Assembly: GCA_947568835.1 (NCBI GenBank)
Contig: OX387604.1
Location: 27,080,851-27,144,850 of the forward strand
Direction of reading: 5' to 3'
DNA length: 64,000 nucleotides
DNA from: Protonemura montana
Taxonomy: Eukaryota; Arthropoda; Insecta; Plecoptera; Nemouridae
Positions 1-64,000 of this stretch are shown here, piece by piece. Positions within the stretch are counted from its first letter, which is position 1; each line of letters starts with the position of its first letter. The notes under the pieces were generated by a model. It had not been told where the DNA came from, did not search any database, and saw nothing but the letters and a program-made list of their open reading frames with translations. The position numbers were made by a program, and so were the translations under genes.

Positions 1-40
1 TCTACTCATTGACCGACGCCATTCGACCAGTGCCGCATAG
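1..40 (+). mobile_element. 5S-SINE tail fragment
   Basis: The first 40 bases match the 3' body of the 5S-derived SINE seen at 36473-37068, in the segment just before its CATGACCAGATGTC tail (shared ACCAGTGCCGCAT). It is truncated at base 40, lies in an intron of the CD36-family gene, and stops about 30 bp from the exon 72-275 donor. The rest may lie to the left of the window. Confidence 0.6.
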
Positions 41-71
41 TAAAGTAGTTGAAGAGACATGAAATTGTTAC

Positions 72-3000
72 CCCTATAAGCAGTCCCATCTGTTTCATGG
101 GTCGTCTATGCTTGGGATAGAACGTGTGAGCTAGGGCTGTCAGTTTATCATCATAACCAAACACCAACTCCTCGGCGGTCACGTGAACAAAGGGGCGTAA
201 CCCCAAGTTCCTCACTGCCATCGAAATCATCAGCTTGAGGAAGCGATTTAATGAGTTGCTCTGCGATGCTAAAGTCTGGGGAGAAATCAGTTTATTTCAC
301 GTATAAAAGCATTAAATTTTATTCATTTATTAACAAAATCTGTGTCGTTTGTTATTTAGTAATTGCAGGTGTGCATCCCATGTAATAGTGTATATAATAG
401 TGCCTATAATAGTGTATATAATAGTGCATATAATAGTGCCTATAATAGTGTATATAATAGTGCATATAATAGTGCCTATAATAGTGTATATAATAGTGCA
501 TATAATAGTGCATATAATAGTGCATATAATAGTGCATATAATAGTGCATATAATAGTGCATGTAATAGTGCATATAATAGTGCATATAATAGTGCATATA
601 ATAGTGCATATAATAGTGCATATAATAGTGCATATAATAGTGCATATAATAGTGCATATAATAGTGCATGTAATAGTGCATATAATAGTGCATATAATAG
701 TGCATATAATAGTGCATGTAATAGTGCATATAATAGTGCATATAATAGTGCATATAATAGTGCATATAATAGTGCATATAATAGTGCATATAATAGTGCA
801 TATAATAGTGCATATAATAGTGCATATAATAGTGCATATAATAGTGCATGTAATAGTGCATATAATAGTGCATATAAAAGTGCATATAATAGTGCATATA
901 ATAGTGCATATAATAGTGCATGTAATAGTGCATATAATAGTGCATATAATAGTGCATATAATAGTGCATATAAAAGTGCATATAATAGTGCATATAATAG
1001 TGCATATAATAGTGCATATAATAGTGCATATAATAGTGCATATAATAGTGCATGTAATAGTGCATATAATAGTGCATGTAATAGTGCATATAATAGTGCA
1101 TATAATAGTGCATATAATAGTGCATGTAACTACTTACCAGCAGTGGAATATTAGGTACAGTTAGTTTCAAAGATTTGTCCACTGAAAGCTCGGGAACAAA
1201 GTTAAGTATTTTGTTGTGTTGGTAGCTGACAGTTCCATTGTTGTGAAACTTGACGTTCACTTTCTCCATATCCTCCCTGAAAACATTAACATTAAACATT
1301 TGAACTCCCCCTGAAAACATTAACATGTAAACACTTGAACTCCCCCTGAAAACATTAACATGTAAACACTTGAACTCCCCCTGAAAACATTAACATTTCA
1401 ACACTTGAACTCCCCCTGAAAACATTAACATGTAAACACTTGAACTCCCCCTGAAAACATTAACATGTAAACACTTGAACTCCCCCTGAAAACATTAACA
1501 TTTCAACACTTGAACTCCCCCTGAAAACATTAACATGTAAACACTTGAACTCCCCCTGAAAACATTAACATGTAAACACTTGAACTCCCCCTGAAAACAT
1601 TAACATTAACACTTGAACTCCCCCTGAAAACATTAACATTTCAACACTTGAACTCCCCCTGAAAACATTAACATGTAAACACTTGAACTCCCCCTGAAAA
1701 CATTAACATTGAACATTTGAACTCCCCCTGAAAACATTAACATTTCAACACTTGAACTCCCCCTGAAAACATTAACATGTAAACACTTGAACTCCCCCTG
1801 AAAACATTAACATGTAACACTTGAACTCCCCCTGAAAACATTAACATTGAACATTTGAACTCCCCCTGAAAACATTAACATTAACACTTGAACTCCCCCT
1901 GAAAACATTAACATTAAACACTTGAACTCCCCCTGAAAACATTAACATGTAAACACTTGAACTCCCCCTGAAAACATTAACATGTAAACACTTGAACTCC
2001 CCCTGAAAACATTAACATGTAAACACTTGAACTCCCCCTGAAAACATTAACATGTAAACACTTGAACTCCCCCTGAAAACATTTACATTAAACAATTGAA
2101 CTCCCCCTGAAAACATTTACATTAAACAATTGAACTCCCCCTGAAAACATTAACATGTAAACACTTGAACTCCCCCTGAAAACATTAACATGTAACACTT
2201 GAACTCCCCCTGAAAACATTAACATTGAACATTTGAACTCCCCCTGAAAACATTAACATTAACACTTGAACTCCCCCTGAAAACATTAACATTAAACACT
2301 TGAACTCCCCCTGAAAACATTAACATGTAAACACTTGAACTCCCCCTGAAAACATTAACATGTAAACACTTGAACTCCCCCTGAAAACATTAACATGTAA
2401 ACACTTGAACTCCCCCTGAAAACATTAACATGTAAACACTTGAACTCCCCCTGAAAACATTTACATTAAACAATTGAACTCCCCCTGAAAACATTTACAT
2501 TAAACAATTGAACTCCCCCTGAAAACATTTACATTAAACAATTGAACTCCCCCTGAAAACACCTCCAATACAATATCTCCAATATCTCCAATATCTCCAA
2601 TATCTCCAATATCTCCAATATCTCCAATATCTGCAATATCTCCAATATTCGTAACATCGGGTAATGAGGTTGAATACGCAATTGCAAAATAAAAAAGAAA
2701 TTGCAGGGAAATTTGTCGATGTTTTTATGAACTTGACTTGACATGAATTAAAGTTTCTACTCAAACAGGACGTGGTTTTAAGCTGATTTTTTGTGAAATA
2801 TAAGAAATAAATAAATAAAGAAATGTTTGACGATTTTTAAACATACATTTTGTAAGAATAAAAGAACGTGTCGTACATTGCGTACATTGCGTACATTGCG
2901 TGCATTGCTTACATTGCGTACATTGCGTACATTGCGTACATTGCGTACATTGCGTACATTCTGTTTTACGCAAACTACTTTTTGATGTGATTTTTTTTGG

Positions 3001-6000
3001 CGCGAAGAAAGTGTCGAAGTCACTGGTTTAGATGAATTCAATGTCAAGAATGAAATGAATGACAGAGCAACACAAGGAACATTCAAACCATGATGAAGCA
3101 CAATTACAGAATGACGAGACCTTGAAAATATTGATGCTCACTCACCTGTATACATACGGACCAACTTCAACAAGCTTTGGTTTTTCCCCAAAATTGAGAA
3201 AATTCTCTGCGTTCGTCACATTGAATATGTAGACTTTGGTGAGTCTGATGACTCCTGGTCTTTGCCAGTAGTGGTAACTCAACGATCCATTTATTACTCT
3301 AAGATGCTGTGGAAATAAAATACAAGATAAATACTCAGACATTGCTTTATAAGATAGCAGAATTGAGAAGCTCTGTCAGGCGATCTCAGCACCTCCATGG
3401 CTACCAAATGTTGAATCTACCATTGAACCTCCTATGCTAGGCCATGATATACCCGTGGTTACATCAGATAGCAGAATTGAGAAGCTCTGTCAGGCGATCT
3501 CAGCACCTCCATGGCTACCAAACGTTGAATCTACCATTGAACCTCCTATGCTAGGTCATGATATACCCGTGGTAACATAAGATAGCAGAATTGAGAAGCT
3601 CTGTCAGGCGATCTCAGCATCTCCATGGCTACCAAATGTTGAATCTACCATTGAACCTCCTATGCTAGGTCATGATATACCCGTGGTAACATAAGATAGC
3701 AGAATTGAGAAGCTCTGTCAGGCGATCTCAGCATCTCCATGGCTACCAAATGTTGAATCTACCATTGAACCTCCTATGCTAGGCCATGATATACCCGTGG
3801 TAACATAAGATAGCAGAATTGAGAAGCTCTGTCAGGCGATCTCAGCATCTCCATGGCTACCAAATGTTGAATCTACCATTGAACCTCCTATGCTAGGCCA
3901 TGATATACCCGTGGTAACATAAGATAGCAGAATTGAGAAGCTCTGTCAGGCGATCTCAGCATCTCCATGGCTACTAAACGTTGAATCTACCATTGAACCT
4001 CCTATGCTAGGCCATGATATACCCGTGGTAACATAAGATAGCAGAATTGAGAAGCTCTGTCAGGCGATCTCAGCACCTCCATGGCTACCAAACGTTGAAT
4101 CTACCATTGAACCTCCTATGCTAGGCCATGATATACCCGTGGTAACATAAGATAGCAGGATTGAGAAGCTCTGTCAGGCGATCTCAGCATCTCCATGGCT
4201 ACTAAACGTTGAATCTACCATTGAACCTCCTATGCTAGGCCATGATATACCCGTGGTAACATAAGATAGCAGAATTGAGAAGCTCTGTCAGGCGATCTCA
4301 GCATCTCCATGGCTACCAAATGTTGAATCTAACAATCATACTCGTTTGTCTTACAATAATGTTATGTTTTGGAAGTTGGTAACGAAAAATGGTTTCTTGG
4401 AAAATGTCATGTGAACGTCTCGAAGTAGGTTTTATCAGCGCTGTACGAACCAACACTTATTATTTTCTTATTCTTTCGAGGACTTGCGATTATCGCAGCA
4501 AGTTGAAAGGTTGAATAATATACCTAAATTGCTAGAGATTATTTTGTTACGTTTATCGCCTACAAGTTATTTCAGTGTGAAAGCGATTGAATTTAAAGAT
4601 GCACCTCTTGAAGACACATGCCCATGTAATGACGTTTCATACTGAGATATTTAAGAAGAGTTAAGAGTTTAGAATTTGTTGCATCACTTTAAACAAGAAG
4701 ATTCGCAGGAAGGAACGTGTCTTGAGAGGTGCTAAAAATGACCTTTGAGTTGGCATGCCTTCAAGCAACAAAAAAAAATGTGTCTTTGTCAAGCACAGGT
4801 AATTGGTTTGCACATGGCTTGGTTGTTGGTACTCACTTTTAAAATGATATAATCCGCCCATGGTATGGATGATAAAATAATTCCAATTGCTAATGTGAAT
4901 AATCCGAAACATAGCACAGCGAGCCGAGCTGAAACAAAAAGAAAATAAGCGATTAGTAATGACTCAAAGTATAAGAAGTAACATCAAGATATATGTGGGT
5001 CAGTAACATGACGTGAAATATGCGTGAAATACGCGTGAAATATGCGGACACGGATGTTTAGTCCTTGTCCACCATTTTGACTGATTACATGACAGCAAAC
5101 TTGGACCGAACTAAGACTAGGACCGGATGAATGCCAGTCATCTTAAAGCATCGCTGTTTCGTCAGGTACAGATATTAGGCAAAGACTTTCCCAAACATGT
5201 CATAACATTGTGTACCATTGATAGGTGACGACCACTTTCTTATATTAATAACATGCTCGTGGATAGATTTGTCTGCATTTAATGTAATCAAGGTTATGTT
5301 CGAAATATTCAAACAACCAGTGACAGTTGTTTAAATGTAACGGTTATTTGAAATGAATAGAAAGGGGAAGTTATGCCGCATTGTGTATTGCATTGTGGGT
5401 TTTTTTGTCTTGATTATCTCATAATCGATGATTAATCATGAGTTTTGTTTTCTCGAGTCGCTGGCTTCACTTTCGATTGTCCATTTCAAGTGCGAGTCTC
5501 GATGTTGTTTAGTAAAATCTAGGTCATTATCTCATCGCATAAAAACTGCTGGCAATGTTGCTAAAAAAACAACTCGTTTCATTCACTGACTTGTTCAGAA
5601 ATAAGTGGACCAGCGCAGGAATTTGCATGTCATTTTTTTTTATCGATATTAGCAAATTCTTGTGTGTTGATCGATATCATCAACGTTTTCATCATTTTAT
5701 GCACAATTATTGATCGCAAAATATCGAAATGTACACATCCATTTGTTCAGGTCAAATAAATATTATAATGAGGCACACTAAATTATAATAATTGATACAA
5801 TTAAAACTGGTGATGTTGTTATCCTTGCAAATAGGTAAATACTTGATGAAGAAAAAAGTGACCTTCTTAAATTTATATCATTATTAGATATGTTTAGAAA
5901 CTTCTAAAAGTCTCCCAAAAGTGTCTCAAAAATGTGATATTAATATTGATGATCTATAATATTGTTATTATATTATTATATTATTATATTATTAGCTTGT

Positions 6001-9000
6001 AAGTTTGTATTGTATTATGATTGTTTAACACAAAGGTACATCGCGAGGTTTACGTTATTCTTATTTCGATAATTCTTCAAGACAGTAAATTAATTAGCAC
6101 GTGTTCTCAGTTTACTTCCGTGTAATCATGCTAAGATGTTGGACGTCAATGTGCGTGAGTTGCCGACAAAGCATTTGCGTGACGATACAGTTTTACCTCA
6201 CGCAATGCGAGGCTAAATCTGCTTGAATAATGAATATCAAACTCAATCATAGTTTCAACTCTTGAAATAAATTGCTCTAAAATCAACACAAATGATTCAC
6301 CACAGTAACATACTACACATACTGCACATACCGTATATACTATCAAATTTCAACTAAAAAACAATTTCAGGTTAGATCACCAAAGTTAAGCAACAATGCG
6401 CTGGGTCAGGTATTGGATGGGTGACCATCATACACATGACCAGTTCTGTTCGGGAGAGAGGTTGGAGGGATGAAAGTTAAGCAACACTGCGCTGGGTCAG
6501 GTATTGGATGGGTGACCATCATACACATGACCAGTTCTGTTCGGGAGAGAGGTTGGAGGAATAAAAGTTAAGCAACACTACGCTGAGTTAGGTATTGGAT
6601 GGGTGACCATCATACACATGACCAGTTCTGTTCGGGAGAGAGGTTGGAGGGATGAAAGTTAAGCAACACTGCGCTGGGTCAGGTATTGGATGGGTGACCA
6701 TCATACACATGACCAGTTCTGTTCGGGAGAGAGGTTGGAGGGATAAAAGTTAAGCAACACTGCACTAAGTCAGGTATCGGATGGGTGACCATCATACACA
6801 TGACCAGTTCTGTTCGGGAGAGAGGTTGGAGGGATGAAAGTTAAGCAACACTGCGCTGGGTCAGGTATTGGATGGGTGACCATCATACACATGACCATTT
6901 CTGTTCGGGAGAGAGGTTGGAGGGATAAAAGTTAAGCAACACTGCACTAAGTCAGGTATCGGATGGGTGACCATCATACACATGACCAGTTCTGTTCGGG
7001 AGAGAGGTTGGAGGGATGAAAGTTAAGCAACACTGCGCTGGGTCAGGTATTGGATGGGTGACCATCATACACATGACCAGTTCTGTTCGGGAGAGAGGTT
7101 GGAGGGATAAAAGTTAAGCAACACTGCACTAAGTCAGGTATCGGATGGGTGACCATCATACACATGACCAGTTCTGTTCGGGAGAGAGGTTGGAGGGATG
7201 AAAGTTAAGCAACACTGCGCTGGGTCAGGTATTGGATGGGTGACCATCATACACATGACCATTTCTGTTCGGGAGAGAGGTTGGAGGGATAAAAGTTAAG
7301 CAACACTGCGCTGATTCAGGTATTGAATGGGTGACTTTCATACGCATGGCCAGTTCTGTTCGGGAAAGAGGTTGGAGGGATGAAAGTTAGTACAGCAACT
7401 TCACTCGCCTTGCTTATCAACCTCTCTACAGAATGGATTTGTGGAGGAATCCTGTTGTTCGAGTTGTACCGTCCTTCGGAAGGGACGTTAAGCCGGTGGT
7501 CCTTTTGTTGCATTCAAGCTACCTGTTGGTCCCGGGTTTATCCTCCTCCCTTCTAGGCTAGGTTAGGCTCTTCATCTCTCCCATCATCACCTACTCATTA
7601 ACTCATGAAAGTGCGTCGTTAAACACCACAAATCAAGAAATATATCATAACTTAACCTGAAATTATTTCCAACTGTCGATGTTATTATTAAATAACAAAT
7701 AAATAAATAAACACTCGACTGCCGTGTAAACGCAATCAACAATAACATCTTCTGAGTTGTGTGATCTTTTGTTCGAAGCGTGTGTTTAGAAAGATGTGCA
7801 TGTGCATCACGATGACATTGCATCGATGCACATGGAAAGAAATGTTGAAAAAAATGCAGAAAATTGCAATAAGCTTGAATGCATGTGCATCAAACACAAT
7901 TGAAAGAAACTTTGGGTCAAGGACATGATTTTCTATGAGGTTAATTACTTGCATGAGAATAACGAGTAACCCAGACCCAGCTGATGAATTACTAGCATGA
8001 GAATAACGAGTAACCCAGGCCCAGCTGATGAATTACTAGCATGAGAATAACGAGTAACCCAGGCCCAGCTGATGAATTACTAGCATGAGAATAACGAGTA
8101 ACCCAGACCCAGCTGATGAATTACTAGCATGAGAATAACGAGTAACCCAGACCCAGCTGATGAATTACTAGCATGAGAATAACGAGTAACCCAGACCCAG
8201 CTGATGAATTACTAGCATGAGAATAACGAGTAACCCAGACCCAGCTAATGAATAACTAGCATGAGAATAACGAGTAACCCAGCTGATGAATTACTAGCAT
8301 GAGAATAACGAGTAACCCAGCTGATGAATTACTAGAATGAGAATAACGAGTAACCCAGACCCAGCTGATGAATTACTAGCATGAGAATAACGAGTAACCC
8401 AGACCCAGCTGATGAATTACTTGCATGAGAATAACGAGTAACCCAGACCCAGCTGATGAATTACTAGCATGAGAATAACGAGTAACCCAGACCCAGCTGA
8501 TGAATTACTAGCATGAGAATAACGAGTAACCCAGCTGATGAATTACTAGCATGAGAATAACGAGTAACCCAGACCCAGCTGATGAATTACTTGCATGAGA
8601 ATAACGAGTAACCCAGCTGATGAATTACTAGCATGAGAATAACGAGTAACCCAGACCCAGCTGATGAATTACTTGCATGAGAATAACGAGTAACCCAGCT
8701 GATGAATTACTAGCATGAGAATAACGAGTAACCCAGACCCAGCTGATGAATTACTAGCATAAGAATAACGAGTAACCCAGACCCAGCTGATGAATTACTT
8801 GCATGAGAATAACGAGTAACCCAGCTGATGAATTACTAGCATGAGAATAACGAGTAACCCAGACCCAGCTGATGAATTACTAGCATAAGAATAACGAGTA
8901 ACCCAGACCCAGCTGATGAATTACTAGCATGAGAATAACGAGTAACCCAGCTGATGAATTACTAGCATGAGAATAACGAGTAACCCAGACCCAGCTGATG

Positions 9001-12000
9001 AATTACTTGCATGAGAATAACGAGTAACCCAGGCCCAGCTGATGAATTACTAGCATGAGAATAACGAGTAACCCAGACCCAGCTGATGAATTATTAGCAT
9101 AAGAATAACGAGTAACCCAGACCCAGGTGATGAATTACTAGCATGAGAATAACGAGTAACCCAGACCCAGCTGATGAATTACTAGCATGAGAATAACGAG
9201 TAACCCAGCTGATGAATTACTTGCATGAGAATAACGAGTAACCCAGACCCAGCTGATGAATTACTAGCATGAGAATAACGAGTAACCCAGACCCAGCTGA
9301 TGAATTACTAGCATGAGAATAACGAGTAACCCAGACCCAGCTGATGAATTACTTGCATGAGAATAACGAGTAACCCAGACCCAGCTGATGAATTACTTGC
9401 ATGAGAATAACGAGTAACCCAGACCCAGCTGATGAATTACTAGCATGTGAATAACGAGTAACCCAGCTGATGAATTACTAGCATGAGAATAACGAGTAAC
9501 CCAGACCCAGCTGATGAATTACTTGCATGAGAATAACGAGTAACCCAGGCCCAGCTGATGAATTACTAGCATGAGAATAACGAGTAACCCAGACCCAGCT
9601 GATGAATTACTAGCATGAGAATAACGAGTAACCCAGCTGATGAATTACTAGCATGAGAATAACGAGTAACCCAGACCCAGCTGATGAATTACTTGCATGA
9701 GAATAACGAGTAACCCAGCTGATGAATTACTTGCATGAGAATAACGAGTAACCCAGACCCAGCTGATGAATTACTTGCATGAGAATAACGAGTAACCCAG
9801 ACCCAGCTGATGAATTACTTGCATGAGAATAACGAGTAACCCAGACCCAGCTGATGAATTACTAGCATGAGAATAACGAGTAACCCAGACCCAGCTGATG
9901 AATTACTTGCATGAGAATAACGAGTAACCCAGACCCAGCTGATGAATTACTTGCATGAGAATAACGAGTAACCCAGACCCAGCTGATGAATTACTAGCAT
10001 GTGAATAACGAGTAACCCAGCTGATGAATTACTAGCATGAGAATAACGAGTAACCCAGACCCAGCTGATGAATTACTTGCATGAGAATAACGAGTAACCC
10101 AGACCCAGCTGATGAATTACTAGCATGAGAATAACGAGTAACCCAGCTGATGAATTACTAGCATGAGAATAACGAGTAACCCAGACCCAGCTGATGAATT
10201 ACTTGCATGAGAATAACGAGTAACCCAGACCCAGCTGATGAATTACTTGCATGAGAATAACGAGTAACCCAGCTGATGAATTACTAGCATGAGAATAACG
10301 AGTAACCCAGCTGATGAATTACTAGCATGAGAATAACGAGTAACCCAGACCCAGCTGATGAATTACTAGCATGAGAATAACGAGTAACCCAGACCCAGCT
10401 GATGAATTACTAGCATGAGAATAACGAGTATTCCAGGCCCAGCTGATGAATTATTTGGGTAAACTTGGCCTTCAGAATTAAAAAAAAATTTTGTTTCTTT
10501 GATCTTTAGGCGTTGGTACTAAAATAGTTTTTCACAACTAGCTGTTGTTATATGTTTTTAATTGATGGTTAAAATGATGGTAATTTATTTGGTTTATTGT
10601 CCAGTTTTCCTTGCTTTAAAAATTGAGTTGGAAACCAATTGTTTGTCTTATGTTTGTTAAATCTTTTATTTAAATTAATTCTATTTTACGATCAATATGA
10701 TTTCATTGTGATTCATTTAAAAACACTAAATGAGGAGTTTACCTGAAAAATTGATTGAAAAAGAATTGTTTCTACAAGAAGTTGTTCTATTGAATAAGTA
10801 AGATGATGATTTGTTTTAAAATTTTGTAACACAAATATTCGGCACAGGCGGTTTCCTTGATGTATACTTGTTCAATTTTTACACATTCCATAACAAATAC
10901 AGAATCATAACTAAGGTCATTTTTGTTTGGCGAAACCAAACCGTTTTTTTTTTATGATTTTTTTATAATTACAGTCATTTATTTTATTGATCCTCGAAAA
11001 AACTTGCCAAAAAAAAATCTGTAGCAAATTATATTTTTTATTAAGACTACAATAAATTGTCTTTCATGAGCTTGTATTTCTGTTGTAGGTTGGTATATCT
11101 TATGTAGTTACAAGAAATGATTTCTTAAATTAAGATGAAAGAAGATTTCCCTTTAAACCGTCCTGGAATAATACTATGGTTTAGCTGCTGTTTAGAGATC
11201 GTGTTAAGAAATTATCAAGGCTTGCAAAGATTCTCTGCTTTATTTGCTATTTGCCTGAGAAATGTTTCGCGAAGACGTTTGCAAAAGATCTGTTAAATTG
11301 CACCTTTTCAAAAGCATTCTAAGGGTTTTTCAAAAATGAAATGTTCTCTCGTCTCCAAAATGCACCAAACTTTGTTGATTTACTTCGTTTTCTTAAAGAA
11401 AGTGTTTTTTAAAGAAACTGGAATTAAAGTTCGCATGAGTAGCATTTTTCACTGCCACGATGACTCAAGAACTCGACAGTGACGTCACACTTTTCATATG
11501 CGTCTGTGAAAATATAAAATGATAATATATCACATTACAAAACCTCTTTGCAAATCATTAAGAAAAACCAATAAAATCCAAGAAAATGTATCCTTGAAAA
11601 GAAAGGGTCATTTACTTACGAAATTAGCATGTGAAACACATGGCAAATAATCGATGCTTATTTTCTTGGAAGATTTCTAAGTCAATATAAGTCAGTCTAA
11701 GTCGGCAAATACCAAAAGTTGGTGATTTTTTCAGACAAATTTGCAAATTAAAAACGTCAAACTTTATTGTTTGGGAAATATCTTGGCTTAAGTTAAACAT
11801 GCCACAAATATTGCACTTTACATCAATTCCTGGCAATAATTTAGCATAATGTAGCATAATGTAGAATAATGTAGCATAATGTAGCATAACGTAGCATAAT
11901 TTAGCATTGCTTTTGGTTGCGCAAATTATTTCAATCAGAAATCAATTTATATGATAAAACTCCCGCCATATTATTACAAGACTTGTTTTCTCCTTCTTTG

Positions 12001-15000
12001 CTTCGGAATCCACAATTTTACCGAACGTCTTGACCACGTGTTCTTGTCAGAAGTTGCAACTCAAGTTGTCTGCAATCTCTACTTTAGTTGCAACTCAAGT
12101 TGTCTGCAATCTCTACTTTAGTTGCAACTCAAGTTGTCTGCAATCTCTACTTTAGTTGCAACTCAAGTTGTCTGCAATCTCTACTTTAGTTGCAACTCAA
12201 GTTGTCTGCAATCTCTACTTTAGTTGCAACTCAAGTTGTCTGCAATCTCTACTTTAGTTGCAACTCAAGTTGTCTGCAATCTCTACTTTAGTTGCAACTC
12301 AAGTTGTCTGCAATCTCTACTTTAGTTGCAACTCAAGTTGTCTGCAATCTCTACTTTAGTTGCAACTCAAGTTGTCTGCAATCTCTACTTTAGTTGCAAC
12401 TCAAGTTGTCTGCAATCTCTACTTTAGTTGCAACTCAAGTTGTCTGCAATCTCTACTTTAGTTGCAACTCAAGTTGTCTGCAATCTCTACTTTAGTTGCA
12501 ACTCAAGTTGTCTGCAATCTCTACTTTAGTTGCAACTCAAGTTGTCTGCAATCTCTACTTTAGTTGCAACTCAAGTTGTCTGCAATCTCTACTTTAGTTG
12601 CAACTCAAGTTGTCTGCAATCTGATTATGTAATTTTTTCCAGGCTCTCTGCAGGATATTTTATTTATTTGTTGTGTTTAACTACGCACTGTTTTGACATC
12701 TGGCCATGCGGCACTGGTCTAATGGCGTCGGTGAATGAGTGGATGATGATGAGGATGATGATGAACCTAACCTAGCCTAGAAAGGAGGAGGGGAAACCCG
12801 GTGTCGCACGTAGCCTACTTCTGTCGAAGACCAAGGAGACCACCGGCTTAACGTCCCTTCCGAAGGACGGTACAACGCGAACAACAGGATTCCTCCACAA
12901 ATCCATGCTGTCGAGAGGTTGATAAGCAAGGCGAGTGAAGTTGCTGTACTAACTTTCATCCCTCCAACCTCTCTCCCGAACAGAACTGGTCATGTGTATG
13001 ATGATCACCCATCCAATACCTGACTCAGCGCAGTGTTGCTTAACTTTCATCCCTCCAACACCTCTCCCAAACAGAACTGGTCATATGTATGATGGTCACC
13101 CATCCAATACCTGACTCAGCGCAGTGTTGCTTAACTTTCATCCCTCCAACCTCTCTCCCGAACAGAACTGGTCATATGTATGATGGTCACCCATTCAATA
13201 CCCGACTCAGCGCAGTGTTGCTTAACTTCAGTGATCTAACGAGAACCTGTGTTTCCAACATGCCAAACCGTTCGGTCTCTTCAGGTTTAGTTCCGATCCT
13301 AGCCTCCAGGGGCAACCAACAGAAGGTCACAAGAGTTGTAGGTTTTCATCTCATCTGATAGTTAATTAGAAATATGCACAAAAAATCCGGAAGTAATTTT
13401 AAATCAAGCAACACGAGTAATTGATTTGAAAGATTGCGTGATATCGGTGTGCATTTCACAGTCGCCACTTTTTAGGTTAGGTTGACAAAACTTCGAAATA
13501 TTTGTATTTTGACCGTTGAAAAGTGAAATAAAGAAGTGAAGAGAAGAGAAGAATGATCTTAGACAATGATTCATTCTCCAAGAAGGTACAGTTTGCCACC
13601 AAACACTTAATGTCTGAGATATAATTAAGTTACATCATAGAAAGAATTATGAGTCAAATAACTTTTAATTCGTTTAGAAATAACGTGCATTCTACGAGTT
13701 GTACGATTTCAGGTAGAAAAAGTGCAGACATGAAGGGAAATCAGCAAAGCATTTCGTCCAGTAAATAAGTGTAGTGGATAATTACCGTGATACTGACTTC
13801 TATACCTTGCATTATCATTGTAATTATACTTCACTTGAGCTCCACGTGAGCTTCATTACAGCTTCATTACAGCTTCATTACAGCTTCATTACAGCTCCGA
13901 GGTATAATTAGCAGAAGTGATTGTTGCTTGATAAGCCACTAACAGTTCAAAAAGAAATGACAAAATGAAGAATTTGGCAAGTGTCGAATTGTAGGCAGTT
14001 TTATATTCTGGTCTTCAAACCAAAATGTGTCGCATGTGTTTCCGGAAATAGCAAATGGATGTCATGAATGTCATGGATGTCATGGATGTCATAGATGTCA
14101 TGAATGCCATGGATGTCATGGATGTCATGGATGTCATGGATGTCATGGATGTCATGGATGTCACGAATTTCATGTATGTCATGAATGTCATGGATGTCAT
14201 TAATGTCATTAATGTCATGAATGTCATGAATGTCATGAATGTCATTATTATTATTATTATTATTATTATTTGTGGTGTTTAACGACGCACTGTTTTGACA
14301 TCTGGTCATGCGGCACTGGTCTAATGGCGTCGGTGAATGAGTGGATGATGATGAGTATGATGATGAACCTAACCTAGCCTAGAAGGGAGGAGGGGAAACC
14401 CGGTGCCGGCACGTAGTCTACTCCTGTCGAAGACCAAGGGGACCACCGGCTTAACGTCCCTTCCGAAGGACGGTACAACGCGAACAACAGGATTCCTCCA
14501 CAAATCCATGCTGTCGAGAGGTTGATAAGCAAGGCGAGTGAAGTTGCTGTACTAACTTTCATCCCTCCAACCTCTCTCCCAAACAGAACTGATCATGAGT
14601 ATGATGGTCGACCATCCAATACCTGACTCAGCGCAGTGTTGCTTAACTTCGGTGATATTATGAGAACCGGTGTTTCCAACACGCATGAATGTCATGAATG
14701 TCGCTGATATCATGAAAGTCATGGATGTCATGAATGTCATGGATGTCAAATCATCACGATATCATGATTATAATTTTAGAATGTGTTTCTAATAATAAAA
14801 GAAAGTTTTGGGCATCGACCTTGAGGTGATTAAACCCGTTGAAAAGTTGTCCTGCAGAAATCAAGTTGTTGTTGTTTATGATGTTTAATTTGAATCCGGT
14901 CTGAAATCTTCCTACGTTTGCAGTGAATGATGACTAATTTTCTTGTAGGCTTGTGACCCTTCACAGTTTGCTTATCTAACAAATGCAACCTTGATTTGAA

Positions 15001-18000
15001 ATACCAAACTGGACGGCACAATTCTAGGCCAATGCTGACAAAATAAACACCTTGAAATGTATTATGAAATTTCTTAAAAACTTAATAAATAACCATCGCA
15101 TTTGAATAATTTCAGCAAAATAATCGCGAACTCGTCCGCGGGGTTCACGACGTTTGTCAAGTACGTGGAGTGCGATTCTTGCACAAGTTTTGAAAACTTG
15201 CATTTGCAAACTTCACGTGAATGAATCATGAATTATTTCCACACGGTTCTGGAGTTCAAAGTCACAAATGCTCGACCAGATTTTAGCATCTTTTTTCTAC
15301 GGATTTAAGATTGAGGTTAAATAATAGCAATAATTTCTGCCATCAAACGGATTATCATAAACGGAGATCTTTTTTTAAATGCCATCGCAGCCATGAACTG
15401 TTTTATAAATCGCACAAAACCTGCTCGGCATTTCATTACAAAACAGATGATTTTCATTGGAAAATATATTTTCCTGATTCTGAGTTCAAAACTGAATTAT
15501 TAATACCAGAAATCAACCCCCCTCCCCCCTCCCCCCTCCCCCCGTCCCAACAACCACAGGTCGGAGACAGGGGAAATTAAAACTTATTTTATTTATTTGT
15601 GGTGTTTAACTTAGCACTGTTTTGACATCTGGCCATGCGGCACTGGTCTAATGGCGTCGGTGAATGAGTGGATGATGATGAACCTAACCTAGCCTAGAAG
15701 GGAGGAGGGGAAACCCGGTGCCGGCACGGTAGCCTACTACTATCGAAGACTAAGGGGACCACCGGCTTAACGTCCCTTCCGAAGGACGGTACAACGTGAA
15801 CAACAGGATTCCTCCACAAATCCATGCTGTCGAGAGGTTGATAAGCAAGGCGAGTGAAGTTGCTGTACTAACTTTCATCCCTCCAACCTCTCTCCCGAAC
15901 AGAACTGGTCATGTGTATGATGGTCAACCATCCAATACCTGACTCAGCGCAGTGTTGCTTAACTTTCATCTCTCCAACCTCGCTCCCGAACAGAACTGGT
16001 CATGTGTATGATGGTCACCCATCCAATACCTGACTCAGCGCAGTGTTGCTTAACTTTCATCCCTTCAACCTCTCTCCCAAACAGAACTGGTCATGTGTAT
16101 GATAGTCACCAATCCAATACCTGACTCAGCGCAGTGTTGCTTAACTTTCATCCCTCCAACCTCTCTCCCAAACAGAACTGGTCATGTGTATGATGGTCAC
16201 CCATCCAATACCTGACCCAGCGCAGTGTTGCTTAACTTTCATCCCTCCAACCTCTCTCCCGAACAGAACTGGTCATGTGTATGATGGTCACCCATCCATT
16301 ACCTGACCCAGCGCAGTGTTGCTTAACTTTCATCCCTTCAACCTCTCTCCCAAACAGAACTGGTCATGTGTATGATGGTCACCCATCTAATACCTGACCC
16401 AGCGCAGTGTTGCTTAACTTTCATCCCTCCAACCTCTCTCCCGAACAGAACTGGTCATGTGTATGATGGTCACCCATCCAATACCTGACCCAGTGCAGTG
16501 TTGCTTAACTTAGGTGATCTAGGTTGAAACTTAACTGTACAAATAACACATGGTATTACATGGTATTACATGGTATTACATGGTATTACATGGTATTACA
16601 TGGTATTACAAGCTATTACGTAGGTTCAATCATGCAAGAGAGACAAAGATAATTGAAGACTTTTTGATAATGATTTGTTTTCTGAGGTATAAATATTTGT
16701 GGAAAGAATATTTTTCAAAATGCGACTTCAGCTTTCTCCATTTGTAACATTTGCTCGCATTAAAAACTACATCCAGTGCACTTTATAACGAAACAAAAAG
16801 TGCATTCATGTAACAGGTTTTGCTATTACGCTATTTGCACCACTGTCCACTTGCATTATACTATCCATGCAGAAATCATTACTGCATACTAATTAATTCT
16901 AATTAATTGCATTATAATTAAATGCATGGAGATTATTTCACTCATTCTAGAATTACAGCACAATGTTCAATTGCGTAAAATATTCTTTTTTCAAGAGTAA
17001 GTCGTTAAATCAAATGGAATCAAAGTAATCTAATGTTTATACCGAGATTGTGAAGAAACGGTATATCCCTCATGTCCCACATAGAGATGTTCTTCATCTA
17101 TGTAACATTAACACGTAGACTCAATGATAACAATAATATAAAGCTGATGAAAGTTGGTGTACTGAAACTTGCAAAGAGTCCCGATTTAGCATCGATTTCG
17201 TCGCCTAAATTAACCTAACCTAACCTAACCTAACCAAACCTAGCCAAACCTAACCTAACCTAACCTAGCCATACCTAACCATACCTAACCTAACCTAATC
17301 TAACCTGACCTAACCTAACCTAACCTAACCTAACCAAACCTAGCCCAACCTAACCTAACCTAACCGAACCTAATCCAACCTGACCTAACCTAACCTAACC
17401 TAACCTAGGCCCCGCATATCGCCCCGCAACTCGCGCTCCACATAACGGCCCGCACCACGGCCCGCACAACGGCCCGCACAACGGACCGCACCACAGCCCG
17501 CACAACGGCCCGCACCACAGCCAGCACAACGGACCGCAACACGGCCCGCAACATGGCCAGCACAACGGACCGCACAACGGACCGCACAACGGACCGCACC
17601 ACAGCCCGCACAACGGCCCACACAACGGCCCGCAACATGGCCCGCATAACGGCCCGCACAACGGCCATCACAACGGCCCGCACCACGCGCTCGGTCGAGT
17701 AAAGAATTAGAATGTTGCCTGCGGGGCTCTGGTCATTCACTTATCACAGCGCGACTCGACCTTGTGCAATCTTTTCATTCATGTTTCTCTCAGCTACAGA
17801 TCACCGCCATCTTTAATTTATCTTATTTTATTACAAAACTTTGAATTTGATTGACGAGCGATGACTCAGTTTTTTATCAGCTGTGACGATCGACCACTGA
17901 GTTCATTTTGATTTGCTTGACTTTTGCAGGTAATTTATTGCCGGTGTTGCATTTATGAAAATTCTACGTGCAAGAAATTATGCAATTAATTAATTCTATG

Positions 18001-21000
18001 TCGTCTACCAGAAAACATAAATCTCTAATATTTTCAACCGCATCTTGGATTGCAAAGCTCAGTGACGAAGCAAGGATTTCATCTTCCAGCCGTGTGAGCC
18101 GTGTGATCCGTGTGATTCGTGTGATCCACGTGATCCGTGTGATTCGTGTGATCCGTGTGATCCGTGTGATCCGTGTGATCCGTGTGATCCGTGTGATCCG
18201 TGTGATTCGTGTGATCCGTGTGATTCGTGTGATCCGTGTGATCCGTGTGATCCGTGTGATCCGTGTGATCCGTGTGATCCGTGTGATCCGTGTGATCCGT
18301 GTGATCCGTGTGATCCGTGTGATCCGTGTGATCCGTGTGATCCGTGTGATCCGTGTGATCCGTGTGATTCGTGTGATCCGTGTGATTCGTGTGATCCGTG
18401 TGATCCATGTGATTCGTGTGATTCGTGTGATCCGTGTGATCCGTGTGATTCGTGTGATCCGTGTGATCCGTGTGATCCGTGTGATCCGTGTGATCCGTGT
18501 GATCCGTGTGATTCGTGTGATCCGTGTGATCCATGTGATTCGTGTGATTCGTGTGATCCGTGTGATTCGTGTGATTCGTGTGATTCTTGTTTATCGATTG
18601 TCTTTGTGAGGACAAGTATTTCGCCAGTTCCTTGGTTGTAATCTTAAAGTGCGCTGTAAGATCTTCGATGGACTTTCTCTTAATGTCTACTTATCTTAAA
18701 TTGTGATGTTGCCACCGCCTAAATATTCCCAATTTAAGTATCTCAGTATCTCAGTATCTCAGTATCTCAGTATCTCAGTATCTCAGTATCTCAATACCTA
18801 TCCACTTAGTGTGCCCAGGTGGTTGCTATCGTAGCATCGAACATTGAGTCCTAGTACCTATCCACTTAGTGAGCTTCAGTTGAGCTTTAGTTGAGCTTCA
18901 GTTGAGCTTCAGTTGAGCTTTAGTTGAGCTGTAGTTGAGCTTCAGTTGAGCTGTAGTTGAGCTTCAGTTGAGCTGTAGTTGAGCTTCAGTTGAGCTTCAG
19001 TTGAGCTTCAGTTGAGCTTCAGTTGAGCTTTAGTTGAGCTGTAGTTGAGCTTTAGTTGAGCTGTAGTTGAGCTTCAGTTGAGCTGTAGTTGAGCTGTAGT
19101 TGAGCTGTAGTTGAGCTGTAGTTGAGCTTCAGTTGAGCTGTAGTTGAGCTGTAGTTGAGCTTTAGTTGAGCTGTAGTTGAGCTTCAGTTGAGCTGTAGTT
19201 GAGCTGTAGTTGAGCTGTAGTTGAGCTGTAGTTGAGCTTCAGTTGAGCTGTAGTTGAGCTGTAGTTGAGCTGTAGTTGAGCTTCAGTTGAGCTGTAGTTG
19301 AGCTGTAGTTGAGCTGTAGTTGAGCTTCAGTTGAGCTTCAGTTGAGCTGCAGTTGAGCTTCAGTTGAGCTGTAGTTGAGCTGTAGTTGAGCTGTAGTTGA
19401 GCTGTAGTTGAGCTTTAGTTGAGCTGTAGTTGAGCTTCAGTTGAGCTGTAGTTGAGCTGTAGTTGAGCTGTAGTTGAGCTGTAGTTGAGCTTCAGTTGAG
19501 CTGTAGTTGAGCTGTAGTTGAGCTGTAGTTGAGCTGTAGTTGAGCTGTAGTTGAGCTGTAGTTGAGCTTCAGTTGAGCTGTAGTTGAGCTGTAGTTGAGC
19601 TGTAGTTGAGCTTTAGTTGAGCTGTAGTTGAGCTTCAGTTGAGCTGTAGTTGAGCTGTAGTTGAGCTGTAGTTGAGCTGTAGTTGAGCTTCAGTTGAGCT
19701 GTAGTTGAGCTGTAGTTGAGCTGTAGTTGAGCTGTAGTTGAGCTGTAGTTGAGCTGTAGTTGAGCTGTAGTTGAGCTGCAGTTGAGCTTCAGTTAAGCTG
19801 TAGTTGAGCTTCAGTTGAGCTGTAGTTGAGCTGTAGTTGAGCTGTAGTTGAGCTTCAGTTGAGCTGCAGTTGAGCTTCAGTTGAGCTTCAGTTGAGCTTC
19901 AGTTGAGCTGTAGTTGAGATGTAGTTGAGCTTCAGTTGAGCTGTAGTTGAGCTTCAGTTGAGCTGTAGTTGAGCTTCAGTTGAGCTGTAGTTGAGCTGTA
20001 GTTGAGCTTCAGTTGAGCTGTAGTTGAGCTTCAGTTGAGCTGTAGTTGAGCTTCAGTTGAGCTGTAGTTGAGCTTCAGTTGAGCTGTAGTTGAGCTTCAG
20101 TTGAGCTGTAGTTGAGCTTCAGTTGAGCTGTAGTTGAGCTTCAGTTGAGCTTCAGTTGAGCTTTAGTTGAGCTTTAGTTGAGCTTTAGTTGAGCTTTAGT
20201 TGGTTATCATGGCTCTACTTTAATCCTGTAAATAAATCACTATTTTCTTGTAATTCTTTCTTCACTTTGACATCTGAAATGATTACGTATTTCTGCACGC
20301 AATTTAAAGCCATTATTTCCAGCTCTAATTTCATTTTAAGAATGATATTTGAAATTGTGTAGTTTTTACACCAATACAGATTTACTTCCGCATGAAAGAA
20401 ACATTTCCATACGCAAGAAGTTTTTCATAAAAGAAACGATAGAATAATCTTGAGTAATATATTTATGCAATTACATCGATATGCCCGGCTGTCAGGTGAA
20501 GCTATTGTTCTGTCATAAGTGGTTCGAACGATCAGTTTGAATGTAACGGTCATTTTATTGATGAGATTCGCTTCAAATAACCGTTATAACATCATTCATA
20601 ACGCCATACTTCTTTCAGGTATGTTAAACCCATCAAACATAACCCATCAAACATAACCCATCAAACATAACCCATCAAACATAACCCATCAAACATAACC
20701 CATCAAAACCCATCAAAACCCATCAAAACCCATCAAAACCCATCAATCATAACCCATCAAACATAACCCATCAAACATAACCCATCAAAACCCATCAAAA
20801 CCCATCAAAACCCATCAATCATAACCCATCAAACATAACCCATCAAACATAACCCATCAAAACCCATCAAAACCCATCAAAACCCATCAAAACCCATCAA
20901 AACCCATCAAAACCCATCAAAACCCATCAAACATAACCCATCAAACATAACCCATCAAACATAACCCATCAAACATAACCCATCAAACATAACCCATCAA

Positions 21001-24000
21001 ACATAACCCATCAAACATAACCCATCAAAACCCATCAAAACCCATCAAAACCCATCAAAACCCATCAAAACCCATCAAAACCCATCAAAACCCATCAAAC
21101 ATAACCCATCAAAACCCATCAAAACCCATCAAAACCCATCAAACATAACCCATCAAACATAACCCATCAAAACCCATCAAAACCCATCAAAACCCATCAA
21201 TCATAACCCATCAAACATAACCCATCAAACATAACCCATCAAACATAACCCATCAAACATAACCCATCAAACATAACCCATCAAACATAACCCATCAAAC
21301 ATAACCCATCAAACATAACCCATCAAACATAACCCATCAAACATAACCCATCAAACATAACCCATCAAAACCCATCAAAACCCATCAAACATAACCCATC
21401 AAACATAACCCATCAAAACCCATCAAAACCCATCAAAACCCATCAAAACCCATCAAAACCCATCAATCATAACCCATCAAAACCCATGGAACCCATCAAA
21501 ACCCATCAAAACCCATCAAAACCCATCAAAACCCATCAAAACCCATCAAACATAACCCATCAAAACCCATGGAACCCATCAAAACCCATCAAAACCCATC
21601 AAAACCCATCAAAACCCATCAAAACCCATTAAAAACTATCAAAATCCATCAAAACCCATGGAACATTCACAGAAGAAACAATGTGACGGACCAAGAGACT
21701 CGAGTTAAAGCCTCATCGTAACCTTGCCCCAAGAATATGTAATAATACGTCTAGCTAGAGTTCACAAACAAATACATTGTTGTTTTTTTAAAATGTCCGA
21801 GTTGAGTAGTCAAGGAAAGAACTTGGACTGCCATAGAAAGATGCGTGGGAAGATGCGTAGAAAGATGCGTGGAAAGATGCGTAGAAAGATGCGTAGAAAG
21901 ATGCGTAGAAAGATGCGTAGAAGAGGTGCGTGGGTGTCCAAGCGTTACATAACAATTGAAATCCTAAAGTGCACAATGTTGTGCATTCGTTATGAGCATG
22001 CATTATTGTTAACATGTGTTTTAGACCGAAACAGGTTTTTCTCCTGCGCTCAATATCAATTACCATTTACTAATTTGATACCGTTATCGTAGAAAAGATT
22101 TCAAAGAAAACGTCATCGTAACCTCTATTTCGATGTTGGACTAAAATTTCTCTCAATCTTTGTAACCCTGAAGGAGGAGGCGTGGCATTCGATCGCACCA
22201 GACTATCGAATATATTACGCGAATCTGAATTCGCTCTCCTCGATCAAGATTTCGGTAAGAAGGTATTTCCCAGGTGAATCGGCTTGTTTAACTTGACTGA
22301 CCCCCGCGGCAAGGAGAGACCTGATTTCAGTTTGCTTAAATTGTGCTGCTGTATCCGAGTAAAAGCTTGTTGCACTTTTCAACCCGATTATGTCACAGTT
22401 CTTGTGGCTTCTCTAGTTATCACCTAGCGATCACCTGTTATCATTGTTGTCACTGATTCATTATCAATCTACAACATGTAACATGATTTTAATGTATTGA
22501 TGATTTCTAGTATTATTGTTTGAATCCAACAAATCCACATAAGCTAAGAGGGATGTGTCAGGGTTGGTGCTACATATATTCAAAAATAACCGTCAAACAT
22601 GTTGACATCTCCCACATATTCAAAAATAACCGTCAAACTTGTTGTTCAGTTGTGTTAAGGATCGAGACTCAGCTGAATGTTGACAACTGCACGAGTGATC
22701 ATGGACACGTCATTACTTACCAAATGATTGGGCAAAGATTACGACATTTTGTGTAAATTTTCGGGTTGCATCAGCGTGGCCAGTGAAGTGAAGTGCACTA
22801 ACCATCTCTGCGTGGGCTTCACGCACCAGGAAATATTCACCAGCTTCTGATCTGTGTCAGTAATTGTATTTCACACACGTGACACGTGCGGCTATTTTTA
22901 TATCAAAATAAAGCGTGAAGATTGTTCGAGAACGAGAAGTAAACGAAGCTTTCAATCAAGCGACTAAAACGACCCCTTAGATGGAGGTTAGGTTTGATCT
23001 TGCAAGCACAGGTATGCCTATAAGTTGTAACTAATCAATCGGTAGTCCTTGAACTATCATCGAACTATCTAAACAAAAAGTGTGAAAAGCAACTATAAGG
23101 TATATACCAGTCCACCAGATGATGCGAAATGTGGAAAATGGTTAACCTTCAACTGACCATCTTTTTATAAAATACCCTGACATATGGACGCCTTCATTTG
23201 CTTGAACTTTCACCATACAACATAATATACCCATAAGAATCTTAGTACGCTCTTTACTTGCAACCAACTAAACGAGTATATCTAGGTCTAGTCAGTGCAG
23301 TGCAATATATCTGTGGTATTTGGAGCGGAGCTCTGACCACCAGCAAACACATACCGTAACAGAATCCTATTAATACTCAATTGTAATTGTAACAATTAAC
23401 AATTGAAATGAAGCAAAGAGATTCCATTTAATGAACAAATTGTCTTGTTTCAATTGTCTTGTCTTGCTTGTGCTTGTTTCAAGTGCTACATGAATAGGGT
23501 TGTAATATTGAATTGTGTTTGTGCTTGTTTCAAATACTACATGAATAGGGTTGTAATATTGAATTGTGTTTGTGCTTGTTTCAAGTGCTATATGAATAGG
23601 GTTGTAATATTGAATTGTGTTTGTGCTTGTTTCAATTGCTACATGAATAGGGTTGTAAAATTGAATTGTGTTTGTGCTTGTTTCAAGTACTACATGAATA
23701 GGGTTGTAAAATTGAATTGTGTTTGTGCTTGTTTCAATTGCTACATGAATAGGGTTGTAAAATTGAATTGTGTTTGTGCTTGTTTCAAGTACTACATGAA
23801 TAGGGTTGTAATATTGAATTGTGTTTGTGCTTGTATCAAATGCTACATGAATAGGGTTGTAAAATTGAATTGTGTTTGTGCTTGTTTCAAGTGTACATGA
23901 ATAGGGTTGTAAAATTGAATTGTGTTTGTGCTTGTTTCAAGTGATACATGAATAGGGTTGTAATATTGAATTGTGCTTGTGCTTGTTTCAAATGCTACAT

Positions 24001-27000
24001 GAATAGGGCTGTAAAATTGAATTGTGTTTGTGCTTGTTTCAAGTGATACATGAATAGGGTTGTAAAATTGAATTGTGTTTGTGCTTGTTTTAAATGTACA
24101 TGAATAGGGTTGTAAAATTGAATTGTGCTTGTGCTTGTTTTAAATGCCACATGAATAGGGTTGTAATATTGAATTGTGCTTGTGCTTGTTTCAAATGCTA
24201 CATGATATATCGTTGGCAGGTTCTCTTCTGCATTTTAACCTTGAGACAGAATCCCTCCGGAGAAAGTTAAAGTTTTATTACGATGTGCAGGACGAGACAG
24301 ATGAAAACTAATTAACACTTAATTAATTGAGATGAAAAAGAAGATCTTATAATTCTTTCAGATTATAATACTTATAACATAATAGATAATCATAGGCAAT
24401 CATTGAATCAAGATGAACGGAATCATCGTAAAAGATACTTTAGAGTAAGTGAGTGAACTAACTACGATAAATGCAAGCTGCACAAGTTGCACTTGATTTC
24501 ATTACTGAATGATAAATGCAAGCTGCACAAGCTGCACTTGATTTCATTACTGAATGATAAATGCAAGCTGCACAAGCTGCACAAGCTGCACAAGCTGCAC
24601 AAGCTGCACAAGCTGCACAAGCTGCACAAGCTGCACAAGCTGCACAAGCTGCACAAGTTGCACAAGCTGCACAAGCTGCACAAGCTGCACAAGCTGCACA
24701 AGCTGCACAAGCTGCACAAGCTGCACAAGCTGCACAAGCTGCACAAGCTGCACAAGCTGCACAAGCTGCACAAGCTGCACAAGCTGCACAAGCTGCACAA
24801 GCTGCACAAGCTGCACAAGCTGCACAAGCTGCACAAGCTGCACAAGCTGCACAAGCTGCACAAGCTGCACAAGCTGCACAAGCTGCACAAGTTGCACAAG
24901 CTGCACAAGTTGCACAAGCTGCACAAGCTGCACAAGCTGCACAAGCTGCACAAGCTGCACAAGCTGCACAAGCTGCACAAGCTGCACAAGTTGCACAAGC
25001 TGCACAAGCTGCACAAGCTGCACAAGCTGCACAAGCTGCACAAGTTGCACAAGCTGCACAAGTTGCACAAGCTGCACAAGCTGCACAAGCTGCACAAGCT
25101 GCACAAGCTGCACAAGCTGCACAAGCTGCACAAGTTGCACAAGCTGCACAAGCTGCACAAGTTGCACAAGCTGCACAAGCTGCACAAGCTGCACAAGTTG
25201 CACTTGATTTCATTACTGAATGATAAATGCAAGCTGCACAAGTTACTGTTCACTTCGTTGCCCACTTGACTTTAAACTTAGAGCTAAACTTAGAGCTAAA
25301 CTTAGAGCTAAACTTAGAGCTAAACTTAGAACTAAACTTAGAGCTAAACTTAGAGCTAAACTTAGAGCTAAACTTAGAGCTAAACTTAGAGCTAAACTTA
25401 GAGCTAAACTTAGAGCTTCTTAGAGCAGAGCCATCTTATTGTAGCCATCTTATTGTAGTCATCTTATTGTAGTCATCTTATTGTAGACATCTTATTGTAG
25501 TCATCTTATTGTATATTGTAGCCATCTTATTGTAGTCATCTTATTGTAGTAAATGACTACAATAATATGGTAACTTATGACTACAATAAGATGACTACAA
25601 TAAGATGACTACAATAAGATGACTACAATAAGACGACTACAATAAGATGACTACAATAAGATGACTACAATAAGATGACTACAATAAGATGACTACAATA
25701 AGATGACTACAATAAGATGACTACAATAAGATGACTACAATAAGATGACTACAATAAGATGACTACAATAAGATGGCTACAATAAGATGACTACAATAAG
25801 ATGACTACAATAAGATGACTACAATAAGATGACTACAATAAGATGACTACAATAAGATGACTACAATAAGATGACTACAATAAGATGACTACAATAAGAT
25901 GACTACAATAAGATGGCTACAATAACATGGCTACAATAAGATGACTACAATAAGATGACTACAATAAGATGACTACAATAAGATGACTACAATAAGATGA
26001 CTACAATAAGATGACTACAATAAGATGACTACAATAAGATGACTACAATAAGATGACTACAATAAGATGACTACAATAAGATGACTACAATAAGATGACT
26101 ACAATAAGATGACTACAATAAGATGGCTACAATAACATGGCTACAATAAGATGACTACAATAAGATGACTACAATAAGATGACTACAATAAGATGACTAC
26201 AATAAGATGACTACAATAAGATGACTACAATAAGATGACTACAATAAGATGACTACAATAATATGACTACAATAAGATGACTACAATAAGATGACTACAA
26301 TAAGATGGCTACAATAAGATGGCTACAATAAGATGACTACAATAAGATGACTACAATAAGATGACTACAATAAGATGACTACAATAAGATGACTACAATA
26401 AGATGGCTACAATAAGATGACTACAATAAGATGACTACAATAACATGACTACAATAAGATGACTACAATAAGATGACTACAATAAGATGACTACAATAAG
26501 ATGACTACAATAAGATGACTACAATAAGATGACTACAATAAGATGGCTACAATAAGATGACTACAATAAGATGGCTACAATAAGATGACTACAATAAGAT
26601 GACTACAATAAGATGACTACAATAAGATGACTACAATAAGATGACTACAATAAGATGACTACAATAAGATGACTACAATAAGATGGCTACAATAAGATGG
26701 CTACAATAAGATGACTACAATAAGATGACTACAATAAGATGACTACAATAAGATGACTACAATAAGATGACTACAATAAGATGGCTACAATAAGACGGCT
26801 ACAATAAGATGACTACAATAAGATGGCTACAATAAGATGACTACAATAAGATGACTACAATAAGATGGCTACAATAATATGACTACAATAAGATGGCTAC
26901 AATAAGATGACTACAATAAGATGACTACAATAAGATGACTACAATAAGATGACTACAATAAGATGACTACAATAAGATGACTACAATAAGATGACTACAA

Positions 27001-30000
27001 TAAGATGACTACAATAAGATGACTACAATAAGATGACTACAATAAGATGGCTACAATAAGATGACTACAATAAGATGACTACAATAAGATGACTACAATA
27101 AGATGACTACAATAAGATGACTACAATAAGATGGCTACAATAAGATGACTACAATAAGATGACTACAATAAGATGACTACAATAAGATGACTACAATAAG
27201 ATGACTACAATAAGATGGCTACAATAATATGACTACAATAAGATGACTACAATAAGATGACTACAATAAGATGACTACAATAAGATGACTACAATAAGAT
27301 GGCTACAATAAGATGACTACAATAAGATGACTACAATAAGATGGCTACAATAAGATGACTACAATAAGATGGCTACAATAAGATGACTACAATAAGATGA
27401 CTACAATAAGATGACTACAATAAGATGACTACAATAAGATGGCTACAATAAGATGGCTACAATAAGATGATAGCTCTAAGTTTAGCTCTCAGTTTAGCTC
27501 TAAGTTTAGCTCTAAGTTTAGCTCTAAGTTTAGCTCTAAGTTTAGCTCTAAGTTTAGCTCTAAGTTTAGCTCTAAGTTTAGCTCTAAATTTAGCTCTAAG
27601 TTTAGCTCTAAGTTTAGCTCTAAGTTTAGCTCTAAGTTTAGCTCTAAGTTTAGCTCTAAGTTTAGCTCTAAATTTAGCTCTAAGTTTAGCTCTAAGTTTA
27701 GCTCTAAGTTTAAAGTCAAGTGGGCAACGAAGTGAACAGTAAGTCAGCATTTGCTTCAATTATCTTATTACGATACTTGCGTAAAGAAACACTCGTTAGC
27801 ACAAAAGAAAGTGGAAGTGAAGGAATGATGCAATGATGAAATGAGCACGTATCACTAACTCTGTTATTAACCATTATCCCATTTATATATATATAATACC
27901 ATTACCCATTACCCATTACCCATTACCCATTACCCATTACCCATAACCCATTACCCATTACCCATTACCCATTACCCATTACCCGTTACCCATTACCCAT
28001 TACCCATTACCCATTACCCATTACCCATTACCCATTACCCATTACCCATTACCCATTACCCATTACCCATTACCCATTCCCATTACCCATTACCCATTAC
28101 CCGTTACCCATTTCCCATTACCCGTTACCCATTACCCATTACCCATTACCCATTACCCATTACCCATTACCCATTACCCATTACCCGTTACCCATTACCC
28201 ATTACCCATTACCCATTACCCATTACCCATTACCCATTACCCATTACCCATTACCCATTACCCATTACCCATTACCCATTACCCATTACCCATTACCCAT
28301 TACCCATTACCCATTACCCTTGTTTATAACTGTGTTTTATTATTTATTTATTTATTTACATGTGAATATTTTCATTGAAATGTAGGTGAAGAGATGAGTC
28401 AATGATATGTAAATGATAGTCGTAACTAGATTCCAATAAGTGTGTAATTAGATTGAATGGATTAATTAATTGCTATGGAAACCAAGTCATATAACTAGGT
28501 GTACATCAGCAGCAATCGCCGTGTTATACAATAGCACATGGAGCTTCATTGAACCGTAGTTAACAAGGCGTTAGTTAACAAGACGTTAGTTAACAAGACG
28601 TTAGTTAACAGACCGTAGTTAACAGACCGTAGTTAACAGACCGTAGTTAACAGACCGAAGTTAACAAGACGTTAGTTAACAGACCGAAGTTAACAAGACG
28701 TTAGTTAACAAGACTAGCGCAAACCACGTACGAAATTCAGTAACAAATACCTACTATTTTTGCTGAAACTTGTTCAACAATTTATCAAAGAAAGTGATCT
28801 TGTATCAAATGTAACGTGGATCGAATATCGGTGTTTAGTTTAGTAATAAATGAAAGGCTAGGACCACTTTAAATCGATTGTCATGACTGATTTGATCACA
28901 GTTTTTCTAATATAATTGAGTTGGTTACGGTCTTGAATGAATGCGTTACAATCGATGCCAGTTCATTTTCGGCAAGAACAACTTTTTACTGATGTCACTC
29001 GCTTTCTGTTAAATTGCAGCTTCCGCAAATAACAAAAAAAAAAATGTTGCGCGTCAGGAAATCGTTTTCAAATCATGCGACGGAAAAAAAAAGATATACC
29101 GCAAAGGGCGCAAAGTCGACCTCACTCACCGCATCTTCAATAAAATTTCACTTCATGCGGTAACCAAAAATAGCTCAGAGTATTTGATATGTAAATTGCA
29201 GGTAAGCTGATATGTAAACATTAATTTATCAAAATTGTGTACCACTCGGTCGGTTCTAGTGAAATCAGCATAACCACAGTAATACGTGCACAGAAGCTGC
29301 ACAGATGCGACTTAACTTTAATATCGTAGAAGATTACTCTCACTGCTAAATACTGGCAGATTTACAGGCAGATTTACAGGCAGATTCACAGGCAGATTCA
29401 CAGGCAGATTCACAGTCAGATTCACAGGCAGATTTACAGGCAGATTCACAGGCAGATTCACAGGCAGATTCACAGGCAGATTTACAGGCAGATTTACAGG
29501 CAGATTTACAGGCAGATTTACAGGCAGATTTACAGGCAGATTTACAGGCAGATTTACAGGCAGATTCACAGGCAGATTCACAGTCAGATTCACAGGCAGA
29601 TTTACTGGCAGATTCACAGGCAGATTTACAGTCAGATTCAAGTAGCAACAAACCTCAAGATACCTCGAAGTCAATCAATCCATCTACCAATATTCACAAC
29701 ACTTAAGTCGTGAGTAGCGTAAGTTCAGCAAAAATAAACGAAGAACTAAATAATGATATATTTGAAAATGTGGAGCACACCAATTGAATATGTCATGATC
29801 AACGGTTTTTTATTTCGCTCACGTGTGTGAAAACTTGTATCAGCCGCAACTTGAATTACGTTTTGTTCCTAGGTCAGTGTTTTCTATGATTAATGATTTA
29901 TTTTGAATACGTGTTCGAAAGATTCCCAGATGTTGTTTTTTAAATGTGGGTACAGTCCATGCAGAAATAAGTGAGAACATTTCACATGCGTCCATCACCT

Positions 30001-33000
30001 TTAAAATGACCGTTATGATGGCGAGTACTTGGTGGTCATTAGCTAGTAGTTAGATGATGTACCAAACTCCGAGAGCGAGAGTTCCATTGCGTAATCTTCA
30101 CCTCAAACTCTACGCACGACTCTACGCACTAATACACGCACGACTACACGCATTATCGCAAGCTTTTTAATAACTCAATACAAATAATAACGATTCTTTC
30201 GATCAGCAAAACATATTTTAGGACAAAAAACCCTTCCTTCAAATTCGGTGTTTTGAAAATGTTGACGCTGCAACATTGAATTCATTATAGAATTTCTTTT
30301 AGGATGGCATTGAACAGCTACAATAGGAAATATACTTCCTCATTTTTAGGATGTTTATTTCTTGTTATTTTGTTTCAGCTAAGAAATGTTTAGCAAGTGA
30401 AATCTCTTCTGCAATCTCATGTCTTATTACGTGAGTGAATCAGACTGAAGCTTTGATTGAAGTTTTACACACAAATTACTTACGTAGCGTTGAACTAATT
30501 ATTATTATGTCATGTGATCGCCAGATTTTAATTACAAAATACAGTTTTATAAAAGTGAACAGTAAACTGGTCAATTTTAGCAATATTCACGATATTTATC
30601 AAATTGTCCATCACGTTTATATAATATTTCAAGCTTAATTTATTAATACTTTTAACAAATCGATGAAATTTGACAATAAAATTGAAGGGTGAAGATTTCA
30701 AGAAGTTTTACAAGTAATAAAGAGTCACATTGTGTCAATGTGCATCTTCGATGAAATATCATTGTGACTTACAACCTTGGAATTCATGTTTCTTTATTTG
30801 CAATTCAATGAACATTAGCAAGTGCAAGGATGATTTTTATTGAAAGGATTTCTGTGCTGACGAACGCAATGTTTTTCGTCACAGCGTAGTTTAATTAACT
30901 CTGTGAATAATATGTCGGTGATTTGGTCATGAACCTTGCTGAGCCAAGAAGGGAGATGGGGGAAATCCGGTGCTGATTGTCGCTAAACTCTTAACATTGA
31001 GAACCTACGGGATTGACAAAACTGGTCACCCATCCAATATCCTGACCCAGTGTAATGATGCTTAACTTTAAGAGACTGGCTTTTTTAATAATCTGAGTTA
31101 TCTTGAAATTCTTGTAAACTTTATCAGTGGATTTATTCAATTGCAGGAAGGAATGTCACGACGTAATCCTCAGACTTCACGGAAAACAAGAAACAGATCG
31201 AGTTTTAAACACGAATTAATTTCTTCTTTGCGAACTGAAATTCTTTTCAGTTCGCTTTAAATTAACGGCCTTGAACACAATTTTGGCAAAAATTATTTCC
31301 TCTAGAAATGAATAATTAACTCATCAATCTTCTGAGCAAATCACATTTCTCAACATTAACTCATTAATTCAAAATTACGCGGTTACACTTTTAGATGAAA
31401 AGGTTAAACGTGTAATCGATAATTTGTGAGTCGCGGGGTAAAGTGCGGTAAAGTGCAGTAAAGTGCGGTAAAGTGCAGTAAAGTGCGGTAAAGTGCGGTA
31501 AAGTGTGGTAAAGTGCGGTAAAGTGCAGTAAAGTGCAGTAAAGTGCAGTAAAGTGCGGTAAAGTGCAGTAAAGTGCAGTAAAGTGCGGTAAAGTGCAGTA
31601 AAGTGCAGTAAAGTGCAGTAAAGTGCGGTAAAGTGCGGTAAAGTGCAGTAAAGTGCAGTAAAGTGCAGTAAAGTGCGGTAAAGTGCGGTAAAGTGTGGTA
31701 AAGTGCGGTAAAGTGCAGTAAAGTGCGGTAAAGTGCAGTAAAGTGTGGTAAAGTGCAGTAAAGTGCGGTAAAGTGCGGTAAAGTGCAGTAAAGTGCAGTA
31801 AAGTGCAGTAAAGTGCAGTAAAGTGCGGTAAAGTGCAGTAAAGTGTGGTAAAGTGCAGTAAAGTGTGGTAAAGTGCAGTAAAGTGCAGTAAAGTGCAGTA
31901 AAGTGCAGTAAAGTGCAGTAAAGTGCAGTAAAGTGTGGTAAAGTGCAGTAAAGTGCGGTAAAGTGCGGTAAAGTGCAGTAAAGTGCAGTAAAGTGCAGTA
32001 AAGTGCAGTAAAGTGCAGTAAAGTGTGGTAAAGTCACGTATCATTGCAGTGAAATGCAACTGCATTCCATAACACGAGCGGTCATTCACTTTGTCTCGTT
32101 ACACAAATAATAAAATAAACAAATAAACACAACCTTGGCTTGACTTCGAACAAAAGCAAAGTGAATGCACTTCCGGTGTCATCAGCGTATGCAACTTGTT
32201 ATCAAACTTCACATGCTCTTGACCGAATTTAAAGTTCATTACATTTCAATTTGTGCGGTTAATTGAGCTGGTGTTAAATTATCTAAACTTTGTCGAGTCA
32301 TGAAGAAGATAAGCTGTCCTCTGTATCTTTTCTTTTATTTTATCCATTTTTAATCAATTTTTGTTGTATTTTATTGAATTAATTCTAACAAAAATCACCC
32401 AAGCAATGGCCGAGATTACCTGAGTATTCTAAGCCCTTTGTATTGTCGGGTTTAGTTCCAATAGTTTCAATAGTTCTAATAGTTCCAATAGTTCCAATAG
32501 TTCCAATAGTTCTAATAGTTCCAATAGTTCCAATAGTCCCAATAGTTCTAATAGTTTCAATAGTTTCAATAGTTCCAATAGTTCCAATAGTTCCAATAGT
32601 TCTAATAGTTCCAATAGTCCCAATAGTTCCAATAGTTTCAATAGTTTCAATAGTTTCAATAGTTCCAATAGTTCTAATAGTTCCAATAGTTCCAATAGTT
32701 CTAATAGTTCCAATAGTTCTAATAGTTCTAATAGTTCTAATAGTTCTAATAGTTCCAATAGTTCGAATAGTTATAATAGTTCCAAGAGTTCCAATAGTTC
32801 TAATAGTTCTATTATTTCTAATAGTTCCAATAGTTCTAATAGTTCCAATAGTTCCAATAGTTCCAATAGTTCTAATAGTTCCAATAGTTCGAATAGTTAT
32901 AATAGTTCCAAGAGTTCCAATGGTTCTAATAGTTCTAATAGTTCCAATAGTTCCAATAGTTCTAATAGTTCCAATAGTTCGAATAGTTATAATAGTTCCA

Positions 33001-35139
33001 AGAGTTCCAATAGTTCTAATAGTTCTAATAGTTCTAATAGTTCCAATAGTTCCAATAGTTCTAATAGTTCTAATATTTCCAATAGTTCCAATAGTTCTAA
33101 TAGTTCTAATAGTTCTAATAGTTCCAATAGTTCCAATAGTTATAATAGTTACAATAGTTCCAATAGTTCTAATAGTTCCAATAGTTCCAATAGTTCTAAT
33201 AGATCTAATAGTTCCAATAGTTCTAATAGTTCCAATAGTTCCAATAGTTCTAATAGTTCCAATAGTTCCAATAGTTCTAATAGTTCTAATAGTTCCAATA
33301 GGCCGAGTGGCTGGGTCTTAATGTAATTTTCCACCTTAACTTCCGAAATTCCCGCCACTGCCACTTTTAGCGCCACTTTCGACGCCCATTTCCGCCTTAT
33401 GTAACCAAGAGCTCACCAAGGCTTAAGCGAATAATTTTTTTTGAATTGAAACGAAAATAATCACATGGCAACAATAAAATATTTGGGAAAAGTTTCTAGA
33501 AATAGATTTCTTAACGGTCGATTTCACTAATTACAGAGTTACCATGACGCATTTTTTCTTCCAATAAGAGAGCTTATATTGATAAAGAGAGAGAAGAGAA
33601 GAGAAAAAATTCTAGTATTGAATAACTGACCGTTATTGGTTGCAATGGAGTTTTTTTTTAAGGAAGTGAAACGTCTTCTGTGGGTCCATTTCCTAGACGC
33701 ATTTTTTCACCATCGCCTCTCATTGCACGTGTGTTTACCAAGTTTAACAATAATTAAACAAATCATCATATAATATTGGGATGTGTTTTTATTAAGTAGG
33801 TCAGTAATTGGTAAGAAATCGGTAAATATGTCAGTTTGCTTGTTATTGTTATTTCATTGATAAGTATGGTTATGTGATCGCGTTATCAGCTGTTGATTCA
33901 ATTATTCATGTGGCATTACTGAATTAGACAGCAACAAGAAATGCTTGCAAATTGGCGCTCGTATTTGATTCCGTTACAGATCTTAGAGATGTAACTCTAA
34001 CTTGTTGATCTGAATCTTCTAGCTTTGATAAAATTTAGCAAAATAAATCTCATCAATTCTGTTCTGCTTTTCTTGCGGACACCGCATTTCTCGGAATGAA
34101 ACTTTTCCCTAAATATGTCTTAAATGTGGAGGTCATAATATCTTGATAATATCATGATATTATCATGATATTATCATGATATTATCATGGTAATGTAGTG
34201 GTAATGTAGTGAAGTTCACACGTAACATGTGACAATCTCAAGACACGTGCAAGATGAAGAATCACACGAAATGTGACATGACAGAATAAACGGCCTTCAA
34301 GAAATGTTCACAAATGTCAACATTTGGAACCGTGGTAAGAAATGGAGCAATTAAAGTTCTGAGAGAGCTACACTTGGAGGTTTTATCAACTTGTATAAAC
34401 TCCTTGATAATCTTAGAGAATAAAACACAATCAATTCCTTGCTGAGCAATCCACGTGCTCAGCAAGAAATATCAAGAAATATTAGCTGGATGTGTTACTT
34501 GTTCAAGCGCTAGATCAGCTGTTCAGGCATTTCTTGGAATGACATCCAGGATAGCAAATATCTTGTGTTTTTGTGTATTTGTGTAAAATCGTTGTGTGCA
34601 GGTTATAGTTAGAGAAACAACGTCAATGTTACAGTCTCTGCGTGAAAGATGGCCGCCAAATGATTACCTTACCGACAAAAATGCAGAGTACCGGACAATC
34701 ACGTTAAGTGGAGCCACTGTCGTATGAAATTTAATTTCGATATTTCTCGTAGGTTAACTCGCTTTTTAATATCGTTACATGTTTATCAATCGTTGAGGTA
34801 AACATTGATGGAGATTTTTTGAGCGTGAAAAGTCACAAAAGCGAGTTAACCTACGAGAAATTCCATCTACGAAGATTTTTTTCACGTGAAATTTGATGTT
34901 TATACGTGAAAAATTGCCCCGAACAGACGGAGACCGCTCTTACATCAAACACTTCTCAATCTTTCTTACGTGAGATAACATTTTCAATTTGAGAACGCTT
35001 TGTGTTGATTGAGAAGATTTTGTTGATTGGTGTAAATGATAATAATAATAGAGATGGTAGATCTTGTTGTAAAAATATGTGTTTAAGATTAAAGAATAAA
35101 CTTACCATGGCCGATCTTCCCTGGAGTGGAGATCAACAT
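72..35139 (-). CDS. CD36/SCARB-family scavenger receptor (debris-buster-like), 5' part; 3' end off the window
   Basis: The exons, in transcript order, are 35139-35106 (proposed), 4928-4837, 3306-3146, 1276-1138 and 275-72, all with GT/AG borders and matching phases (1, 0, 2, 0, 0). Together they give about 210 N-terminal residues of a family usually near 500. The 4837-4928 exon encodes the N-terminal membrane helix ([16 protein letters not shown]) followed by the [10 protein letters not shown] turn. The next exon has [20 protein letters not shown] and ends VGPYVYR. The third has [18 protein letters not shown] and ends PNIPLL. The fourth begins [19 protein letters not shown] and includes [12 protein letters not shown] and [15 protein letters not shown]. 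These are hallmark CD36-family blocks, with N-glycosylation sequons NGS, NVT and NGT on the lumenal side. Members bind lipids, lipoproteins or apoptotic material at plasma or endosomal membranes. The first exon ([11 protein letters not shown] plus one base) gives the short cytoplasmic tail typical of the family. It is inferred only from phase, a strong donor (CATG|GTAAGTTT) and position; an in-frame ATG at 35283 could lengthen it. Family identity is near certain; substrate is unknown. Confidence 0.93.
382..1128. repeat. 12-bp minisatellite (TATAATAGTGCA)n, about 62 copies
   Basis: The array fills most of the intron after CD36 exon 3. The units are nearly identical, with TGTAAT and TATAAA variants, and a TGTATA/TGCCTA mix at the left end. 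On the gene strand its first unit begins 8 bases inside the donor GTAAGTAG. It is stop-free in several frames, which creates spurious long ORFs. Confidence 0.97.
1277..2562. repeat. 35-bp minisatellite carrying the CD36 exon 3 acceptor, about 36 copies
   Basis: The unit begins CTGAAAACATTAACATGTAA and ends TTGAACTCCCC. Read on the gene (minus) strand each unit ends TTAATGTTTTCAG followed by GG, the same as the true acceptor of exon 3 at 1277/1276. The exon border is therefore the last unit of the array. A block of variant units around 1811-2095 recurs around 2189-2480, a higher-order repeat of about 378 bp. Confidence 0.95.
2568..2648. repeat. 9-bp array (ATATCTCCA)n
   Basis: About nine units directly follow the 35-bp array, separated only by an ACCTCC junction. 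It lies in the CD36 intron between exons 2 and 3. Confidence 0.95.
2872..2952. repeat. 9-bp array (GTACATTGC)n
   Basis: About nine units with one GTGC and one CTTAC variant, in the same CD36 intron. Confidence 0.95.
3353..4330. repeat. 114-bp tandem repeat, about 8.6 copies
   Basis: Each unit starts GATAGCAGAATTGAGAAGCT and includes CCATGGCTAC and CTCCTATGCTAGG. Copies begin at 3353, 3467, 3581, 3695 and onward every 114 bp and differ by a few substitutions. It lies in the CD36 intron between the helix exon and exon 2. No stable reading frame is conserved across the units. Confidence 0.95.
4331..6370. other. Mostly unique AT-rich intron sequence
   Basis: Apart from the helix exon at 4837-4928, I see no gene here. 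Small items are a GTGAAATAYGC triplet near 5010-5045 and a TTATTATA run near 5958-5994. The short ORFs on both strands resemble nothing I know. Confidence 0.6.
6371..7634 (+). mobile_element. 5S-rRNA-derived SINE, copy B, with 11 head units
   Basis: Eleven 91-bp units (starts near 6383, 6474, 6565 and so on to 7293) carry a 5S-like core: AAGTTAAGCAACACTGCGCT, GGTATTGGATGGGTGACC. They are followed by a body from about 7384 (CAGCAACTTCACTCGCC, CCGTCCTTCGGAAGGGACGT) and a tail GTGCGTCGTTAAACACCACA. In animal 5S genes this core holds the internal Pol III promoter (box A, intermediate element, box C). The body lacks about 45 bp near its 3' end compared with copy G. It lies in the proposed CD36 intron 1, on the opposite strand to the gene. 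Confidence 0.85.
7635..7939. other. Unique AT-rich stretch
   Basis: I see no gene or RNA. It contains TAACCTGAAATT at 7653-7664, the inverse of AATTTCAGGTTA at 6363-6374 on the other side of SINE copy B. Confidence 0.5.
7940..10455. repeat. 44/38-bp minisatellite, about 58 copies
   Basis: The unit is GAATTACTAGCATGAGAATA followed by ACGAGTAACCCAGACCCAGC and TGAT. A 38-bp form lacks one ACCCAG. ACTAGC/ACTTGC and ATGAGA/ATAAGA variants are spread in recurring runs, indicating local block duplication. It spans about 2.5 kb of the proposed CD36 intron 1. Confidence 0.97.
10456..12050. other. Unique AT-rich intron sequence with a short 10-bp array
   Basis: About 1.6 kb of AT-rich DNA with no convincing exon. 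A (GTAGCATAAT)n run of about six units sits at 11842-11910. Short ORFs here overlap that run or are featureless. Confidence 0.6.
12052..12622. repeat. 34-bp minisatellite, about 17 near-identical copies
   Basis: The unit is TTGCAACTCAAGTTGTCTGC followed by AATCTCTACTTTAG. I see no substitutions between units over 560 bp, so the array is recent or homogenised. Confidence 0.97.
12653..13278 (-). mobile_element. 5S-rRNA-derived SINE, copy C, with 3 head units
   Basis: Minus-strand copy. The tail (TTATTTGTTGTGTTTAACTA) is at the left, then the body with the ACCGTCCTTCGGAAGG region, then three 91-bp heads with TTAACTT at about 13038, 13130 and 13221. The right end keeps the most complete 5S 5' part: read on the minus strand, CGAACGGTTTGGCATG leads into AACACAGGTTCTCGTTAGATC. 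Confidence 0.85.
13280..14053. other. Unique stretch with a small 11-bp array
   Basis: No gene seen. About four units of TTCATTACAGC lie at 13850-13893. The rest is unremarkable AT-rich DNA. Confidence 0.55.
14054..14740. repeat. 9-bp array (ATGTCATGG)n, split by a SINE
   Basis: About 21 units at 14054-14244 resume at 14684-14740 on the far side of a SINE. Unit variants are GAATGTCAT and TTAATGTCA. The open frames on both strands (DIHDIH, MTFMTF) are repeat artefacts. Confidence 0.9.
14245..14683 (-). mobile_element. 5S-rRNA-derived SINE, copy D, with one head unit
   Basis: The minimal form: an (ATT)n tail at the left, the standard body, a single 5S-like head (TTAACTTCGGTGATATTATG) and the 5S 5' part ending CCGGTGTTTCCAACACG. 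It is inserted in the 9-bp array, so the flanking duplication cannot be told from array sequence. Confidence 0.85.
14741..15585. other. Unique stretch, no gene recognised
   Basis: The ORF at 15311-15580 (plus) reaches into a CCCCTCC run at 15517-15543 and has no resemblance I know. Nothing else is supported. Confidence 0.5.
15586..16527 (-). mobile_element. 5S-rRNA-derived SINE, copy E, with 7 head units
   Basis: A tail at the left (TTATTTATTTGTGGTGTTTA), body, then seven 91-bp heads with TTAACTT near 15957, 16048, 16139, 16230, 16321, 16412 and 16503. A short AAACTTA occurs just outside both ends (AAAACTTATT and GAAACTTAAC), consistent with a target duplication. Confidence 0.85.
16549..16612. 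repeat. 10-bp array (ATGGTATTAC)n
   Basis: About six units beside SINE copy E. Confidence 0.95.
16613..17207. other. Unique AT-rich stretch
   Basis: Nothing recognisable as a gene, RNA or element. Confidence 0.5.
17208..17406. repeat. Interstitial telomere-like tract (CCTAA)n / (TTAGG)n
   Basis: About 200 bp of AACCT units, with AACCA, AGCC and AATCT variants. TTAGG is the usual arthropod telomere repeat. The degeneracy and internal position mark it as an interstitial tract and not a chromosome end. Confidence 0.85.
17428..17690. repeat. GC-rich 12-bp array (CGGCCCGCACAA)n
   Basis: About 22 units with CCACGG, GGACCG and CCAGCA variants. It follows the telomere-like tract directly and is far richer in GC than anything else in this half of the window. 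It is stop-free on the minus strand, giving Cys/Gly-rich false ORFs. Confidence 0.95.
17691..18087. other. Unique stretch
   Basis: No gene seen. The ORF starting at 17968 is non-repetitive for about 40 residues and then runs into an array; I do not regard it as coding. Confidence 0.5.
18088..18590. repeat. 9-bp array (GTGATCCGT)n, about 55 copies
   Basis: Units alternate between ATCCGT and ATTCGT, with a few CACGT/CATGT variants that recur in similar order, for example around 18403 and 18530. It is open in both strands (RVI and DHT repeats). Confidence 0.97.
18736..18795. repeat. 8-bp array (TCTCAGTA)n
   Basis: About seven units, followed by a two-copy ACCTATCCACTTAGTG motif before the next array. 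Confidence 0.9.
18868..20202. repeat. 11-bp minisatellite (TTGAGCTGTAG)n, about 121 copies
   Basis: Units differ at two bases (TGT, TTC or TTT before AG). The variants come in repeating strings, so blocks of units have been copied. Total length is about 1.3 kb. Confidence 0.97.
20203..20625. other. Unique AT-rich stretch
   Basis: No gene or element recognised. Confidence 0.5.
20626..21662. repeat. Mixed 10/14-bp array (AAAACCCATC / AAACATAACCCATC)
   Basis: Two interleaved unit lengths differing by an ATAA insertion alternate in runs over about 1 kb. TCATAACCC and TGGAACCC variants recur. Confidence 0.97.
21838..21925. repeat. 12-bp array (AGATGCGTAGAA)n
   Basis: About seven units with TGGGA and TGGAA variants, within an otherwise unique region. 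Confidence 0.95.
21926..23457. other. Unique stretch, no gene recognised
   Basis: About 1.5 kb. The only internal repeat is a two-copy ATATTCAAAAATAACCGTCA at about 22576 and 22616. No exon is supported. Confidence 0.5.
23458..24205. repeat. 51-bp minisatellite, about 14.6 copies
   Basis: The unit begins GTGCTTGTTTCAAGTGCTAC and continues ATGAATAGGGTTGTAATATT. Because 51 is divisible by three, the plus strand stays open for 151 codons with a Cys-rich 17-residue period. Single-base unit losses after 23890 break the frame, so I do not consider it coding. Confidence 0.95.
24206..24470. other. Unique stretch between arrays
   Basis: No feature seen. Confidence 0.5.
24471..25232. repeat. 9-bp array (GCTGCACAA)n, about 71 copies, with 40-bp end repeats
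   Basis: The core at 24562-25203 is nearly perfect, with a few GTTGCACAA units. Copies of a junction segment (TTGATTTCATTACTGAATGA, then TAAATGCAAGCTGCACAAG) bracket it, two at the left and one at the right. The 9-bp unit has no stop in any of the six frames, which explains the cluster of 200-260 aa ORFs. Confidence 0.97.
25274..25416. repeat. 12-bp array (CTTAGAGCTAAA)n, left arm
   Basis: About 12 units. It is the exact inverse of the array at 27472-27712. Confidence 0.95.
25427..25548. repeat. 14-bp array (CATCTTATTGTAGT)n, left arm
   Basis: About eight units ending at the palindrome centre. It is the inverse of the array that follows. Confidence 0.95.
25551..27468. repeat. 14-bp array (ACTACAATAAGATG)n, about 137 copies, right arm
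   Basis: Nearly uniform, with scattered GGCTAC, ATATG and ACATGG variants. Confidence 0.97.
27472..27712. repeat. 12-bp array (TTTAGCTCTAAG)n, right arm
   Basis: About 20 units with CTCAG and CTAAA variants. It is open on both strands (ALSLALS and LRAKLRA), which is an artefact. Confidence 0.95.
27896..28318. repeat. 7-bp array (ACCCATT)n, about 60 copies
   Basis: Mostly perfect, with ACCCGTT, ACCCATA and short-unit variants. Confidence 0.97.
28319..29354. other. Unique stretch with a short 16-bp array
   Basis: A degenerate repeat of GTTAGTTAACAAGAC / CGTAGTTAACAGAC occupies 28558-28712, about ten units. No exon is recognised in the rest. Confidence 0.6.
29355..29640. repeat. 12-bp array (CACAGGCAGATT)n, about 24 copies
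   Basis: CACAGG, TACAGG and CACAGT units alternate. The minus strand is open (NLPVNLPV) because the unit is stop-free. Confidence 0.97.
29641..31437. other. Unique stretch, no gene recognised
   Basis: About 1.8 kb of AT-rich DNA containing only a decayed SINE copy (separate entry). The ORF at 30435-30638 has no features I can name. Confidence 0.5.
30930..31075 (-). mobile_element. Old, short 5S-SINE copy F
   Basis: It contains GGTCACCCATCCAATATCCT and TGATGCTTAACTTTAAGAG, matching the minus-strand 5S head. A much shortened body (AGAAGGGAGATGGGGGAAAT) lies before it. Divergence and deletion make it the oldest copy here. Confidence 0.65.
31438..32033. repeat. 10-bp array (GTAAAGTGCA/G)n, about 60 copies
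   Basis: Units differ mainly at one position (AGTAAAG, GGTAAAG) or as TGGTAAAG, in recurring strings. It is open on the minus strand. Confidence 0.97.
32034..32451. other. Unique AT-rich stretch
   Basis: No gene seen. Confidence 0.5.
32452..33300. repeat. 9-bp array (AATAGTTCC)n, about 94 copies
   Basis: TTCT, TTTC, TCCC, TTCG and TTAT variants. A distinctive variant string (TCGAATAGTTATAATAGTTC, then CAAGAGTT) occurs three times around 32762, 32888 and 32975, so block duplications of roughly 90-125 bp are visible. Confidence 0.97.
33301..35105. other. Unique stretch, 5' part of the proposed CD36 intron 1
   Basis: It contains a short ATATTATCATG array at 34146-34192 and a perfect 25-bp inverted repeat at 34742-34861. 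The minus ORF at 34262-34465 looks less repetitive than most but matches nothing I know. No exon is supported. Confidence 0.5.
34742..34861. repeat. Perfect 25-bp inverted repeat with 70-bp loop
   Basis: The arms 34742-34766 and 34837-34861 are exact reverse complements (left arm begins ATTTCTCGTAGGTTAACTCG). Pairing stops at once outside and inside the arms. Confidence 0.9.
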
Positions 35140-35283
35140 TTGAATAGCAGCTCCCTGACGCCCTCGCCCGCTCTCACGCCCACACGCACCCTCGCCCTTG
35201 TTACGCCCGTTGAAAGGATTTACACCAAACAACCGATTCTTTGCAGAAGTTCCAACTTTTAAATATTGTTTGTGAAGCACCAT
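35106..35283 (-). other. Proposed first exon of the CD36-family gene
   Basis: On the minus strand an open stretch from ATG 35283 (in-frame second ATG at 35139) ends at a strong donor after base 35106. It ends in phase 1, which is what the membrane-helix exon at 4928 needs: the join makes an Ala codon and reads [13 protein letters not shown]. The 35139 start gives an 11-residue tail before the helix, the usual CD36 layout. The 35283 start gives a 59-residue tail rich in Gly and Arg. The exon is GC-rich compared with its surroundings. A one-in-three phase match is weak evidence by itself. Confidence 0.5.
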
Positions 35284-36205
35284 ATTATCGGAGGCATTTA
35301 TCTGCCCGGAAACAAGTTAAAGAATCCCAAACAAGCGACGTAATGTTCCCGGCGGAAGCTCAACAAGTTTAGCACAAATCAACTTTAATTACCTGCCGTT
35401 ATTGTGATTTAACAGCAATTAATTTCACTACACACGAGTTCTTAATTAATCCCAGCGATTATCTCGTAGTTTTGCACATTTCCACTAAATTTCTCGAAGA
35501 AACGTAAGTATCTTTGATTTGAGAAGCGTCTGGAGATACGTCTTCAAAGTGTTGAGACTTAACTTACTGGAGCAGCGCTTGCCCACTTCTGCCATCCGTC
35601 TTACAAGATCTTACAAGATCTTACAAGATCTTAAAATATTTTCAATTTCAGATTTCTGCGTTGAAATCTCTCAAATCACATGTAAACTTTACACTTAACT
35701 TCACTCGCTTTATGTCAGCTTCAGTTGGAATTATTCACAAAACATTCGTTGCATTAACAAACATTTCAACTCAATTTCAAATTTCAATTATCATCACTTT
35801 ATCAATTATTTTCAAAAAGTTGATTCGAATCTTCACAAAGAGATGAAGATCATATCGTAATGTTTACACTGAGTAGAATCCTGGACCCAGCTAGACTTGT
35901 CTTCGATCTTATCAGAAGTTGAACTCTTCCATGTCTCAGCTTCGCGGCTTCTCGGCTTCTCAACTTGTCGGCTTCTCAGCGAATCAACCTCAGCGACTCC
36001 TGTCAGCTGCAAAATAAAGCAAGAAAGTGAATACAATATCTTGGCTGTAATGTAGGCCGTTGCATCGCACTTGCTCGGCTCAGTTAAACACTTTCCATCT
36101 CACTTCATTCACTCCACTCACTCCATACAGTTCACCATCTGAGCTCGGCCGGATCCCTACTCTTAGTGCTATAACCATATAACCATATCCCTCCTTTCCC
36201 TTTCG
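35284..36205. other. Possible upstream region of the CD36-family gene
   Basis: Upstream of the proposed first exon on the minus strand. I see no TATA box. Three ATCTTACAAG units lie at 35606-35635. A degenerate AGCTTCTC-type run lies at 35938-35985. A possible acceptor (TTTATTTTGCAG) lies at about 36005, minus strand, and could mark a 5' UTR exon. Confidence 0.35.
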
Positions 36206-36455
36206 CTGTATCAACCATTGAACCTACCATTGAACCATTAGACCTAGCATTAGACCTAGCATTAGACCTAGCATTAGACCTAGCATTAGACCTAGCATTA
36301 GACCTAGCATTAGACCTAGCATTGTATGTACCTAGCATTAGACCTAGCATTAGACCTAGCATTGTATGTACCTAGCATTGTACCTAGCATTGTACCTTGC
36401 ATTGTACATAGCATTGTACCTAGCATTGTACCTAGCATTGTACCTAGCATTGAAC
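36206..36455. repeat. 12-bp array (TAGCATTAGACC)n changing to (TAGCATTGTACC)n
   Basis: About 20 units. The left half has ATTAGACC and the right half ATTGTACC, with an ATTGTATGTACC bridge. Confidence 0.95.
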
Positions 36456-36472
36456 ACCGAACGGTTTGTCGT

Positions 36473-37068
36473 GTTGGAAACACCGGTTCTCGTTAGGTCA
36501 CCGAAGTTAAGCAACACTGCGCTGGGTCAGGTATTGGATGCGTGACCAACATACACATGACCAGTTCTGTTCGGGAGAGAGGTTGGAGGGATGAAAGTTA
36601 AGCAACACTGCGCTGAGTCAGGTATTGGATGGGTGATCATCATACACATGACCAGTTCTGTTTGGGAGAGAGGTTGAAGGGATGAAAGTTAAGCAACACT
36701 GCGCTGAGTCAGGTATTGAATGGGTGACCATCATACACATGACCAGTTCTGTTCGGGAGGGAGGTTGGAGGGATGAAAGTTAGTACAGCAACTTCACTCG
36801 CCTTGCTTATCAACCTCTCGACAGCATGGATTTGTGGAGGAATCCTGTTGTTCACGTTGTACCGTCCTTCGAAAGGGACGTTACGCCGGTGGTCCCCTTA
36901 GTCTTCGACAGGAGTAGGCTACGTGTGACACCGGGTTTCCCCTCCTCCCTTCTAGACTAGGTTAGGTTCATCATCATCCTCATCATCATCCACTAATTCA
37001 CTGACGCTATTAGACCAGTGCCGCATGACCAGATGTCAAAACAGTGCGTCGTTAAACACCACAAATAA
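36473..37068 (+). mobile_element. 5S-rRNA-derived SINE, copy G, with 3 head units: best full-length copy
   Basis: It starts CCGAACGGTTTGTCGTGTTG, then GGAAACACCGGTTCTCGTTA and GTCACCGAAGTTAAGCAACA, close to animal 5S rRNA from about base 15 to base 85. Three heads start near 36504, 36595 and 36686. The body starts with CAGCAACTTCACTCGCC. The tail ends GTCGTTAAACACCACAAATA. CATTGAAC occurs on both sides (just before 36473 and just after 37068), a likely target duplication. Confidence 0.9.
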
Positions 37069-37139
37069 ATATCATTGAACCTGGCAGCTTCAGATTGAAA
37101 TAATTTTATTGAACTTTCCTTTGCTGGCACTCGGTTGCC

Positions 37140-37258
37140 TCTGAGTAACTCTTTGAGTAACTCTTTGAGTAACTCTTTGAGTAACTCTTTGAGTAACTCT
37201 TTGAGTAACTCTTTGAGTAACTCTTTGAGTAACTCTTTGAGTAATTATTTGAGTAATT
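37140..37258. repeat. 12-bp array (GAGTAACTCTTT)n, about 10 copies
   Basis: A near-perfect array just after SINE copy G. The units are partly self-complementary (GAGTAACTC). Confidence 0.95.
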
Positions 37259-37552
37259 GTTTGTTTTATTTCAACGACTGATTTGTTTGCCTGGTTGAGT
37301 CTGTTGTGGTTACAATTATGTTTGGTTACAAAGTTTATACAAATTTACGAGTAAATAAGAAGTAAAATATTGCGCTTTATGCGATCTTAAGTAAAATCTA
37401 CATCAATATCAGATTTTGCGTTCTGTTCGTGCATTTGCTCTTTCAAATCTCTTTTATATCCCTTTGATATTTTGATGAAATCTGATTTAAATTGCAAACG
37501 CTTGCAATGCGCGGGGTATTTTATTATTATCAACACTATAACCGTCTCAAAA
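37259..37552. other. Unique AT-rich stretch
   Basis: No gene seen. Confidence 0.5.
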
Positions 37553-37699
37553 ATTGATGCCTAAACGGGGACACGAACCCCGATCTCCACCTGTCGTGGG
37601 TGTTGCTCTAACCAATTGAGCTACTTGAACCCCGATCTCCACCTGTCACGGGTGTTACTCTATCCAATTGAGCTACTTGGACCCTGGCTTTTTGAGACG
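37553..37699 (-). mobile_element. tRNA-like tandem element inside an 11-bp inverted repeat
   Basis: On the minus strand, two copies spaced about 52 bp carry a box A (TAGCTCAATTGG) and D-arm (GCTC/GAGC). The inner copy ends in a box-B/T-arm (CGGGGTTCGTGTCCCCG, a perfect 5-bp stem with 7-base loop). No acceptor stem pairs, so it is not a working tRNA gene. CGTCTCAAAAA at 37553-37563 and TTTTTGAGACG at 37689-37699 bracket it. It may be a tRNA-derived SINE fragment or a non-autonomous element. Confidence 0.6.
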
Positions 37700-38647
37700 A
37701 TTTTAGTGTATTTGATGAGAATGACGGATCTCCAAGGAGTAGAACCAAGAGGCTGTGAATACTCACAGTCACTCTGATTCTAGTGACGCTATATCACGTC
37801 ACAACCTGTCAATCTCAAATAACTACAATTTGACGTTGGATTCTTTGTGTTTTGATGAAATCTTATTTTAAGTGCTCGGTTTGGGAACACATTTTTGAGA
37901 CGTTTCTGGTGTTTATAATAATATAAATCTCTTTCATATTTCTTTCTAGCTACGAGTTTAATTGATGAAACACTGGTCTGGTATTACAAACTTTTCTTTG
38001 ATATTTTCACCACCGATTTTCCCGATCACAAAAATCTCACCTGTGAATCTTCAATTCTCTCGCGATTCAGTTTTTTAAAGATAACAAAACACGCAAAAAA
38101 TATTTTAATGTCTATTTCTTGGTTCAAATATAATTATGAATTTGAACGAATGAACAAAACATAAATTTATTCTCGGGAATGTTGGGAGAAAATATGAGAC
38201 ACTTCGATATTCAGCGGATTAAAATAAATAAAATCGATAAAATGTGTAACTGACCACAAAATAGAAATAAATAGCAGCCGAGTAAGCGTCGCGACGCCAG
38301 CGTCGTGAACGTCGTGGGCGTCGTGAGCGTCGTGAGCGTCGTAATATCACCAGTAAGTCCCGTGAGCTTCAATCAACCTACGGACCGACAGAACTAACCA
38401 CTACTGACTTACATTAACTTGACGCAAATCTTAAACTTGAATACAACCTTGTGTTCCCTTCCCAAGCAGATTCACTTCTCCCATTGGCTGGAGAAATTCT
38501 CTGCAAGAACGCTATTGGCTGCAAAAAGCTGACGCCAATTTCATAAAAAACATTAAATATCAACTCATTGTTGTTGCATTTATTATATTTGTAAAACATG
38601 TGAAATATTATTGCAATGATAAACGCATCGTTGGCGACTCATAACCT
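37700..38647. other. Unique stretch with a small 9-bp array
   Basis: (GTCGTGAGC)n, about six degenerate units, lies at 38288-38342. No exon is supported. Confidence 0.5.
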
Positions 38648-38915
38648 CACAAAGCTTCAATAGCTTCAATAGCTTCATAAGATTGCCACATAATAGCAAA
38701 CCTAGCTTCATATTCAATACTTAATAGCTTCATAAGATTGCTACATAATAGCAAACCAAGCTTCATATTCAATACTTAATAGCTTCATAAGATTGCTACA
38801 TAATAGCAAACCTAGCTTCATATTCAATACTTCATAGCTTCAGCAGATTGCTTCATAATAGCAAACCAAGCTTCATATTCAATACTTAATAGCTTCATAA
38901 GATTGCTTCATAATC
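38648..38915. repeat. 55-bp tandem repeat, about 4.5 copies
   Basis: Units start AGCTTCATAAGATTGC and include AATAGCAAACCAAGCTTCAT. Copies near 38670, 38726, 38781 and onward diverge slightly. Confidence 0.9.
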
Positions 38916-38924
38916 TAGACTCTA

Positions 38925-41742
38925 ACTAGACTCTAACAGACTCTAACAGACTCTAACTATACTCTAACTAGACTCTAACTAGACTCTAACTTGACTCTAA
39001 CTAGACTCTAACTAGACTCTAACTAGACTCTAACTCGACTCTAACTAGACTCTAACTAGACTCTAACTAGACTCTAACTAGACTCTAACTAGACTCTAAC
39101 TAGACTCTAACTAGACTCTAACTAGACTCTAACTAGACTCTAACTAGACTCTAACTAGACTCTAACTAGACTCTAACTAGACTCTATCTTGACTCTAACT
39201 AGACTCTAACTCGACTCTAACTAGACTCTAACTCGACTCTAACTAGACTCTAACTCGACTCTAACTAGACTCTAACTCGACTCTAACTCGACTCTAACTC
39301 GACTCTTACTAGACTCTAACTAGACTCTAACTCGACTCTAACTAGACTCTAACTCGACTCTAACTCGACTCTAACTAGACTCTTACTAGACTCTAACTAG
39401 ACTCTAACTCGACTCTAACTAGACTCTAACTCGACTCTAACTATACTCTAACTAGACTCTAACTATACTCTAACTAGACTCTAACTAGACTCTAACTGGC
39501 CTCTAACTAGACTCTAACTAGACTCTAACTAGACTCAAACTAGACTCTAACTAGACTCTAACTAGACTCTAACTAGACTCTGACTAGACTCTAACTAGAC
39601 TCTAACTAGACTCAAACTCGACTCTAACTAAACTCTAACTAGACTCTAACTAGACTCTAACTAGACTCTAACTAGACTCTAACTTGACACTAACTAGACT
39701 CTAACTAGACTCTAACTAGACTCTAACTAGACTCTAACTAGACTCTAACTAGACTCTAACTAGACTCTAACTAGACTCTAACTGGACTCTAACTAGACTC
39801 TAACTAGACTCTAACTCGACTCTAACTAGACTCTAACTAGACTCTAACTAGACTCTAACTAGACTCTAACTAGACTCTAACTAGACTCTAACTAGACTCT
39901 AACTAGACTCTAACTAGACTCTAACTAGACTCTAACTAGACTCTAACTAGACTCTAACTAGACTCTATCTTGACTCTAACTAGACTCTAACTCGACTCTA
40001 ACTAGACTCTAACTCGACTCTAACTAGACTCTAACTCGACTCTAACTAGACTCTAACTCGACTCTAACTCGACTCTAACTCGACTCTTACTAGACTCTAA
40101 CTAGACTCTAACTCGACTCTAACTAGACTCTAACTCGACTCTAACTCGACTCTAACTAGACTCTTACTAGACTCTAACTAGACTCTAACTCGACTCTAAC
40201 TAGACTCTAACTCGACTCTAACTATACTCTAACTAGACTCTAACTATACTCTAACTAGACTCTAACTAGACTCTAACTGGCCTCTAACTAGACTCTAACT
40301 AGACTCTAACTAGACTCAAACTAGACTCTAACTAGACTCTAACTAGACTCTAACTAGACTCTGACTAGACTCTAACTAGACTCTAACTAGACTCAAACTC
40401 GACTCTAACTAAACTCTAACTAGACTCTAACTAGACTCTAACTAGACTCTAACTAGACTCTAACTTGACACTAACTAGACTCTAACTAGACTCTAACTAG
40501 ACTCTAACTAGACTCTAACTAGACTCTAACTAGACTCTAACTAGACTCTAACTAGACTCTAACTGGACTCTAACTAGACTCTAACTAGACTCTAACTCGA
40601 CTCTAACTAGACTCTAACTAGACTCTAACTAGACTCTAACTAGACTCTAACTAGACTCTAACTAGACTCTAACTAGACTCTAACTTGACTCTAACTAGAC
40701 TCTAACTTGACTCTAACTAGACTCTAACTAGACTCTAACTCGACTCTAACTAGACTCTAACTAGACTCTAACTAGACTCTAACTCGACTCTAAGTAGACT
40801 CTTACTAGACTCTAACTAGACTCTAACTCGACTCTCACTAGACTCTAACTAGACTCTAACTTGACTCTAACTAGACTCTAACTCGACTCTCACTAGACTC
40901 TAACTAGACTCTAACTAGACTCTAACTAGACTCTAACTAGACTCTAAGTAGACTCTAACTAGACTCTAACTAGACCTTAACTCGACTCTAAATAGACTCT
41001 AAATAGACTCTAACTCGACTCTAACTCGACTCTAACTAGACTCTAACTAGACTCTAACAAGACTCTAACTAGACTCTAACTCAACTCTAACTCGACTCTA
41101 ACTAGACTCTAACTAGACTCTAACTAGACTCTAACTAGACTCTAACTAGACTCTAACTAGACTCTAACTAGACTCTAACTCGACTCTAACTAGACTCTAA
41201 CTCGACTCTAACTAGACTCTAACTAGACTCTAACTAGACTCTAACTAGACTCTAACTAGACTCTAACTTGACTCTAACTAGACTCTAACTAGATTCTAAC
41301 TAGACTCTAACTAGACTCTAAATAGTCTCTAACTAGACTCTAACTAGACTCTAACTAGACCCTAATTAGACTCTAACTAGACTCTAACTAGACTCTAACT
41401 AGACTCTAACTAGACTCTAACTAGACTCTAACTTGACTCTAACTAGACTCTAACTAGACTCTAACTAGACTCTAACTAGACTCTAACTAGACTCTAACTA
41501 GACTCTAACTAGACTCTAAATAGACTCTAACTCGACTCTAACTAGACTCTAACTAGACTCTAACTAGACTCTAAACAGACTCTAACTAGACTCTAACTAG
41601 ACTCTAACTAGACTCTAAATAGACTCTAACTCGACTCTAACTAGACTCTAACTAGACTCTAACTAGACTCTAACTAGACTCTAACTAGACTCTAACTAGA
41701 CTCTAACTAGTCTCTAACTCGACTCTAACTCGACTCTAACTA
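38925..41742. repeat. 11-bp minisatellite (CTAACTAGACT)n, about 256 copies, with a 781-bp higher-order duplication
   Basis: CTCGACT, CTTGACT, TTACT and other variants. The same variant series occurs twice exactly 781 bp (71 units) apart. Examples are CTATCTTGAC at 39184/39965, CTGGCCTC at 39496/40277, CTGACTAG at 39580/40361 and AACTTGACAC at 39681/40462. Confidence 0.97.
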
Positions 41743-41954
41743 GAGTCCTAGTAAAGCCAGTAATCGCATATTTACCCTGCATTGACCTTCCATTACCTGA
41801 ATGTGGTATACGTGAGGAACGCAACGTGGTTATTAAAGCTGTGGTCCCAACCTTTTCACCTGGGCCATTATATCATAGCACCGTGACGTCAGTAACCCGC
41901 GCAGAGGTGGATGACAGCGCGTAGTCAGTTACAATTAACATTTCATAGAAGTCA

Positions 41955-42433
41955 GGGCACTTACAGGCACTGACAGGCACTTACAGGCACTGACAGGCAC
42001 TTACAGGCACTGACAGTCACTTACAGGCACTTACAGGCACTGACAGGCACTGACAGGCACTTACAGGCACTTACAGGCACTTACGGGCACTTACAGGCAC
42101 TTACAGGCACTTACAGGCACTTACATGCACTTACAGGCACTTACAGGCACTTACGGGCACTTACAGGCACTTACAGGCACTTACAGGCACTTACAGGCAC
42201 TTACGGGCACTTACAGGCACTTACAGGCACTTACAGGCACTTACAGGCACTTACAGGTACTTACAGGCACTTATGGACACTTACAGGCACTTACAGGCAC
42301 TTACAGGCACTTACAGGCACTGACAGGCACTGACAGGCACTTACATGCACTTACGGACACTTACGGACACTTACAGGCACTTACAGGCACTTACAGGCAC
42401 TTACAGGCACTTACAGGCACTTACAGGCACTGA
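41955..42433. repeat. 10-bp array (TTACAGGCAC)n, about 48 copies
   Basis: TGACAGG, TTACGGG and TTACATG variants. The open plus frame (HLQALTGTY) is a repeat artefact. Confidence 0.97.
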
Positions 42434-42480
42434 CATCCTGGCACTGACATCCTGGCACTGACATCCTGGCACTGACATCA
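42434..42480. repeat. 14-bp array (CTGACATCCTGGCA)n
   Basis: About three units that appear to grow out of the end of the preceding 10-bp array, sharing GGCACTGACA. Confidence 0.9.
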
Positions 42481-42522
42481 TGGAACTGCCAATAAGGTAC
42501 TGACAGGTTAGTACTCTTGGTA

Positions 42523-42790
42523 TCATCGTATTATGGTATCATGGTATCATGGTATTATGGTATTATGGTATCATGGTATCATGGTATCATGGTATCATGG
42601 TATCATGGTATCATGGTATCATGGTATCATGGTATCATGGTATCATGGTATCATGGTTTTATGGTATCATGGTATTATGGTATTATGGTATCATGGTATC
42701 ATGGTATCATGGTATCATGGTATCATCGTATCATCGTATCATCGTATCATGGTATCATGGTATTATGGTATTATGGTATTATGGTATTAC
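42523..42790. repeat. 8-bp array (ATGGTATC)n, about 33 copies
   Basis: ATGGTATT and ATCGTATC variants. It is open in three plus frames for about 80-90 codons. Confidence 0.97.
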
Positions 42791-43412
42791 AGTGTAAGGA
42801 TAAGACTGTCATAAATTATCTTTGCAAAGAAACGTTCCTTGGAACCGTGAATCAGCAGCCCTCGAGTTTACAGTTCCCACGCAAGTCAAGTTTTGATTCG
42901 AGTTAAAGGTAAGGCCACCCGACCGCACATTTATAAGGAAATATTTTCCAAAAAGTCCTTCGTTTTTCTACGCGAAGACTTTTTGAACTCTTGAGTTGCG
43001 TAATGTAGAATTTCCCTGATTCTAGTCGCTATTAATTGTGTAATTCACCTGACGTGGCTTTGTAAGAAACATATTACACGAGTAACTCGCTAATTAGTAT
43101 GAAAAAAACTTCCATTGTTTGACTTTTTAATTAATCAAAGGATAGATATTTATTGGAATTATTATTGAATTTACAAGGCGATGATGAGCACTCATATGTT
43201 ATTATTATAACGAGATGTTTTTAATTATCTGATTTCATTTGTTTTCATTTGATTTTTTCGAGCAATTCTCTCGTGATATTCCATCGCTTGTCATTTGTTT
43301 TAAAGCTTGTTAGAATCGAGTGCATCTCACTTCTGAAATTATACGAGCCAAAGTAAAAAACACAATCCATGATCTGCCAAATAGATTCAGATATCAGGCT
43401 GTCTTCAGTCTT
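42791..43412. other. Unique stretch
   Basis: No gene recognised. Confidence 0.5.
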
Positions 43413-43695
43413 TCCCAGCCTTACCTAGCCTTACCTAGGCTTACCCAGCCTTACCTAGCTTTACCTAGCCTTGCATAGCCTTACATAGCCTTGCATAGCC
43501 TTATCTAGCCTTACCTAGCCTTACTCAGCCTTACCTAGCCTTACATAGTCTTACCTAGCCTTACCCAGCCTTACCTAGCCTTACCTAGTCTTACCTAGCC
43601 TTACCCAGCCTTACCCAACCTTACCCAGTCTTACCCAGCCTTACCTAGCCTTACCCAGCCTTACCCAGCCTTACCCAGCCTTACCTAGCCTTACC
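43413..43695. repeat. 10-bp array (CTTACCTAGC)n, about 28 copies
   Basis: CCAGC, ATAGC and TAGTC variants. Confidence 0.97.
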
Positions 43696-45028
43696 TTAAA
43701 TGGGACGTAAAAGTTGTCATGGATTTAAAGAAACGAAATCCTGAAGTCCTACAAAGAAATTCTTACAAAGAAATTCTCGTATAAAATGTATTCATTTTAT
43801 TTGATTCAAGCAAATAAAGAACGACGATGCTAATCAATGCCAGTTCTCTTTTCATTACAATTGCAATAGAGACTGTATTTTAATATTACGTAGAAAATAA
43901 TAATATTTCACATGTTGTAGGTGTTCAACGAATGACAGTTAATACAGGTTTTGACAGGTTTTACATTTTTAAAGATGATTTCTCTCCGAACAGGCGAACA
44001 GCTGTGAATTAATGACACCGATAGAAGTTTTTAAAAGCTATCAACAATGCGTCGAGTACTGAGATGTTTCTGATTGTTAAATGTTACGCATGCAATTAGA
44101 ACGTTCACATAAATAATCCGAGATTCAATGACTTCTTGTAAATACATTGCACACAGAATTACCGAGTTGCGTTCCTTTAGACATGAGTCAGTACTCACGT
44201 AAAGCTGGATTGCCATTGGCTAATTTAAAAAATAAGACTTCTTTTAATTGTAACGGTTTTTCTAGCGAGACAACGGCTACCCTCTCCATTCTGTCTACCT
44301 AATAGTGCACCCACAACGGAAGCAATTTACAAGGAATGGACAATTAATTATTTCTCATTTGATATTTAGTAACGATTGTTTCAACTCCACTGAAATAATG
44401 TCACGATTAGGAAAGTGAGTGAAATAATTGGTGTGATTTATTGAGAAGAAAGAGAGAGATGCTTGCAGTGGGAAAAGTACGTCTAGTCTGCGTTAGGATT
44501 TTTAGTGCATTTACCGATTGCTTGGTGTAAGTATATTATGGAGAAAGTACCCAAATATTAGAATTAAAAATCAAGAAAAATAAGGAACCGACCTGTTATT
44601 TAATTACAGTGGCTGCGTAATCATGTTCATGTTACTAACAACGAAATTAATCATTTCAAGTGAACCAATTTCTTGTTTTGTAAGCAAATTATTTGATAAC
44701 TCTAAATTGCAGTGATTAAAGAGAATTATACATAAGCTGCAAACACTAAGTGTGGTAAATAGAATTTTCAAGTTTTATCGAGCAAATCTCGGCCCACACT
44801 GCAGTCGCATGCTCTCAATACCTGACACCAAGTCCAGAGGTAATTTTTGCGAAATAATCAAGGTTCGATTGAAAAAAAAGGCAACGCGTAGAATGCATGG
44901 CCTAGTGTAATGATGAACTGGTGACTTTAAAAGTTAGCCTTGACCCAACATTTAGTTGAAACTTACCACAGATTGAGCTGAAATTCTGCGCGCTTAAAGT
45001 TAGAGTAAAAAAAAACGTGGGGATTTCG
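43696..45028. other. Unique stretch
   Basis: About 1.3 kb with no supported exon or element. Confidence 0.5.
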
Positions 45029-46199
45029 ATGCCAACTCAATGTCGCCTCCTACACATTGTTCCGCGTTTATCAAGAGGGCAATGTCGCTCTCTTTTTGGG
45101 TACAACTGGTCTCCAATATTCTTGGTCAAAATATCGCGGCCTCTTGATAAGCAAGGTGAGTCCTCGGGTGAGTCTTTGTCTGGGACCTTGTCCTACCTGT
45201 CCTACCTGTCCTACCTGTCCTAGCTGTGTTGGTGCAGTTAGACTGCTAGACATCTACGTGGACCCGACCTGAGAACCTTGCAGCTTCTCAGCTTCTCAGC
45301 TTCTCAGCTTCTCAGCTTCTCAGTGAGTGAGAAGCTCTCTTCAGCAGTGAGATGCTATGTGGAAGTGAGATGCTATGTGGCAGTGAGATGCTATGTGGCT
45401 ACACGGCAGTGAGATGCTATGTGGTAGTGAGATGCTATGTGGCAGTGAGATGCTATGCGGCAGTGAGATGCTATGTGGCAGTGAGATGCTATGTGGCTAC
45501 AAGGCAGTGAGATGCTATGTGGCAGTGAGATGCTATGTGGCAGTGAGATGCTATGTGGCAGTGAGATGCTATGTGGCAGTGAGATGCTATTTGGCAGTGA
45601 GATGCTATGTGGCAGTGAGATGCTATGTGGCAGTGAGATGCTATGTGGCAGTGAGAAGCTATGTGGCAGTGAGATACTATGTGGCAGTGAGAAGCTATGT
45701 GGCAGTGAGATGCTATGTGACAGTGAGATGTTATGTGGCAGTGAGATGCTATGTGGCAGTGAGATGCTATGTGGCTACAAGGCAGTGAGATGCTATGTGG
45801 CAGTGAGATGCTATGTGGCTACAAGGCAGTGAGATGCTATGTGGCAGTGAGATGCTATGTGGCAGTGAGATGCTATGTGGCAGTGAGATGCTATGTTGCA
45901 GTGAGATGCTATGTGACAGTGAGATGCTATGTGACAGTGAGATGCTATGTGGCAGTGAGATGCTATGTGGCAGTGAGATGCTATGTGGCAGTGAGATGCT
46001 ATGTGGCAGTGAGATGCTATGTGGCAGTGAGATGCTATGTGACAGTGAGATGCTATGTGGCAGTGAGATGCTATGTGAAGACACAATACTCACAGTCTTA
46101 GGGAAAAGGAAAAGTCTCCTTCGTGGGCAAGAAGAAGATTTTATAGAAATTGCTTCTGCGCTGAAAAGAAATACTGGTACTAGCTTCAGGTGTATATAA
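45029..46199 (+). CDS. Weak candidate two-exon small gene, unknown function
   Basis: Exon 45029-45155 starts MPTQCRLLHIVPRLSRGQ and ends SRPLDKQ at a strong donor (AAGCAAG|GTGAGT, phase 1). A compatible acceptor (ACTCACAG) at 46095 opens an exon that reads VLGKRKSLLRGQEEDF and ends TSFRCI at a stop (46197-46199), with AATAAA at 46388. Together they give 76 residues. The first part is basic and could be a mitochondrial presequence, which is inference only. The intron is almost all an 18-bp array. I recognise no family. The acceptor has a poor pyrimidine tract, so this may be wrong. Confidence 0.25.
45190..45325. repeat. Short arrays (CCTACCTGT)n and (AGCTTCTC)n
   Basis: About four 9-bp units at 45190-45222 and about five 8-bp units at 45285-45325, leading into the 18-bp array. 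Confidence 0.85.
45342..46075. repeat. 18-bp minisatellite (GCAGTGAGATGCTATGTG)n, about 40 copies
   Basis: A GCTACAAG insertion variant occurs four times. ACAGTGAG and GAAGC substitutions are scattered. Because 18 is divisible by three, several frames stay open (GSEMLC, AVRCYV). Confidence 0.97.
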
Positions 46200-46387
46200 A
46201 ACTTAACAATAGTGTATCAACAATTGTTTTTATTGCATACAAGAATGTGTGGATAATAACGGCAAGGAATTAAGTTGACATTGTGTAAAACCAATATTTA
46301 ACCTATATTTATATGTTTATTTATTTAAATGTATTTTATATTTGCTACAATATTGACTGTCAACATCATATTCATCAATCTATACAC

Positions 46388-46393
46388 AATAAA
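46388..46393 (+). promoter_or_regulatory. Poly(A) signal AATAAA
   Basis: It lies about 190 bp after the stop of the weak 45.0-46.2 kb gene candidate. It could equally be chance in AT-rich DNA. Confidence 0.3.
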
Positions 46394-46398
<5 letters not shown>

Positions 46399-46429
<31 letters not shown>

Positions 46430-46495
46430 TATTATTATTACTATTATTATTATTACTATTATTATTATTATTATTATTATTACTATTGTTATTAT
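46399..46495. repeat. (ATT)n microsatellite with ACT interruptions
   Basis: About 32 triplets, interrupted by ACT roughly every five units. Confidence 0.95.
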
Positions 46496-46599
46496 CACTG
46501 ATAGTGTTACAGTCGCTGTCTAGGATTAAAGCATTTAAAAAATTAAAAATGTGAACATTCCCAAGCCTATACTTATTCAATAAGAATAAGGATAAGGTC

Positions 46600-47092
46600 A
46601 AGTCAATTCCCGGTACCAAAGCACCAATACAAAACTAGAAACAAAGGAAACTTTCAAATTGAACCAGAAAATAGAACTGAAATGAGAAATCAGGCGAAAC
46701 AACAAGGAATGAGACTCTTCAATATGCTACCGGAACCTGACCTGCAAAGAACCTGACCTGCAAAGAACCTGACCTGCAAAGAACCTGACCTGCAAAGAAC
46801 CTGACCTGCAAAGAACCTGACCTGCAAAGAACCTGACCTGCAAAGAACCTGACCTGCAAAGAACCTGACCTGCAAAGAACCTGACCTGCAAAGAACCTGA
46901 CCTGCAAAGAACCTGACCTGCAAAGAACCTGACCTGCAAAGAACCTGACCTGCAAAGAACCTGACCTGCAAAGAACCTGACCTGCAAAGAACCTGACCTG
47001 CAAAGAACCTGACCGTACACAAATTTCAAACAAGTCTAAAAAATGTATTAATTGATCTAGAATTGTGAATTGTGTTGAGTGTTTCTGCCAGA
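46600..47092 (+). mobile_element. LINE 3' fragment, split by a 16-bp array
   Basis: Before the array the plus strand reads KTRNKGNFQI, then NRTEM and GMRLFNMLPE. After it, in another frame, it reads VHKFQTSLKNVLIDLEL then stop. This matches the C-terminal segment after the reverse transcriptase of Jockey/CR1-like LINEs. The LINE at 55.2 kb has KTRTKGNF and AKLYNALP at the same place, so the two are related. The 16-bp array (separate entry) sits between the two parts and shifts the frame. The 5' part is missing. Confidence 0.55.
46736..47013. repeat. 16-bp array (GACCTGCAAAGAACCT)n, 17 identical copies
   Basis: All units appear identical, so this is one of the youngest arrays here. It lies within the coding remnant of a LINE. 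Confidence 0.97.
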
Positions 47093-47625
47093 ATTCTAAT
47101 AATATGGAAACACTTGTAATTTTAAGTATATATTTTTTATATTGTAAGGAATTCAAATGAAAACTAAACCAAACTACTTGAGAGTGTTGGTTTTTAGACT
47201 CATGTCTACTTGATTTATCCTTAGCACAAGTTTTTCTAAAATGCTTGAGAGTGGATTCGCAGAATTTTAGTCTCGGATGTAAAAGTTGAATTCTATATTT
47301 TAGGGAAAGGATGGATTGCCTGACATCTACTTCCTGATATTTCGAGTTGATTATATATTCGAGTTTGCTAATTGTTTGGCGATGTAATGTTTTATGTTTT
47401 TCTTGGGAAGGAATCGACAACCCAATCATACGACACACTTTGTGAAGAAACCGTCATTTGATTTCACTGCATAAAATGTTCCCAGGAAATGCACCGAGTG
47501 CAACAAAATAATGCACAATCACGTCTGGATTTTAATGCTAATAAGAACATGTGTAAGTGGCGGTTCATCTTACATCAGTTTTTCTTTCAGTAATTAAATA
47601 CTCATTTCATGAAAGCAATACTGCA
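47093..47625. other. Unique stretch
   Basis: It may include LINE 3' UTR. The minus-strand frame at 47026-47438 is open for 137 codons but resembles nothing I know and lies antisense to the LINE. An acceptor-like TTTTTCTTTCAG ends at 47590. Confidence 0.4.
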
Positions 47626-48778
47626 GTAAGTGCAGGTGTAGGTGCAGCTGTAAGTGCAGGTTTAAGTGCAGGTGTAAGTGCAGGTGTAAGTGCAGGTGTA
47701 AGTGCAGGTGTAAGTGCATGTGTAAGTGCAGGTGTAATTGCATGTGTAAGTGCATGTGTAAGTGCAGGTGTAAGTGCATGTGTAAGTGCAGGTGTAAGTG
47801 CAGGTGTAAGTGCAGGTGTAATTGCATGTGTAAGTGCATGTGTAAGTGCAGGTGTAAGTGCATGTGTAAGTGCAGGTTTAAGTGCATGTGTAAGTGCAGG
47901 TGTAAGTGCAGGTGTAAGTGCAGGTGTAATTGCATGTGTAAGTGCATGTGTAAGTGCAGGTGTAAGTGCAGGTGTAATTGCATGTGTAATTGCATGTGTA
48001 AGTGCATGTGTAAGTGCAGGTTTAAGTGCATGTGTAAGTGCAGGTGTAAGTGCAGGTGTAATTGCATGTGTAAGTGCATGTGTAAGTGCATGTGTAATTG
48101 CATGTGTAATTGCATGTGTAAGTGCATGTGTAAGTGCATGTGTAAGTGCAGGTGTAATTGCATGTGTAATTGCATGTGTAAGTGCATGTGTAAGTGCATG
48201 TGTAAGTGCAGGTGTAAGTGCAGGTTTAAGTGCAGGTTTAAGTGCAGGTGTAAGTGCAGGTGTAAGTGCAGGTGTAAGTGCAGGTGTAAGTGCAGGTGTA
48301 AGTGCAGGTGTAAGTGCAGGTGTAAGTGCAGGTTTAAGTGCAGGTGTAAGTGCAGGTGTAAGTGCAGGTGTAAGTGCAGGTGTAAGTGCAGGTTTAAGTG
48401 CATGTGTAAGTGCAGGTGTAAGTGCAGGTGTAAGTGCAGGTGTAAGTGCAGGTGTAAGTGCAGGTGTAATTGCATGTGTAAGTGCAGGTGTAATTGCATG
48501 TGTAAGTGCATGTGTAAGTGCATGTGTAAGTGCAGGTGTAAGTGCATGTGTAAGTGCAGGTTTAAGTGCATGTGTAAGTGCAGGTGTAAGTGCAGGTGTA
48601 AGTGCAGGTGTAAGTGCAGGTTTAAGTGCATGTGTAAGTGCAGGTGTAAGTGCAGGTGTAATTGCATGTGTAAGTGCATGTGTAAGTGCAGGTGTAAGTG
48701 CATGTGTAAGTGCAGGTTTAAGTGCATGTGTAAGTGCAGGTGTAAGTGCAGGTGTAAGTGCAGGTGTAAGTGCAGGTG
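47626..48778. repeat. 12-bp minisatellite (GTAAGTGCAGGT)n, about 96 copies
   Basis: GCATGT, GTAATT and GGTTTA variants occur in recurring strings. Each unit contains GTAAGT and GCAGG on the plus strand, like splice signals. It is stop-free in several frames (SAGVSAGV, HLHLHL, TPALTPAL), giving the longest false ORFs in the window. Confidence 0.97.
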
Positions 48779-48785
48779 CATATGT

Positions 48786-49130
48786 GTGTCGAAGTGTGAC
48801 GAAGTGTGACGAAGTGTGACTAAGTGTGACGAAGTGTGACGAAGTGTGACGAAGTGTGATGAAGTTTGACGAAGTTTGACGAAGTGTGATGAAGTTTGAC
48901 GAAGTTTGACGAAGTTTGACGAAGTGTGATGAAGTGTGACGAAGTGTGATGAAGTGTGACGAAGTTTGACGAAGTGTGATGAAGTGTGACGAAGTTTGAC
49001 GAAGTGTGACGAAGTGTGACGAAGTGTGACGAAGTGTGACGAAGTGTGACGAAGTTTGACGAAGTGTGACGAAGTGTGACGAAGTGTGACGAAGTGTGAC
49101 GAAGTGTGACGAAGTTTGACGAAGTGTGAA
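48786..49130. repeat. 10-bp array (GACGAAGTGT)n, about 34 copies
   Basis: It directly abuts the preceding array, with only ATATGTGTGTC between. GAAGTTT and GATGAAG variants. Confidence 0.97.
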
Positions 49131-49406
49131 ACGAGCACAAAGAGCGGTTTTTGTTGTTGTTTGTGTACCGATGTCGCTAATCATTAGCTGTGATTGTAAT
49201 TAGTGAAAGAAACTTCTGTTATTTCTTGAAAATAGCTTTTTCATCGTAATTTTGTTCTTGAACTCAGTGCGGGTTATCCGCTGCACGTCATCGTCATAAA
49301 ATATCATGGCTTTTCTTGGGGAAAAATATTGTAATAATTATTACTTTGCATATTTACGTCATTCCTTATTTCATGAAGCTAACAGTGCGATCTTTACCTG
49401 ACTTTG
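49131..49406. other. Unique stretch
   Basis: Nothing recognised. Confidence 0.5.
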
Positions 49407-49955
49407 CTTCACTTTACTTCACTTTACTTCACTTTACTTTACTTTACTTCACTTTACTTCACTTTACTTCACTTTACTTCACTTTACTTCACTTTACTTC
49501 ACTTTACTTCACTTTACTTCACTTTACTTCACTTTACTTCACTTTACTTCACTTTACTTCACTTTACTTCACTTTACTTCACTTTACTTCACTTTACTTC
49601 ACTTTACTTCACTTTACTTCACTTTACTTCACTTTACTTTACTTCACTTTACTTCACTTTACTTCACTTTACTTCACTTTACTTCACTTTACTTCACTTT
49701 ACTTCACTTTACTTCACTTTACTTCACTTTACTTCACTTTACTTCACTTTACTTCACTTTACTTCACTTTACTTCACTTTACTTCACTTTACTTCACTTT
49801 ACTTCACTTTACTTCACTTTACTTCACTTTACTTCACTTTACTTCACTTTACTTCACTTTACTTCACTTTACTTCACTTTACTTCACTTTACTTCACTTT
49901 ACTTCACTTTACTTCACTTTACTTCACTTTACTTCACTTTGCTTGACTTTACTTG
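49407..49955. repeat. 10-bp array (CTTCACTTTA)n, about 55 copies
   Basis: Nearly perfect. Two units lack the C (ACTTTACTTT). The right end decays to CTTGACTTT. Low divergence suggests a young array. Confidence 0.97.
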
Positions 49956-50134
49956 ACTTTTCTTGACTGTCTAAGGTCTAATGATGTTCAAGCATCAGTC
50001 TTCGAGTTATAATTCAGGTAATCTCAATCAATTCATCTTCAATCATCTAAATTATATCGGGAATCAGGATTTACAATATAGAATCAGGTCTTGCCATTAA
50101 ATACAAATCAACAGTTTAATATTCAAAGCTCTTT

Positions 50135-50140
50135 TTTATT
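50135..50140 (-). promoter_or_regulatory. Poly(A) signal AATAAA of the astacin gene
   Basis: The minus-strand AATAAA lies about 150 bp after the stop codon, just beyond the 10-bp array that makes up most of the 3' UTR. Confidence 0.65.
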
Positions 50141-50147
50141 GAAGTAC

Positions 50148-50290
50148 TACACTCCACCGAACTCCACCTAACTCCACCTAACTCCACCTAACTCCACCTA
50201 ACTTCACCTAACTCCACCTAACTCCACCTAACTTCATCTCACTCCACCTAACTCCACCTAACTCCACCTAACTTCATCTCACTTCATCTC
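50148..50290. repeat. 10-bp array (ACTCCACCTA)n abutting the astacin stop codon
   Basis: About 14 units with ACTTCACCTA and ACTTCATCTC variants. On the gene strand the first units read AAGTGAGATG, in which the TGA of the first is the stop codon itself. Confidence 0.93.
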
Positions 50291-53200
50291 ACTTCTTGCA
50301 AGGGTACATGGAGTTGAGTTTCTGGATGTCTTTGGGACTCAGTCCAACGCGCTGGCCAATTGTTGCGTTGGGATCCTGCAAATAAAATCAGTCAAATTCC
50401 AGTCATGTGATTCAAGTCATAAACTGGTGATGAACTGGTGATGAACTGGTGATGAACTGGTGATGAACTGGTGATGAACTGGTGATGAACTGGTGATGAA
50501 CTGGTGATGAACTGGTGATGAACTGGTGATGAACTGGGGACGAACTAGTGCTTACTGTGGGAACGATTGTTGGCAGACCGTTGCTAGAAAAGGCGAGCTC
50601 GCTGTAGTGCATAACGCTGTTGTAATCATACACAACACCGAAGTCAGTTATCACCGAGGCTGGATACTTGTTGAAATTATTTTCAGTTCCTGCAATCAAA
50701 AGTAAGAACTTGTCTTATCAGTGCAGGTGCAGGTGCAGGTGCAGGTGCAGGTGCAGGTGCAGGTGCGGGTGTGGGTGCGGGTGCAGGTGCAGGTGCAGGT
50801 GCAGGTGCGGGTGTGGGTGTGGGTGTGGGTGCGGGTGCAGGTGCGGGTGTGGGTGTGGGTGCGGGTGCAGGTGCAGGTGCAGGTGTGGGTGCAGGTGCAG
50901 GTGCGGGTGTGGGTGTGGGTGTGGGTGTGGGTGTGGGTGCAGGTGCGGGTGCAGGTGCGGGTGCAGATAAAGGTTTGGATCGTTTTGAAACTTTTATTCT
51001 CAATCCCTATGATTTTGAGAGGGACAGAGTGGTTTCTTGGATGTTCTGCTTGGATGTTCTACTAGGAGGGGAGGGGTGGGGAGGGATGGTCTCTCGGATG
51101 AGTCACCTGCTTGGATGTTCTACTAGGAGGGGAGGGGTGGGGAGGGATGGTCTCTCGGATGAGTCACCTGCTTGGGTGTTCTACTAGGAGGGGAGGGGTG
51201 GGGAGGGATGGTCTCTCGGATGAGTCACCTGCTTGGATGTTCTATTAGGAGGGGAGGGGTGAGGAGGGATGGTCTCTCGGATGAGTCACCTGCTTGGATG
51301 TTCTACTAGGAGGGGAGGGATGGGGAGGGATGGTCTCTCGGATGAGTCACCTGCTTGGATGTTCTCGAAGTGGATGGTTACGAAGTTATCACGATCAGTG
51401 GCGCTCTGTTGATGGTAGAATCCGAGTGCGTGTAAAAGTTCGTGCATAATTGTCCCGTGTCTGAAGCAACCGGAGCCCGGCGTATTATAAGCCAGGTTCA
51501 GCACTTGTCGCTGAAACACATATAAGCCAGGTGTAATATAAGCAATCTGTATAATAAGATTGGCTTATTATAAGCCAGGTGTATTATAAGCCAGGTTCAG
51601 CACTTGTCGCTGAAACACATATAAGCCAGGTGTAATATAAGCCATATGTATAATAAGCTTGGCTTATTATAAGCCAGGTGTATTATAAGCCAGGTGTAAT
51701 ATAAGCCAGGTGTAATATAAGCTTGGCTTATTATAAGCCAGGTGTATTATAAGCCAGGTGTAATATAAGCCAGGTGTATTATAAGCCATGTGTATAATAA
51801 GCTTGGCTTATTATAAGCCATGTGTAATAAAGGCCAGGTGTAATATAAGCCAGGTGTATTATAAGCCAGGTGTATTATAAGCTTGGCTTATTATAAGCCA
51901 GGTGTAATAAAGGCCAGGTGTAATATAAGCCAGGTGTATTATAAGCCAGGTGTATTATAAGCTTGGCTTATTATAAGCCAGTTATTTTCTTACCCCTCCT
52001 GAGCGTCCAACATTTGAGTAGCATCCCGATGCACTGCCTTGGATAAGAACGTAGTCCCTGTCAGCTGTTTCTCGAGGTCGCATGCTAACGCATGTTTTAG
52101 CAGCGTAATCAGCAAACGCTGCTTGGATCGCTGTTACCTGAGCAGCATCTGAAATTAGTTTTAAATCAGTTTTATATTGGTTTTAAATCTTGTATTTTAT
52201 ATTGCAATAAAACTAATCTTGTCATGCTATGTTGAAGTGATTGAATATGTGGTAACACTCAGCAACAGTAGGAGAGGAGGGGTCTAGTTGTCTCAAAATC
52301 TATCTATGTGTGCATATCTTCTAGAAAAATGAAGTTATTCTTGTGTTATATTTTATTTATTAATTAATACACATTTGGTTATAATGTGAATTTTTTTGCA
52401 ATTTATTAGATCGTCAGTTGAATTGCTATGTCTCTTCGTTGACCTGTAAATGTTTCAGACTTTTAACCCCACGTGTGGGTGGAGTTGTCTCACACACTGA
52501 GGCTAGTTGTCTCAGTGAGAAATTTCGTCATGTGATCACATAATTTATTTAATTAAAATCTGCATCAGTTACTTTATGACAATACCGAGTCAATGTTCAA
52601 TAATTTATGTCAAAATATTTTGCCACTTTTTCCTGCAACACAAATTGAGCAGCGCGTAACATGACATCGGGTGCTACCAGCCCCCGAACTCGTTATAAAC
52701 TCGTAATTGGCAAATTTTTGTAAATTGGTTCTGTAAATTTGTAAAAATAATCAATTACTTACAAAACAAACAAAATGAACTTAAACTGAAAGCTACTTCT
52801 GGGGTTATGTCATTCTGTGACAGCTAGACCCATCATAGACTTTCAGCTTTACATTTAAAATTAATATACATCTCGTGCATATATTCATCATATAAGAAAA
52901 ATTATAAACAGGCAATATGTTTGCTGAAAAGAAAATAAATATGCACATTCAATTAGATGGATATTTTTACGTAAAATACGAAATAACTTAGCAGCAGAAA
53001 AGTTACTAACCACCTGTCAAAACAAACAATCTCTTCCAGAAGTGTGAATTATGCACCGAAACGAATGACATTTTCAGAATAGTAAAATATTTAGACGTCG
53101 AAGCAGCCAGGATCAGTATTTTGCCTCTGGTACCATTTGGAGTGGAGATTTTAAGTTTTAACACTGAGACAACTTGCCCCTGAGACTTTTAGACCCCTCC

Positions 53201-53582
53201 TCCCCTAATATGAAACAAAATTCTGACAAACACATACATATTCCTTCGTTTCTGAATTCACTTCAGTATTATTTCGATTCTCAAAACCATTTCAAACAAA
53301 AAAGTATTCTTGTTTTACTAAGTACAGTTTGACATAATATTCAAATGATTGATAAAATGATCAATTCTTACCAAATCCAGAGGCAATTTCGTAGACAAGA
53401 ACGGAGTTGGGCCAGTATTTGGTTTGATCGAGAAGCCCGTTTTGTCCCTCAGCAAACGTAATGTCTCCCTCAAACATTCCAGATAATTCCCAAGCGTTTT
53501 GTTCCTCCTTTAAAGGGAGAGACAACGCCCCAGGTAAACATACCACAGCGTACAAACACGAGAATAGCAAGAACAGCGACAT
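50289..53582 (-). CDS. Astacin-family (M12A) secreted zinc metalloprotease, complete, five exons
   Basis: The exons are 53582-53372, 52148-51994, 51510-51351, 50689-50556 and 50375-50289 (stop TGA), all GT/AG with matching phases, 747 nt giving 248 aa. Residues 1-21 are a signal peptide ([18 protein letters not shown]). The short propeptide has FEGD at 37-40, whose Asp is the aspartate switch that keeps astacins latent. The catalytic domain starts near 53 (TKYWPNS). It has the zinc motif [11 protein letters not shown] (145-155: His145, Glu146, His149, His155) followed by QQSATDRD, and the Met-turn SVMHY (200-204) with zinc-proximal Tyr204. Four Cys can make the two conserved disulfides. There is no EGF, CUB or ShK tail, so it is a minimal astacin, probably a digestive or extracellular protease. 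The Glu usual after the third His is Gln, as in other arthropod members. The start at 53582 has AATAATATG context and gives the signal peptide directly. All four introns carry arrays or an insertion, yet the frame and catalytic residues are intact. Confidence 0.96.
50427..50540. repeat. 11-bp array (GATGAACTGGT)n, about 10 copies
   Basis: In astacin intron 4, starting about 15 bases inside the exon 4 donor. The units are almost identical. Confidence 0.95.
50721..50965. repeat. 6-bp array (GGTGCA / GGTGCG / GGTGTG)n, about 41 copies
   Basis: In astacin intron 3, ending about 30 bp before the exon 4 acceptor in gene orientation. All frames on both strands are open or nearly so (GAGAGV, PAPAPT), an artefact. 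Confidence 0.96.
51041..51352. repeat. 61-bp repeat containing the astacin exon 3 end and donor, about 5 copies
   Basis: Gene-strand units read AGAACATCCAAGCAG|GTGAC followed by TCATCCGAGAGACCATCCCT and a C-rich part. The copy at 51345 onward is the true exon 3 donor. Intronic copies put the same 15 exon bases and donor at GT positions about 51289, 51228, 51167 and 51106. Confidence 0.93.
51481..51980. repeat. Array in astacin intron 2 derived from the exon 3 start and acceptor
   Basis: A 62-base segment at 51482-51543 is repeated exactly at 51581-51642. It comprises 29 exon 3 bases coding for RQVLNLAYN, the acceptor, and intron. The rest is a variable series of ATTATAAGCCAGGTGT units, similar to the exon codons for LAYNT, with several TGGCTTATTATAAGCCA palindromes. 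Confidence 0.9.
52269..53207. mobile_element. Non-autonomous DNA-transposon-like insertion in astacin intron 1
   Basis: The ends are inverted: TAGGAGAGGAGGGGTCTAGT at the left, and at the right the inverse reads TAGGGGAGGAGGGGTCTAAA. AGTTGTCTCA-type motifs lie inside both ends. The 939-bp interior is AT-rich with no long frame, so it could move only with enzymes from elsewhere. I do not see a clear target duplication and cannot assign a superfamily. Confidence 0.55.
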
Positions 53583-53626
53583 TATTATCAATCCTGACAA
53601 ACTTTACACCTCTGCATTTTATTACT

Positions 53627-53636
53627 CTTTATATAT
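53627..53636 (-). promoter_or_regulatory. TATA-like box of the astacin gene
   Basis: The minus strand reads ATATATAAAG about 45 bp before the start codon. A TCAGGA initiator-like site follows about 40 bp downstream, a little far for a standard pair. The 5' UTR would be very short. Confidence 0.5.
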
Positions 53637-53946
53637 TAAATAATATATAGTTCAAGTATTAATCAAATCTTTTCAAACTGCTGATCGCTAATTGTTACAA
53701 TGATATTTAATGTTGGACGATTTGTTGTCCCAGCTAATGTTTTTTAATTAGCATTGTTGGGCTATACGAGCACAAAGTCTCTCACTTATCTTGATTAATG
53801 ACAAATTATATCAGTTCTTGATTACAAATGCTTGTCTTATCAAACAATCAAAATAATGTCAAAACAAATCAAACAAAACATTTTGAATAACAATGTCATA
53901 TTGATATGAGAATTAAGTCAGGGAACGAATTTGTTCGGTTCGGTTT
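53637..53946. other. Unique upstream region of the astacin gene
   Basis: AT-rich, nothing else recognised. Confidence 0.5.
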
Positions 53947-54559
53947 GGCAAATACATTTAGCTCTTATATACTTGGCAAATACATTTAGCTCTTATATAC
54001 TTGGCAAATACATTTAGCTCTTATATACTTGGCAAATACATTTAGCTCTTATATACTTAGCAAATACATTTAGCTCTTATATACTTAGCAAATACATTTA
54101 GCTCTTATATACTTGGCAAATACATTTAGCTCTTATATACTTGGCAAATACATTTAGCTCTTATATACTTGGCAAATACATTTAGCTCTTATATACTTGG
54201 CAAATACATTTAGCTCTTATATACTTGGCAAATACATTTAGCTCTTATATACTTGGCAAATACATTTAGCTCTTATATACTTAGCAAATACATTTAGCTC
54301 TTATATACTTAGCAAATACATTTAGCTCTTATATACTTGGCAAATACATTTAGCTCTTATATACTTGGCAAATACATTTAGCTCTTATATACTTGGCAAA
54401 TACATTTAGCTCTTATATACTTGGCAAATACATTTAGCTCTTATATACTTGGCAAATACATTTAGCTCTTATATACTTGGCAAATACATTTAGCTCTTAT
54501 ATACTTGGCAAATACATTTAGCTCTTATATACTTGGCAAATACATTTAGCTCTTATATA
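53947..54559. repeat. 28-bp minisatellite, about 22 copies, upstream of astacin
   Basis: The unit is GGCAAATACATTTAGCTCTT then ATATACTT. Only G/A at the first base varies (GGCAAA or AGCAAA). It starts about 310 bp upstream of the TATA-like box. Confidence 0.96.
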
Positions 54560-55200
54560 AGCGAATTTAAGTGAAGCGTACACAAATTCATGCGTTCATA
54601 ATAGTGCTGCAGTTCCTCTGGAGAGTATGCATCTCATGCTACTTCCGTGAAACGCGGGTTGTCTAACTTGCAACTTGCAGGGGCAACAATTATTGTTTTA
54701 TGTCTAATATTTCATGAAATATTTCAATAATAAAACTATTTGGGATATTCACAGGCAAACCTTATTGTTTAACTCTGAATGCACAATATGGCGAATGCAT
54801 TAAGTAGTACAGCAATGTCATATGTAATTTAATTATTTGTTCAGTATTTATTGTATTTTATTCATTGTATGTATTGGAAAAGTTTGGTCTGCAACGCGGG
54901 CTGCTTCTAGAATAGCTGGTGATTTCAATATTATCTAACAACTGTTGCTACTGCGTGTTAACTGTATTATTATTATATTATCGATTATCAGTCAATGTTC
55001 AGTAAACCTTTTGACCTTGTTCCGGTCCAAGCAATCAAGTTTTATCTCACTAATAAAGTTGGCACAAACTTCCAGAGAAATTCAAGGAAGTCAAGACACG
55101 ATATTAATGATTTCATTGCAAGTCAACGAATCGTTATCCAATTCCCCGAATTGATATTCGTTGCTTGCAAGCAACATATGTAATTATATAAAACCAATAA
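54560..55200. other. Unique stretch before the LINE fragment
   Basis: It may contain more of the LINE, but I cannot align it. No host exon is supported. Confidence 0.45.
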
Positions 55201-55224
55201 CACCATGGTAAGAGACAACATTGA

Positions 55225-55915
55225 AACATTGAAACATTGGAAACATTTAAGTACACTTAATTGGGGTGGCCATATGAATAAATTAGCACCCCAGATCGCT
55301 TCAGCTTGCTTCTTGATCAAGCGAATCATGCAAATAACATAAATAAAAATAGCCCTGATGGTCTATTACGCGTATATCCAGTCAAAACTGCAGTATGGAA
55401 TTGTTCTGTGAGGAATTAGAAGAGAGACAAAACAACTGTTCATATTACAAAAGAGAACTTTAAGATACATGGCCAGGGCCAGTATGGACCCCACATCAGA
55501 ATTTTATTACAAACACTCTTGCAGGCCAATTTTTAAACGTTTCAAAATTATGACAATCCCGTGCCTTTATATATATAATACTATTTTATATAAAATTGAT
55601 GATTTACCAAACGATAATAATGATTTAAACTGTAAGACAAGGACAAAGGGAAATTTTAAACTAAAGAAAATAAAACTTGAAATAACAAAGAAAGACCCAG
55701 ATTTTGCAGGTGCAAAACTGTATAATGCTCTACCTAATTATATCAAGGAAAAAAAAGGACAGGCGCTAAGAAATAGCATAAAAGACTTTTTAAATGAGAG
55801 ATGTTTTTATACTGTCAAAGAATATTGTACCTTTTAATTTTAAAAAATGACTGTTAAATAACGTGTATATGTTCTAAATGACAATAAACAAATTGTTATT
55901 ATTATTATTTAAAAA
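55225..55915 (+). mobile_element. LINE (non-LTR retrotransposon) 3' fragment
   Basis: One frame reads STLNWGGHMNKLAPQIASAC, then MVYYAYIQSKLQYGIVL, then PIFKRFKIMTIPCLYIYN, KTRTKGNF, LEITKKDPDFAGAKLYNALP and a stop at 55835-55837. This is the end of the reverse transcriptase and C-terminal segment of Jockey/CR1-like elements. Two in-frame stops (about 55340 and 55409) and loss of the 5' part show it is dead. A short (ATT)n tail ends it near 55910. Confidence 0.8.
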
Positions 55916-55994
55916 TGTTTGAACCGTTATTCTTATCGCTGATTATCGAAACCAGGGGAAGTTGAATTAATTTAAGTTAAGTTGACTTTTAGAA

Positions 55995-57165
55995 GAAGCT
56001 GCAATATTTGGTACGCACTTTTATAAGAAGCTGCAATATTTGGTACGCACTTTTATAAGTAGCTGCAATATTTGGTACGCACTTTTATAAGTAGCTGCAA
56101 TATTTGGTACGCACTTTTATAAGTAGCTGCAATATTTGGTACGCACTTTTATAAGTAGCTGCAATATTTGGTACGCACTTTTATAAGAAGCTGCAATATT
56201 TGGTACGCACTTTTATAAGTAGCTGCAATATTTGGTACGCACTTTTATAAGAAGCTGCAATATTTGGTACGCACTTTTATAAGAAGCTGCAATATTTGGT
56301 ACGCACTTTTATAAGTAGCTGCAATATTTGGTACGCACTTTTATAAGTAGCTGCAATATTTGGTACGCACTTTTATAAGTAGCTGCAATATTTGGTACGC
56401 ACTTTTATAAGAAGCTGCAATATTTGGTACGCACTTTTATAAGTAGCTGCAATATTTGGTACGCACTTTTATAAGTAGCTGCAATATTTGGTACGCACTT
56501 TTATAAGTAGCTGCAATATTTGGTACGCACTTTTATAAGAAGCTGCAATATTTGGTACGCACTTTTATAAGTAGCTGCAATATTTGGTACGCACTTTTAT
56601 AAGTAGCTGCAATATTTGGTACGCACTTTTATAAGAAGCTGCAATATTTGGTACGCACTTTTATAAGTAGCTGCAATATTTGGTACGCACTTTTATAAGA
56701 AGCTGCAATATTTGGTACGCACTTTTATAAGTAGCTGCAATATTTGGTACGCACTTTTATAAGTAGCTGCAATATTTGGTACGCACTTTTATAAGTAGCT
56801 GCAATATTTGGTACGCACTTTTATAAGTAGCTGCAATATTTGGTACGCACTTTTATAAGTAGCTGCAATATTTGGTACGCACTTTTATAAGTAGCTGCAA
56901 TATTTGGTACGCACTTTTATAAGTAGCTGCAATATTTGGTACGCACTTTTATAAGAAGCTGCAATATTTGGTACGCACTTTTATAAGTAGCTGCAATATT
57001 TGGTACGCACTTTTATAAGTAGCTGCAATATTTGGTACGCACTTTTATAAGTAGCTGCAATATTTGGTACGCACTTTTATAAGTAGCTGCAATATTTGGT
57101 ACGCACTTTTAGAAGTAGCTGCAATATTTGGTACGCACTTTTATAAGTAGCTGCAATATTTGGGA
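55995..57165. repeat. 32-bp minisatellite, about 36 copies
   Basis: The unit is GTAGCTGCAATATTTGGTAC then GCACTTTTATAA. A GTAGC/GAAGC difference is nearly the only variation. Confidence 0.97.
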
Positions 57166-57404
57166 CGCAAAGAGTCGTTAAGTGAAAAAGATAAACTGAA
57201 AATTAAAATGTAAATATATATTTTTATGAAAGTGACAAGGCAGGTTTTTTGGGCAAACATTACATTTAAGAAAACAACCTATGGTTGGGTTTAAAGTGTA
57301 TGTGAAACATAAAGGATGGGAGATTTTGTGAGTCTACACGTGTTTTTAAGTTAAATAATTAGTAGTTATTACAAATCTATGTGAAATGAAATCCAGGAAC
57401 TTTC
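57166..57404. other. Unique stretch
   Basis: Nothing recognised. Confidence 0.5.
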
Positions 57405-57860
57405 AAACCCCCCAATCTGATAGAACCCCCAAATCTGATAGAACCCCCCAATCTGATAGAACCCCCCCAATCTGATAGAACCCCCCAATCTGATAGAACC
57501 CCCCAATCTGATAGAACCCCCCAATCTGATAGAACCCCCCAATCTGATAGAACCCCCCAATCTGATAGAACCCCCCAATCTGATAGAACCCCCCAATCTG
57601 ATAGAACCCCCTAATCTGATAGAACCCCCCAATCTGATAGAACCCCCCAATCTGATAGAACCCCCCAATCTGATAGAACCCCCTAATCTGATAGAACCCC
57701 CCAATCTGATAGAACCCCCTAATCTGATAGAACCCCCCAATCTGATAGAACCCCCTAATCTGATAGAACCCCCCAATCTGATAGAACCCCCAAATCTGAT
57801 AGAACCCCCCAATCTGATAGAACCCCCAAATCTGATAGAACCCCCAAATCTGATAGAACC
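57405..57860. repeat. 18-bp array (GAACCCCCCAATCTGATA)n, about 25 copies
   Basis: CCCCCTAAT and CCCCCAAAT variants. The minus strand is open (GGSIRL) as an artefact. Confidence 0.97.
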
Positions 57861-58339
57861 TTATTTGCTGGACCTTAACAGCACCTACTTCTTGCTTGAT
57901 TACTAATTATCAACTAATTATCAGAAAAAGTCTTAATGAAACAGTGAATTTGACAATAAATTCGAGTCTTTCTAGATTTAGTTAAAAAGTTGGCTCAACA
58001 ATAGCAAAGAATGTTTGTGTAGATTGTATTCTACTTATTGTATTCTACTCATTGTATTCTATTGATTGGCAAACAGCTTCGATGAGCAAATACTTTTATC
58101 TAGTTTATTACTCAGCGCACTAACAGCATGACAAATGCAATCCTGTGTTTGCATGGAGATAATTCTCACCAAGGAAAGTGTTTTGTTATAATCATAAAGT
58201 ACAGCATGTTTTAATACAACACAAATATTAACACATCACACATATATGCAAGTAACCTTTCCTTTACAAGGTGGCATGTGACATCATTCAACTTCACTCA
58301 ACTTCACTCAACCTGTCAGTCAAGCTATGAGCAGCCAAT
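57861..58339. other. Unique stretch
   Basis: Three copies of TATTCTACT lie near 58027-58060. No gene. Confidence 0.5.
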
Positions 58340-61300
58340 TCTAGATCAGCTGGATGAGTCTGTGACCAGGCAGTGCTAGGACAGCTGGATGAGTCTGTGA
58401 CCAGGCAATGCTAGGACAGCTGGATGAGTCTGTGACCAGGCAATGCTAGGTCAGCTGGATGAGTCTGTGACCAGGCAATGCTAGGTCAGCTGGATGAGTC
58501 TGTGACCAGGCAATGCTAGGTCAGCTGGATGAGTCTGTGACCAGGCAATGCTAGGTCAGCTGGATGAGTCTGTGACCAGGCAATGCTAGGACAGCTGGAT
58601 GAGTCTGTGACCAGGCAATGCTAGGACAGCTGGATGAGTCTGTGACCAGGCAATGCTAGGTCAGCTGGATGAGTCTGTGACCAGGCAATGCTAGGACAGC
58701 TGGATGAGTCTGTGACCAGGCAATGCTAGGTCAGCTGGATGAGTCTGTGACCAGGCAATGCTAGGTCAGCTGGATGAGTCTGTGACCAGGCAATGCTAGG
58801 ACAGCTGGATGAGTCTGTGACCAGGCAATGCTAGGTCAGCTGGATGAGTCTGTGACCAGGCAATGCTAGATCAGCTGGATGAGTCTGTGACCAGGCAATG
58901 CTAGGTCAGCTGGATGGGTCTGTGACCAGGCAATGCTAGGTCAGCTGGATGAGTCTGTGACCAGGCAATGCTAGGTCAGCTGGATGAGTCTGTGACCAGG
59001 CAATGCTACATCAGCTGGATGAGTCTGTGACCAGGCAATGCTAGGTCAGCTGGATGAGTCTGTGACCAGGCAATGCTAGGTCAGCTGGATGAGTCTGTGA
59101 CCAGGCAATGCTAGGACATCTGGATGAGTCTGTGACCAGGCAATGCTAGGTCAGCTGGATGAGTCTGTGACCAGGCAATGCTAGGTCAGCTGGATGAGTC
59201 TGTGACCAGGCAATGCTAGGACAGCTGGATGAGTCTGTGACCAGGAAATGCTAGGTCAGCTGGATGAGTCTGTGACCAGGCAATGCTAGGTCAGCTGGAT
59301 GAGTCTGTGACCAGGCAATGCTAGGTCAGCTGGATGAGTCTGTGACCAGGCAATGCTAGGACAGCTGGATGAGTCTGTGACCAGGCAATGCTAGGACAGC
59401 TGGATGAGTCTGTGACCAGGCAATGCTAGGACAGCTGGATGAGTCTGTGACCAGGCAATGCTAGGACAGCTGGATGAGTCTGTGACCAGGCAATGCTAGG
59501 ACAGCTGGATGAGTCTGTGACCAGGCAATGCTAGGACAGCTGGATGAGTCTGTGACCAGGCAATGCTAGGACAGCTGGATGAGTCTGTGACCAGGCAATG
59601 CTAGGACAGCTGGATGAGTCTGTGACCAGGCAATGCTAGGACAGCTGGATGAGTCTGTGACCAGGCAATGCTAGGACAGCTGGATGAGTCTGTGACCAGG
59701 CAATGCTAGGACAGCTGGATGAGTCTGTGACCAGGCAATGCTAGGTCAGCTGGATGAGTCTGTGACCAGGCAATGCTAGGACAGCTGGATGAGTCTGTGA
59801 CCAGGCAATGCTAGGTCAGCTGGATGAGTCTGTGACCAGGCAATGCTAGGTCAGCTGGATGAGTCTGTGACCAGGCAATGCTAGGTCAGCTGGATGAGTC
59901 TGTGACCAGGCAATGCTACATCAGCTGGATGAGTCTGTGACCAGGCAATGCTAGGTCAGCTGGATGAGTCTGTGACCAGGCAATGCTAGGTCAGCTGGAT
60001 GAGTCTGTGACCAGGCAATGCTAGGTCAGCTGGATGAGTCTGTGACCAGGCAATGCTAGGACAGCTGGATGAGTCTGTGACCAGGAAATGCTAGGTCAGC
60101 TGGATGAGTCTGTGACCAGGCAATGCTAGGTCAGCTGGATGAGTCTGTGACCAGGCAATGCTAGGTCAGCTGGATGAGTCTGTGACCAGGCAATGCTAGG
60201 TCAGCTGGATGAGTCTGTGACCAGGCAATGCTAGGTCAGCTGGATGAGTCTGTGACCAGGCAATGCTAGGACAGCTGGATGAGTCTGTGACCAGGCAATG
60301 CTAGGACAGCTGGATGAGTCTGTGACCAGGCAATGCTAGGACAGCTGGATGAGTCTGTGACCAGGCAATGCTAGGACAGCTGGATGAGTCTGTGACCAGG
60401 CAATGCTAGGACAGCTGGATGAGTCTGTGACCAGGCAATGCTAGGACAGCTGGATGAGTCTGTGACCAGGCAATGCTAGGACAGCTGGATGAGTCTGTGA
60501 CCAGGCAATGCTAGGACAGCTGGATGAGTCTGTGACCAGGCAATGCTAGGTCAGCTGGATGAGTCTGTGACCAGGCAATGCTAGGACAGCTGGATGAGTC
60601 TGTGACCAGGCAATGCTAGGACAGCTGGATGAGTCTGTGACCAGGCAATGCTAGGACAGCTGGATGAGTCTGTGACCAGGCAATGCTAGGACAGCTGGAT
60701 GAGTCTGTGACCAGGCAGTGCTAGGACAGCTGGATGAGTCTGTGACCAGGCAATGCTAGGACAGCTGGATGAGTCTGTGACCAGGCAATGCTAGGTCAGC
60801 TGGATGAGTCTGTGACCAGGCAATGCTAGGACAGCTGGATGAGTCTGTGACCAGGCAATGCTAGGTCAGCTGGATGAGTCTGTGACCAGGCAATGCTAGG
60901 ACAGCTGGATGAGTCTGTGACCAGGCAATGCTAGGACAGCTGGATGAGTCTGTGACCAGGCAATGCTAGGTCAGCTGGATGAGTCTGTGACCAGGCAATG
61001 CTAGGACAGCTGGATGAGTCTGTGACCAGGCAATGCTAGGACAGCTGGATGAGTCTGTGACCAGGCAATGCTAGGACAGCTGGATGAGTCTGTGACCAGG
61101 CAATGCTAGGACAGCTGGATGAGTCTGTGACCAGGCAATGCTAGGACAGCTGGATGAGTCTGTGACCAGGCAATTCTAGATCAGCTGGATGAGTCTGTGA
61201 CCAGGCAATGCTAGGACAGCTGGATGAGTCTGTGACCAGGCAATGCTAGGACAGCTGGATGAGTCTGTGACCAGGCAATGCTAGGACAGCTGGATGAGTC

Positions 61301-62165
61301 TGTGACCAGGCAGTGCTAGGACAGCTGGATGAGTCTGTGACCAGGCAGTGCTAGGACAGCTGGATGAGTCTGTGACCAGGCAATGCTAGGTCAGCTGGAT
61401 GAGTCTGTGACCAGGCAATGCTAGGACAGCTGGATGAGTCTGTGACCAGGCAATGCTAGGTCAGCTGGATGAGTCTGTGACCAGGCAATGCTAGGACAGC
61501 TGGATGAGTCTGTGACCAGGCAATGCTAGGTCAGCTGGATGAGTCTGTGACCAGGCAATGCTAGGACAGCTGGATGAGTCTGTGACCAGGCAATGCTAGG
61601 ACAGCTGGATGAGTCTGTGACCAGGCAATGCTAGGTCAGCTGGATGAGTCTGTGACCAGGCAATGCTAGGACAGCTGGATGAGTCTGTGACCAGGCAATG
61701 CTAGGACAGCTGGATGAGTCTGTGACCAGGCAATGCTAGGACAGCTGGATGAGTCTGTGACCAGGCAATGCTAGGACAGCTGGATGAGTCTGTGACCAGG
61801 CAATGCTAGGACAGCTGGATGAGTCTGTGACCAGGCAATTCTAGATCAGCTGGATGAGTCTGTGACCAGGCAATGCTAGGACAGCTGGATGAGTCTGTGA
61901 CCAGGCAATGCTAGGACAGCTGGATGAGTCTGTGACCAGGCAATGCTAGGACAGCTGGATGAGTCTGTGACAAGGCAATTCTAGGACAGCTGGATGAGTC
62001 TGTGACCAGGCAATGCTAGGACAGCTGGATGAGTCTGTGACCAGGCAATGCTAGGACAGCTGGATGAGTCTGTGACCAGGCAATTCTAGGACAGCTGGAT
62101 GAGTCTGTGACCAGGCAATGCTAGGACAGCTGGATGAGTCTGTGACCAGGCAATGGTAGATCAGC
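58340..62165. repeat. 35-bp minisatellite, about 109 copies, largest array in the window
   Basis: The unit is AGCTGGATGAGTCTGTGACC then AGGCAATGCTAGGAC (or GGTC). Every unit has an E-box CAGCTG at the unit junction. Marker variants recur at multiples of 35: CTACATCAG at 59006 and 59916 (26 units), AGGAAATG at 59243 and 60083 (24 units), CAATTCTAGATC at 61171 and 61836 (19 units). The array stops about 25 bp upstream of a TATA box. Confidence 0.97.
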
Positions 62166-62188
62166 TGATTGTGACGGTTTAAGTGGTC

Positions 62189-62227
62189 ATATAAAGAAGA
62201 CTAGTTTAGTTGAAAATTTCATCAGTT
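62189..62227 (+). promoter_or_regulatory. Core promoter: TATAAAG plus TCAGTT initiator
   Basis: TATAAAG at 62190-62196 lies 34 bp before the A of TCAGTT (62222-62227), an arthropod-type initiator. The predicted 5' UTR, about 62224-62391, leads to the signal-peptide exon and includes a 9-bp array. Confidence 0.6.
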
Positions 62228-62283
62228 AGTCTTCGGTCGTTGGAAGGGATACACGTTCGTTTCGTCCGTTAAGTTTGTTAAGT

Positions 62284-62332
62284 TCGTTACATCTGTTACA
62301 TCTGTTACATCTGTTACATCTGTTACATCTGT
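62284..62332. repeat. 9-bp array (GTTACATCT)n in the predicted 5' UTR
   Basis: About five units, preceded by GTTAAGTTCGTTAC-type precursors. Confidence 0.93.
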
Positions 62333-62391
62333 TTCTCCACGAAGTGTAATAACTGTGTTTCATTTCTGTGTTTTGCTTCAATTCATGCGAC

Positions 62392-62452
62392 ATGAAGATA
62401 TATTTAATATTCGCGGTTGTTTCTGTGTGGATTTTAGTGGCTGCGGCAAGTG
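62392..62452 (+). CDS. First coding exon of a secreted protein (signal peptide); downstream exons not identified
   Basis: The ATG at 62392 starts MKIYLIFAVVSVWILVAAAS, an ideal signal peptide: one Lys, a hydrophobic core, and an Ala-Ala-Ala-Ser cleavage region. A donor GTATGTTG follows after 62452 in phase 1. Upstream are a TATA box and initiator at the right distance. The intron fills with a 13-bp array from about 62510. The mature protein is unknown; the next exon may lie beyond the window. I cannot name a family from the signal peptide. Confidence 0.6.
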
Positions 62453-62509
62453 GTATGTTGTTTTGCATTTTTGGGTTTTTGAGTTTTTTATTGAAAATGA
62501 TTGGGCTAA

Positions 62510-63215
62510 ACACATGGGCTGATGACATGGGCTGATGACATGGGCTGATGACATGGGCTGATGACATGGGCTGATGACATGGGCTAAACACATGGGCTGA
62601 TGACATGGGCTAAACACATGGGCTGATGACATGGGCTGATGACATGGGCTGATGACATGGGCTGATGACATGGGCTGATGACATGGGCTGATGACATGGG
62701 CTGATGACATGGGCTGATGACATGGGCTAATTACATGGGCTGAACACATGGGCTAAACACATGGGCTAAACATATGGGCTAAACACATGGGCTAAACATA
62801 TGGGCTAAACACATGGGCTAAACACATGGGCTAAACATATGGGCTAAACACATGGGCTAAACACATGGGCTAAACATATGGGCTAAACACATGGGCTAAA
62901 CATATGGGCTAAACATATGGGCTAAACACATGGGCTAAACATATGGGCTAAACACATGGGCTAAACACATGGGCTAAACATATGGGCTAAACACATGGGC
63001 TAAACACATGGGCTAAACATATGGGCTAAACACATGGGCTAAACATATGGGCTAAACACATGGGCTGAACATATGGGCTGAACATATGGGCTGAACACAT
63101 GGGCTGAACATATGGGCTGAACATATGGGCTGAACACATGGGCTAAACACATGGGCTGAACATATGGGCTGAACATATGGGCTGAACACATGGGCTAAAC
63201 ACATGGGCTAAACAT
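62510..63215. repeat. 13-bp array (ATGGGCTGATGAC / ATGGGCTAAACAC / ATGGGCTAAACAT)n, about 54 copies
   Basis: It begins about 57 bp inside the donor of the signal-peptide exon. The left third is GATGAC type, the middle is TAAACA type, and the right has TGAACA units, so subtypes spread by local block copying. Confidence 0.97.
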
Positions 63216-63689
63216 TTCAATATCAGGGGTGCAGATATTCTTGTAATTTCAAAGAAATGTTTAAGATTGTTACACCATATTCTCTAAGAAAACAAAGTGT
63301 GTCCTTCAGAAGATTGTACGGTATGTTTATATGTTCGGGGAGGAGAAGGGGAAGTTGTGCACGGGATCGTACTCACACCACTCTCTCGCTCTGTGCACTT
63401 GACTATAATTTATTAAAGGAAACCAAGTATGAGTTTTCAAAAGTAAATAAATTCACAAGCACCACATGGCGCATTAGCAGTTTGATTTTGATTTGTTTCG
63501 GAAATAGCTTGAGTATTCCTGAAAGTATTAGCAGCCATTCGAGTAAAAATGCAGTGAAATGCGGTGACAGCAGATTATTAAACTGTTGGCTGTTAGCAAG
63601 TATCGCTTCACCGGATGAACCAATCTATATGATCGTTCACAGCTCTTAGCTGATTCCAAGTTGGTCATAATAAACACAATTAACAACCT
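63216..63689. other. Unique stretch with an unassigned 130-codon ORF
   Basis: The plus ORF at 63257-63649 starts MFKIVTPYSLRKQSVSFRRL, is non-repetitive, and resembles nothing I know. There is no clear promoter, and no acceptor in phase 1 to join it to the exon at 62452. I do not call it coding. Confidence 0.3.
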
Positions 63690-63850
63690 CCCAACCTGCC
63701 AACCTGCCAACCTGCCAACCTGCTAACCTGCCAACCTGCCAACCTGCTAATCTCCCAACCTTCCCACCTGCCAATCTGCCAACCTCCCAACCTGCCAACC
63801 TCCCAACCTGCCAACCTCAAAACCTCACAACCTCCCAACCTCACAACGTC
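63690..63850. repeat. 8-bp array (CCAACCTG)n, about 20 copies
   Basis: CTAACCTG, CCAACCTC and CACAACCTC variants, degenerate at the right. Confidence 0.93.
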
Positions 63851-64000
63851 AATGAAAGTGAAACTATTTCACTATTACCGGATCCAGGTTGCGTTGGGAG
63901 GAGTTTGTTTCGCTGTAAAATACATTTCAATTTGAATATTTTCGAACTTTTATGACGCTTCGATGTGTAACGGTTATTTCGTCATCCGATAGACAATAAA

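Follow-up and report, generated by a model that had tools for sequence, protein, structure and literature searches.

The window analyzed here (the whole stretch of 64,000 nucleotides, positions being counted from its first letter) carries on its minus strand four exons of a CD36-family gene. In the order of the gene these are: an upstream exon with an N-terminal membrane segment (4837..4928), placed by its splice signals, its reading frame and the match obtained after joining, and lacking a Pfam match by itself; a 161-nt CD36 exon (3146..3306) ending with TACAG/GTGAGT in phase 2; a 139-nt CD36 exon (1138..1276), the acceptor of which is the last unit of a tandem array and the donor of which is GTAAGT; and a 204-nt exon (72..275, CD36 profile positions 134–203) with a plausible donor, G/GTAACA. 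A dispersed repeat, found at 37 other places among 40 scored matches, covers window positions 1–38 and slightly more, within about 35 nt behind the last of these exons. Joined together, the four exons form a single open frame, their splice signals being canonical or plausible, and match the Pfam CD36 profile (E 6.3e-55, profile positions 2–201 of 463) as well as PDB chains of LIMP2 (E about 3e-23). The LIMP2 alignment runs ungapped across the junction of the array-bearing intron (EVGPYTYREL on the LIMP2 side), which, by homology, places the start of the 139-nt exon at 1276 in phase 2. An acceptor precedes the exon at 4837..4928, which is, therefore, probably not the first of the gene; the array-adjoining exon, named exon 3 in a sequence-only reading of this DNA and indeed the third CD36 exon seen in the window, may be number 4.

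Tandem arrays are abundant around these exons. A 35-bp array (1277..2561, minus strand), the subject of this analysis, ends in the acceptor of the 139-nt exon, and a 9-bp array (2571..2648, minus strand) lies just past its distal end. On the other side of the same exon, which is thus flanked by two arrays, a 12-bp array of 62.6 copies (379..1129, minus strand) starts 8 nt after the donor; its consensus unit has no GT on the minus strand and, therefore, does not copy the donor. The preceding intron contains a 114-bp array of 8.6 copies (3349..4331, minus strand), its end lying 42 nt short of the acceptor at 3306. Elsewhere in the window, 91-bp tandem arrays (6382–7389, 12950–13228, 15869–16511 and 36504–36782) resemble part of 5S rRNA by eye, with Rfam 5S matches at 13156–13276, 14578–14696 and 36456–36576. 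A 16-bp array of 17.6 copies of TTTGCAGGTCAGGTTC at 46733–47014 (minus strand) has an acceptor-like site followed by GT in each unit, and a minus-strand reading frame at 51985–52182 matches astacin peptidases (E 6e-9).

For comparison within the genome we have used 47 CD36-family introns (two of them from the array-bearing gene), the borders of which were modelled by script, without RNA, from profile hits and splice signals, after removal of hit pairs with profile gaps or overlaps. In our gene, the two introns scored consist of arrays to 78% and 86% vs. 17% over all 47, both introns of the gene included (the length used for the intron before exon 275-72 is 7 too long, since by frame its acceptor lies before 275). 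This excess is one of the observations behind a reading that we hold possible, if doubtful, and that is compatible with the near-neutral origin proposed below, namely that the locus is a relic, an unneeded 5′ fragment of a CD36 gene, the introns of which filled with arrays for want of restraint. The search for a 3′ part of the gene points in the same direction: tblastn with paralog exons (E up to 0.01) revealed no exon for profile positions 203–463 in the 20 kb to the left of the last exon, and when the C-terminal half of one paralog was matched to the genome, all 29 hits fell outside this locus, which, therefore, may be the 5′ part of a CD36 gene. Against the relic reading stand the single open frame, the splice signals and the strength of the CD36 match, on the basis of which the locus may be young or still transcribed; moreover, the failure to find the C-terminal exons could be due to an intron of greater length, a fault in the assembly or a search miss, and tandem repeats make up 56% of all window bases, so that array-filled introns are ordinary there.

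Anatomy of the 35-bp array and properties of its acceptor copies

The array consists of 37 head-to-tail units of 33–35 bp (21 of 35 bp, 13 of 34 bp and three of 33 bp), which sort into eight sequence types; TRF reports it at 1275–2561 with a period of 35, 37.3 copies, 96% matches and a score of 2266. Every unit closes with the acceptor ATGTTTTCAG, followed by GG. The motif TTTTCAG is found in register 38 times on the minus strand, once at the distal edge (2553) and once at the close of each unit, having been kept in 37/37 of them. The copy closing the last unit, at the proximal end of the array (1277), is the real acceptor, and upstream of it lie 37 decoy acceptors, the distal-edge copy included. 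The sequence-only reading had described an array with an acceptor in each of about 36 units at 1277–2562; the register is as described, the count and the far border becoming 37 and 2561. It had also taken the units to be identical to the real acceptor, which is true of the common end AATGTTTTCAG (37/37 units, then GG) and less so farther out, where 32/37 units end with TTAATGTTTTCAG and 5/37 with GTAAATGTTTTCAG. With this GG included, the exon reads GGAGG vs. GGGGAG in the units.

Two blocks of 11 nt, one on each side of the junction (AATGTTTTCAG and GGGGAGTTCAA), are unvarying in all 37 units, and variation is confined to the letters between them. In the order of unit types an 11-unit block, BBAAAAFDEGA, appears twice in succession, which is the mark of block amplification; the last unit, at the real acceptor, is of a singleton type, and the distal edge opens with three like units. 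Such a singleton is as expected of an array edge, and a homogenised interior with a divergent edge unit fits the pattern of a mirage minisatellite (see below). The anatomy as a whole is a real, exact and striking structure. A mobile, introner-like unit was considered as its source and ruled out: across the 258-Mb genome (34 contigs, the window being C16:27080851-27144850), the 19-mer GTTTTCAGGGGGAGTTCAA is matched exactly 37 times, always inside the array, and at one other place with two mismatches. The exon sequence common to the unit amounts to GG, local similarity between unit and exon beyond it being no better than that of shuffled sequences (p 0.28).

Acceptor strength was scored with a matrix built on 45 acceptors of CD36 paralogs, again at script-modelled borders without RNA. 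At 10.2 bits the real acceptor is the best of the 123 AGs scored in the intron and close to the family median (10.18), and the 37 decoys reach 7.75–9.05 bits. As 34/45 family acceptors score 7.75 bits or above, the decoys can be regarded as plausible, slightly weaker acceptors, in agreement with the dozens of near-equivalent sites that the sequence-only reading had envisaged. Its further expectation, that use of an upstream unit would usually break the frame, is borne out as well: when the preceding exon is read on via the upstream acceptors, a stop precedes the end of the exon in 36/37 cases, the sole exception being the acceptor at 1346, use of which would add 69 nt in frame. Cryptic exons within the array were ruled out, the best internal GT scoring 4.5 vs. 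a family median of 8.5 for donors and 11.3 for the real donor.

These properties bring to mind a regulatory array, in which decoys would compete with the real acceptor, length would set how much of the mRNA is unproductive or skips the 139-nt exon, and copy number would tune expression. The stops reached from nearly all decoys and the invariance around the junction are consistent with it. A precedent is the human ABCA7 intron 18 VNTR with its 25-bp unit, the first two bases of which are the exon 18 donor: in the consulted parts of the report, splicing can take place at the donor of a unit, with loss of the frame; one unit is retained in an isoform that apparently accounts for 2 ± 1% of transcripts, and exon 19 is skipped more often the longer the VNTR, while unit retention did not vary with that length (PMC5954066). 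The ABCA7 array, as described in those parts, is a donor-side case with measured RNA, whereas ours is an acceptor-side case read from DNA. Since the 22-nt invariance rests on eight unit types and few independent changes, and since a possibly incomplete gene, present perhaps as its 5′ part only, weakens the case further, we consider regulation by the array unlikely. Its most specific form appears highly improbable to us: a copy-number dial, in which the 37 decoys share out the spliceosome, a likely unstable array length sets the amount of in-frame mRNA, and the 22 junction nucleotides are invariant for this purpose. If it were true, splicing in this genome would be subject to a general and rapidly changing level of control by such arrays.

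Age of the exon border and other junction arrays

All nine comparable paralogs have an intron at the identical codon and in phase 2; in no case is the junction repeated at the corresponding acceptor or a tandem repeat present within 400 nt of it. Three further paralogs were left out of this comparison, C16:12212587 because it was matched straight through with three internal stop codons, and C5:4887052 and C16:18717419 because they lack a hit to the next exon. Since nine paralogs share the codon and phase of this intron while having no acceptor array, the splice border is old, and the array was added later and locally. Of the two origins offered in the sequence-only reading, growth of the array out of the splice site is thus the better fit, and a border kept in register by the array is not needed. 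For the same reason, creation of the border by the array was ruled out.

Splice boundaries duplicated in tandem have been described before as a class, of which the 35-bp array is a large example. A human minisatellite described by Turri in 1995, said to belong to the gene 6-16/IFI6, reportedly provides multiple splice donors, to go by the title of that work; so far as the title tells, it is a donor-side case, whereas ours is at the acceptor. The closest known relatives are the amphioxus “mirage” minisatellites of the globins BflGb6 and BflGb9 and of Adh3, in which, according to the accessible portions of two reports, the tandem repeats include the intron/exon boundary, at donors or acceptors, and the splice signal is kept in many units (PMC3087553, PMC3902484). 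On the basis of globin RT-PCR and earlier Adh3 data, the authors suggest in the portion consulted that regular splicing is undisturbed (PMC3087553); a lack of interference with it is likewise suggested for Adh and TnC in the corresponding part of the second report, which adds PGBD5 as a further mirage case (PMC3902484). The units given there measure 10–72 bp in the Adh3 mirage and 150–160 bp in BflGb6, with six and three copies (PMC3087553, PMC3902484). As far as these excerpts allow a comparison, the 35-bp array resembles the mirages in holding the boundary within the repeat, in keeping the splice signals and in a unit length within the published Adh3 range, and differs from BflGb6 in its 37 units, which hold next to no exon sequence. 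Human segmental duplications, too, are described in the part consulted as having internal tandem repeats at exon-intron boundaries, with possible changes in splicing (PMC2812944); there they are tied to novel introns, whereas the intron of the 35-bp array is old. An acceptor-side array of comparable size was not found described in the literature searched, mostly outside subscription papers.

The array is not a singular case within the genome either. Tandem repeats occur in 20 of the 47 modelled introns (32 arrays in total), and three of the arrays span a junction: the 35-bp array and those of two CD36 paralogs, C16:19057641 and C5:4881429. The former paralog (reverse strand) has a donor-side array of 44.7 copies of a 46-bp unit that comprises the final 27 nt of the coding exon together with the donor; counting the real one, there are 45 copies of the junction, with GTAGGT in 41/45, and this array is a textbook donor-side mirage. 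In the latter, a two-copy duplication of 178 bp lies over the acceptor, with 174/178 positions identical, and is possibly a young case.

Whether three junction-spanning arrays exceed expectation depends on the null. When the seed unit may fall anywhere in an intron (uniform seeding), 1.03 such arrays are expected vs. three seen (Poisson 0.085); without the 35-bp array, which had been chosen beforehand, two are seen with a probability of about 0.27. When finished arrays are placed at random, 0.38 contacts within 5 bp of a junction are expected, the probability of three or more being 0.007 and, without the 35-bp array, that of two or more being 0.057 (under the 5-bp limit the 12-bp array, 8 nt behind its donor, stays outside the contact count). 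A growth mechanism specific to junctions is, therefore, rejected under uniform seeding, while random placement shows an excess, which makes this verdict model-dependent; as we have chosen to take the seed model for the fairer null, no junction-specific mechanism is called for. The abundance of arrays and the expected numbers under either null also speak for chance contact, in which a minisatellite of the common intronic sort would end at the acceptor by accident. The low random-placement probabilities speak against it, as do the exact register of the 35-bp array with the true acceptor and the rarity of acceptor-like units, a site of this kind being present in at least half of the units in just 2 of the 58 non-overlapping window arrays with at least five copies, the 35-bp array included. 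Such content is unusual among the arrays of the window, and chance contact seems to us improbable.

Proposed origin and its meaning

We consider it likely that the 35-bp array is a near-neutral minisatellite of the mirage type that was seeded across an old acceptor and is spliced mostly at its last unit. Its growth would have begun with the tandem duplication of a stretch of about 35 bp reaching from the end of the old intron just into the exon, the duplicate then being amplified via unequal exchange or slippage. Because the duplicated stretch would have run from intron into exon, every unit would have come to carry an acceptor, with the outermost copy as the real one. The array would be tolerated because the spliceosome mostly picks the last unit, which is presumably favored both because no other unit lies closer to the donor of the exon (exon definition) and because its acceptor scores best. 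Upstream acceptors are expected to be used to a small extent, and almost every such use would lead to a stop and, thus, to lost or decayed mRNA.

Several points temper this near-neutral origin. If the gene is incomplete, the choice of acceptor may not matter. Since similarity between unit and exon past the shared GG is no better than in shuffles, a duplication of exon sequence proper does not appear to be supported. As human ABCA7 shows, arrays of such kind can affect splicing.

The acceptor array, the donor array and the two-copy case suggest that, in this one genome, splice-site minisatellites recur within a single gene family, and with three CD36-family cases side by side the origin of such arrays could be followed at several ages. 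If the host is not a lancelet, the mirage phenomenon would be extended beyond lancelets. The array itself is a natural experiment on the choice of a single acceptor from 38 near-identical ones and on the extent to which exon definition prevails over first-AG scanning.
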